From NCBI RefSeq assembly GCF_003073045.1, contig NC_037590.1:20177708-20241707 (forward strand): a stretch of DNA of 64,000 bases, given 5' to 3'. Source of the DNA: Pomacea canaliculata. Lineage: Eukaryota > Mollusca > Gastropoda > Architaenioglossa > Ampullariidae. How positions within the stretch are numbered: the first letter of the stretch is position 1; each line of letters starts with the position of its first letter. Made by a program: the position numbers and the translations under genes. Below the pieces are notes generated by a model. That model did not search any database, had not been told where the DNA came from, and saw only the letters and a program-made list of their open reading frames with translations. This document shows, in pieces, positions 1 to 64,000 of this stretch.

Positions 1-3000
1 CCTTTTTGGCAAACTTGGCAAACGTATTTTCAAGGTAACGACCCCAACGGTTCAGAAATGGAGAGAGAGCTGAAGAAAAATAATTTTAATGAAGAAACAG
101 CGTTTGGCATACGACAAACGGATTACATATGTTGTAATCGTGGTCTGATATTATGTAATAAAAAGGTTTGATTATTCGGAAGTCATGCTCTGCATACTAA
201 TTGCCGCAATTTAAAAAAATGGCAAAAATTCGAAATTATGAGATGATAAACAGGAAACTGAAGAAGCAAGCAAGAGAAAAAGACAGAAGAGAGAAAGAAA
301 GATGAAGAATAGGAGGAAAGAAAGGAAGCTAAAATAGCAAGTTATGTTAGTTTAGGAAACAAGTTATATCTCACCCAGCAATATTAGTCAAGTAAAATTT
401 AATACCGCTTCTGTATCTAACAAAGTGACTTTAACGAGGAGGCAGTGTTTTGATTGTGTAAGAAGTGTTACTATAGAATAATCGCAGTATTTCACCTCTC
501 TTCTGCAAATCAGTCGCATTCTTTAAAAATAATAACGCTTTTGTGGATTTGGGAACACCTGTCACAGCCACTGCAATAGATTTGTCATTTGGGACGATAA
601 CATAAAATAAAGACAACAAAATTAAAGTTTAAAAAACTCAGATTACTAAGGAGCTGTCGAAAGATCTTTTGGGGCGCCCCGCCGCCTTCTAAGACGAGTT
701 TTGCGTTTGTTACAAATTCATTTTGGAAATCTTTTTGTGAGTTGATCAGAATTCCAAAAGCTGTGCCCGTTATTACATCCATGGTGAAGGCCCCGCAATA
801 CCTTGGAACAGAAAACGCAAAGACTATATCATACATTTAGTCACCGGGTGAACGAAAACAGAGATAGAATAAAGAAAGAGAGAAAGAGAGAGCGAGAAAA
901 GCCCAAACATGTAATATTTAAGAGACTGAAGATACTGTGTATTTCAAGCTTACTAATGAAGTAATATTGTTACCCAGGGGCACAATGGAGAAATCAATTA
1001 GAAAGTTATGGTTTTCTTAGTTGTTCAAGCATGTATTTGATATATTTCGTTAAGCGGGTAGCCTCTAAAAGGGTACATGAGTAAAGTGCTTCTGAAATAC
1101 TAATCCAGGTTGATAATACAACTCACTGTTTCACATTTATCTTGCCACCACAGCGGGCCACCTCCTGCATGTTCTCGCACAGAACCTCACTACAGCGGTT
1201 GATGAAGTTCTCCATCTGAACGATTGGAAACGAGACGGAGATGCAAGAATACACACAAATATATATATACACACAAACTCGCATAATATGCAGTAACAAC
1301 CACACATCCAGGGTCACACGCACGCACGCATCCGTCTGTACATATATACAGAATACACATCTATCCATCCTTATCCATGCATAAAGACCCATAGAACAAA
1401 ATTATATATATATACGCGCATTATTATCTTGCACTTCTTACAAAATTTGAATTTTGAGTCATACCAGCCGAAGTTTTCCAGAAGTGAAACTTGGTGTGAT
1501 TATGTTTCTGATCCTTCTCCAGTCATGTCCCCGAGCAAAGAAAACAGTCTTACTGAAAACCTTGTCATTAAATTGGTCCTGAAAGATTCATCAAGAGTCT
1601 ATTAATGTCCTGAAATCTTATCAAATAATGTAACTACCCGACAGTCATGTCCCCGGGCAAAGAAACAACCTACCTGGAAATTTCGTTCTTAATATGGTTG
1701 ATGAGGAAGATTTAACAAGAATCCTTTTTATGTCCTGAATCTTATCTAGTAAAACAACAGGCCAATAATGATCCCAGTGAAAAAAAAAATCACTTTCAGG
1801 GGACAGAACAGCATCCGACACATTATAGTAATAGTTACTTCCCCTTCAGTCCGGTGATTTTTTTTTTTTTTTTTTGCACAGCCTGAAAGTTCAGCGACTC
1901 CAGATGAAATTATTCCTTTAGTCGTTAGTATGTTGATAAATGTTGTAGCAAGTACATGCATTCTCTTTGACAGAGAAAAAGTTCAGGAACACTTTCTCTA
2001 AAGCAATAACGTAGAACTTCGTCTTTTTGTTACTTTAATGACTCATTCCAGCCCTGAGGTAGTCTTACAAAATGAATTGAATCTTCTCTATGATGCGGCA
2101 TAGCTCTGGTAATTATGTAAAAAAATACAGCTCTAGTAAATATGTATAAATTATAGTCTTAACATCTGCCTCAGGTCATACTTACATATCTGTCTGTAAA
2201 GTGAGGAAAGTCTTTCACCATCACCTCTCTTAAGATGTCGAGGTCGTTTGTAACAAGCATGGGCTGATGGTTGAAGTAGATTCTGTGACAACATACAAGT
2301 TCCTTTACTTAAAAAGCTTTATCAAATAATGAAAATCAACCATAAGGGGCAAACAGAAGGTAGTTTTTTTGTTTCTCATCACATGTGCTACAAAGACAGA
2401 GCGATACCTGTACACCGCGCATACGAACAACAATAATAACAGGTCCATCAGCCAACAATACCCAGGATAGAATGTTATAGAGACTGCTGTACAAAGTTAC
2501 CAGGTCAAATAAAGCGAGGTTTGCCAAATAAATTAATATTTATCAGCAAAAATGTCGACAGTAGTTAAGTTAAGCATCACACATTAACGTGTTTATTTAC
2601 TACTATAAGTGGGCAAGCATAATAGAATACATAATACTAAAGAAAATGAATAAGTTTTGAATAAATAAAGCGAGGCCCGATTTTTTAATTCGTCATAAAT
2701 AAGCCTTATATATTTTTAAGACTATCAAAAAAGTACATGGAAGAGAAGTATCTCGGGAAACTAATCACGACAAAATATACAATGATTAATATACCCTCAC
2801 CCGTATACACGGCCATATGCTTTCGACCACTCCCTCAGAGATTTCTGATTACCCTGAAAAGATAATTATAATAAAATAATGAGATAAGTGACATTTAGAA
2901 TCTCGAGATTTTGTCTGCTTTCATCAAAAATAAAGTTTACTTCTCAACAATGCTATTTTATCTTTCATTAGAAACTGCGATCTATCTTTAAAGCAGTTTC

Positions 3001-3818
3001 TTCAACATTAGTTTGTGTTTCTTTTGTCTGACGACAAAGGTATATCAAGCATTTCATGTGTGAAGAAGATAGGCACAAAAAGGAAGGACACCACAGAAAA
3101 AAAACCACAGAGATATAGTTAGAAAGATGGGGTGTGTGTGTGTCAGTCGGAAAAAGAGAGAGAAAGAAAGCGAGAGAGAAGTAAAGAAAGCTTGTTCTAG
3201 TTGTCAAGATGCACCATACTAGCCACTGAGATAAATTACTTGGGAATGTGCAGGTCAAAGGTTCAGAAGCAGATGTCGAGGATAAGAACAAATTGTTTGA
3301 CCGACTTGGATGTGCACAAGACTACCCTCACCTTCTGGTTCATCTGCCATTGGTTACCAAAGAAAGGCTGGGGCTTAGGTCCAGGTATTCCTCTCGAACT
3401 CCAGAAATTGTACGATCTCGTCCCTTTCCTGCACAAAGAATTTGAACTGTTAGAGTAATACAAAACTGATGAAATATAGTATGTAAGTACAATACAGAAC
3501 TGATGGAATATAGAGTGGTGTATTTTTTTGCACTGTGCATAGAGCGGATGAATGAACGAGTCAAGGAGTGGGTTAGTGAGTGGAGAAAACGAAGCTGCTC
3601 AATGAATCCTAGGAGTAGTAGGTTCGCACATTACATTGTTTGCTGACTCACCATGTCAGCTGAATGAAACTGAGTTTAAACTCTCAACATTACATTTTAA
3701 GTATGTCTCTAATAAGTATGTGATTCCCTGAGAGTGAGACTGACCAGTAGAGGAGTAGAATCACCAATGGCAACAAGAGGAGAAGCAGAGGGATGTCTAC
3801 ACCAAACACGGTCTCCAT
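1..3818 (-). CDS. Gene A: CYP3-clan cytochrome P450, 5' part (exons 1-8, cut by left window edge)
   Basis: Microsomal heme monooxygenase of the CYP3 clan; the substrate cannot be inferred. Exons on the minus strand are 3745-3818, 3332-3428, 2801-2853, 2186-2282, 1465-1578, 1127-1215, 647-801 and 69 to below 1, all bounded by AG and GT and joined in frame. About 249 residues are visible. The start ATG at 3818 (A at -3, G at +4) opens a hydrophobic anchor (METVFGVDIP then a Leu-rich run ending LLLYW), followed by the proline hinge GIPGPKP, FTDRY, the C-helix WRRIR near residue 127 and TMDVITGTAFG in exon 7. No frameshift or stop is seen in the visible part. The I-helix, ExxR and heme loop lie left of the window. 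Intron 4 carries a truncated duplicate of exon 5 at about 1640-1735. It is the closest sister of genes B and C, with which it shares exon sizes and upstream sequence. Confidence 0.9.
1621..1740 (-). pseudogene. Truncated duplicate of gene A exon 5 inside intron 4
   Basis: This stretch repeats the 5' half of gene A exon 5 (1465-1578) and its upstream intron flank. The shared piece includes the block coding FFARGHD (plus-strand cagtcatgtccccgggcaaa) and the flank with tgtcctgaa. It stops abruptly after the codons for HDW and carries frame disruptions relative to the intact exon, so it is a dead exon fragment from a tandem duplication of roughly 100 bases. The intact exon lies immediately downstream in the direction of transcription. 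Confidence 0.7.
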
Positions 3819-3882
3819 GATGCAGTCAGTCCCACGCTAGGCGGCGCTGTCCGCTACGTATCCTATCACACACCAAGGCTCT

Positions 3883-3888
3883 CTTATA
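3883..3888 (-). promoter_or_regulatory. Probable TATA box of gene A
   Basis: TATAAG on the minus strand, about 65 bases before the ATG at 3818. It sits in a block (GAACA, TATAAG, CCTTGG, GTGATAGG) conserved at the same place upstream of gene C, and in damaged form upstream of gene B. The conservation between paralogs supports a core promoter; the transcription start is not known. Confidence 0.5.
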
Positions 3889-4143
3889 AGACTGTTCAAT
3901 AGGAGGGCGATGAACACAACACGGCTTGCTCCACCTTTTTCAATTCCTTCCACTATGGCTAATGAAAAATCAAGTTTTTAAAGTTATGTGTAAGAGCTTT
4001 ACTCCTTGTGTCGGTTTAATTAGTGGTCTAGCAGTGAGCTGATATGAGTGGTTCGTGCTTCTTTTATGTATTGGGCTTTGCTATAGATAACGACCCTGGT
4101 GTAGTGGGGACACAGTAGTATGGGTACGTACTCATATTGCACC

Positions 4144-6404
4144 CAGAGGCGGCGTTAGGACCACGCGGGGCCTAGGGCCGACCATCCGCGCGGGGCCGGG
4201 TACATTGAGTACGTGTATCAATATCCCTATTGATATGATGCCGGAAGCACTGATTTATATACAGTTAGGCTGGATGTATTTCGCGAAATAACGCACGAAT
4301 TTAGGATTTTAATTGTTGGTAACCGTTTGTGACAGTAGCGGCTTTTTCTTAAAGCGAAATAATATGGTGACGATAACTTAATAAACTGCTTGTTACTATT
4401 ATCGGGCTTAACGTGAAGATATGGGTTCAATAATTTGCTTAATTAGAACTTAGAAGTGTTTTCTGAAAGTCATTTTTTGTCACAACTTGTTTACCACAGC
4501 TAGCAATAAGTCATAAAGATGACCTCGAGTAAGGTGACCAGATGTTTCGGGGGCGAAAGCAGGACGCTGCCGATGATGGTGACGTCACCGACAAAGAACG
4601 CCGATAAATAGGGGGGGGGGGACTTTCCTCTGACTTTACCGAGTAGTGATGCGTTCAACGGTAGATCTGTCCACGCCACTACATATTACATTTAAAATAG
4701 AAAACCGGTATTTAACATTTAAATTAAAATATTCCTACCTTATCTCCCGCTCAGCCAACTTTGCGGACGTGAGGTGAGGCGCTGTAACAAATTATGGTAC
4801 TTCGTCATCTTGCGAGGCTGTTACTCCCAAACCCTACTTCATAGACCGTGAATCTCCTTGTAAAGTTTCGGTCATTGCAAGATAGTGTCATAAATTTTTT
4901 CACAAGGATTTCGTGAATTTTCGCTGTCAAAGTTGCACCTCACAATTCAAAAGTCCTTTCAGTGTTTCCACCTTTAACTGTCTTTTCACTGGCGATGTTC
5001 TTATCGCCCCCGACATTAGTTTAGTCACTGATCCGTACTCACAGAAAAGGATTATTGGAGGTGAATAAAATGCCGGGCAGTGGGAAACACGCGGGAGGAC
5101 GAAATGCCGAGAGGTGGGGGCAAACGTGCTGACGTAGACTTGATGAGATGGCAGGGTATCTGATGTACCCGGGCCCGAGGTTGTGAAGGGGCCCGGCCTT
5201 GGTCAATGGATTGTTTTCCTTCTTTGTCTTTTCTCTTAAAGAAAGGTCTGAAGAAGGAACACCCAAGCAGTCTGCAGTATACAATTTCCAGACCTAAGGT
5301 AGGCGGGGTAGTCGGGGTACGGGCCAGGTGTCAGAGGGCCGCTGGACACAATGATTTATGGCCCATGAACCGTTAGAAGAACGTTCGTGCATTGAGGTCG
5401 CTGGTTTAATGTGCCACTTGGGGGACCTGCTAGCAAGTTGGAATTGACAGTAAAGAGGTGGATATGTTACTGATGTATGGCCACTCTGTGAATGGAGAGG
5501 ATGGGGCCCACCGCTGGCACTGCAACCTCTTTGCCCGAAGTGAGAGATGTCAAAGGAACTTGTTTCCTGTAGTTACTTCAAGACACAATGAAACTTTCTC
5601 TTCCCGTCTCTCCATCACCAAGCAAACTACATTAGTCTACAACTCTATACCCTTTGGATCGGCATCGTCTGCCAAAATCTAAAATGCACTTGTTTTCATT
5701 TTTTTTTAAAATTTAGCCTAGCTTACTTTTCTAAAAATGTATTATATCAAGTATAACACAGTTAGAAATCGGCAGTCTGTAGCATTCCAACACAAAGTTA
5801 AAAGATAAAAAATAATAACAGGCTGACATGACTCGTTAGAGGATGCCTTCAAAGGAAAGCGAGCGACTTCAGGCAGCTTCACTTTACACAATAAAGTCGG
5901 CAGGTGAAAGCCGTTGTGTACTCATTTGTTGTCCATTCCATATATCACTAGGTTTGGGATGTAGTCAGCTGCTGGCGTGGGTTGCCACTGGGAAGTGGGG
6001 GAACTCGGACAACCGTAACCAAAGAAGCTGACACCTACAAGGGACGAGCAGACGACCACCGGCGATGTACCAGCGGCGCGTGCAATAAGATATCGGCCGG
6101 CAGGTCATTGTCGTCACGGGTCAAACCCCGGAGCCCGCACAGCGACGAAAAATAAAGCGGGATCAAGAAAACACCGCCAAAACCAAAGGCGCGGATCAGT
6201 GTACGGTATTTTTAAAGACAAGCTGGACATTGTGGACTTGCCAGAAAGCGAGACATTGGGCATCCCGCCCGGACATTTTATGAGCAGGCTGGACACGAGG
6301 TCAAAAGCGTCTGGTCACCTTACCTCGGGGCTGAAGCGCGGGGCCCCTTCGAGAGCGGGGACTGGGGCGGCCGCCCCATTTGCCACCCCCTAACGCCGGC
6401 CCTG
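4144..6404. mobile_element. Non-autonomous hAT-type transposon with 8-bp target site duplication
   Basis: The left end begins CAGAGGCGGCGTTAGG and the right end is the inverted CCTAACGCCGGCCCTG, typical of hAT termini (CAGRG). It is flanked by a perfect 8-bp duplication ATTGCACC at 4136-4143 and 6405-6412. The paralogous upstream flanks of gene B (around 16973-16990) and gene C (around 25875-25892) read through the same point without the insert, so these are empty sites. No transposase frame is recognisable. Most of the interior is a nested TA-flanked MITE (4532-6320) that is itself interrupted. It lies in the 5' flank of gene A, about 325 bases upstream of its ATG. Confidence 0.85.
4532..6320. 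mobile_element. TA-flanked MITE, interrupted, nested in the hAT element
   Basis: The ends are AGGTGACCAGA and TCTGGTCACCT in inverted orientation, with TA on both sides (4530-4531 and 6321-6322), as expected for a TA-targeting DNA transposon such as Tc1/mariner-like. The outer 80 and 115 bases match the compact copy at 26323-26544. The middle, about 4611-6203, is an extra 1.6 kb absent from that copy, beginning at a run of 11 G. I see no coding capacity or clear termini in this inner piece; it could be a further insertion or the interior of a longer parent element. Confidence 0.65.
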
Positions 6405-6412
6405 ATTGCACC

Positions 6413-7500
6413 TAAGTAGTAGCACAACTGCACAAAAGATACTAAATTAGAGACTGAGAACATTTAGTATGTTTGACCAAACATTAAACAGATTATTTTT
6501 GTTGGACAAGTTTCAGATCCCTTTAACAGTGGCAGGGAAATATTTGACAAACGAGTAACACTTAAAGTTGATCAGGTTTGTTTATTCAACACACACACAC
6601 GTCTGGAAAATTCTGCTGGTAGGTTCAGACAAACATTACAAACAATCTGGGTCAGTGTGGGAAAGGCAGTTTGTAGAACGTTGACCGTGTGACGCCACTG
6701 CATGTCACGTGACGTGACTAATTGTAGGGTGCGCTGTGTTCACATCGTTTACACAGTTTTTATAAGAGTACACCCTGCTGCAGGCTAACGTCTCTCTTGT
6801 GGTGCGTCACTACTGATTTTCTTTGAGTATCATATGTAAAGTACGATGTGAGGCATGTGACATTACGTTGGTGTTGTTATTATCAAAACACCTTTACGGA
6901 CTTTAGAAATCTTTTTTTCCCCAATGCGGATCCTGGGGGAATTGAAAGCAGAACAAATCATTTCATATGGTCTAATATAATTTTCTCGGTGTTTTACATT
7001 CACCCCCCCCCCCCACACGCACACACACAAAAACTTATCTAAACGCCGATTTGGACCAAAGATAGTAAATACATAAGTATTTCGTAAGTATTTATTATCT
7101 TTTATGGAGATGTGGTTAATCACACGCTGCTGGTCTTTATTCAAACCCATGCCGGAATTCGACCCCGTCTGCTCTCTGCATGGCGTGAGAAGCATTATTG
7201 CCAACCTAAATAACATGTTACAAGATCGGATGAACTTGCACATGACACAAGCTTGTTTTTTGAGCCTGTAGCCAGTCTGCACCCTGTGTGGAGGTAGGGG
7301 AGGAGTGGTCTGTGAATGGATGTCTACACTCTAGACTCTAGAGTGTTGTAGCTATGTAGGCCAGCAGTCTGTATATATGCTTTCAGCTTTCACGTCCTTA
7401 CACTGTGTTTAAATGGGAAAAAAAATGACTGGTGTTTGCATTCAGCATGTTTGCTTTCTCACGAAGGAGTGCTTTTCTTAGCATAGCGACTCAAAACAGG
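6413..7500. other. 5' flank of gene A, no gene
   Basis: Non-coding. Parts are colinear with the upstream flanks of gene B (to about 17950) and gene C (to about 28020), for example the block around 7345-7420 ending tttcagctttcacgt. It contains a TCACGTGA palindrome at 6705-6712. The open frames here have no recognisable domains and are not supported as genes. Confidence 0.5.
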
Positions 7501-7556
7501 ATTGAGAAAAAGTGAATGTCCTTCAGAATACTGTATTTTCTTATTTCATCTTTATG

Positions 7557-7700
7557 ACAAAAAAACAAAAAAAAAAAAACAAACAAAAAAAAACAACAAA
7601 AAAACAAAAAACAACAGCAACAAAAAACAAACAAAAAACAAAAAACAAAACAAAACAAAGCAAAAAAAAAAAACCCCCCAAAACAAAAAACAAAAAACAA
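7557..7700. repeat. A-rich low-complexity tract (CAAAA repeats)
   Basis: About 140 bases made almost only of A with scattered C. It produces long Lys/Asn or Phe-rich open frames that are artefacts. It marks the boundary between gene A's 5' flank and an orphan copy of the B/C-type 3' flank. Confidence 0.85.
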
Positions 7701-8290
7701 CTGTACACGAAGCAAAGTAACTGTCCTGTCACCGCACATTAGTCATTAATATAGATTGTATCACAACACTTCTTCCAGAATGGGAAAATATCTACAGATC
7801 ACCGCAAAATAACTGTATTTGTTAGTTCCACGTAGCGCATAGACAGCTATGTCTTTAGCGACATTGCCATCATGGAGCTAAAACTGTTGTACACAAGATG
7901 GAAATGAAGTATAATGTGAAAGCAGCACTGCATCCACAAGCTGATCCAACAAAATAGTCAAAAGCTGTCTACATATTGTCATTTGTTGTTGAAACAGTTC
8001 TTACCTTTCTCTGTTAGGTGTTCATGTTGTAAGACTTTAAGTAAGTTGGTGACTTTCTCATCAGTCCTGTCCACAAACATTCTCCACTCCTTATGCATGC
8101 TTCGTATCTATTCATTTCTAGGTGCTTATTTATTCATTTTGGACATTGTTATTTACATGTGTGACTATATTGTCAGTCATGGAAAGTTATCGAAGTCCTC
8201 ATGAGCATTGAAGTTTTATTTCACCGTTGAGTTCAAACATATTGTATCAGTACAGGACTGTAGTAAGGTCTGTGGACTAGATTGCTTTGG
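7698..8290. repeat. Orphan copy of the gene B 3' flank
   Basis: Colinear with 9176-9800, which is the 3' flank of gene B. Shared landmarks are ctgtacacga, caacaaa followed by gtcaaaa, tgtccac, gcttcgtatc, and a tttattcatt poly(A)-signal region. No exon 14 or other exon accompanies it, so it looks like the remnant of a lost or partially duplicated gene copy. The following 8290-9170 shows nothing recognisable beyond a TCACGTGA site at 9068-9075. Confidence 0.6.
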
Positions 8291-9175
8291 ACCTAAATAC
8301 ATGTATTTATCTGAAAATTGTGATTGATCCCTTTATATATATATACACACAATCTGATAATTGGAATGTGCTGAATACTTATGTGAACTATAAAATGTGA
8401 AAGTTGAAAGATAAGTTTGTACTATACTTATTACACATTTACTAATTTAGCTATATCGCTGTACATAGGCCAATGTTTCTTTTATGTGAATTATGTATTT
8501 TACTCTTTATACAACAGTTATTGATCTTGCGGATGTGTGTGATTATGTATTTGTATAGTTGCATAAAAATATTTCATTGCGCAACAGAACAACTGGAGAG
8601 CCTGACTTTTATTTATTATTAATTAGTACAGCTTAACTAAAATTTACAAACAGTGGAATATGTTTAAAGGTCAGATAAGGTGTACTAATTTATTGGAATC
8701 TTTGGTTATGTTTCAGATTTTATGAATGTTTGGATTTTATTTTGAAAAATGTGGATCATTTTCTGTTATATTACAGTATTGTAAGCTACAGCGTTGTCAT
8801 GGTAGTTCTTAGGACTTGAATTTTGCTTTTGTTGTTTCTCACTCTCCATGAGGGTCACGTGCTACATAAAAGTGGAGGGGTCTATGGCTCAAACAACTGA
8901 GTACCCGCATTTAGCATCAAACCAAAGTAGAGAACAAGAAGTGAAAGAGAAAAGGTGATTGAGTTCACGCATACCGCTTGTATTTATGTAGTCCAGTATG
9001 TTACCTCCCACATGTTACACGCTGTAATGAAAAAATGTTACAGATGTCTACATTTCAAATTTTGCCATCACGTGAACGGATGCTTTTGGTAGCATGACTA
9101 TATAAAGTATGATTAAGTAAAAGTAAGTCAGCTGAATAATACTTTATTCTCATTTCAGCATAATGGTAAACAGAT

Positions 9176-9969
9176 AACTGTACACGAGACGAAATGACTG
9201 GACTGTCGCCGCGCATAGAGGCATCTCTATAAATTGTGTCACAAAATATGTCTCAGGATGTAAAAAAATATTAAATATTTACAGATTGTAGTAAATATCT
9301 ACTCGCCGGTAAATATCGTTGTTCGCTGTACGTTTAAAAAACCTTTTGTAGCCTAGTCATCATGAAACTAAAGCTGCTTTGTACACAAAATAGAATATAT
9401 TTATTGCGAGAGCAACACAACTTTCAAAAAGTAATTCAACAAAGTAATCAAAAAACTTTTTCAGTTGTAGTTTCAAGAGTGTTTTGCCCTTGTTTATATA
9501 TTATGTGTCCATGTTGCAAAACTTCAACTGATAACTATCTTTCTAATCCGTCTTGTCCACTTCTTGATATTTCTTTGAACTTGCAGAAGCAAACTCTTTT
9601 CCATTCCTCCTGCTTCGTATCCTTTTCCTTCTAGATGTTCATTTATTTATTCATTTCTCTCATTGTTTGTTTTCACGTCTGACTAAAATGCTGGTCATCT
9701 TACTGGAGTTGCAAAGCCATCATAGTGCTCATGAACATCGAATCATGTCACTATTAAGTCCACACACATCACTGAATAGCATAGTAAGTACAAATGTCCA
9801 CAAGGTAAAATAAAATAAATTAGTGAGTGACCGAATTTGAGGAAGAGAGGGAGAAACATAAAGAGACAGAGAGGCCAAGAGAGTAGAGGAAGGATGAAAT
9901 TAGAAATATTGTGAAATAACTTCAGTCAAAAATCTCGCCCGAGATTAAAGAATTCATTTTCCAAATGAA
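9176..9969 (-). other. 3' flank of gene B with candidate poly(A) signal
   Basis: Non-coding sequence directly after the gene B stop. A TTTATTTATTC cluster near 9642-9650 reads as AATAAA on the minus strand, about 325 bases past the stop; gene C has the same kind of cluster at 19256-19268, also about 340 bases past its stop. It is duplicated at 7698-8290. Confidence 0.45.
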
Positions 9970-12589
9970 CTATGACCCAGCCTCTGTATGGCGCAGTACG
10001 GTTTTGATAATCAGAGGTGAAGTAGGTTCAACTTGACTTCCTGATGCTTTGAACGTCAGTTTTTCCTGAAGACAGAGTGATATTTCCAAAAGCATAATAT
10101 AACACTTTTGCATGTAAGCAAATTTAAAACAATCGGACGAAAATTTCTGCTTGTTATTTAACAATCTACTTTAACTTGATGTTAATGTCTTAATGTCGGT
10201 TTTTTTATTTTTTGTTTTTAAAAATCGTAGACCTTGCTTAGCACAGACCTTTTATTCCATTTATGAATTAAGAAATGCGATAATGACAGCTAGTTTCAGG
10301 AGAGCTAATTGGTTTGGTATTATTGTTGTAGCCCTATTTTCTTTGAGGAGTAACAAGGAATAAACTGAATTGGTATTATAAATAATATTGTGTACTCAAC
10401 TTGTATATAATTAGAATCATTAAGAAGTGTTGTACAAAGTCTACAATATCTCAACGACCAGAAAATGTGTTTTTTCAAAATTCTGTAATAATACCAACAA
10501 TAATACTACCACCACCACTGCCATCCTCCTCCTCCTTTTCATCAGTTAGAAGACTACTTTCCCAGGAGGAACAAATATTTCTACGAAGACTACAGACTAT
10601 ACACATAGACTAGAAAATTTGTTTACCGGTAGATCTTGCGTCTTGACGAATTTAACCTTCCTGAGCACGTGCACCATGGCGATTTTCATTTCCAACAAAG
10701 CCAGACGCTTGCCGATGCACAGGCGGGGTCCGAAGCCGAATGCCAAGAAAGAGCAGGATTCATTTCATCCTTCGCTTCTTCGGAAAATCTGTAAATAATG
10801 CAAGTTTAATGTTAAACACTACACACACACCCAAGCACATGTCATCTCAGTCAGCTTCAGCATTTGAGAAATGTCACACTTTGTCATGACTCTTGGCATC
10901 AAGTAAAAACAATGAGATCGTTGTCTGATGTTAGAAACTTTCTAGGGCCACGGTTATTGGGTCGTTTTTTTACCTTTCTGGTCTGAAGACCTCAGGATCT
11001 GGGAAATATTCAGGGTCTCTCATGACATCATAAATAGGAATGAGAACGCCAACTCCTTTTGGGATAGTCACACCCTTGATGGTCACTGTTTCGGAGGCCA
11101 CGCGATTTATACTGTGAGAAAAAAGTATTGAGAAAGATTTTCATTCAATGTTAATTTTAAACATTAGTGCAAAAGGTAAAGTTAAAAAAAAACAAAACAA
11201 CAATTATACTGAAGCGTAAGCAAGAAGTTTCCAAAATGTTCCAGAACATTATAGAAGTACAAGCACGCACTTTGAATTTGTATTATTTTAGAAGAGTCAT
11301 AAAGAGTATCAAATCAATAAGCAAAAGTAAAAGGCAGCATAATTTAAATCAATAAAAAGCAACGATTAATTACACTTAACAATAAATAAATAAATACATA
11401 AATAAATACATAAAATGAAATACAAGACGAAGTGTTGTGACAACGTACGCTGGTACAGGTGGAAACAATCTCAGAGTCTCTTTGATGGTCTGTTCCATGT
11501 ACTTGAGTTTACTGACATTGTCATTGGTTGGTACCTCCTGTAACATTTCATAGAAAGGGAAATGACGATGACTAGAAATTATATTATTTCCACCTCTCTA
11601 ACCATGGCAACCATCTTGCATGTCTTACCTTGTTGCTCTTCACCGTCCTGCTCTATCATCTTGTTCTTTTTATTAGGGAATCTGTTTATGATTCATTTCA
11701 AAATAACCAAATTTGTAACGTTTTCCTGCAACTTACATCTCCAATTTGCTGTTGAATTTCGTCAACAATTTTCTGCTGAATATCCGGGTACATTGCCAGG
11801 TTGTAGATCATGAAGTGCAAAGTCGTAGCCGTTGTTTCGTATCCAGCAATAAAAAATATTACCATCTGAGCGACGATCTCATCGGGAGTTAGGCCTGAGA
11901 GAAAACGAAGACATAACTTTTAGTATTTCTTTTAAAGTGTTAATTACCACGATAGTTTTCTTGCCCTTTGACTTAACTGATATAACGGTATGTACAAACG
12001 AAGAGCTGGAAAGTCAACCATATTAAAAGGCTAAATTCCCTGAAAAAATAGCAATTGCATTTTTCATATGACTGTTCCTGGAACATACGAAAAATCTTTT
12101 CTCGTAAGTCGCTTAAAACTTGTCGTTTTTAAGGTCACTTTTAAACATAAAATTTCTTGCCATATCTTACGTTTTGCATTCTCAGAAACTGCGCCCACGA
12201 AGTCTTCGGATGTTTCTGCGTTGATAAGGAGCTGGACAAAATCTGTCTTTTTCTGAAAAAGGCGATATATATATATATGTGATAAATAGTAGAAAGTTTA
12301 ATAAATTTCGAATGTTAGCAAACAATTAATAACCGATCTTTGTCTTCCTTTCGTGTAGATGCGAGTTAAATGTGTGCTCCCTGGTATTATAAGAGAAAAT
12401 AGTTCAATCAAATAAATAAATAAATAAATAAATAAATAAAAAATCAGATATTCCCAAGTTTGTTAGCAAACACAACTAGTGACATGTCTGCAATGGGAAA
12501 AAAGTAGTACAGGAGATGTCTGACAACTGACATGAGCAGAAAATCTTTCGAGTAGGAATGCTTCATGTCTTCAGAAGGGGGTAGCACTG

Positions 12590-12682
12590 GTGTTTTGCGC
12601 TGAGCCAGCAATTAAGCGTGTCCGAGACGAGATTTGAACCCAGCAGAACCGATCCTTACAATAGCCGGATGGCCGGCCATGT
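12590..12682 (-). repeat. Possible degenerate tRNA-derived SINE in gene B intron 8
   Basis: On the minus strand the stretch contains a B-box-like GGTTCAAATCT and, about 40 bases earlier, a TGGCCGGCC segment that could be an A box. The following CGTCTCGGACACG resembles the tail of tRNA-derived SINE heads. It is GC-rich compared with the intron around it. It does not fold convincingly as a functional tRNA and no tail or target duplication was identified. Confidence 0.3.
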
Positions 12683-13689
12683 CTTCATAAACTATGAACT
12701 ATGAAACATCGCAAAATCAATGATAAAACAGGAATAAAGCTACGTTCAAAGATACTCCGATATAACGACATTAACAATGCCTTCCTTACCCTTGGAACCG
12801 TCTCTTCCTTCCTGTCTGCCACGATGCGTCGGATGGCCTTGTAAAGGAAACCGTGAGGATCTTCCTTCTTGACAAACGGATTTTGAAGGTATTGATTCAA
12901 ACGGTTGAGGAATGGAGTGAGAGCTGAGGAAGAAATTAATGTAATGAAAGTAGCAGAGTCTAGTAAGCAGTCTATGAAAACTATTTAAAACATTTTAATT
13001 TTAAACATGATAATGCTTTAAACTTGTGGAAAGAAAAATGTCTGGTCCAGAAGACTGAAGCAGAATTTACCTTTCAGTTAAGAGATAAAATAATTCTTCT
13101 CGGCGATTAATGACATTTAACGGATATGAACTAAAGAACATAACAGCAAAATAAAGTTCAAATTACTTAGCAGCTGTCGAAAGAAACTTCTAGGCGCCCC
13201 ACCATGCTGTAAGAGAAGTTTTGCATTTGTTACAAATTCATTTTGGAAATCTTTCTGGGAGTTGACCACAATTCCAAAGACTGTGCCCGTTATTACGTCC
13301 ATGGTGAAGGCCCCACAATACCTGGAAACAAACAGAAAGCCCAAATACTACATAATACATTTAGTCATTAGGTTAACAAATAAATAAATTCCTGCTAAAT
13401 TACAGAGTATTTAGTCTATGTGCCTTTTTACTGTTACAGAAGATATACCAAGTAACAAGATAAATTTACAAAGAGAGAAAGAGAGAAAGGCTGAAATCTG
13501 AGACTGAAAGTACCCGAGCTGGGTACATCAACTACTCAAAGAAAACCGTGTGTTAATGTAAATGTTTTAACAGTCGGTAATTTACAGGAGTGTGACCCCT
13601 TTTGATAAGCTTATATTTTTTATTACACATTTTGTTCAACTCACTGTTTGTTTGTCAGGTTCAGATTTTGTAATAGATTTTTTTTCTCT

Positions 13690-14050
13690 ACTTGCCCTCA
13701 TTCTTGACCACTAAAATTTACACCAGTTACTCATTTCCGGTGAGAATGCAATATTACATCTTTTGCAGCAGTACACAAGTAGTAAAATAATTCATGAAAC
13801 TTTATTTTTGTATGATAACTTCTAAGTAGAGACTAGGGGAGATAAGTAACTGCTGCTCCAGGACTAGTAAACTATAGTTGTCTACCCTAATTCGGCCTAT
13901 AAAAGAGTGAAAAGTCACAAAGTAAAAAAAAAAAATTGATAACAAAATTAGGAAAGACTAAAAAGTTAAAAAATAAAATAATTGAAAAAAAGAAAGACAC
14001 TTTTATTTGAAATTTACTAAAGTGATAAAAAATGTTCCTTATGTATCGGG
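13690..14050. repeat. Dispersed repeat, copy in gene B intron 6
   Basis: Shares a colinear series of blocks with gene E intron 10: acaccagttac, gtagtaaaataatt, taactgctgc, aggactagtaaacta and atttgaaatttactaa. Both copies run in the same direction on the plus strand although the host genes are opposite, so this is not simply paralogous intron. Family unknown; no terminal repeats identified. Confidence 0.5.
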
Positions 14051-16601
14051 TTTTTCTTAACTTGAAATACAAACGTGTGAGATGAACTCTTGGAACTTCG
14101 AACACTCTGGGACCGATTTATTAAGCTCCAGCCAGTGCTGGCAAAAAGTGATTTATGAATACAAACTTGAAATTTTACATGGTTGTTAGAGACTATACAA
14201 AGTGATTGAAGAGCAATGATAAGAAAACTCACTCTTTCACAATTATTTTGCCACCATGGCGGGCGATCTCCTGAATGTTTTTTGAGAAGACCTCGCTGCA
14301 GGAATTGATATAGCTTTCCATCTGGACGATTGGAAATTAGAGGGTAAAAGTACTTACAAGCATACATACATATTAAGACAGTCCAGTGCATGCACAAGAT
14401 ATAAGAACAGTTCTTTCCGCTCATGCACAAACAGCACCCATTCATCCACACAAAAATATAGTAAATACAATCCATTTATTTAAAAACAAACACACACACA
14501 CACAGGTAATCTTATATTTATTCCAAAGGTAATATTACCAAACGAAGTTTTCCAGAAGTGAACGTTGGTGAGATTATGTTTCTAATCCTTTTCCAGTCAT
14601 GTCCCCGGGCAAAGAAAACAGTCTTACTGAAAATTCCGCCCTGAACACGGTCCTGCAAACATTTGGTTCAGCAAGAATCTATTAATGTCCTGGAATCTCA
14701 TTAGCTAGACCGGCCGGCCAACTTAATCGGTGCTACAGGTCAAGGCCGAGGTGACTGCACGGGTCACGACATGAGTGACAGACAGTGGGAGGAAATTCTG
14801 GAAGATTCGATACAGAGGATATAATGCGTCAGGGTTGGAGGTTTCGAGAGCACGATGTTCGAAACCACCTTAAGGTGGAAGTATTTTTATCATCCTAAAT
14901 ACTCATCACCTTCAAAAACAACAAAGTTTTGAGAACATTTGGTACTCTTAAACCTTGCGCTAAGATTTCTGCGGTTTTATAGGAAAGTAGAGTACCTGAA
15001 CTTGAACCTGAGTTAAATAAATTACTACATAACAACCATCTTTCCTTATAAAAAAAGTATTCTCTGGGGATGTGTTTTCTTGCGTGACTGGTGTGACAGA
15101 AAAACTGTCGTGTTGGTTATAAAGCAGTGATGTGTTCCTTAAAAACTCTGTCATTTCCTTCCTTATTTTAATGGCACATTCCTGCCCTAAGAGGATTTAA
15201 GAAAAAAAATGGCCTGGTAAGTACGTATAAAATATAGTCTTAACGTTTGTATAAAGTACTACTTACGAATCTGTCTGTAAAGTGAGGAAAGTCCTTCACC
15301 ATGACCTCTCTTAAGATGTCAAGGTCGTTTGTAACCAGCATGGGCTTGAGGTTCATGTAGATTCTGTGACAACATACTTCTTTTATTTAAAAAAACTATC
15401 TAGAATAATGTGAGTCAAGTACGCCGGTCATTTAGCAACTAAAGGGTCGAAAGGAGTAAAGTTAAGCAACGAGCAGTCAAGTAACAGGACATTTAATGCA
15501 CAATACACAAGAAATGAAAGTAAGCTTTGATAATGGCATAGATGACTTTTGTATTGGTCATTAACTCTGTATTCGTAAGACTGTGATAATAGTCCAGGGG
15601 AAAGTGAAATATTTCAGACAACGAATTGCGACTAATTATATAATGATTAATGTACACTCACCCGTATACACGGCCATGTGCTTTCGACCACTCTGTCAAA
15701 CATTTTTGAATTCCCTGGCAAGACACAACGAAAGAAAAGAGATAAAACATACTTGGAATCTGGATATTTTTGCTGATTCACTAAACATTGATGTACAGTC
15801 CTTGACAATTATAATCCCAACTTTTATTGAAATATACAATCCTTTCACATCATTTGCACAGCTTTTGTTTTACAGGAGTATAGAAATAACGTATGACGAC
15901 CGATTTGATTTGCAGCAAGGATATTGTAAATAATTATAATAAAAATAGAAAAACAAAGAGAGAGATGCAGGAAAGATATTTGACATAACAGCTGACGAGC
16001 TCAGCCATATCAGCAGACGAGACACATCATAATAACGAGATACGCAGGTTTTGAAATATACAGGTGTGAGGTTCAGGTAGATGTAGAGTGTAATAAAAAA
16101 AAAAAATGCTAGACAGAATCGCATGAGTACATTACTCCTCTTACCTTCTTTTGCACCTGCCATTCGTGACCAAAGAAAGGCTGGGGCTTAGGTCCCGGTA
16201 TTCCTCTGGAACTCCAGAAATTGTACGATCTCATGCCTTGCCTACACACAGAAAATGATCTGTAAGTAAAACACAAAACTAATAATATGTAGCGTGGTAT
16301 AATTTTATGTACACTGTGCATGCGTTGGTGATGGATAATGAATGAGTGATTGAGCAGGTGGAACAAATGAAGTTGCTCAATGAATCCTAGGTACAGCAGG
16401 CTTGCATCGCTGTATTGCTCTTTGATGACTCACCTAAAACTCTCAAGGCACGCAAATTAAATAAAACTAGTGTTTAAACCTTTTTATGCGTATAACAGGA
16501 ATGTGAGTGATGAAGAGCGAGACTGACCAGTAGAGGAGTAGAATCGCCAGTGGCAACAAGAGGAGAAGCAGAGGGATGTCGACACCAAACACGATCTCCA
16601 T

Positions 16602-17960
16602 GATGCGGTGCTGGTCAGTCCGGCGCTGTCCACTATTACACACTACTGTTCCTCTCTAACACTGTTCTTCGCAAGAAAACAGCAATGTACATTAAAAACT
16701 TGCCTTTTTTCAAACCACACGTTTATTCACTGCACATAGTACACATATCACAAAAGTAAGCGAGTTTTCAATACCTCCCACTGGCCAGTGCGAAATAAGT
16801 TTCTCAGGCGATTATTTATGCTTCACTCCTTCTGTCAGTTAGATGAATGCGCCGACAGGTAACCACACATCATTTAATACTGACCTAATGTGAGGTCCAT
16901 GCCTGCTTTTTGTGTGAGTCGAGCTACAGATAACGACCCTGGTCTTGTGGTAGCCTCGTGAGTAAGGGAACGTACCCATAATGTACCCTTAACGCAAGGG
17001 TGATAGGAGGAAGAGAGCAGAACAAAATTAAACATTAAATAGGTTGCTTGTGTCAGACATTAGAGATCATTTTAAGGGTGGCGGTGACATATTTTACTAA
17101 GTAGTTACAAAGTTCATGATGAGGTTTTGTTGACTCAACAGAGAAAGAGTGTACATTGATAACAAACAAAATATTAAGGATAAATTTAGCCCTGTAGTCT
17201 AATCTCTGCACCTCCTCGAGTCCATCTCTTGACGATCCCTCGCTTCATGCATGTATCTAAGGACCCTTGTGTGTAGTCTGGCACACACACACACAGAGTA
17301 CGACTGGACAACTCTGTCAGAAGATTGAATCAAACAACCATTAAAACATGTCTGACAAAAATGTTCATCCACATTATGAGTATGATGCAAACATTATCAC
17401 CTATCTGGTGATAGTTGAAGGAGGCATTTTGTGGCTACATGACTTTGACCTCGTGAGATTACTGTACCGACACCCAGGGTGCACACAGTGTATGTAGGGT
17501 ACACACTGGGTGCAGGCTCACCACTCTCCTCTTGTGTCGCGTGTTATTACTTTTTTCTTTGCGCGCCATAGGTAAAGTGAGATACGAGGGTCACGTAGGA
17601 CGAGTTTAGTTTGCTTTCATCAAAACAAATTAATGGTCGGGAAAATATCTTTTCAAATATACATATCGTGCCGCAGCATACACTAGCCGAGACATTCCTG
17701 TGACCCATGATGACCTGAGATTTGTTTGTTCTTTACACTACGCACAAGAGCCTTGTACCTTTGGCCTTTGACACATGTTTGTTTGGTGGAGACGAGGGAG
17801 TGTTAGCGTGGGGGACGCTGGCTCGTCCATGGGTGCATCTGTAGAGGTTAGTGATGATGTAGGCTAGTAGCCGGTGAATAGTGTCAGCTTTCATGTCTGT
17901 ATACGATGTGTTTAATGAAAGAAATATTAGCAATGTCTAACATTTTTCTCGCACATACCA
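16602..17960. other. 5' flank of gene B, no gene
   Basis: Non-coding. It aligns in patches with the upstream flanks of A and C, including the empty site of the hAT insertion near 16973-16990 and the block around 17850-17915 containing gatgatgtagg and tcagctttcatgt. The TATA region near 16660 reads TTAGAGAGG where A and C have TATAAG. The stretch 17960-18960 holds CA-rich repeat and nothing I recognise. Confidence 0.5.
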
Positions 17961-18959
17961 CACACACAAACACACAAACACACAAACAGGGTAGGTTGGG
18001 GGGCTATATTTTATCCCTTTCCTATTATTTTGAGTACAGGGGCAGTCCCTCTGCACCCTGTAGGTGTGCTAGTCCTCTGTCACGTGCCTCACGTATCTCG
18101 AAATATTTTCTTTTCGTTATTTTGAGTGCGGGAGAAAGCACCATTGTACCGTGAATGTGCTATGGTCCGCTGACTGATGGTTTATTTACTCTGTGTGTGT
18201 GTGAGATACAGAATAAGCTATACGTTTGTACTCGTCGTATATGTTCTTTGGCTGCATGAAACTGGTGTCGTCTCGTGCACAGTGAAATAGCAAACAAAAG
18301 AAGTTGTTTCATAAAGAGACTGAGAAGCCATCCTTAGAAAAGGCAGTCTTTTTTGGTGGACTGCAAGGTCGGGTAAGTGCGGGTGTATAGTAGATGAAAG
18401 GGAAAAATATATAAGACGAGTAAGACCCAGCATTGTAGTGGAAACTTCCATCCTCTTCCCTGAAACAACAAGGAGGAACGGATTGGCGCTAGAAGCCGTA
18501 AATAACTGATAGTCCGACCACAGTGTAGTTAGCCTTGTAAACAGGCGATCAGTCCTGCTACGTTAGCAATGTAACTAAAAACAATATTTTATACATATAC
18601 ATGTACAAACATTAAGAAAGCAAAACTCTCATTGCACTTGTAGAATCAGTCTATATCAATTTTTTTTAAAAAGAATATTTATTTCAGAAATCATACATAC
18701 ATACCTACTATTCTGTACTAGTTACAAAACAAATTATAATTATGTACAAACGATTTTAGAAAATAAACCTCTACAACAAAAAGGTCGAATTGTACAGATC
18801 TCATGACTTCCATCTTCGCCACCTAAGGTAAAAAGGTAAGGTAAAGGTCATCACCTAACCTTTTCAGGTCGTTGGGGGTTGAGGTGTTGCAGACCTCACT
18901 TTTCTTGGTCTTGCTACAACCGTTTTGTTTATATTTTACGAAATAACCGACTGACAGGA

Positions 18960-19596
18960 TCATAGCTGTTTCTTGTGGCGTGCAACCTTGTGGTCAGTCG
19001 AGCAATTGATCAACAGACATAAACTGAGGTAAGCAGGTGTAAAGAGTGTGAAATGAAGAAATAAATAGCTATAAATAAACAGTTGCATGATAATATATAA
19101 TGGTTGCTAAATTTAACCCTTCGTTTGCATTCAAATGAATGCTATCATGATATCGTGCACGCAAAGCGTTAACCTTCTGTGATTCCTCATACTCTGAGCT
19201 TTGCAAAAGCAATATCTTTTTCATTTTTTTGGTATGTTTCGTTTCCAGAGGCTCATTTATTTATTTATTTTGTTCATTGTTCTTTTAATATCTGGCTAGA
19301 TTGTAGGTCCTTGTACTCCACATGCAAAGTCATTGTTATAATCGTGAATATATGAATGTTTCATTTCACAGTTCAGGCACAGTTTCACTAGAGTATGATG
19401 CAGGAGTGTACCAGCCACTAAACATTTTCTCTTTCTATATATCACAATTAAGTACAAATGTATAAACTATAAAGTGAAAAAGGAGCTGGCAAGAGAGACA
19501 ATGGAGTCCAAGAGAGAGAGGAGAAATGATCAAAAACATTTCGGGGAATAATGTCTGTGAAACCATCTCTCCCCAGAATAAAGAATACTGATTTGA
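18960..19596 (-). other. 3' flank of gene C with candidate poly(A) signal
   Basis: Non-coding, past the gene C stop on the minus strand. The part 18960-19185 is repeated at 28440-28720 (shared blocks such as gtaaagagtgtgaaa / ataaagcgtgggaaa and gctataaataaaca / gctgtaaataaaca). The TTTATTTATTTATTTT cluster at 19256-19268 reads as repeated AATAAA on the minus strand, at the same distance from the stop as in gene B. Confidence 0.45.
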
Positions 19597-22500
19597 TTAA
19601 GACTTAGTTTCTGTATGGCGAAGTACGGCTTTGACCATCAGGGGGGTGACAGGTACAAGCCGACTTCCCGATGCTATGAGCGGCAGATTCTCCTGAAGAC
19701 AGAGTGATGTTGCACAAATCATTATATAACATATTCATCAGCAATCACGACAACAACACACACACACACACATACGATTTTTTTTTCATTACATTGTACA
19801 ACAACTGAGTTTAATTTTAAATTACAATCTTTACGTATTTTGCAAATCGTATAAACATCACATGGTACAGGCATTTTCCTCCTGTGAGGTATAACTCCAT
19901 TTATAACTCAAGAAAATACAATTTTACACCCAGTTTTAGGACTGTGAAAATGGCTTAAAACAAATTAGCATCTGGTAAAAATTACATAATGATGTTAGGC
20001 AAAGGTTATCACCACCACCACATAGACTAGAAATATTGTTTACCGGCAGGTCTTGTGTCTTGACAAATTTAATCTTTCTGAGCACGTGCACCATGGCGAT
20101 TTTGATTTCCAGCAAAGCCAGACGCTTGCCGATACACAGACGGGGTCCGAACCCAAAAGCGAGGAAAGAGAGAGGATTCATTTCATCCTTCGCTTCGTTT
20201 GAAAATCTGTGAATAATACAAGTTTAATGTTAAACACTAGACACACTCCCAAGCACATGTTATCGGAGCAAGGCACAAGCTTTTGCATTTGAAAAACATA
20301 ATTTGCTGGGGCTCTTGGCACAAAGTAAAAACAATGAGATTTGTCTTTGACCTTAAACAACTCGCTATGGGTTCAGATACCGGACCGTGTTTTTACCTTT
20401 CTGGTCTGAAGACCTCAGGATCTGGGAAATATTCAGGGTCTCTCATGACGTCATAAATAGGAATGAGAACTCCAACTCCTTTTGGGATAGTCACACCCTT
20501 GATGGTCACTGTTTCGGAGGCCATGCGAGTTACACTGTGAGAAAAAACATTATGAAAGATTTAATCTTTTCAATGTTAATTTAAACATTAGAGCAAGAAG
20601 AAAAATAATAAATAAAAAAAACCAAAACAAATACACTGAAGTGTAAGAAATTTCAATATTAATTTAAACAATACAGTAAGAAAAAATGTAGGATATATAC
20701 TCTAATCTAAGTAACAAAAATGTTTCATAACACACACACATATATGTGTCAGAAAGCATAGCATTTGTAATGAATAAAAGTAAAATTTGAAAAAAAGCTG
20801 ACCTAGTGTCCAATACAACAATCTGATTTCAATAAAGTACCGAAAAATGTAAATAAATAAAAGAAAAATTAAATAAACCATACATATAGCATAATTAAAA
20901 TAAATGAAAGAGTAATAAATAAACCAAATAAACTGGCTGTGCACACGAATACAAGAGGAAGTGTTGTGACAACGTACGATACAACAGTTGGAAACAATCT
21001 CAGAGTCTCTTTGATGGTCTGCTCCATGTACTTGAGTTTACTGACATTGTCATTGGTTGGTACCTCCTGTAATATTTCATACAAACACAACAGTTTGAGA
21101 TGACATCTCCATTGCTATAAAAAGTAACCAATTATGATCAGAAATTATCCCGACCACTGTAAATATGGCAACGATCTTGCCCTTATTTCTGGCTCCTCCT
21201 GGTCCTGCTAACCTAGTTGTTCTTTTCAAGATTCATTTTAAAATAAAGAATTAATGAAAGTGTCTACTCACGTCTCCAATCTGCTCTTGAATCTCATCAA
21301 CAATTCGCTGCTGGACATCCGGGAACACAGCCAGGTTGTAGGTCATGAACTGCAAAGTCGTTGCCGTTGTTTCGTATCCAGCGAGAAAAAATATCATTAT
21401 TTGAGCGACGATCTCATCATAAGTGAGGCCTGAAAAATGTAGATGGAAGTTTGAGGTTGTATGTATTAAGGGTAACTCTTACTTCCCTTAAACATCTAGA
21501 AGATCTGGACACGCTAGTTATTTATCTGTCATTTGTAAGACGATGAAAGAAATAGATAAAAACGTTGGCATGATAACACTGCGACTTTCTGTTTGTACTA
21601 TCAAGTTGACAATTCATCAACACGGCCTTTTCTTTCTCTTAGATATTAAATTATGTTGAACAAAGAGTCGAAAAGTTAAGTCAGCTGTCTGAATGAAGAC
21701 TGTCTCTCCCTCATGTATAGTAGCAATTGCACTTCTTGTGCACTTTATATAAATGTTCCTTTGTAAATAGCTTCATACTTGACATTCGAAGCTCGTAGAT
21801 TTTTATCGTACGTACCCTTTCCATTCTCAGCAGTGGTGTCTACAAAATCTTCGGATGCCTCTGCATTGACAAGAAGCTGGAGAAAATCTGTCTGTTTCTG
21901 ATTAAAAAAAAAAGATATGTACAATAAAAAAGGGAAGGTTAATGATACCACGTGATTTCATAATAATAACAACAAAGATTAATTTGTAAGAGCATACAAA
22001 CACTGCTATCAACATACAGAAAATTGCACTGGAAACAAAATAAACAAGATAAATTTGAAAACATTTGACTGTGGCAAACAGAAAGTCTTTTAAATATGAA
22101 TACTTAATGTCGTAAAAAACTAAGAGAAACCACAAACGCGAGCAAAGATAAAAAACAACATTCAAACAATCTGCATAAGTTAACGACATTAAAAATGGAT
22201 TCATTACCCTTGGAACCGTTTCTTCTTTCCTGTCTGCCACAATGCGACGGATGGCCTCCAAAAAGAAAGTCATAGGGTTTTCTTGCTTGGAAAACAGGTT
22301 GGGAAGAATACGAACCAAACGGTTAAGAAATGGATTGATACCTGAAGAAAAAAGTATTTTAATGAAAGAAGCAGCCCTCATATTTATTATCAGACCAGTG
22401 GAATATACAAGAAATAAATGTGGCCTGGTATGATGCAATAAGTTTTTATTAGTCTGTATGTAGTTAACAGCAAGTCAGAAATTGCAAGAAATAGGAAATA

Positions 22501-25500
22501 ACCTTACATGTTAGTGATACACAACTCCTGGAAATACCAGGTTAACGACAAGGTAGTAATTTAATGCTGAGAGATTTTTTTTACAATTGAATAATCACAG
22601 AATTTTAACTCCGCATTAGATATCAATCGAATTAAAAAAAAGTAATGCTTTGAACCTGCCGAAGGGAAATACTTGGTCAAGATTACTGCAGAAGATTTTC
22701 CATTGTGCACAGATATCAAATAACTCCGCAGGTTAATTGAAGACATTTAGCTGAAATTATCTAAACAAAAAAAAAAGTAAACAAAAACTCAAGTACTAAC
22801 TAAGCAGCTGTTGAATAAAGTTTGTGCGGTCCCTTCTAGTGTCAAAGATGATTTTTGCGTTAGACACAAATTTATTTTGGAGGTCATGCTGGGAGTTGAC
22901 AAGAATTCCCAAAGCTGTGCCCGTAATCACATCCATGGTAAAGGCCCCACAATACCTGGAAACAAATAGAAATTTCAAAAAACATCTCATGGAGTTAGTC
23001 ATCATCTGAACGTGATCAGAAGGATACTTGGCTACATAACAGTGAGCTTTAAATAAAATAGACAGACAGACAGGACTTTTCTCTTGTAGGATAAATATAA
23101 CACCGATAATAAACAATTTAGTTATGTGGATGGATGATTTATCCAGCTCAGTTCGGTCAACAGGCAAGGTAAAGTGCGTTAGGCAGTTACAACCTATAAA
23201 AGTTAAATGAAAAATAATAATTAGACAACTCACTCTTTCACCATTATTTTTCCACCATTGCGGGCGATCTTCAGCATGTTTTCCGTCAGAACCTCGCTAC
23301 AGCGATTAATGTAATTCTCCATCTAGACGATTAGAATCAAAACAGTCAAAACAAAAGTGCTTATATATTTAGGACACAGGCACATATCTATCCTCGCATA
23401 CACAGAATATACATATTGCCATCCACGTGCATGCATACGAGCACACAGTTAAGAAATATAGACATGCATTACATTCATGTATTTATTAATATAAAGGAAT
23501 AATAAAAGATTACCAGACGAAGTTTTCCGGAAGTAAAAGTTGGTGTGATTATGTTTCTGATTCTTCTCCAGTCATGTCCCCGGGCAAAAAAGACAGTCTT
23601 CTGGAAAGTTTTATCGTTAACCGTGTCCTGAAAACATAAGATTTAAAAATCCTGTTTAGGTCCAGAAATCCCATTAAAGAGACAAATAAAACTACTTTTC
23701 TGAGTGAAATATATCGATAATACATGATAAATGGAAACAACAAAGAACCATCCTGACATTCTTTTTTTTAGATGTTCTGTTTATGGAAATAAGGGATGAA
23801 AGTATAGTCTGTGCAATAACAAAGAAGATAATAAAGGGAGAATTATAAAAGAAACTTAAAAAGTAAAAGATTAAACAAGAAAATAAACAAAGATCACTAG
23901 GGCTGGGAAGAACACACCTAAAAGCCATGAGAGATGAGAAAAGGGAGGAAGGACTGCTGGATACCAAAGCTAGATGGTCATTTAATGAGAAATAGTTAAT
24001 ATGTGTTTTTTTGTAAGCTAGGGAGGAGAAAGTATACTAACAAAAAGATTATAAAACAAAAGAGGAGAAAATCTGTAACTAGTAGGCTGATAAATGTTAT
24101 AGTAGATACAATTTCTGTGGCCTGATCTTACAGGAAGTCACACTAACACTTTTTGTAAAGCAAAAGCGCATTAAGTTAGGACTGTCTTTTGTTCCTTTAT
24201 TATCATGACTCATTTCAAAGTGGTTTTAGAAAATGAATAGAATCTTCTGTAGCATGCAGTGTAGCTCTAGTAAATATGTATAAGACACAGCTCTGTGAAA
24301 CACTTGCATAAGGTAGTTCTTACATGTCTGTCTGCAAAGTGAGGAAACTCCTTCACCATCACCTCTCTTAAGATGTCCAGGTCGTTTGTAACAAGCATGG
24401 GCTGGCTGTTTCTATAAATTCTGTGGGAACAGACAAAAAATTATACCAAATAATGTCAGTCATCTCTGTAGTATAAAACAAAAGAGAAACTTACTTATAT
24501 TTTCCTATAAGACTACACAAAAGAACATTTGTACACAGAATATACTGACAGGTTTACAATAGCAACATACCCACCTGAACTATAGTGATATGCAGCAAGT
24601 AGTTGTATGTGTAGACAATAATTTATATATTCTTACCCGTATACACGGCCATATGCTTTCGACCACTCTCTTAAACAGTTCGCCAGACCCTGTTAAAAAA
24701 CCATAATATAAGAAAAATAGGGTATAAACCTCTCTTGGAATCTTAAGATTTTGACTGGTCCAATCGAAAATGATTCTCAGCAACTCTAATAATGTTCTAC
24801 TTGAATCTGCAATGTATTATTTCCAAGATTTTGTGGTTTATTGCAAGATTATAAAAAGAACACATTGTTATTTTTTTCTGTTTCTTGATGAATGTGTATC
24901 AAGAGTCTTGTGTGTGAAAAGGACGGACAAAAGAAAGATACATTCAGAGGAAGAGAGAGAGAGAGCGACAGAGAGAGAGAGAGACAGAGAGAGAGACAGA
25001 GAATGGACTTGGTAATGGATAGAATTAAGGTTTCTGCAAATGTAGACCATAATCATGAATTGTTAGACACGTCTGAGCACAAGACTACCCTCACTTTGTT
25101 TTGCATCTGCCACTGGTTACCAAAGATAAGTTGGGGCTTAGGTCCAGGTATTCCCCTCGAAGCTCCAGAAATTGTACGATCTCATGCCTTTCCTGTAGAA
25201 AGGGACCTGAACAATAACACTGATCCTATGCTTCTTATTTACGCTAATGTACACTAATTTAATGTACACTTTATACGCTTAAGTGCTAGAGTGCATGAGT
25301 AAATGAGTAAGCGGGTGAATGAGTAAATGAAGTTTCTGAACAAATTCCAGTCACAGTAGGCTTGTATTCATCTTATATTGCTCTTTGGTGACTTAGTTAA
25401 AACTATTATGGTACATGAATAAAACCAGTGTTTAAACTAACAAGAGTAAAACCTTTGGAGTAAGTATATAACATGTACGTTAATGATTTCAAGAGGGAGA

Positions 25501-25579
25501 CTGACCAGTAGAGGAGTAGAATCACCAGTGGCAACAAGAGGAGAAGCAGAGGGATGTCTACACCAAACATAGTCTCCAT
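19597..25579 (-). pseudogene. Gene C: CYP3-clan cytochrome P450, 14 exons, one-base insertion in exon 2
   Basis: Exons (minus) are 25506-25579, 25095-25192, 24637-24689, 24324-24420, 23514-23627, 23234-23322, 22801-22955, 22208-22341, 21816-21897, 21272-21429, 20978-21066, 20397-20534, 20044-20206 and 19597-19692. All splice sites look usable. Motifs are the anchor METMFGVDIP, WRRIR near 127, AGYETT near 315-320, ETLR near 371-374, PERF, and the complete heme loop FGFGPRLCIGKRL with Cys near 451. Exon 2 is 98 bases where every paralog has 97: an extra base near 25161-25163, in the codons for SSRGIPGP, shifts the frame and gives a TAA about ten codons on. Ignoring it, the product would be 512 residues. 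The rest of the gene shows no decay, so a recent mutation or a sequence error are both possible. Exons 11-13 are unusually close to those of gene B. Confidence 0.88.
24951..25003. repeat. (GA)n microsatellite in gene C intron 2
   Basis: A run of gagaga interrupted by occasional c. It creates spurious Arg/Glu and Ser/Leu-rich frames on the two strands. Confidence 0.85.
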
Positions 25580-26322
25580 GATGGTGTGCTGGTCAGTCAG
25601 TCGGGGCTAGACTATGATGTCGGCTATGTAACCTATCACAGTCCAAGGTTCGCTTATATTGTTGTTCTTCACAGCAGACGAGCAATGAATAGAAAAGTTT
25701 CTTCCCCTGCGGCTAGTGCTAACAAATTCTTCAGAATTATGTTTATGCTTCAAACTTTACTCCTTATGCAGTTCACTGCGCCAAACACTGAGCTGACTTT
25801 GGGGCTCACACCTGCTTTATATGCGACTGCGATGTACATGACCTTTGTCGTTCTGAGGCAGTCGTCAAGTGGCGTACCCATAATGTACTTGAAATAGTAA
25901 GTACAAACAGTATCAAGCGAACTGAACAAAAGCTAGACATCGAATAGGTTCATTTAGTCGGACAGTTCAGAGTTTATTTTTACATTATTTCTTTAACTCT
26001 AAAAATTTTGCCGACCAACTTACAAATAATTTATCACCTAACTATACTCACAATCCTAATGCCTGTAAGTTCCATTCTTTATTGACATCAACAAATTATT
26101 AGATGAGGTCAGTTTGTTATTACTTAGGACGGTAATCTAGAAGAATTAAGAGGATGTGTATATGTGTGTGGAGGAGGTTTTCCTATATATATGTATAAGC
26201 AAATATGTGTGTGTTGGAGGTATTAGTTATATATAAGCAGATATGAGTATATATATATATGTGTGTGTGTGGGGGTGACATACAGATATACACAATGACT
26301 TGCTAATTAAGTAGGTGATGTA
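25580..26322. other. Proximal 5' flank of gene C
   Basis: Non-coding. It holds the core promoter region, the hAT empty site near 25875-25892 and, at its far end, TG/TA-rich simple sequence (26160-26290). Confidence 0.5.
25653..25658 (-). promoter_or_regulatory. Probable TATA box of gene C
   Basis: TATAAG on the minus strand 74 bases before the ATG at 25579, in the same conserved block as in gene A (GAACA before it, CCTTGG and GTGATAGG after it). Confidence 0.5.
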
Positions 26323-26544
26323 AGGTGACCAGACGTTTCGGGGGCGAAAGCGGGACACGTGCCGATGATGGTGTCGTCACCGTCAAAAAACGCCGAAAAA
26401 AGTGATTTTTAAAGACAACCGGGACATTTAATGGACTTGCCAGAAAGCCAGAAAGCGGGACATTGGGCGTCCAGCCCGATGAGCAGGCGGGACACGAGGT
26501 CAAAAGCGGGACTGTCCCGCCTAAAGCGGGACGTCTGGTCACCA
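26323..26544. mobile_element. Compact TA-flanked MITE (222 bp)
   Basis: The ends AGGTGACCAGACGT and ACGTCTGGTCACCA are inverted repeats, flanked by TA at 26321-26322 and 26545-26546. The interior has repeated GCGGGAC motifs in both orientations. It is the same family as the interrupted copy at 4532-6320 and carries no coding capacity. Confidence 0.75.
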
Positions 26545-28440
26545 TATGATGCCTCGGATACGACTGCTCGATGTAAAGAAAGAACGAGGCACGTAATCGG
26601 GTTTTCGTTGTTTCTAAAAATAGCAACGGGTGTCCCCGCTGCCAGTAGCGGAGAGCTAATGGAGTCTGACTAGAGCTCTGTGCATGCGGAATCCCATGAA
26701 CGTGTATTTAATAATATAAGGGGATATAAGTTCGTGATGAGAGTGACTAGCAGGCGTCTCAAACTGACCAACAATGAATTTGTGAGAAAAGCTCATAAAT
26801 ATAGTATTACAAAGGCCTTAATCAACAGGTAAAGTGACAATATTGGAACTGCATAACTTTGTTTGATAGTACACTTCAGTAATTTGCACAAAACCCATAT
26901 CTTTTGATCTACTTAAATATTAAAGTTACTGCTGGTTAACGAGTATTTAAACGTTTTCTTTGTCTTCTAAAACTGAGTATTTAACGGATAGTGACTGATG
27001 GGGGTTTCAGCTCGCAAGAACAATCTGTTTGGACTGAATTATCAAACCTGCCAGTGGTAAAGCCCGCAAAGCACCACTGGTGTAATGTAATGGCAATGGA
27101 TGCACCAGGTATTGTGTGGCCCTATGTTATCAGAGAGAACAGTGTTGTATTTGTGTAATACCCGACTGTTCCTTGTACTGTATATACAGCTAATAGCCGC
27201 CTTTATCTCACCTCACTCATCAGCATTAGGCTGATGGAGATGAGCATTATACTGTCTTTAGGCTCTGGCCGTTTTTTTAATCTGTCGAGGTTTTGACAAT
27301 CAAGGTGGGGGAATCACATGATATCGGGAATCACGTGATCTCGGACTCCTTTCAAAAGTCGGAGATCCAACTTTAAATGCTGTTTAGCCAGATGGTTACA
27401 CACGACGTCTCCAGGAGTAAAGAGACATGACTGTCATCAACTACGACCAATTTAAACATCAGACCATCTTGTCTCATAATGGAGCCATGACAGTCACAGT
27501 TCTTGTTGCTGCTGAGAGTCGGGACTGGGGCTCTCAGCGCTCTAGAAACAGAACAACAGCAGTTTATCATTTTAAGAAAGTGTCGCATGCTTCATCGAGG
27601 CTACACTTCATTAGCCGATGTGTTTCTCTCTGACTCGTAATCAGGTGAGATGTACCAAAGACTAAAGATTATACAGGGTCCTGTTCATGTGATCATGTCT
27701 ACATACCGAGTGAGAAACGCGTGGAAGTCTTAGAAAATACTTTGTTTTTGGGTTTAGAATTACAAGTTGATGGAGTTCTGTCTTATCCAAACCTCCATCG
27801 TTTTGGGAGGAGTACATAATTTCTGTCAGTGGCTTTCTGTGTCTCGTGTAATAAGTGTGACTGCTGACCTGAAACATCTCGTGACAAGAGAGTTTGATGA
27901 CTCGGTATACCAACTGAAACTAGTTTGTTTAGTGATGAAAAGAAAGTGGTGGTGTGGAGTTCGTCTGCGATGAGTGTAGTTATGTAGGTGAGTGACTTGT
28001 GTTCAAGCTTTCACGTTCCATTTAACGGAATAAAAGTTGCTGATGAATACATGAAAAGAGCAATTTTGGTTGTATCATCGTATGAAGTGTATTGTGAGAT
28101 CATACCTTAGCTGAGTCAGCAACAATGTGAGGGATATACGTATGTTCATTCTTTCTCCCTGTCTGTGGTGTGTGTTTACACGACTTGTTGTTTTGCAGTG
28201 ATACAACTTTAGTTGATGGCTCAGAGTAAAATACTTATTTTCCTATGTGTGTATGTGTGTATGTGTGTGTGGCGCTCCTTCACGTACCTTTTGTATGCTG
28301 ACCAACTTCACAAACTCATCAAAACGCAAACAGGATGGTCAGATTTTACTTAGAATAAAAATTGTTAGGCAACCCACAGATATACATTTATACCAGCCTT
28401 ATGCGGCTTATTTATTCTTATCAAATCTTTACTGTTTTTT
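26545..28440. other. Distal 5' flank of gene C, no gene
   Basis: Non-coding; the block around 27975-28020 (tatgtagg, tcaagctttcacgt) matches the distal flanks of genes A and B. A 17-bp direct repeat at about 27309-27342 contains TCACATGA and then TCACGTGA. TG-rich simple repeat lies near 28240-28272. Confidence 0.5.
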
Positions 28441-28720
28441 TTAAACCAACTATTAGGCTCATAGCTTTATGCTTGACACAACCTTGTCGAGTGACTGTCA
28501 TGAGAAGCACAGATCAGTTCATGGATCAATTAAAAGACTGAAATAGATAGACAGGAAGTGAGGTAAATAGGTATAAAGCGTGGGAAAAGAATAGCTGTAA
28601 ATAAACACAAGGTTAAAAGTATGAATGGTTGTCATATTTTTATTAACCCCTTCATGCATTCAGCCGCACACGCAAATATTATTGTGCATGCGAATAGTCA
28701 ACCTTCTCAATGTCGAGCAG
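28440..28720. repeat. Orphan copy of the gene C 3' flank
   Basis: Colinear with 18960-19185 (acaaccttgt, agtcgag or gtcgagt, gatcaa, aggtaa, agctgtaaataaaca, the cgtgca/gtgcatgc region and gttaacc/gtcaacc). No P450 exon follows it; gene D on the opposite strand begins about 430 bases on. It is best read as the first piece of a further A/B/C-type unit whose gene body was lost. Confidence 0.5.
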
Positions 28721-29013
28721 TCAGAATTGCTCAAGAGAGATCAAGAAACAAACTCACGAACACGAGTGAACAGACAATGTGTCTGTCATTCTTGTTACCG
28801 AGCTACCCGGAGGGCCCTCGGTGTGGTTGTGAGAGATCTCGAGTGATGGGAGACCCTCTTCTCTTCACCTGACCTCTCGCGATAAAGGTAGGTCACGGCC
28901 CTCTTTCTAGACTATTTCAAAACCTCAGGTCATAGATTCGTTCTAACCCTACTTATACTGCATTATCTTATCCAGCATCACACTCACATGATTATTTACA
29001 TAAGGCCCTACTG

Positions 29014-29020
29014 TATAAAA
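29014..29020 (+). promoter_or_regulatory. Probable TATA box of gene D
   Basis: TATAAAA, 134 bases before the ATG at 29154, leaving room for a 5' leader of about 100 bases. There is no paralog comparison for this promoter, so support is by motif and distance only. Confidence 0.45.
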
Positions 29021-29153
29021 ACCATTTTCAATTTACCAGCGCAAGATTTTGGGACAACATCACTCGGCATCTAAAAAAAAAAAAGAAAGAGAGAAGAAAG
29101 AAAACAAATTGTGACAGCTTCACTGCTTGACTGGAACGAAAGTTACCAAGAAG

Positions 29154-32100
29154 ATGGAAATTTTGGGGTTTGAACTACCCGTTTTTCTTTTACTGGTACC
29201 CCTGGCATCTTTGCTACTTTATGTGTAAGTATACCAACAAAACCAGAATGCTCAATTCGCATTTCAGTTGCAGGGAGTTTCATTTTTTTTGCAATTTGAC
29301 TGACAACCAACTCGCACATAACAACAGTGTGTTAATCCAGGGAGCTGGATGTTAAACTAGAAAATTTATTTTAAAATCTTAGTCTGTCTAGCTATTAGGT
29401 GTTTTTTTAAATTGTGTGAACCATGCTTGATGTAAATAATTTATTTTATATTCAGCTTACCTTAAGACATATATTTTTTTGCCGCACCCACAAAAGATAG
29501 GTCACAGCTTGAACTTGTATGCAATAAATAATTTTAATACATCAACTTCATTCATTTTGAAAGTTTTGAAAAAGTGTGTTGGCTGTCAATAAGATTAATG
29601 CTACTCGGCAGGCTTCATGGCACTACTGCAGTTTGTATCTCCTTAGCCCCGCACTTTGTTACACATTAACCATTAAAAACAAAAGAATATAACAATCAAA
29701 GTAATAATTAGTAACTAAAATATGCTACATTTCAACCTTGTCAAAGAAAAGTAACTCCATTACAGGGAATGTTTAACGAAGGGACAGTTTTCTCCCTTGA
29801 ATACTGTTTGACCTCAATGTTTTCTGAGATTTCTCAGTAGATGTTCTTTCAATCGTCCTTAGATGTACAAACTGTAGACAGGTCATGTCATTCGGTGAGT
29901 TGTATCAGTCCAGTTATATTCAAGGCTCTGTATGTTGCTAATTGAGCATGAAGAAGCCAATGAATTATTTTTATGTTCTTTCTTACGTGACAGGTATGGG
30001 ACATGGAATTTCGGGTACTGGAAGTCAAGAGGCGTTCCTGGCCCTCCCCCCACACCTTTCTTTGGTAACACTAGGAGTATGGTTTACAAGGTATTTGAAT
30101 GAAACCTTTATGCCCCTAATCTCAATTTTGTTCAATTTACCATGTATATATATATAGTTATGCATATAAAGAGACTCATTCGAGCCAAAAATAACCTTCT
30201 ATGAAACGTAGATTATTTTTTTCTACTCTACTACTATTGAAATAAATAAAATCAATCCTCTATTGACAGGGATTTGTGCAAAGTCTGTGGGCCTTTTCTA
30301 AACAGTATGGTCGCATTTATGGGTAAGTAGCATTGACTCTATCTATTTTGTTTTATTTGTCTGTCTGTTTGTCTGCAGAAAGTTAAAACAATTAAATTAT
30401 TTCATGATTTCAGCATCTACAGTGGTCAGAAGCCTATGCTTGTGATAAACGACCTTGACATTTTGAAGGAGGTCTTCGTTAAAGACTTCCATCATTTTAC
30501 AGACAGATTTGTGAGCTGAATTAATTGGTCAATCTTTTGTTAGCCTACGATACATACAAGATGTAAGATTAACTTATTTGGAAGAAGAACTTGCAAAACA
30601 CAGCAACACGATATGTATGTACGATGGGAGATTGAAAGGCTTAAAGCCATTAAATAAAGACATCAATCCTTAAAAAACAAGTTGTGGAGGAGATGGCAAC
30701 ATCCCGAGAAAAGCGAGTTTCAAAAGACCTCCTCCTACGAGCATCTGAAAGATTAGGGGACTAACTTTATCTGTCTCTTTTCTCTATTTTGATTGTATCT
30801 GTGTCCTTAGCCATTTGTAAAACTTGTTCTTACTATGTATATGCATAACCTACAGGAACGAAACAACCTTTCAGCACGAGAAATTCAGAAAGGTTTGTTC
30901 TTTGCAAGGGGAAGCGACTGGAGAAGAATCAGAAATATCGTAACACCGACTTTCAGTGCAGGAAAGCTGAAGCTGGTGAGTACAAACTATATAATACTAT
31001 AAAGCTACAGCTGTAACAGCTTTAGTACAGCTATAGTACTCCTACAGATTGAACATCATCACCACATATTTTTTCTTGTTGCGTTTTCTGCCAAAAAAAC
31101 AAACTTTTCTACTTAGATGAAAGTTAGCGAAACCAGTTTTAATCATGATTTTATTTAATGTTACAGGAAGCACAATTTTATTGCATGCTAGGATAAAAAA
31201 TGGTTTTGTTTTGAGAGGGTGATGAATCAAAGGGGATTTGGCAGCACATGTGGCATAACAACAAATTCTGCTATTGTATGACTTTAAGGTTTAAGGGAGT
31301 AAATTGTAAGTTCTTAAAGCATTAAAAGAAGAATAATCAGGAAAGAAATTAGATATAGGTTTGTTATTTCGCTCTGTGTAGATGGAGTACTACATCAATC
31401 GCTGCAGCACTGATTTGGCGACAAACATCGAAGAAATCTCTCAGACAGGTGGCCTGGTGGACGCCAAAGAGTGAGTCGTACAAATGTAGAACAACTTTTG
31501 TTCGAATTTCTCTGTACAGACCGTGTATATGACTGAGGTGTTCTTGCCGAGTAAACCAGGACAATCCAGTCCAATACTATGCATAGTATTTTATATATTT
31601 GAAATGTCATATGAAATGCCTTTATATTAAACAAACAGTTTGTATAACTCTACAGTTATCATACTTCTTACTGTTCCTATTCACCCCCAAGAGTTATCAT
31701 ACTACCACTAATTATTTATGTAACAGACAGTTCATATACTTTAAAGTAACACAACACAAGAAATTAATACAGTAGCACAAATATAAAACTACTTAAGAAA
31801 GGCGAGATGGAGTGGTGATAGCAGTTGGGGGAAAGGTCCCATCAGCTGTTGAAGGTATCCACGAAAGAGGTAAATCTTTAAAATCTTGGAAGGTGATCGC
31901 TGTGAAAGGCTGCATAGTCAAGATATTCCAGACACTGAAGCAAAAGGAATCCACTCATTATTACATCATTTATGTGTCTGTCAACAAGAAGCGTGGCAGC
32001 AATGAATGTATATCCTTAAAGGAACGAGTGACAGCAAAAAGTGACATGGGTCACGGGTCACGGGTGGAGACTGAGCTAAACATCTGGTTATCAGATACTT

Positions 32101-33687
32101 TGGGGCCTACACCATGGACGCCATAGCAGGCACGGCGTTCGGCCTTGTGGTCAACTCGCAGAAGGACCTCAGCGAACCTTTCGTCACCAACGCCAAGAAA
32201 ATCATGACCGGAGGAGGACGACTCTCGATCTTAGGCGTCATCTTGAGTGAGTCAAAAATGTTTGAAGTTGTATGTCTGCTAGTTTGAAAATCACATTTTA
32301 GAATGCCTTCTATGCTAGTTTTACATAAATAATGAACATAAACATGTATCTTGAAAAATTAAAAATAATCAAGGTTTTGCTCTTGTTTACTTTTCGCAGT
32401 ATTGGTGCCGCGTTTGGCGCCAGTCCTCCACTTTTTGAAAAGAAAGTTTTTCATGGAGGAGACTGTTCAGTTCTTTCTCCAGAGCATCTACAGGATGATG
32501 GAGGAACGAAAACAAGATCAGTTAAACCAGGTATGGCACCCTTTATACGGTCTTGGTGTGTTAAAACAAACCCCGACTTATTTTCTCTGAAAATGTCACG
32601 TGAATTGATGACCTTTGTATAAAAGCTATGAAGTTTCTTTACACCGCTGGGCGCTGGGGTTTTACTTTGGTTTTATCTTGTAATGCCAGGGGTTGATTTG
32701 CACGTTTGCAGAGGAAACCAGACTTCTTACAGTTGCTTCTAAATGCCGAGGCAACTGAAGACTTTCCTTTGACGACCGGCAGTGAAAAGCGTGAGTTTGA
32801 GAGAACGTTTCATACCTATATGTTACACAGATGGCTCCTTTGTTTACCCAGTCTATTACCTGCAAAAAATAAAACATCTTGTGACTGAAGCTGCGCAAAA
32901 ACTTACCTACCCAATGGAAAAACTGCAACAAATATTTGTCGCTGGGTTTTTGATGGCTTAGAATGTTTCTTGTAGAAATAAAATTTTTATTTTTCTAAAA
33001 TGTTAAGAATAATGAACAAAGGTCTTGAAAACAGGTAAAAACCCCACTTCATGAACACCAATACCAAGATTCAAAAGGTATTTCAACCAAGCTGCACAAA
33101 AACTAATCGTCAACAAAAAAACGGAAGTATTAAAATCTATTGTGATGTAAATTGCAAACTGAGATATTAAAAAACTATGTAACAAAAGAGATGATGCTCA
33201 GGTCTGACGAAAGAAGAAATCGCTGGCCAAGCTTTCATCTTCTTTGTCGCTGGCTATGAAACGACATCAACAGCGCTCCAGTACCTGTTCTACAACCTGG
33301 CCAAGTTCCCGGAGCTCCAAGAGAGAATTGTTGATGAAATCGAAAACATAGTTGGAGACGTACGTTTAGATGTTCCTTAGTTTAGTCTTCATTGTGATTA
33401 TGACTATATTTGCTTTATATGACTACTTGTATAATCCAATAATAATTCTAGCCCTACAGGACATAATATAGGAAACTAGTCAAGTGAAGTACTCAAAGGT
33501 AACACATTATTATTACCACCATCTAGTACCACTAGCACTGCAACTCTTCCAAGCACCATTGCCATTACTGCCACTATTACTGCACTATCACAGCTCTACC
33601 ACTACTGAAAATAATAATAGTAGATGATGATGATGATGATGATGATGATTGATGGATGATGGATGATGATTGATGATTGATGATGAT

Positions 33688-33734
<47 letters not shown>

Positions 33735-35295
33735 CATGTCAACGTAAAAGACATCGAAAAATTTAGATAAAAACAGACATATTTGGAAACTTTTGGTAAC
33801 ACACCATGGTCTGCACAAACGGTTGTGAAATTGTTCGGTCTACAGAGAACGCCCACGTATGACGATGTTGGGAAACTGAAACTTCTGGAGCAGACAATTT
33901 ACGAAACTCTACGTCTGTATCCTCCAGTCTCTGTGTAAGTCTTCTTTGAGTTTGATGGGACTTGGCTTAGAAATATTAAAGGTACGACAGAACTACAACA
34001 AAAAGCCCAATTATAAGTTAAAACCCTTACTTAAAAGAAAAATAAATAAAAATTAAAGACCATAAAAAAATTCTCAAAACAATAAAAACAACAAAACGAA
34101 ACAAACTTGTCACGAACCTGAGGAATAGAGAAAGATAATATAAAGGGATATTGGAATAAACGATGGTTAATATTGTAAAGGTGAAAAAGAGACTGTTAAA
34201 GATTACTTAATGCTCCCGAAAGTTAAAAAAAGTCCTCATTGTCTACAGGAATCCTAATAAATTCTAAATTGAGGTAAGAGTCTGAAATAGCCACGAATAA
34301 TAAGAACAAAGCTGACGGAGCAAACCTGTGAAGATCTCAGGATGTAAGCAAAAATACATTTATTCACATTTACACATTTCTTCCCTGCAGAATAACCAGA
34401 GTTGCATCTGAAACTGTGACTATTAATGGACTGAAGATAGAGAAGGGCACTGGGGTTATGATCCCAATTTGCGACATCTCGAGGGATCCAGAATACTTCC
34501 CAGACCCTCTTGACTTCAAACCTGAAAGGTAGGCAGAACATTTAATGTAACATGTAAGCCATGCAATAGAATGTTTAGATATCAATCCGCCATTGCTTGA
34601 ATCTGGAAGCTATCAAAAGATGTTGATTTATACACAAGCCTAAGTGGTTTGTAACTGAAGTTTTTTAGCTAAATGGACTTTCGAAATTTTGATTATGTTA
34701 TTAAGTAAATATTTTCAACTTCAGGTTTTCGGACAGCAATAAAGGTGAAATGAATCCTGTTTCCTTTCTACCATTTGGTTTCGGACCTCGTCTGTGTGTG
34801 GGGATGCGCTTGGCGCTGCTGGAGGTCAAGATGGCCGCGGTGCACGTGCTGCGGAAGGTCCGCTGCGTCTGGACAGATGATCTTCCGGTATAGTTGCATG
34901 GCGTCTGTACATTTTGAACCCACTGTTGAAAATATGTTTTAGCCTTGCCGTTAGACAGGACAGGGATGTCTAGACATCACCTAGGTTGCTGTATCCCATA
35001 ATGGTTTTAGTCAGGTGACTTGAGTGACACGCAGCTGTTGTCAAGCAGGACGTTGTTTTTAGTGGCAGCTGTTTTGTTTTGACTCTTCTGCCATGTCATG
35101 TTAGTGACACTACAGCGTCACGACACAGTTTCTAATAATGACATAATGTCACATGCCAGTTAATCTGTTTAGTTCTTTTGTTGACAGGAAACAATGACAT
35201 TTAGGGCAACGGGTGGACTGCTCCACCCTGAGAAGCCTATCAAGATTAAAGTTGAGCTGCGTCAGCCACGCCACGCTCTCCCACATGCCACGTGA
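29154..35295 (+). CDS. Gene D: CYP3-clan cytochrome P450, intact, 514 aa
   Basis: Microsomal P450 monooxygenase, CYP3A-like; the reaction would be NADPH-P450-reductase-driven oxidation of a lipophilic substrate that cannot be named. Exons are 29154-29224, 29994-30090, 30270-30322, 30414-30510, 30856-30975, 31382-31470, 32095-32246, 32400-32530, 32712-32790, 33202-33359, 33846-33934, 34391-34528, 34725-34887 and 35188-35295, all GT-AG, total 1545 bases with TGA. Residues 1-23 form the membrane anchor; the hinge GVPGPPPTP, WRRIR 128-132, the I-helix AGYETT 313-318, ETLR 369-372, PERF 423-426 and FGFGPRLCVG 442-451 (Cys449) are all canonical. The C-terminal tail is four residues longer than in the paralogs and His/Pro-rich. 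Exon lengths group it with gene E. It is the first plus-strand gene, head to head with gene C. Confidence 0.95.
33622..33733. repeat. (GAT)n microsatellite in gene D intron 10
   Basis: Imperfect then perfect GAT repeats over about 110 bases. The opposite strand reads as a poly-His frame, which is an artefact. Confidence 0.9.
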
Positions 35296-37093
35296 CTTTA
35301 GCATTATTTTACAAATTAATCCTGTGAAAATGTTGCTTTACCAACAGTCGAGAACCTTCTTCCATTAGCCTCTATTCCCTAACCACCCCAACATACCCTC
35401 CCTTGCTGTCTGTCGCCAGTCTTCTCAACCTGCACATTACAAATAATAATTGTCACCCTTGTCATTGCAGGCAGCGTTAATATACAAAATAATTAATGCT
35501 TTTTATGTAAATAAATCATAATTTAATCATCATTAGCTAGATATCAGTTAAAAAAATAATGGAAGAATAGAAAGCCTAAAATGTGAGTAAACCCAGTTTT
35601 TTTAAGTTAGCATATCTATAAAGACTCACACGTGGAATATTAAACGGCATTTTTTTTTTACTCGATGACTAAAAAGGGCCAGCGGTCATGATTTTGACCG
35701 ACCGACAGACTACATGTTGACAGAGAACTGACAAAATATCTTTCAGTGATAAATTTTAAGTGAAATAACCCCACCAAAAATGTAAACTAGAGAGATAGTT
35801 AAGACGTTTCTGAAGCAAATTGTTGAGAAACGTTTTTTTTAGTCTCCATTTAAACAAGTAAGTAATAAAAAAATAAAGAAATAACTACATATCAAGAGCG
35901 TAAATACAATCAGAAGGTAGCGCATGAATTTTTTTTAGATTAGTACATGGTCTTCACCGGAACAGCAATGATGTAATATAAATTGTTTGTTATATCTTTA
36001 ACCTACAACAATGCGATGCTTGTAGGCTCAGAGATAAACAATTTTATAATAAACTTCAATAAATGGTACACATGTACTGTTGGTGAACCTATTAAAATCA
36101 TGTTGTGTTGATACTCTCTTCTTCTCTCATAAAGGATGAATCTAAAGTATAAAATCTTTGAAGCGAAATGCAGAGTTTAGCAAAAACTACCTAAATGACA
36201 TCCACCCACACATGCATACCAGCGAAAAATTCAAAGGCGCACAGACGTACAAGGTGGCACAAATACAGAGATGCACGAAGACACGAAAAGATACACATAC
36301 ATTCTCTCTCTCTCACTCACACACACACACACACACATTCAAACACACGTGCAAGCTTGATGATGAAAATGTACACACAGGCGCACAATAAATATATATT
36401 TATATCAGCATTATAAAGTTATATATAGAAATGATATGAAATCACAAAAAAAAAACTTTGACAGTAAGGTTGAACTTTACAGGTTTTGAGTTCTCTGGAG
36501 TTTAAATCTATCTCTTTGATCGTCTTTCAAGTGGACTACACATTCCACAAACGCGAAACTTGACACATGACCTCCCACTGATAAACGCACTCTCCAGGCA
36601 TGAGGGAACCTATAGCGGTCAATACGAGAAGGATAGATGACAATGGACATCAACTGTTCATACATTTAACAGCAAGTCTTTGTAAGGAGTAGTGTAAGGT
36701 GATGTAATTATTTATTTGTTGAATCAATCGCATGGTCTTTCCTCTCTTCTTTGCCACAAAACATATGGTGTACGTTGAATGAAAGACGACACATGTTTTC
36801 AAGAGGTTGCCTCGCGTGTATGTAAGCTGTAAGAGTTCGTATAAGCTATATCTGCGAACTTTATCTAATCACAGTAATTGGTCGTAGTCACATTTCGAGG
36901 CGAAGGGCTGGAGACAGCATCACCGCAATTAATATTTTGAACTTTGCATCTACCACACCCCCTTTCTTCCCCATACCCTTCCCAGATGTCTTGGTCACGC
37001 GCTGGGACACTAGTGACAGACCATTGTAAGACCATTTGTCAGAGTTCCATGTCATTGCGACACCGGAGCGAAGGCGGAGCTGACCTGCCACAC
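35296..37093. other. D-E intergenic region
   Basis: Non-coding. A candidate poly(A) signal AATAAA for gene D lies at 35510-35515, about 215 bases past its stop. CT and CA simple repeats occur near 36300-36345. TATAAG near 36840 is a weak promoter candidate for gene E, about 250 bases before its ATG. No other gene is recognised. Confidence 0.5.
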
Positions 37094-40000
37094 ATGGAAC
37101 TGCTATTTGGAACAGATGTTCCACTTTATATTCTACTGCTAGCAGTGGTGTGCATTTTGCTCTGTATGTAAGTATGATGTAAGTTTTATGAATCTGGAAC
37201 ATTTTTTTGTTTGTTTAATGATTTATTTTTGAGAACACAGTTATTTCCCCGCATTTGCCTTTAAACATGAACGTTATTTCTTTGTAAAGTGTCTGGAAAA
37301 AAGGCTCCAAAGAAATCTTTTTTTACGTTCCTAGAAAAACTCTTTCAAGAAAAATTTCTTTCTTTAGGTTTCTATATCTATTTTATCTTTTAATGGTAGA
37401 CATGATGAGATAACAACGCCAAGACGAAATGTACTTTAAACTAAAGAAATTCAGTCGTAATACATTTTTAAGTAAGTCGTATCGCCTGAAGGAAAAAAAG
37501 ACAACAGTTACAGTGAATATTTATACAACCATAGCAGGACTCAAAGCAATTTTACACACCACACACACACACACAAAGAAAAAGAGAGAAGAGTACCGGG
37601 AAAAAATGGACCAACGGTCAACCCTCGAAGAAAGGTTTCACATCCAGAGAGGTTTGTAGAGAAACGAACCCACGACGATTATTTTTACTGTCAGAAACTA
37701 CTCCTTAATCATTCAAGAGATGAAGGTTTGAAACTGTGCAATAGAACAGACACACTATGGAGAACTACTTTATTGAATCACAAAGCATTGTTGGGTAAGT
37801 ATTGTGTGTAGACAAATTCTCACATGAGCGAAAAAGAAACTCATCAATTTTACTCGTATTCGTCTTTGTAGCTACGGGACATGGCCATTTGGACTGTGGA
37901 AGTCCTTGGGTATTGATGGACCGAACCCTGAGGCTTTCTTTGGCAACCAGCGAGAACTAAACAGAGAGGTATCATTTCTAAATGCACCTCTCCACTAGGG
38001 TATTAATTAACCTCGGCTGTAAAGATAGATTAAGATGCATTGGAACTACACTGCTACACCAGTATGTAATGTATGTAATGTTACCAGATGTCTCCGCTCT
38101 TTATATTATCCTCGGACTTTCGTCATTCATCGTTGCTTAAAAAAAAATCCCTCACGGACAATGCTTTTTCTAATTTTCTTTGTCTTGTAGTTTGGAACAG
38201 GGTAACTTTCTTTAGATACTCCAGACCAGTTTTTTACTGTTTTTCCATACCTGATGCTTTTCTTAGCCGCTTCTTTCATTTGCTTGGCTAAAATTATCAA
38301 TTTTCATTTGGGTATCATCTGTTAGGACGCTGAACATAGATTTTAATGATAAGATGAAATCTTAAATTGTTTTACTAATTTTTTTCTTCTTGTTATTATT
38401 AAGAAAGGATAATTATGATAATTTAGAAAGAATAATAGAAAATTTATAGCAATTTTATCTGCTAAATGGCTGATTAAATTATTATTTGTGAAAATATTTG
38501 CAGGGAAACCAAACTTGCTTTCGAAAATGGACACAGAGATACGGCCGCACATTCGGGTATGGTGCACAGTAGTTTCTTCAAAGACAAAAGAAAAAACAAC
38601 AACAGCAAAATCACTAAACATTTTGTATTTTTTAAGATTTATGGACATTCACAATGATCACGAAATATTTACCTGGAAATAAAACAAACTGTAGAGGGAC
38701 CAACAAAAATCAGTAGAAACGATACTTTAATCAGAGACTGTCAATGCGATGTTTTATCCAAACACAAACCATGTCATGAAGGCTTTCAATAAAACTATGG
38801 TAAACAAAGTTATTACTATTTTCGATGCTTGTTAAGCTTTTTTCTATGTAATTTTAAAATTCATTCATCGAGTTAAAGCAGCAAATACCAGTCTATGAGC
38901 GTTGTATTAGAGTGTAATTGTTGAAAGATGTTGAGCCAATGTTGGCTGAGTAATAGCCTTTGTTGGAATTTCTGCCAACGTATACAGCACAGTACAAATA
39001 ATACTGAGAAATAAAAATTAATTATTATAGATTTGGTGATTTTGATATCAACCGATTTCTCCTAAAAGTTATCAATGCCTGTTCTCTGGTCTGTAGAATT
39101 TATTCAGGACGTCAGCCTCTCCTTGTAACCAGCGACCTGGATATTCTGAAAGAAGTGCTTGTGAAAAAGTTCAGCAAGTTTACAGACAGATTTGTGAGTC
39201 ATTTCCAAGCATTATCAATCACATTCCTAAATCACACTTTTTCTAATGACTCTAAAGCAAGATACTATTTTTTCTGCGTGAATTCCCTTTTTCGTTCTCA
39301 AGCTACACGAATGCAAACAGCATTATGCATAGACAGGTGTCACGTTTGCACACTGACAGTTCAAAACAAATAGTCCTACATTTTCAAACCTATTCTTGTA
39401 CAATCATGACATCTCTCCTAATAACCTCCTGCGTATGGTGAGTTTCGTAGGTTTGTAAATATCTCGAAAATGGAATGAACGGATATCCTACTAGGTTTCA
39501 GGAAAAGAGCATTGCACAAAGCTTTACCTACTCATCAGAAATGCATTTGTACTTATCTTTCAGCGAGGAATGTTTTCAGGAGCTTCAGTTTTTATCTCTT
39601 AGTTGCTTATTGTAAAACGCTTAAACTGAAATAAAAAACAAAAGCACAGAAAGAATTTAGTAACAGTGAGGTTGTGTTCAGGTCGTAAATGACATAAATG
39701 CGGAGGTCAACCGAGTTCACCTGATTAACGCCAAGGGAGCTCAGTGGAGGAGGATTCGCAAACTTCTGACATCAGCCTTCACTACTAGCAAACTGAGACA
39801 GGTAGGAGCAGGACACCTTTATTTTATGCCAGCTGCAATCCTTTCTGGCCATCTTCACCACAAACAGTTTCCTGGTATCTCACCTCCAGCATTAGGGTTA
39901 TAGTCAGTTGAAAAGGACTCCATTTGTAACTTCTAGCTCATGTAAAAGAAGCTAAAGTTGTACTGATTACCAAATAGCTAAAGCTAGATATCTATGTCAC

Positions 40001-43000
40001 AGAAACAAAGAAAACATGGTTTCTCACTTGCAACTTTGTGTGCAAATTGTGACAGTTTGAGCCGTGGATCAACAGGTGCTGCACTGATCTCGTCGCCAAC
40101 TTCGAAGGGATGATAAGGAAAGATGAGAGGATCGATGTAAAGAAGTAAGCATTCGTTCTTATGAAATTAATCAATCATAGTGTACACGATGATTTCGCGT
40201 TTGTTGATGTGTGTGTATTTGTGTGTTTGAGTGCTAGTGTGTTTGTATGTGCACGTTTGTGTTGAGTTTAAGAAAACATAACGACTATACACACGTTTGT
40301 GACTTACATCTGAACATGGTGTGATACAGACATACGTTATTGCGCTAGTCCAATTCAACGAAAAAAATTAATAAATCTTAATTTTCTTTTCCGCATCGAC
40401 TATCAGGCTGTTTGGAGGTTTCTCTATGGACGTGATAGCGAGGACAGCTTTCGGAATCGAAGTAAACTCTCAAAAAGACTTCGATGAACCGCTTGTAAGA
40501 GATGCCAAAATTGCTTTGGACAACATGAATACTGGAACACCATTCCTCGTGATTCGAAGTTAGTTTCACAAAACATTTATCAGAACAAAATGAGAAAACA
40601 AAGTTATGAATGAATGAATGGTTATACAATTCCATTTGAAAAGGAAAGGACAAAATCTCTTGAGAGTTTAGGGGGTTACTTACGTATATACAGTGTTGTC
40701 CATAGGATATACCATGGGAATCCCATGGGATAGGATGGGATGGGACAGGAATAAATTGCCGTGCGATGGAATGGGATGGGATAGAAAAATATGTCCCATG
40801 GACAACCCTGCCTATATATATATATAGGCGCACTTACTGCAATCATAAAATATGTAGACTTTTAAAATATATTTTTATGTTTATTTATTTCTAAACAAAA
40901 CAGGAAATGTTACATAGTGAAATCCGAATGATCTGAAAATGCATAAACATCCAATATAATTTAAGCAGCAAACGCATGTTGTACTCACTAGAAAAGAGAC
41001 TGTTATACGTTTCAGTATTATTTCCCTTTCTCGCACCTGTTCTGAAACTTCTCAGAACCTATTTCTTGAAGATAACAGCAATACATTCTCTTGTGAGAAA
41101 TATTGAAGGCATCATCGAGTCTAGGAAAAAGGCGAAGAGCGAGCAGGTCAGTTGGAACTAACAGTCTGTATGACAGTCATACATGCACGTGCAAAAACGC
41201 TTTTATAATACAAGCATAAGCTAATAAGTGCGACCATAAAACACGTAGAAAAGCCAAAAAATGTACTTATATATATTTATATACAAACGAAGTCAACAAT
41301 AATTTCTGTCGATGTTGATGGCAACGATAACCTTGTACAGTTCATTACCACATTTCTTGGAGTGTACGCTTGCCGCTTGTTATTGCTCAACGAGACTTCA
41401 TGGTCTAGTTCACAATTGTTATTTATGTACTTCATTCTAGTCCGTGCTCTGTACAGAAACAAGCAGACTTTCTCCAAATGATTCTCACTTATGAAAGATC
41501 AGAAGACGGCGAGCAACCACATGTGGAACAAAAGTGTAAGGTTTTATGATTAAAGGACTTATTGAAAAGCTCTCTACATTGCGTGAAAAACTTCAAAAAC
41601 TTAAAAAAGTGTTTACCGATAATAGTAACTAATTTGGTTCCCCCTTCAATAAAAGAAGTGTCTGTTACCTTCGGTATTCATTCAGGAAGACAGCAAAGGT
41701 TAACAAAAACTCAATGATATTAAGAGACCTTCCATTAGATTAACTGTGCCTATAAGGTTCTTGTAGCTCTCGTAGTTAGACATGAATCTGTCTCCATGTT
41801 TTCTATAATAAATAAAGGCAACTGGACTGTGTTGCAGCTATGTCTAGGCTTGAAATCCTCGGACAGGCCTTCCTCTTCTTTGTCGCTGCCTATGAGACCA
41901 CATCCTCTACACTGCAGTTCATGGCTTACTGTCTTGCTCGCCACCCAGACATTCAGCAAAAAATTCTTCAAGAGATCGAGATAGAACTTAGTGATGTGTG
42001 TATCTCACGGAGTTAAAACTTTTTAAAAACACTTTTATTTAACTCACCATGCTTGCTTTATTATCTCTCTGTCTGCCAATTTTGTGATTGATATTCTATC
42101 CGCTTTCCATTATCCTAGAGGTCTAAAATTACACCAATTACGGGTGACGATGCAACATTAAATTATTTCCATCAGTCCACAAGTTGTAAAATAATTTTAT
42201 TATAAAGTTTAATTTTGTATGAAAACTGATAGCCCGAATTATAGGTAACTGCTGCATTAGGACTAGTAAACTAGATGCTAGATTAGCAATCGTCATGTTG
42301 TGATGACACTCGATCTTCTCGATCTTCTCGAGAGAAAACATAGATGAGTGAAACCATAAAACAACAACAAAAAAAGACGCATGCAAAAGAAAATGTAATA
42401 GCATCAGGAAAAACTACACAAGAAAGACAAATTAGACAAGTGCAATACTGACAACACACATCACAAGTACGAGCATTAGAAACACCGGAGCAACATCAAG
42501 CTCTTTGCGGAGGGACAAGCGGATGTGGCACATAGCAGAGTAAAATGTCTCGAAGGTCTGATGATAAAAGACTCAGATTTTACAAAGCTCACAGAAAAGA
42601 AGCCGTGAAATTGTGCAGCTCATGATGAAATGGATGGTACGAGAACTTATAGCCTCAATTAGGTTTAAAGATTTTAAAATAAAATAAGTAAAAAATAAAT
42701 TTAAAAGACACTTTCATTTGAAATTTACTAAGACGGTAACATGATTTTTATCCTAATGCCTCATGATTTTCTTTAATACATATACCGTTAGATGTAAGGG
42801 GCACGCTCTTAAGCTTTTAAAACTGTGATCATCCGAATTTTCAACTTAAACTGCCCCATTTTAAGTATATTTCAAATAGAAGTGTTTTAATTTCTTTACC
42901 TTGTTTTATTTCTCCAATTAACATAAAATACTTTCAGGGAATGGGCATTTGGTAGAGAAGCTATTTGATAATATAGTTTGTAACTTTTATATAAGCTTTA

Positions 43001-45307
43001 CTTCTTGCATAAAAGACATGTTTACACCTGTGCTGGCAAAAACACACGTTGTTTATCGCCAGAAGAAGTATTTTTAATGTAACAATGTAACATCTTAACG
43101 TTTAAAATATTTTGGCGTATTTAACTATTTTTCCTCTAAGTTTCCTGAAAAGGTTGACAAAATATATTTTCGTCCCTTGAATATTTCAGATGTGAAGAAA
43201 CGCAAACACAGCAAACACGCAGACAACAAACAAACACAAAACCCCACTTATATTCCTCTTAAAATATGTTCGGATTTCGTTTTGAGTTAAAGAATAGTAA
43301 TTTTTAAACAATGTTGTATTGTTTGCTGAGAAATAAATTACCTGTTGAATGGCTTTGTTTCAATTTAGTTATAATTTTGTCTAATCTTACTCGAAATAAT
43401 CTATTCTGTTGCAGGAAAATCCGTCATACGACAAAATGGCGAAGTTGAAATATTTAGATGCCGCTATACACGAGACACTCAGAATGTTTCCACCAATTAA
43501 CACGTAAAGTGCTTTGTCTTCTGTAACAGCAGCAGGAGATAACAATATTTACAGGGATCGTTCTAAGTGTTAAGGATGCAGTTTACTATAAGTATATAAA
43601 AGTAACTTGTTATTAAAGAATATGCTTCACAAACATGGAGAACTTAGCTGTCAATATTCTCTAGCTTCTTCTGTGTGTAACATCTCGCAAAGCTTGTAAA
43701 GTTGGACAGAAAAATTTGTTTCTGTCACTTTATTTCTCTGTTTTCCCTGTCTAGCGGTTGTGCTGCTAATCACAGAATTTAGTTTCAGTAAAAATGTATT
43801 TTTATTTCAGAGTCAATCGACTGGCGTCTGAGACCGTTACCATCAAGGGGGTAACAATCCCGGCAGGGGGAGGAGTTATCGTTCCTATCATCCAGGTGTT
43901 GCAGGATCCTGAATACTTTCCCGAGCCTGACAAGTTTATTCCTGAACGGTAAGAGAGTGAAAAAAAGTATTTTCAAAGCAAGTTTGACACTTTTTTTTTC
44001 TAAAGTCATGTCATGTTGGCGAGTTCACACTACATCATTATTATTATAACTTTCCTTTCAAACTTGAAACTTTATTTCTGAAGTCATGACGTAAGCCTGA
44101 CCGGACTATACTTCTTATCGTAACTTACCTTGCCAATTATTATTTGTATTAAAAGGTGTACATATGAGAGATTTTTGTCTGTACAGAATTACAGACGTGT
44201 TTATTGGTAGACACTCTCTGAAGCCCTCGTCTAACATAGCAGCTGTGCGAAACGCGTGGGTCACTATTAAATTTATCTGAAAGTTTTAAAGTTTCTCAGA
44301 ATGAGTTATAAAACACATACCAAATCGATATGATGGTCTTATGTACGGCGACATCTATGGCTTTAGCAGTGAGCTCACATTTAACCCTGATATAAAACAA
44401 TACAAATGCAAACTAAAGAAACATTATTACTAAAGCATAGACTTATGGCAACTTGTTTTGTATCGCTGGCTGCATCTGATGCAAAACCCAGTTTTTGCCA
44501 TAATCTTGTCAGTTTTGTGGGCTTTTCATATATCTTGGTGGGCAACAGATCAGTTGGTTTGAGCGATGTCAACAATTTGTTTAGTAAGGTTATACCTTTG
44601 TAAAAATAAGGTAATCCGCGAGGCTCTGGTTAGTTTATCCTTCGGGAAAGTTATTGAGTGGATGCGCTGCTTGAGCCAATTCTTCAGAGAAAGGTTTGAG
44701 TTAAAAAGATTGACAACCCGCATTGCCTAAGACACTTCAAGCCTCATGGAACTTCTACAAGGGTAATGTAAAAAAAGTGATCAAAACCTTTATTTATTAA
44801 AACTGTGCAAACGGTATACTGGAATATACAAGTATCATATTTCGCTAAATTTAACTTTTATATTTTCCTCGTTTCCAAAGTCAAATAAATTTGTTAACGA
44901 ATATCGCACGTTGCGCAGGTTTTTGACCGAAAACAAAGCCAACATAAACCCCATCTCCTACCTGGCCTTTGGGTTCGGTCCTCGTCTGTGCATCGGCAGG
45001 CGACTGGCGCTGCTGGAAGTCAAGATGGCCATGGTCCACGTGCTTCGGAAAATGCAGTTTGTCAAGACGGACGACCTCCCGGTTAGTTCAAGTTTTCCTT
45101 CTTGACGACATTGAAATGTTTCGATGATTTTCATCGAAGATGACACTACATCAAGATATATCACATCATCATCTCTATAGTCCAAGTGAAATTTATCTGA
45201 TCTGTCTCCAGGACACTCTCAACTTCAAGAGCGGAACTTCTCTCAGTCCAACCGAGAAGCCGCTGATGGTGAAGGCTGTATTACGAAAGTCAGCAGTTTT
45301 GGACTGA
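37094..45307 (+). CDS. Gene E: CYP3-clan cytochrome P450, intact, 511 aa, AAYETT I-helix
   Basis: Exons are 37094-37167, 37872-37968, 38504-38556, 39097-39193, 39682-39801, 40056-40144, 40407-40558, 41016-41146, 41457-41535, 41838-41995, 43415-43503, 43811-43948, 44919-45081 and 45212-45307 (1536 bases). The reading is open throughout. The start is placed by alignment with the other genes; the frame is open further upstream, so a slightly longer N terminus is not excluded. Motifs are the anchor MELLFGTDVP, WRRIR 129-133, I-helix AAYETT 314-319, ETLR 370-373, PERF, and FGFGPRLCIG 443-452 with Cys450. The usual Gly of the I-helix AGxET motif is Ala315. Exon 6 begins FEPWINR where the others have MExYI. 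Introns are long (intron 10 is 1.4 kb) and hold a hAT-like MITE in intron 7 and a dispersed repeat in intron 10. Exon sizes match gene D. Confidence 0.94.
40691..40810. mobile_element. hAT-like MITE with GGGATGGGAC core, gene E intron 7
   Basis: Begins CAGTGTTGTCCATAGG and ends CCATGGACAACCCTG, an inverted pair. Flanks CGTATATA (40683-40690) and CCTATATA (40811-40818) match at 7 of 8 bases, consistent with an 8-bp hAT target duplication. The inside has the self-complementary CATGGGAATCCCATG and GGGATGGGAT repeats. It has no coding capacity. Confidence 0.75.
42100..42770. repeat. Dispersed repeat, copy in gene E intron 10
   Basis: Matches 13690-14050 in gene B intron 6 in two blocks, about 42110-42270 and 42655-42745, separated by about 380 bases not present in the other copy. 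The element class is unknown. Confidence 0.5.
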
Positions 45308-48300
45308 AAGTCATCATTCGGAAACAAATCATGGGAATCAAGTAAACAAAATGAAACTGCGCCACTTGAGCTTCAATAAATAAGCAGAATCTATAGAAGT
45401 TCAGCTTGAAGACACATCCTGTTCAACTTAAAGCAACAGTTATTCATTCACACTATACCTGCTTTCTGTTTGTATTCACTTATCTCCTTTTCAGGATATT
45501 TAAATCATTGGATGTTACTTGAAATTATTTACATTTTACAGTTTTTTTAACGATTGCACCATTGTTCTTTTCGCACCTCACCTAACTGATTTAACAAACC
45601 TTTACTGTGTCAACATCAAACAAAATATGAAACTTATTCCAAAGCGTTTTGCCGTTAAACCACAATATATATTGAAATTATTGACCATAATCTTAAAATT
45701 CTAACCAAACGTGACAACTGCATAGAAAAATCCTTTCGACACTACTTAGAAGACTTTGTTCTTCCAAAGTTATGGGGATTGAAATGCTCTTTAATACCGT
45801 TTCTTTTATCTCTCCGTCCAAATATTATTTTTTAACATTTGGGTGAGACTTCGCAAAAATACTAGTTCCTAAATCTGGGTAAATACCGTGCTCATGATAT
45901 ACGGCTACACATTGTCCCAAGCACAAAGTCAACAACACAAAGGTTAGGGCACGCTGACACTGTGAGGGCGACACATGAGGAGATAACACCGTGCGTTAAT
46001 TAGGTGTAATTATGTACTTATGTACTTATTACAAATGTGGCCACAAATCTGAGGTAAAAAATGCAACCAACTAGATCCCTGGTGCCTATGGTTACTCGAT
46101 ACAGATTTGTATGGATTGTTATTTGTTACTTGCAGTTTTTATCCTGAGGGACAAGGGAAAGTTAAAAATATTTGTTTCCCCTCTTCCAAGTCATTTAAAT
46201 CCAAGGGACAGAACCTGGCTAAATCTTCTGACAGCTCAGAAACCGCCATCTTGGTAGTCATAAGGCAATACTGTCTAAGAATTTGGAATGTCCTACCACT
46301 GTCTTCTGAATTTCCAATAAACCGAATGCTGTTTTCTTGAACTGCTTTAGTTCTGTTATGTCAGTACCGAGGAGAGAGTTGTCAATCTTGTTTATATTTT
46401 ATGCTAGTTTGTATGACACAAGATGACTGCATGGTGGTTTTAGAAAGCTGAAGAGCAGTGCGGTCGTGTGAGGTGTCCTACCAGGGTAGGGGCATATAAA
46501 ATATCACTCAATGCTTAAAAAAATAGAAGGGAAAAAACTCATGGTACATTCAGGATTTGTTCTAGCATGGACTACTTCCCTTTAACAGCTGATGCCAGCC
46601 AATCAGGTACTTTGTTATGTTTGAAAGTAGGCAAGTTTTCGTTGACTAAGCGCCATTTTTCAGTAGTTGAGGGTTACTGTATTCGACATGGATTTGTACT
46701 CAAACAACTGCGAATTACAAGAAATTGGTCAGTAATATTTAAAGCCTAATGTCTATTCTAATAAAATATATGTGTTTGCATGTAATATAGAAATAGTTTT
46801 TTAGATAATTTTCGATGTTTTTCATCTACTTTCCCGGTTTCATCTCTGTCCCATACAGCTACAATCTTTCATTTGATTAAGTAGAAGAAAACAAAACATA
46901 TAATTCTTAAAAGTGACACCATGTAAATGTTTAAAATGCTCTTTAAAGCAGGTTTTAACAGTTGGTTGTCTTTATTAAAGGTTATTAGTTATAAATATTC
47001 AAAAACATCCGATCGCAGGCTTTTCAGTCCTCTGTACTTTCCATCAACCGGTTACGGCGACCTGGCCTTGACATTGTCACCATTTTCGACCGGCGTCACT
47101 CGTTGTAAGCCGAGATAATAACTCGTCCCACCCCTTCTTGCGACCTGTGAGTGTCAGCCGACAAGCACTCTTACAGCTGCCTGACGGCAGATACATGCTA
47201 TGTCCTCAATGAACTGAAAGCACTCAGCGAACGAGTTTTGCTGGAAGTGCAGGGTGGATAAGTATAACAGGTTTTAACAGCATTACGTGAATGATTTTTA
47301 TGGAAGGATTCGTAAAGAGAAGGAACGAGAAACAAGTGGAAAATGATATTCCAATAGGTGTAACTATATTGTGCAAAAAAAATATAAATTCTGCATGAGA
47401 AACAGTGCCTACACAAACATTTTGTAGTAGGACTGTACAGTTCAGATGGGAAATGTTTTCACAGAAGAAGGCAGGTGCAGAACACGCAGGTAGAGAAGAG
47501 AATGTAGGAACAGAAGAACGTGCAGACCTCTTTTTCACAAATACCATCTTCAGTCGGTCAGCAAGGTTTTGAGAGATCTTGAGTAACACCCAGCACTCCT
47601 TTTCCCTCTTTACCCGATATCTCGAGGCAAATGAACTCCATTGTCTGTCACAGCCATCAGTATCATTGACACATCTGGAACAATATAATATAGAATTTAC
47701 AATAAGCTTACAAGAGATTAAGGTATTTGACATGCGTCGTCTGACAATCGAAGGTTGAAAATCGGCCTTCGTCCGATGGGTATGGGAGTTTGGTGGTCAT
47801 ACGGGGTTTCCCGCAGGATATTCTCCAAGATTGTAACAGCACACATATAATGATCACCCTTGACGTATGCCTAATGTGATGTGAAAGTAATCTTCTAACT
47901 GGTTTTCCAGCAGTACTAAGTTCTAAGAGCTATTATTCAGCACTTCCCGTGTCAGCCCTTCTTGCCAAAGTAAGTTCTCATAGTCTCACTGATATCTGGT
48001 AAATGTAAGCGTTTGGACGTTTGTGTTTAGCTGTTAGCAGTTTGTAGTGGAATAAATCAAATATTACTGCAAAGAAGAACAGTTTGTAGTTATGAGTTAT
48101 TATCATTTGATACTTATCAACTTTTTCTTTTCCATCCTTCGCTGTCCGTTATCTACCCTTCAATGTAACGAAGGCTCCCAGTATACCGGGTAAGAAGGAC
48201 ACCTGTGTATGTCTGGTAACAAGGTGCCCAACTTCTTTCTTTGTACCTGGTGGTGCTGTGGATATCGGGGACCCAGTCCCGTTGCCGGGAAGTGAATTGA

Positions 48301-48779
48301 CCTCGCCTCCCCTCGGGGTCATGTGCTCCTCCTATGCTGTGCCCGCCAGACATCGGATAAGATTACCTTGTCCCGACATTCTCACCCCGAGGTTTGGTCT
48401 CTCAGTGTTTAAATGAAAATGCGTCGTCTGCTAAGTGCTTGGTAAATGTTTTTTTATGAAATCGCAGGCAAACGTAGCTACAACAGACTTAAATGAGTTC
48501 CTAAATATCCCTAACTACAGTTACTGCATGAAAAGTAGGGAAAAAATGTTGGAATCCAGCTGCGGAGTGTTGTCGAAATCCAGCTGTGCAAAGTTGGAAA
48601 CCAGAGGTAAAATTATTCCGGAATCCAATGTCCATGTTGCAAGAAAAAGTGTTTGTGAAACTGTCGTAACTAGTAACAGACATAATATTGCACAGATCTG
48701 AGTGCATCTTAATGTGTAATGTATTTGAATGTGTAATGTACTGCTGTATCGTGTTACCTCCTCCTCCTCCTCCTCCTCC

Positions 48780-48818
<39 letters not shown>

Positions 48819-49171
48819 ATCATCTAGAAACGTTTTTTTGTAAACCCATTTTATTCGATCAAAAGTGCACGACAAATAAAAAAACCCACCTTGTATTAAA
48901 ACTAGAAGAGTGATTCAGCGATTGTCATCGCAGAAGGTGGAGAGTTATCTGGGTGGTTGCGAAATCAGGGTAAACATTGCACACACTTTCGGCTGGTGCA
49001 AAACTTGCTGCCCTTTGTACCGGGTACCCTGAGTACTCAAAGTGTGTTTGTCGTTCACACTGCACGTACGGAAACTTACAGCACACATTACTTTTTAAGA
49101 GTGTTTTTACTGTTCAGCCATTTTCATACAAAATCAGTGTATATACAGAAGACATCTTTACTGAGACTAGG
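45308..49171. other. E-F intergenic region
   Basis: Non-coding. AATAAA at 45375-45380, 68 bases past the gene E stop, is a good poly(A) signal candidate. A GC-rich patch near 48220-48360 looks like an old repeat but is not identified. A (CTC)n(ATC)n microsatellite lies at 48757-48818. The short block 47194-47230 recurs downstream of gene G at 63836-63872. Frames of up to 169 residues on the minus strand (47224-47733) show no domain. Confidence 0.5.
48757..48818. repeat. (CTC)n(ATC)n compound microsatellite
   Basis: About 24 bases of CTC repeats passing into about 38 bases of CAT repeats. Confidence 0.9.
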
Positions 49172-52100
49172 ATGGACGTGTTGTCCTTCATCGCCTTGTC
49201 CACACCCTTTGTGCTGCTCCTGACAGCGGGCTTCTTGTTCTACCTGTGAGTATCGAAACAGTTACTTTAAATCTTTATAAATTCTTGAAAGAAGTAGTAG
49301 CTTTGAGAAATAAAAGATGAAAAAAAAGAGAAGATTGCCTGCATCTTTTCCGTTGGTTGTTTATGAGAGGGGAATCACGTTTTCTTTATTTTAACTAAGT
49401 GTTCACGAAAATGAAGACAGTCTAGGAAAAATTTTACAATATCACAAACGATTACATTTCTGGTCCGTCACAGCTACGGAACTTGGCCCTATGGAGTGTG
49501 GAAGTCACTGGGTGTTGATGGACCCAAACCTTCACCTTTCATTGGCAACCACCATCAGCTGGCTACAGAGGTAAATTTGTCTATTTGATGTGTTGTTATC
49601 TGAGTATTCATCGTTTTTGTTTAGTGACACGACACAAAAGTTATTTCGATTTTAAATTGATTGCGTCTAGTAAAATTTTGTAAATGAATATTAAAATTCT
49701 TTTTTCAGGGAATCGAACCATTTATTGAGAGGCGGTCGAATAAATATGGTCGCACATTTGGGTATGTTTTACAATCCATTCTTACTAGCACTCCTTTTTA
49801 AAAATCTGTTTTTGGCTTTAAGTATCTGGTAAAGTTTTGCTTTGTTGCCGTTCTCCCTAATTCCTTGCACATCTACCTTCAGCAATCATACATCCTCTCA
49901 ATATTACGGAGTTATCCTTTCTTTCTACAGCTCTCTCTCTATATTTGTCTTATTATGTTTTAAACATTCTTTTTATATATTTCCATTTGTATCTTAGCAT
50001 CTATTCCGGACGTGTGCCTATGCTGGTGACCACAGACCTCGACATTTTAAAGGAAGTTCTTGTGAAAAATTTCAATCAGTTTACAGACAGATTTGTGAGT
50101 ATCCTATTGCCATAGCTCGCTAAAGTCTCTTAAGGTCAGTTAGAGGATTATTTGATTCCACAACAGATTGACTTGGTGACCAAATGAAACAAAACGTTTG
50201 TTACCTTTACATTTTGATTTACACTAGAAAGATAGTGTATTTTCAAATAAAAAGTGTACACAGAAGTACAACTTTGTTTCTTTCGTAACTATTCTCTTGC
50301 TTTTTTGACTGTGAACACTTTTAGGAAAGGGCTGAAATTTTTCCAGAGGAAGTTGGGTCGATGTTGCCATTCTCTACAGGTGCACAATGGAAAAGAATTC
50401 GACACATACTCACACCTACCTTTAACACGGCAAAGTTGAAACAGGTGAGCCAGTGCCAAGTAAGCTTTTGCTTGTTTCATTATTGTTGATTGATTTACAG
50501 TGTTGTCCATAGGAATGGGAATCCCATGGGAATCCCATGGGAAACGTCCCATGGGGCGGGATGGGATGGGACAGCACACATTTGTATTTCCCATGGTAGT
50601 CGATACTTAATATTGCAAAATAAATTTACTGTTATTTCATTCATCAAGGATTTAAATCTTTCCTCTGAATCATCTATTGTATGTGAAGTAGCAGGAATTA
50701 TAGAACAAAAGCCGAAAAGTGGTTTTCAGTGTTGTCCATAGGATTGTTAATACCATGGGAATCCCATGGGATACATCCCGTGGGATGGGACGGGATGGGA
50801 CAGGCATAAATCGCCATGGGACGGGATGGGATGGGATAGAAAAATATGTCCCATGGACAACCCTGTTGATTTATGTAGTATTGTAAGTGTACACTGTAGA
50901 GATCATCCACCGTAATTTTACTCGCAGAGCACACGTACCCCCAGACCAGGTCAATGCTCTTCCATAAGAGACATAATTTAATTTGCAATATTTTAAAATT
51001 GTGAGATAAAAACGATATTCTATTATAAACAGACTTCACAACTGTTGTGTTAGGGTGAGGTCCACACAGCCTAGAGGCTGTAATGGGTATGTGGAATAGG
51101 AAACCAATCGTGTCCATCAGTCGTCCTGACTTTTCCAGATAAATCAGGAACCGATTCCTGCAGAGTAGCTGTGAGGTTGTTCACAGTCGTAGGAATTCAC
51201 CACTTGTCTACCCCTTCCTCATATGTACCTATCTAATCTATCTTTACTCATTTGGAGATATCTATCTAAAGATGTATATTAATCTATATTTATGTGTACT
51301 GTGAATTTTATTATTTGTGTGCTTTAATATACTTTATATATGTAAGCTATATTTTCTCTGTATTTTTTCCTTTTACAGATGGAAAACTATATTCAACGCT
51401 GCAGCATCCAGCTCACAAAAAACATTGAGAAGGCTGTTAGTAAAGGCGAAAAGATTGATGTCAAAAAGTACTTTTTTTTGGTTATAGCTTTTCAGTATAT
51501 ATTTTGTCTGTTTATCTAATTTTTAATGCTAAACAAGAGATTTCATACCAGGACGTTTTAGTGAAAACTGAGGATTCTTTTTCTGTCCATTTGGCTTTGA
51601 TTATCAATTATCTTATTTTATGGGAATGGTAGTAATCTCAACGTGAACATTCCTTTGAAAATATCTAAAACTCTAGCTTTGGGAAAATAAGATTTTTAAC
51701 TAACACATGCAACACGCTTCATTGACTAGCATCTTATATTGTTAAAACTAATTGTCGGTAGATAGTCCTGCTAAACAAGGAGAGAAAACGCCGGGTACTA
51801 AGTCACTTCAGTCATTAAACACTCTGCTTGTTCCAAATTAAAATAGTAAATCCAAGTAAAATAGTTTCAATTTTGTGCCAGATGCTTTAGGGGCTACACC
51901 ATGGATGTGATCGCGGGCACTGGGTTTGGGATAGAAGTGAATTCTCAGAAAGATCTCAACGATCCATTCGTCAGAGATGCGGCGGGCCTTGTGCAAGAAA
52001 TTTTCACTCAAAAAGGATTGTTTATGTCACTTGCAAGTGAGGAAAATACTTGATAAAACGACAAATTTATAACTTATAATAGTCATATACGTATTTTTTT

Positions 52101-54986
52101 CTTATTATTTCTACCAAATTATTAAGAACCTACTAACAATGAGCTTAAGAATATGAGTTTATCACGTTAACGGCACTAATCCTAAGAGTTATGAACAAAA
52201 GTGACTTCGTGTTATGAGTCACTCTACTTATATTTACTGTACTTTTTTCAGAGGCTGCTCCATTCCTGATACCCTTTATAAGATTTCTGGTTACAAATTT
52301 CTTTCAACCCAGAGGATGGAAGTCATTCGGGGAAAACCTTCACCGCATTATACAAGATCGAAAACTGGAAGGAAACATGAATGTATGTGTAGAACAACTG
52401 TGTCACTTGTATGTCAGTGAGCATGTATATCTACGTATGTAGGTAAAACTAGTTTGAGCACGCCTATATTCACATTTACACTCACGCATAAAAATTAATG
52501 CACCCATCCACTCCACCCCCTACAATCTCTCTCTCACACACACACACATATCAATGTAGTTTTCAGAATATTCTCATCATGGCTTACATTTACATTCTCG
52601 CTTATATATTTTGTTGTACAGAGAAAACCTGACTTTCTTCAGCTACTCCTGAGCTGTGAGGTAAATCAGAGTCCAGAAAAAGACCAAATGAATGGTAAAT
52701 GAATTTGTTTTTATCACTGAGTCACATCTGGTAAATGATACCGCACATTATTTAGGTATGTCAGACAACTACACGAATCGTTATAATATTATCATATAAG
52801 CGAGATTAAAAGAACAATTAAATTTTAAAGTCAAGATAAATTGTATCTCCCACAGCTGTGAAATTCATTTTAAATACAGTTTGCATCATCGAAGTAAATC
52901 GGAGTATTTAATTATACCCTTGTCATAGACTTGCTCATTTTGTAAACAATTAAATTAATACTAAACTCAACTCTTCTTATAGTCAGTTCAGTGATGAATG
53001 TACATCATGAAGAAGATGGTGACCATTTCTATTGCAGTTTTATCAGAAGTCGAGGTCGTCGCCCAAGCAATGATTTTGTTGACCGCTGGACACGAAATGA
53101 CGGCCAACACCCTGCAGTACCTGACCTTTGCCCTGGCGCTCCACCCACAGGTGCAGGAGAAGGTCGTGCGGGAAATCAACCAACAGCTTGGTGATGTGAG
53201 TTTTTCTTTCATGATACTATTATAACAACAAAGTATTAGTAGTAACCTCATATCAATAGTACTTGTCCTCATCTCCTTTTCATCATCGGAAATATGCTGG
53301 ATGAGATAGAAGATGAAAGAAACAATTGGATGGATAGCAACAAAATGTAAGAAATCAGAGTAAATAGAATCTGTACTGCTACTAATTTGGGTAGAAGCAT
53401 AGTGAGTCTTAGTGACATTGGTACCAAAGAGGACACTACCCTGTTTCCTTGCTAACCTTTCTCAGGAGACACCTACCTATGAGGGTGTATCAAAGCTGAA
53501 ATACCTGGACTGCGTCATCCAGGAGACACTGCGGATGTATCCTTCCGTCAACTCGTAAGAACTTTGTGTATCTCTGCTGTCATTTTGGTGACACATAGGT
53601 GAAGGCAATAAATACAATGATATGTTGTTTGGTGTTGTTCCTAGATACCTCATCACCCTTGGTTCTTTGTTTTAACTATTTACTACAAGATATCTTATCA
53701 GCTTTCTAGCGATGTAGAAGATATGTTGACAATATTATGAGCCATGAGGACGAATGAAACTGTTTTTATTAAAACTCTGATTTTTGATACACTTGTAGAA
53801 CAAACAGAATGGCATTAGAAGAGGTCACCATTAAAGGCATTACAATCCCTAAGGGCGCTGGAGTTATGATTCCTATCGCCAACGTGATGAGAGACCCGGA
53901 GTACTTCCCTGAACCTGACAAGTTCTTACCTGAACGGTGAGAGATTTATTGACGACTTGTTTTGTGCTTAGTACTTTACCAGAGATGTATACAGATAAAA
54001 GGAACAGATGTTTTCAGTTGAACATTAATGTGACATTGAAAAAGAGTGCGCAGCTGCTTTATATAAAAGAGAACAGATTGTAGTCAAAGGTAAAAGGCAC
54101 AAACAACAGAAAAAAATCATTTAAAACAAAGCTCTGCACAAAATCAATGAAAAATAGCAAAATAAAGCTGCTGAGGTAAGAAAAAATATTGTTGTGGAGA
54201 ATTCACTCAAACACAAATGTTAAACAAGGAAAGGTAAGCATTGGACACACACAGATGAGCAAGCGGATAAACCAAAATCATCATCAAAATTAGTTTCTAA
54301 AAAGTAGCTCACCGCCAACCTTTCAAAACTAGTTCCCTATTATGACAATCAAAAGTGTTTCATTTTTGTCTTTAAAGTGTACTTTAAAACAAATTTGACA
54401 TCCTGAATGTCAACACGGGATGAGGGTTATAGGTCGGCTATGTAAGACCATGCAATGGAAGTGATTCTGTACAGGCTGAGTAATGAGAGGAAACTTTCTT
54501 GTGCAGGTTTTTGGAAGACAATGTTAGCCCCATCTCATTCTTGGCATTCGGGTATGGACCTCGTCTGTGTATTGGCATGCGTCTGGCTCTGCTGCAGATG
54601 AAGATGGCCATGGTTCATGTGCTGAGGAGAGTAAAGTTTATCAAGACAAACGACCTGCAGGTGAGATGCAACAGAAAGGTACCAGAGATCACAAGAAAGT
54701 CTTAGCCTCATCTTTCTTATATTTGAGAGCCACAGTTGGCTCAGACACAGATTTACATAAACCATAGTCTTGAGAGAGTTGTTTAATAAGTTAATATTTT
54801 TGTAAAAATTGACATTATCAGGAAGTGAGCTACCGTAGCTACTGATCGCATTTGATAATATATACATTTATTGTGACTCTTTGTGTACAGGAAATCCTGA
54901 AGATTAAGCCTGGCTCACTTTTTAACCTCCCAGACAAAGTCATTGCCATCAGTGGCGAAATGAGAGACACAGCCAACACACCTTAG
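49172..54986 (+). CDS. Gene F: CYP3-clan cytochrome P450, intact, 507 aa, AGHEMT I-helix
   Basis: Exons are 49172-49245, 49474-49570, 49709-49761, 49998-50094, 50325-50444, 51379-51467, 51882-52036, 52252-52382, 52622-52694, 53038-53195, 53466-53554, 53799-53936, 54507-54660 and 54891-54986 (1524 bases, TAG). Anchor MDVLSFIALSTPF with a hydrophobic run; YGVWKSLGVDGPKPSP hinge; WKRIR 129-133; I-helix AGHEMT 313-318; ETLR 369-372; PERF; heme loop FGYGPRLCIG 439-448 with Cys446. The distal-pocket threonine after the acid, which normally helps split dioxygen, is Met317 here. The exon 6 donor is a weak GTACTT; all other junctions are ordinary. Exons 9 and 13 are shorter than in A-E and match gene G, its tandem sister. 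Intron 5 carries a composite MITE. Confidence 0.94.
50498..50865. mobile_element. Composite of two hAT-like MITEs with shared 8-bp target duplication, gene F intron 5
   Basis: The left copy starts CAGTGTTGTCCATAGG at 50498 and has lost its right end near 50597. After about 130 bases of other sequence comes a complete copy at 50727-50865 ending CCATGGACAACCCTG. The sequence TTGATTTA occurs immediately before the left copy (50490-50497) and immediately after the right copy (50866-50873). The flanks of the inner complete copy alone do not match well. The outer pair therefore behaves as one inserted unit. Confidence 0.75.
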
Positions 54987-57199
54987 GGCACAGTTATGGG
55001 GCTTTACAGGGAAACATACTGCAGTGGACACCATGGAGCTAATTGTTATATTCACCTAGCCTGTCATTCGGTAAAGGCAAGGGGAAAACGTCTTCTGGAT
55101 CGGAAATGACCTGGTGATCAAAGTGCAAATCCGGGGTCATTCAACAAGCAGTGGAAAATGATTATTTTAACGTTTATAAGACTAGCCAAGGTAGACTATA
55201 AATCCCTGTCCTAGAAGTAAAAATATTATCTTTCTGTAAAAGTGCAGTCTCTAAAAATAAGTAACTATGAAGCAGATAACTTTAATTGTAGTACAAAAGC
55301 CTTCAATGTCAATGTCCTGCATGTCTATTTTATTTTAGTATTCACTTAGTACCTTTGACTTCATTACCCCATATCAAATTCCTGCATTTGATTGGATGTG
55401 TGTGTGTCAAGGTATACCTAGATATAAATTGTGTATGCACTTTTCGATTTTATTGTTCCTCTTTTTTTATTTTGTAATGAACAAATGCACAACACATAAA
55501 TCGCAATAGAATATTGCAATATTTCACAGTATACTTTTGTGAAAATATGTTTCTTTTTTGCGTTACTGTATGTCTGAAATAAAGAAGCAATATGCAACAG
55601 CCATCTTATGTAGGTGTTCCTTGTTGAGAAAGAGTGTACAAGACTTACATGTCATCTGCTAAACTTCTCGGTTAATGAAATACGACTCAAAAATTGCTGA
55701 AACAGAGACAAAACATGGCAATCTTGTTTCTAATGTACTGTACAATGGTCCACAAAGGTAGTTATCAACTTAGAAACTGGAAAGCGGACAGACGAGAGGA
55801 CAGAGCGATGACCTGTTCGATTTAGCGCAGCAATCTTTTTCTTGTCAGTCCAGCTGGCGGGAATGATCCCTGCACCTCCCCATGAATCAAACTATTTCAA
55901 ATCGTCCAGAAAAGGTAGTTTTATTGATGTGTGCTATTTCTGCATGTTTTGTAAAAGTTTTGTATTTGTATTTCTATATCTCTGTCTTCAATGTTTCATA
56001 ATGGACTCCTAGAAACAGCCATTGCACTGTTGTACACAAGGCGATTACTAACGATTGTCCATGTTTACAAATCAGACCTTTTTATGATGCAAGCAACCGT
56101 TGAAGTTTCTGTGAACACTACAATGAACACGATCTCTCCGTGTCTTCTGTTTTCACTGAAACGGATGTGTCTCACATGATGCTAACAGGACACCTCACCC
56201 TATTACTTACCTGCCCTTGACTACGTGTTGCTATTAATAAGTATGACACACTGCCCGCTAAATGACGCGGAGTAATATATATAATGTTGAACTGTTATCG
56301 TAGCCTGTCTTTCAACCAATGAGAAGTGCTGTGTACCCTAGTTACGGAAAGTACTCAGATGAGCTTCGTGCAAATAATTTTCAGTGGTTTCAATAAACTT
56401 CTAGAACTTTGAACCACAACTTGTAGATTGGAAAATTTTTGTGCTGTGTCGACAGCATCCACAATATTTCTAGACAGAAGATATTACAAACATGTTGCAT
56501 ACCTCAGCGTGAAATGCTTTCAGCAGTCGTGACCGGTTTATGTTATAATAAAGAGCTTCTCTGTAGTGTTTATTTCTCATTAGAAGGTGGGTGAGGAGGT
56601 GATACAGAGGACGGGAAGATGTTTAAGCCAGAGCTGAATAAAAGCTGGATGTGATGTGATGTAGTGCCATCTGTGGGACCTCCCCAGACTTCTTACACTC
56701 TAAGGAGACGATACTCTGTCACATGTCACACTGTCCTTCCAATGCCAAACATTCACCGAAAATCTCAACTGAACTTTTCACCCCGTTCTAAGTTTAGCTG
56801 AAGAGTTAGATGTTTCGAAAAAATCTCTTGCAACAACCTGTTTTGTCCCGGGTAAAGATGTGTTTTATCTTTATTTCTCTTTTCTCTTCTGTGTCTCTCT
56901 TTCTCTGTAAGTGGTTAATATCGTTTGATACGATTGTCTTGAACTAGTGATAGTTTCTGACACCAATTGCCTCCCTCCCCTTGTTCATACGGTGTATTGA
57001 AATGCGGACAACTAAAGTGCACATGACATCTTCTATTGAAGTGCACATGACATCTTCTATTTAAATACACATGACATCTTCTATTAAAGCCCAGGATCAG
57101 AACCTTTTGTCCAAGAGATCGCACAGCCGTATTGGCAGTGGTAGTGTTAGTGGTAAGGTTTAGAATTCTTCAGAAATCAGTCTGCATCCGGAGACTAGG
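54987..57199. other. F-G intergenic region, duplicated flank
   Basis: Non-coding. The region to about 56600 is colinear with 62014-63600 downstream of gene G (for example atataaattgtgtatgcac, gtaggtgttcctt / ataggtgttcctt, acctcagcgt). AATAAA at 55578-55583 is a possible poly(A) signal but lies about 590 bases past the stop, and the G copy reads AATAGA. The proximal upstream region of gene G holds the triple repeat. Confidence 0.55.
57015..57086. repeat. 24-bp unit repeated three times upstream of gene G
   Basis: Units at 57015-57038, 57039-57062 and 57063-57086; each contains CACATGACATCTTCTATT. The array ends 113 bases before the gene G ATG and is absent from the matching position upstream of gene F. 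Confidence 0.85.
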
Positions 57200-60100
57200 A
57201 TGGACTTGCTGTCATTTATTGACCTATCTACATCCTTTGTACTGATCCTGTTAGCAAGTTTCTTGTTTTACCTGTGAGTATCGAAGTATTAATGTTGAAA
57301 TTTTACCTTATTACACTAAATGGACAAAACAAATTAAGAGAGATGAAAGAGTAGTAGCAAGGCAATACTCTTGTGCACATTATTTTGTCAGGTATGGGAC
57401 GAGGGAAACTTTTTTTGGTGCTAATTATTTTCTACAAATGAAAACAGATCCAACAGATTGTTTAGAATAGTGAAAACAAATTCTCAACATGGACAATTGT
57501 ATCTGTGGACTGTCTCAGATACGGAATTTGGCCCTACGGAGTGTGGAAGTCACTGGGTGTTGATGGACCCAAGCCTTCACCTTTCATTGGCAACCAGTAT
57601 CAACTGGCTACAGAGGTAAAGCTTACTAGTTAAAATGTTAGCTGGCTTTATTCTCCAAAATTTTGTTTTTAATTGTGATAATTATGTGAGCATGATAGTT
57701 TGTGTTCAGTAACAGGACATAAAGAATGTTAATGTAAAATTTATGTCATTATTAACTAAATTGTTTTCTTGAAGGTTTCTTTTGAATAAAACTTTAAAAC
57801 ATTTTTCAGGGAGCAGTGCCATTTATTCAAAAATGGTCGAAGAAATATGGTCGCACATTTGGGTAGGTTTTAATCACAAGTTCTTGGTTATGTCCTACAT
57901 GTGTGGAAGACTTAAACTCTCTAGAACAGTCCTGCTTTCTTTCGACTAATTTTTTTTTCGTCTGTCTCAATTTACGATACTATCTCGGGATTCACAGCTT
58001 TATCCATTTTTCATAGCCTTTCTCTGTGCTAATCTTTAACATTTTGTTTTAATGCATTTTTGTAGCGACTTATATTTGTATTTCAGCATATATTGTGGAC
58101 GTCTGCCGATGCTGGTAACCACAGACGTTGACATTCTAAAAGAAATTCTTGTGAAAGATTTCAACAAGTTTGCAGACCGATTTGTGAGTATACAAAGTTA
58201 TAGTTTGCTATATAATGCCATATGAAGGATTATTTAATTTTAAAATAAAAAAGGCTCAACCTCATGATTGTACTAAATCAAATGTTAGTTACCGCTGAAG
58301 ACCATCTTTTTTTAGCAGCACTCGAAAAAGAGACTGATAGAATTTAAACAGAATATTTTGATTCCACTTAAAAGTTTAAAGTGTTTATAAATAAAATATG
58401 CACATCAAAGAATCAACAAAATATCTATCTTATTAAACTCTCGTATTTTCGACATTTAACCTTTCAGGAGAATGTTGAGACTTTTCCAAAGGAAGTTCAG
58501 TCGATGTTGGCATTTACCACAGGCGGACAATGGAAAAGAATTCGACACATACTCACACCTACCTTTAGTACGGGAAAATTGAAGCAGGTAAGAGCATCAT
58601 TTGTCAAGTCAGGTGCAAAGTAAGCTGGCTAATGAGTTTGTCTTTGTACAGAGGGTGCATTAGGTTATAATTTCTATAATTTCCATATTTTTTTTCACTT
58701 CCGAGCTTTTTTATTTTTTTTAAAAACTTGTGTGTATTTAGTAATTTAGTATCACTTCTTTGTAAGTGTAATCTCTTGGAAGCTGTTGATGTGAGAGACA
58801 GTTATTTTTACAGATGGAACACTATATTCAACGCTGCTGCATCCAGCTGACGAACAACATAGAGGAGGCTATTCGGAGAGGTGAAAAGATAGATGTCAAA
58901 AGGTGAGAATTTTATCCGATTACAGTTATTCATGAGATTTTTTTTGTTTGTTTGTTTTCTTTTCCTGCGAATCTAATGTCTCCCCAAATCTTTTTTAACC
59001 AAATAATTATGTCTATAGATCAAAGTCCTTCAATTCCCACTTTCGTGAGGAAATGATACTATTTTTTTGTGTAAAATCTTGGCATTTCTTTTAAAGCAAC
59101 AAAGACAGAGTTGTTTGAAGCGGAAGATCGCTATCGAAGAAGTGTAAATCAAGTGTACTTACTTCACTTACTAACATTGCTAAAACTTGTCAATTATTTG
59201 TAGAGCGGCGAGTACTCAGTTCCTCCTGATTTCGACACCTTGCACTGTGCCCATTGTAACCTGTGTTACACACCTGAGAAACCGTTTCCTTTTGTTTGCC
59301 AGAGTCTGTGGTGGCTACACCATGGACGTGATCGCCGGCACGGCGTTTGGTGTGGAAGTGAATTCTCAGAAAGACCTCGACCATCCATTCGTCAGAGATG
59401 CAGGGACATTTTTGACAGACATCCTCTCCCAAGGGGATTTTTTGCTCTTACTTTCAAGTAAGAAAAATGACTCTTGTTTTCAATAATTGGGTCTTATGCT
59501 GATTTAATAAAGAGAGCTAACCCATGAACACATCCTAAGAGCTACAACCAAGAATGAGGTTGTATTATTATTGTATTTCATTGTTAATTTACTGTTATAA
59601 ATTTTTTTCAGAGGCCATTCCAGTTCTGGTTCCGTTTATAAATTTTCTGGTTAGACATTTCTTTCAACCAAGAGGATACAAGTCATTCATAAGAAACGTT
59701 GAGCGCATTAAAGAAGAAAGACAACTGGAGGAAAATAGAAATGTATGTATTGGACAACAGTGACAACAGTATTCTCTTCTACACACACACATGCGCGCTC
59801 GCAGAAATAAAAAAACCTTCAAGGTGTGACACGTTTAATGAACAGAGAAAGCATCAATACAGTTTCATTACAAAATAATATATAGGATTTCAAATATTTT
59901 CACAAATAATATTTTTTTTTGCTGCACAGAAGAAACCTGACTTTCTCCAGTTAATGCTGAGCTGCGAAGAAAACCAAAGTCCAAACAAAGATCGAATGAA
60001 TGGTAAAGGGTTTTGTCTTTATGACTGAAACAGATTAAGTAACTGACTCGGAATGGCGGGGAGAGAGAGAGAGAGGGAGGGAGAATATATAAACATGAAA

Positions 60101-62013
60101 TAACCACGCAAGGCCAGATATCTTATACCGACTCCAGCAATATGGTATATGTTTTGATCTGATAACAATTTATATTATATACAAAACATTAAAACATTCA
60201 ACTGTATCTCGGTCGGACACGTCATTTATGTACAAATGTTTTTTAAATGTGTATTAAAATATAGCATTCAGTTATAACTGTAAATCATAAAGAATATGCC
60301 GACCATCTGTTATTGCAGTTTTGTCAAGTGTTGAACTCATCGCACAAGCATCAGTTTTTTTCATCGCTGGCTACGAATCAACAGCATCCACCCTGCAGTT
60401 CATGGCCTACCTCCTGGCGCTGCACCCGGAGGTACAGGAGAAGATTGTGAGGGAAATCAAGGACAGGCTTGGCGATGTGAGTTTTTTTTTTTTGTTTTGT
60501 TTCATTGTTGAATTTTTGCTATTACCATTGACTTCACCTCTTGTTCATGTTATACACACTTGTCATGTTTACCTTTGATGTCTGTAGCACCCATCATGAT
60601 GTTTACGATACCAGGAAAAAATAGAAAATGAAACAAAAATCATCCACTTGAAAGAAGAGAGATGAAATGTAGTGTAACATATAAGAGAAAGCTTGGATTT
60701 GACTAAGAAAAAAAAAGCCATTGTAGTCATAAATTGATTCTATGTTTAATCAGGAGATACCTGATCACGATGGGATTTTGAAGTTGAAATACCTGGACAG
60801 CGCCATCCACGAGACATTGCGGCTGTATCCTCCCTTCTACTTGTAAGTGTGATTGTTTGGTAACAGACAGACGCAGAAGACGAGTAAAATGTTGGCATGA
60901 TGTTATATTTTAATTACCTTCACTCATCGCATCAATTTTGTTTGACAATTTACTCAAAGACGTCTAATCTACTTTGTAGATATGAATTAAGGAATATTTT
61001 GATAATATTCTCAGTACTGTGCACGACTCAACTGTCCATACCTTATTGGCTATAAAACTCTTACTCATAATGATCTGAATTTTTATAGCACTGACAGGAT
61101 GGCATCTGAAGAGGTCACTATCAAAGGCGTTACAATCCCTAAGGGAGCTGGAGTTATGATTCCTATCGCCAACGTGATGAGAGACCCGGAGTACTTCCCT
61201 GACCCTGACAACTTCATACCTGAGCGGTGAGCGATACGAGGTTAATACAAAGACTTAATCAAAATTATAATGAATAGGTTTGTAAACAATCCATTCAGAT
61301 ATGGTAAGCATGAAAAACACACATCAACAGGTACAGACACACACACGCGCACGCTACAAAAACTGAGAATTTTATTTTTAATGTTAGTATAGTGTTTATT
61401 TCCAGGAACTCAAAGGCGTAGTTTTTTGTCTACAAACACACAAACAAGAATACCTCTATGTGATGAGGAGTGAAGACATTTTTGCACAGGTTTTACGAAG
61501 GCAGCGTCGATCCCATCTCCTTCTTGGCATTTGGGTTTGGTCCTCGTCTGTGTCTTGGCATGCGTCTGTCTCTGCTGGAGGTGAAGATGGCCATGGTGCA
61601 CGTGCTGAGGAGAGTGAAGTTTGTGAAGACAGACGACCTACAGGTGAGATAACAAACCACCGCCATGCATCTTTTGTACACAGTCAACGCCATAAAAGTG
61701 GCTTAAAAAATAAAGAAATAAAATTTTGAAAGATAAAGCTTACAGAGTAGATCTACATACATTAGAAAGATAAACACATGGCAATATAAAATTGTAAGTT
61801 TTGAAAATAGTAGACTTCAAATGATAAGAAAAAAGATATGAGGTAACTCTATTTCTGATAGCTTTTGATGTCGTATTTATAAATGTGTTGTGCATCACGT
61901 TTTGTACGTGTTTACAGGAAAGTCTGAAGATGAAGCCTGGCTATGATCTGACCATTCCAGACCGAGTGATTGCCATCAAAGCTGTCATGCGAGACATAGC
62001 TGCCACAGGTTAG
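57200..62013 (+). CDS. Gene G: CYP3-clan cytochrome P450, intact, 507 aa, AGYEST I-helix
   Basis: Exons are 57200-57273, 57519-57615, 57810-57862, 58087-58183, 58468-58587, 58814-58902, 59303-59457, 59612-59742, 59930-60002, 60319-60476, 60754-60842, 61089-61226, 61490-61643 and 61918-62013 (1524 bases, TAG). Anchor MDLLSFIDLSTSF plus a hydrophobic run, hinge GVDGPKPSP, WKRIR 129-133, I-helix AGYEST 313-318, ETLR 369-372, PERF, heme loop FGFGPRLCLG 439-448 with Cys446. The I-helix threonine is replaced by Ser317, a conservative hydroxyl change. It is a tandem copy of gene F, with identical exon lengths and duplicated 3' flank, and exon 12 is nearly identical to that of F. Confidence 0.95.
60059..60084. 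repeat. (GA)n tract in gene G intron 9
   Basis: Short purine tract gagagaga with gg interruptions. Confidence 0.7.
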
Positions 62014-64000
62014 ACACAGTCAAGGGCCCAGCAAGGAAACACAATGCAACAGATACTGACTTTTAGAAGTATTTCTCCTAGCCTGTAACACGATAATAAC
62101 AGCTAGGAAACCACCACCACCACCACCCAATTGCTTATTTTACAGATTTTTATTCCATGATTCGCAAGTACTCGAAAAATGAAATACATACAAAATAACA
62201 GTATACGTATTGACGAAAACCACACACACATCTGTTAATTACGAGTTACAGCTTTCGTGATCGGCAGGACACTTTCCAGCAAATGTTAGGTATTTTGTAT
62301 ATTTTTTAAGAAGACTTTTAATGGGATTTTTCTTATGAATGTTTTAGTACGTGTAAAAAATAAAACATAATTTGCTTAACTGATGAGTGTGTGTTAAGGT
62401 TTACCTACATATAAATTGTGTATGCACTTTTCGATTTTATTGTGCCTCTTAGTTACTCTTTTTTTGGTTTCTTATAAACAAGTGCACAGCATAAAAATCA
62501 CAATAAAATAATGCAACATTTCATAGTATACTTTTACAAAAGTATGTTTCTGTCTGTTTTGTGTTAGTGTATGTCTGAAATAGAGAGGCGATAGGCAACA
62601 TCCATCTTGTATAGGTGTTCCTTAGTGAGAAAGAGTGTACAATACTTACATGTATCATCTGCTAAACTTCTTCTCGGATAATGACATACGACTCAAAATT
62701 ACTGAAACAGAGACAAAACATAGCAGTCTTGTTTCTAATGTACCGCACAATGGTCCACAAAGTGTGGTTATCAACTTAGAAACTGGGAAGCGGACAGACG
62801 AGCTGACATACGAGTGGACAGAGCGATGACTATGAGGTCCACCGGTTCGATTTAGCGCAGCAAACTTTTTCTTGTCAGCCCACCTGGCGGGAATGGGTAC
62901 CTGCACCCGACATGAATCATTAACAATTTATTTCAAATCGTCTAGAAAAGGTAGTTTTATTGATATGTGTTATTTCTACACGTTTTGTAGAAGTTTTGTA
63001 TTTCATATCTCTGTATTCTCTGTTTCAAAATGGACTCCTTCTAGAAACATAGACATTGCACTGTTTTACAGAAACCGATTACTAACGCGTGTTTAACCAT
63101 CAGACCATTTTCTAATGCAAAGCAACCGTTGAAGTTTGTGTGAATACTCCAGTGAATATGATTCGAACTGCAAGCGTTTTCCTGTTTTCACTGAAACCGA
63201 TCTGTCTCACATGATGCTACAAGATTGTTTCTTACCTGACTGACTACCTGTCCACGCTTGATAAGTGTAACACTGTACCCGAAATAACCCCTCGTAATCT
63301 AATGTTGACAAACTGTTATCTTAGCATGTCTGTCAACCAATGTGAAGTGCTATGTCCTGTAGGTACTGAAAGTACTCAGATGCGTTTTATGCAAATAATC
63401 TGCAGTGCTTTCAGTAAACTTCTAGAACTTTGGTGCACTACGTGTAGCGTGGGAAAAGTTTGTGCTGTGTCCACAGCATCCACATTTCTAGACAGAAGAT
63501 ATTACAGACATGTAGCATACCTCAGCGTTTATGTAATAATAAAGGTCTTCTCTGTAGTGCTTTTTTCTCACTATACATGAAGAGGGTAGAAGAAGGAAAG
63601 AATTGTTGCTTGCTTTTGTTTTTATTTGCTTTTTTGATATATGGTAAATATAGAGATAGGAATGTGTGTGAATATTTTTAATGTCTCAATACCTCTTAGA
63701 GATTGACAGAATAAAGAATTTTGAGTCTTCACAACACATTTATACTCCAAACCGGACAGACCCTCATACACTAATCTTAACACTTGCACATTGTACACAG
63801 ACGCGTTCAAACAAGCTGGCTACCGAGGTCTAATATCATGCCCTATATGAACTGAAAGCACTCCAGATGCTTTCTAATGTGCAGGCAAATGTACCAACAT
63901 ACTCTGAGTCATCTCAAAGGATAGTAGTTTACATGTGCAGTATTATTAGCATAAGGAGCATGCACTTGATATCATAGATATGGAGAAAGAAAAACATGCT
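62014..64000. other. 3' flank of gene G to the right window edge
   Basis: Non-coding. The part to about 63600 is the partner of the gene F 3' flank. AATAAA at 62359-62364 is a possible poly(A) signal. The block 63836-63872 (atgaactgaaagcactc) resembles 47194-47230, which lies upstream of gene F, so the window may end at the start of another F/G-type unit. Confidence 0.45.

Follow-up and report, generated by a model that had tools for sequence, protein, structure and literature searches.

Methionine at the oxygen-activation threonine in a conserved pair of CYP3-like P450 genes of Pomacea canaliculata

Can a cytochrome P450 lose the threonine of its I-helix and keep monooxygenation, or does the reaction change? 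In P450 chemistry, the I-helix acid functions in the proton relay, and the threonine stabilises the hydroperoxo intermediate; much of what is known about this threonine comes from laboratory mutants. A tandem cluster in the snail Pomacea canaliculata suits the question, as it holds a natural series with threonine (genes H, I, J and K), serine (G and G') and methionine (F and F') at this position, and is young enough for comparisons and residue swaps. Judged from their sequences, F and F' are a real, conserved and rare natural pair of CYP3-like genes with methionine at the oxygen-activation threonine; they offer a test system, not a new class. The methionine version is conserved, and the host is an invasive snail, in which the expansion of P450s is reported to be linked to stress tolerance (PMC6129957).

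Gene F and its methionine codon

The window, a stretch of 64,000 nucleotides (P. canaliculata contig C1, 20177708-20241707; C1 is 45.4 Mb long in an assembly of 440,159,624 bases), carries P450 copies A (in part), B and C on the minus strand and D, E, F and G on the plus strand. Gene F, rebuilt from the window, is a complete CYP3-like P450, with 14 exons from 49172 to 54986, GT-AG at all internal junctions and a single open frame of 507 residues (Table 1). The interval 53038-53195, where the sequence-only reading had noticed a missing threonine, is precisely coding exon 10 of the 14, bounded by AG and GT. Alignment of the C-terminal 360 residues with phmmer gave 5vcd_A, a CYP3A4 chain, as the best match (E 4.5e-71) and set Met317 opposite Thr309, Glu316 opposite Glu308 and Thr318 opposite Thr310. 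The absence of the threonine is thus confirmed, as are the retention of Glu316 and Thr318, the histidine in place of tyrosine at position 315 and the residue numbers that had been assigned; position 315 is tyrosine in all seven close paralogues. Both F and F' read AGHEMT and so depart from the canonical acid-alcohol pattern, [AG]Gx[DE]T[TS].

Is the rest of the protein that of a P450? The Pfam p450 profile matches the same 360 residues at E 1.5e-73, with 248.6 bits against a cut-off of 22.8, and the heme loop FGYGPRLCIG (FxxGxRxCxG), the K-helix ExxR (ETLR) and PERF are all intact. The best 14 of 571 solved-structure matches are CYP3A4, 3A7 or 3A5, a placement in the CYP3 clan that is made among solved structures only. 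The gene had been described as otherwise open and spliceable, with a complete heme loop, and as one of the known minority of P450s without this threonine; both descriptions hold.

Intron 5 of F contains, at 50491-50803, two 84-nt copies that are 86% alike and 229 nt apart and are rich in CCCATGGGA-like palindromes. A translated open reading frame at 40378-40833 resembles the same repeat.

Table 1. Coordinates in the window of gene F, its methionine codon and the neighbouring gene G
Feature	Position	Strand	Basis
Met317 codon ATG (AGHEMT, CYP3A4 Thr309 position)	53097..53099	+	spliced frame, phmmer alignment; same codon in F'
Gene F exon 1, start codon and membrane anchor	49172..49245	+	spliced gene model
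Gene F exon 2	49474..49570	+	spliced gene model
Gene F exon 3	49709..49761	+	spliced gene model
Gene F exon 4	49998..50094	+	spliced gene model
Gene F exon 5, C-helix WKRIR	50325..50444	+	spliced gene model
Gene F exon 6	51379..51467	+	spliced gene model
Gene F exon 7	51882..52036	+	spliced gene model
Gene F exon 8	52252..52382	+	spliced gene model
Gene F exon 9	52622..52694	+	spliced gene model
Gene F exon 10, I-helix exon	53038..53195	+	AG/GT bounded, open frame; stem omega outlier
Gene F exon 11, K-helix ETLR	53466..53554	+	spliced gene model
Gene F exon 12	53799..53936	+	spliced gene model
Gene F exon 13, heme loop FGYGPRLCIG	54507..54660	+	spliced gene model
Gene F exon 14, with stop codon	54891..54986	+	spliced gene model
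Gene G, AGYESTAS, Ser (codon TCA) at Thr309 position	57200..62013	+	gene model and I-helix reading

The copy F' and selection on the pair

A full copy of the gene, F' (locus L020), lies 28.5 kb downstream of F (76889-83531 in window coordinates; C1 20254596-20261238). It has the same 14 exons and identical ATG ACG codons, and differs from F by 19 residues; its exon-2 acceptor is AC, not AG, and an in-frame AG is present 36 nt upstream. F' adjoins G', which has serine at the Thr309 position as G does, and this arrangement points to a tandem duplication of the F-G block. Where their pieces lie in register, the block and its copy are about 87-94% identical in nucleotide sequence. The 304 kb that comprise the window and 240 kb of flanks hold 21 I-helix exons, 20 of them readable (threonine 16, methionine 2, serine 2), and in a tree of the snail paralogues, CYP5A1 not included, F groups with paralogue K with a support of 0.97. 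For the genome as a whole, 157 P450s, including 56 CYP3A genes, have been reported, with expression of the group in hepatopancreas, gill and kidney (PMC6129957).

Other copies show variations of their own. The I-helix exons of G (60318-60476) and G' (90122-90280 in window coordinates) both read AGYESTAS, with serine encoded by TCA. Gene E has AAYETT (41837-41995), where alanine takes the place of the motif glycine. Exon 13 of gene B (10627-10777, minus strand) has an in-frame stop directly before the heme loop, and gene B may be a pseudogene.

Might the methionine be an error, or F a dying gene? An artefact of sequencing or assembly is very improbable, and so is a pseudogene. The assembly does come from long reads of a snail with a heterozygosity reported as 1-2% (PMC6129957), and the splice acceptor of F' is changed; moreover, in a tree of the window genes only, F left free alone has an omega of 0.78, and with G also free the value is 0.475 and fixing F at 1 costs a 2dlnL of only 2.1, so that F is there indistinguishable from neutrality, a point resolved only once F' was added. 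Against an error stands the same ATG in two genes whose introns have diverged by about 7%. Exon identity between F and F' is 96.8% and intron identity 92.7%, but introns 5 and 10 stand out at 97% and 99%, which makes gene conversion between the copies possible, and the two are then not fully independent witnesses.

The comparison of F with F' (NG86) gives a dS of 0.092, a dN of 0.016 and an omega of 0.175, from 25.5 changes at 296 synonymous and 16.5 at 1039 nonsynonymous sites (Fisher p 2e-8). This is lower than in the three other tandem pairs measured, which have 0.51 (G), 0.41 (H) and 0.27 (I-J). Maximum likelihood over nine paralogues yields an omega of 0.183 for the F/F' tips, 0.494 for their stem and 0.408 for the background. 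Fixing the tips at 1 costs a 2dlnL of 27.9 and fixing the stem at 1 costs 8.2, and the tips differ from the cluster background with a 2dlnL of 6.3. With its omega of 0.18 and 14 open exons, F has neither the near-neutral rate nor the broken frame of a pseudogene, and a dying or relaxed gene was discarded as a candidate. The suggestion of a 'relaxed' activity, if taken as relaxed constraint, is likewise contradicted. The omega of the pair and the shared ATG together are strong evidence against a miscalled base, a dying gene and relaxed constraint; the methionine enzyme has been maintained at the protein level since the F/F' duplication.

The threonine position in the genome and divergence of the I-helix exon

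How rare is methionine at this site? With the I-helix exon of H as query, all 113 first-look candidates from the genome were scored, and 105 matched at E <= 1, 21 in the 304-kb cluster region and 84 elsewhere. L107 (a stop within the motif), L116 (motif absent) and one broken cluster copy at -23 kb were left out. Among the 102 readable matches, a few of which may not be true P450 I-helices, as L086 (stops upstream of the motif) and weak rows to E near 1 were kept, the residue is threonine in 89, serine in 6, methionine in 2, asparagine in 2, proline in 2 and aspartate in 1; P450s too distant for the H-exon query fall outside this tally. Methionine occurs in F and F' only, and non-hydroxyl residues account for 7 of the 102, at four separate places in the genome.

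The remaining exceptions are varied. Asparagine is found in the AGYENT exons of L069 and L071 (C3, 27.20 and 27.16 Mb), and prostacyclin synthase is described as having Asn287 at the corresponding place (PMC13049297). L064 (C8, 6316145-6316297) reads AGYEDNGT, with an acidic aspartate; an acidic residue at the threonine position is reported to turn CYP199A4 into a peroxygenase (PMC10750395). L079 and L094 (C2, 23.5 and 23.4 Mb) have proline and no acid before it (GGVSPTA and GGVGPTA), and are weak matches (E 0.01 and 0.18). At C1 3.18-3.19 Mb, four P450s with a single long frame (L002, L087, L097 and L111) keep the threonine and have no acid (AGTNT, AGTGT, AGGST and AGVMT). The strings VGLDST and VGMDKT, picked up in L001-L005 by pattern match, were dropped as I-helices, since the part of the gene that contains them precedes the true I-helix, as seen for L002.

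Variation at this position is known in other animals. By our own count from the tables of a survey of three cnidarians, 83 motifs include three with a non-hydroxyl first residue (isoleucine 2, lysine 1), five with serine and none with methionine (PMC8110760); its authors call I-helix variation "not uncommon". A literature search for a threonine-to-methionine change or for the string AGHEMT did not find these phrases among the matches listed, which leaves their absence in print unproven.

How did the change arise? For the threonine, H, H', I and J use ACG, and K uses ACA; ATG is one C-to-T (CpG) transition away from ACG, and from ACA two steps are required. The I-helix exon as a whole is also divergent. 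F and F' have in common 52 residues that are absent from the seven close paralogues, and 14 of these lie in the 52 codons of exon 10 (hypergeometric p 0.001); ten fall in residues 308-328 (p 2.7e-5, for a segment picked afterwards). Applied to the G, H and I/J pairs, the test gave no enrichment in exon 10. For exon 10, omega on the F stem is 1.26-1.45, versus 0.37-0.40 in the rest of the tree (p 2e-4), the only significant rise among 12 exons. Some of the other 11 are nominally above background, none significantly, and exons 4 and 12 are below it (p 0.01 and 0.03); the stem omega for the rest of gene F is 0.385. On seven other branches, exon 10 is not significantly raised.

Does this represent positive selection? 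The core, residues 308-328, has a stem omega of 2.8 (2dlnL 8.9 versus 1), in a segment chosen post hoc, and for the whole exon the excess over 1 is not significant (2dlnL 2.0 and 0.8). When the neutral stem length is freed for exon 10, omega becomes 0.87, with no clear difference from background (2dlnL 2.94). Synonymous divergence of F in exon 10 is above that of the rest of the gene against five of the seven paralogues, and about equal against K and I. Thus, adaptive remodelling is not established: the pattern is suggestive of positive selection on the I-helix, which is not claimed, and exon 10 may have undergone gene conversion, be older or have been imported.

These data bear on whether the methionine matters at all. 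The threonine might be dispensable for the substrate of this enzyme and methionine near-neutral, the I-helix exon having diverged through homogenisation of its neighbours or through a gene-converted exon that entered F. The five other non-hydroxyl residues among the 102, the raised synonymous divergence, the free-length model with its modest omega and the single CpG transition all favour such an origin. However, a search of the 105 genome matches for an AGHEMT donor turned up only F and F' themselves, and the protein was held at an omega of 0.18 after the change, and we regard this explanation as improbable.

Proposed chemistry and comparison with known systems

As F and F' are kept by selection, they are probably functional enzymes that handle oxygen in an altered way, rather than broken ones. 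We favour, with moderate confidence, the reading that they are working, constrained CYP3-like microsomal P450s, probably monooxygenases with modified coupling. The acid and the second threonine, the proposed compensating feature, are both kept in F, which makes this outcome the most likely. We infer catalytic activity, the proton route, substrate specialisation and some loss of coupling. The methionine would have replaced the O2-contacting threonine as part of a wider I-helix change. The enzymes would most likely still accept electrons and O2, and the first proton would come from Glu316 via water. Thr318 and ordered water might supply, with lower efficiency, the hydroperoxo hydrogen bond that the threonine normally gives, and Met317, with Leu310, Thr312 and His315, might remodel the space over the heme to fit a narrow substrate. 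Thr318 is proposed as a substitute by analogy with published mutants, and methionine is bulkier than their alanine.

Mutants that lack the threonine are reported to differ widely with the enzyme and its substrate, some being strongly uncoupled and others nearly normal (PMC9366932, PMC12332404, PMC11900375). Aromatase T310A keeps 36% of its activity and releases more H2O2 (PMC9366932); Thr268 mutants of BM3 are described as losing about 85% of dodecanoate hydroxylation (PMC12332404) and as having lower turnover and coupling (PMC11900375), so that a second threonine does not always rescue. Given this range, monooxygenation with poorer coupling is no less probable than the 'unusual chemistry' that the sequence-only reading proposed, and the latter stays a suggestion.

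Might the pair have given up oxygen activation? The main rival, which we consider unlikely, is that F and F' are peroxide isomerases or lyases, independent of O2 and reductase, that arrived independently at a state like that of thromboxane synthase (TXS, CYP5A1). The SRS4 of TXS is given as QafIFlIAGYEI345ITNT, with a nonpolar isoleucine near the iron (PMC13049297). F reads QAMILLTAGHEMTANT, and its Met317, lined up by motif with Ile345, is likewise nonpolar; three residues after it, Asn320 of F and F' corresponds to the asparagine of ITNT, and the seven close paralogues all have serine there. Nevertheless, Thr318 is kept in F where TXS has isoleucine, F sits among snail tandem paralogues in a tree without CYP5A1, so that the likeness would be convergence, and a likeness of two residues may be chance.

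Alternatively, Met317 might reach the iron or block the O2 site, giving a six-coordinate, gated or non-oxygenating heme protein such as a sensor, an H2O2-releasing oxidase or a ligand binder. BM3 A264M with palmitate is reported to have lost its sixth water ligand, an indication that I-helix side chains can alter the ligands of the iron (PMC11900375). Yet A264 is not the threonine site but lies one turn ahead of it, and F retains the remaining hallmarks of an active P450; this possibility appears rather improbable. A broader speculation, also unlikely, would be that F and F' have left O2 activation altogether, as a mollusc-specific peroxide isomerase or a methionine-gated heme that arose by an I-helix change in a detoxification cluster and was fixed by selection. 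Were that so, the route would parallel the origin of thromboxane synthase.

CYP3A4, the best match among solved structures, has the heme loop, ExxR, I-helix acid and second threonine in common with F, which differs in Met317 for Thr309, Thr312 for Phe304 and His315 for Tyr307. Acropora CYP3094K1 and K2 (AGSDIT) are listed as two paralogues with a nonpolar residue in place of the first threonine and with the second threonine kept (PMC8110760, Table 2), as in F and F'; they have isoleucine and not methionine, aspartate and not glutamate, and belong to another family. The threonine-to-alanine mutants of CYP199A4, BM3 and aromatase resemble F in having lost the alcohol of the acid-alcohol pair, and CYP199A4 and BM3 are shown with a second threonine as in F (PMC9366932). 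Those, however, are laboratory mutants, and F is natural; in aromatase, methionine occupies the second position, the reverse of the order in F.
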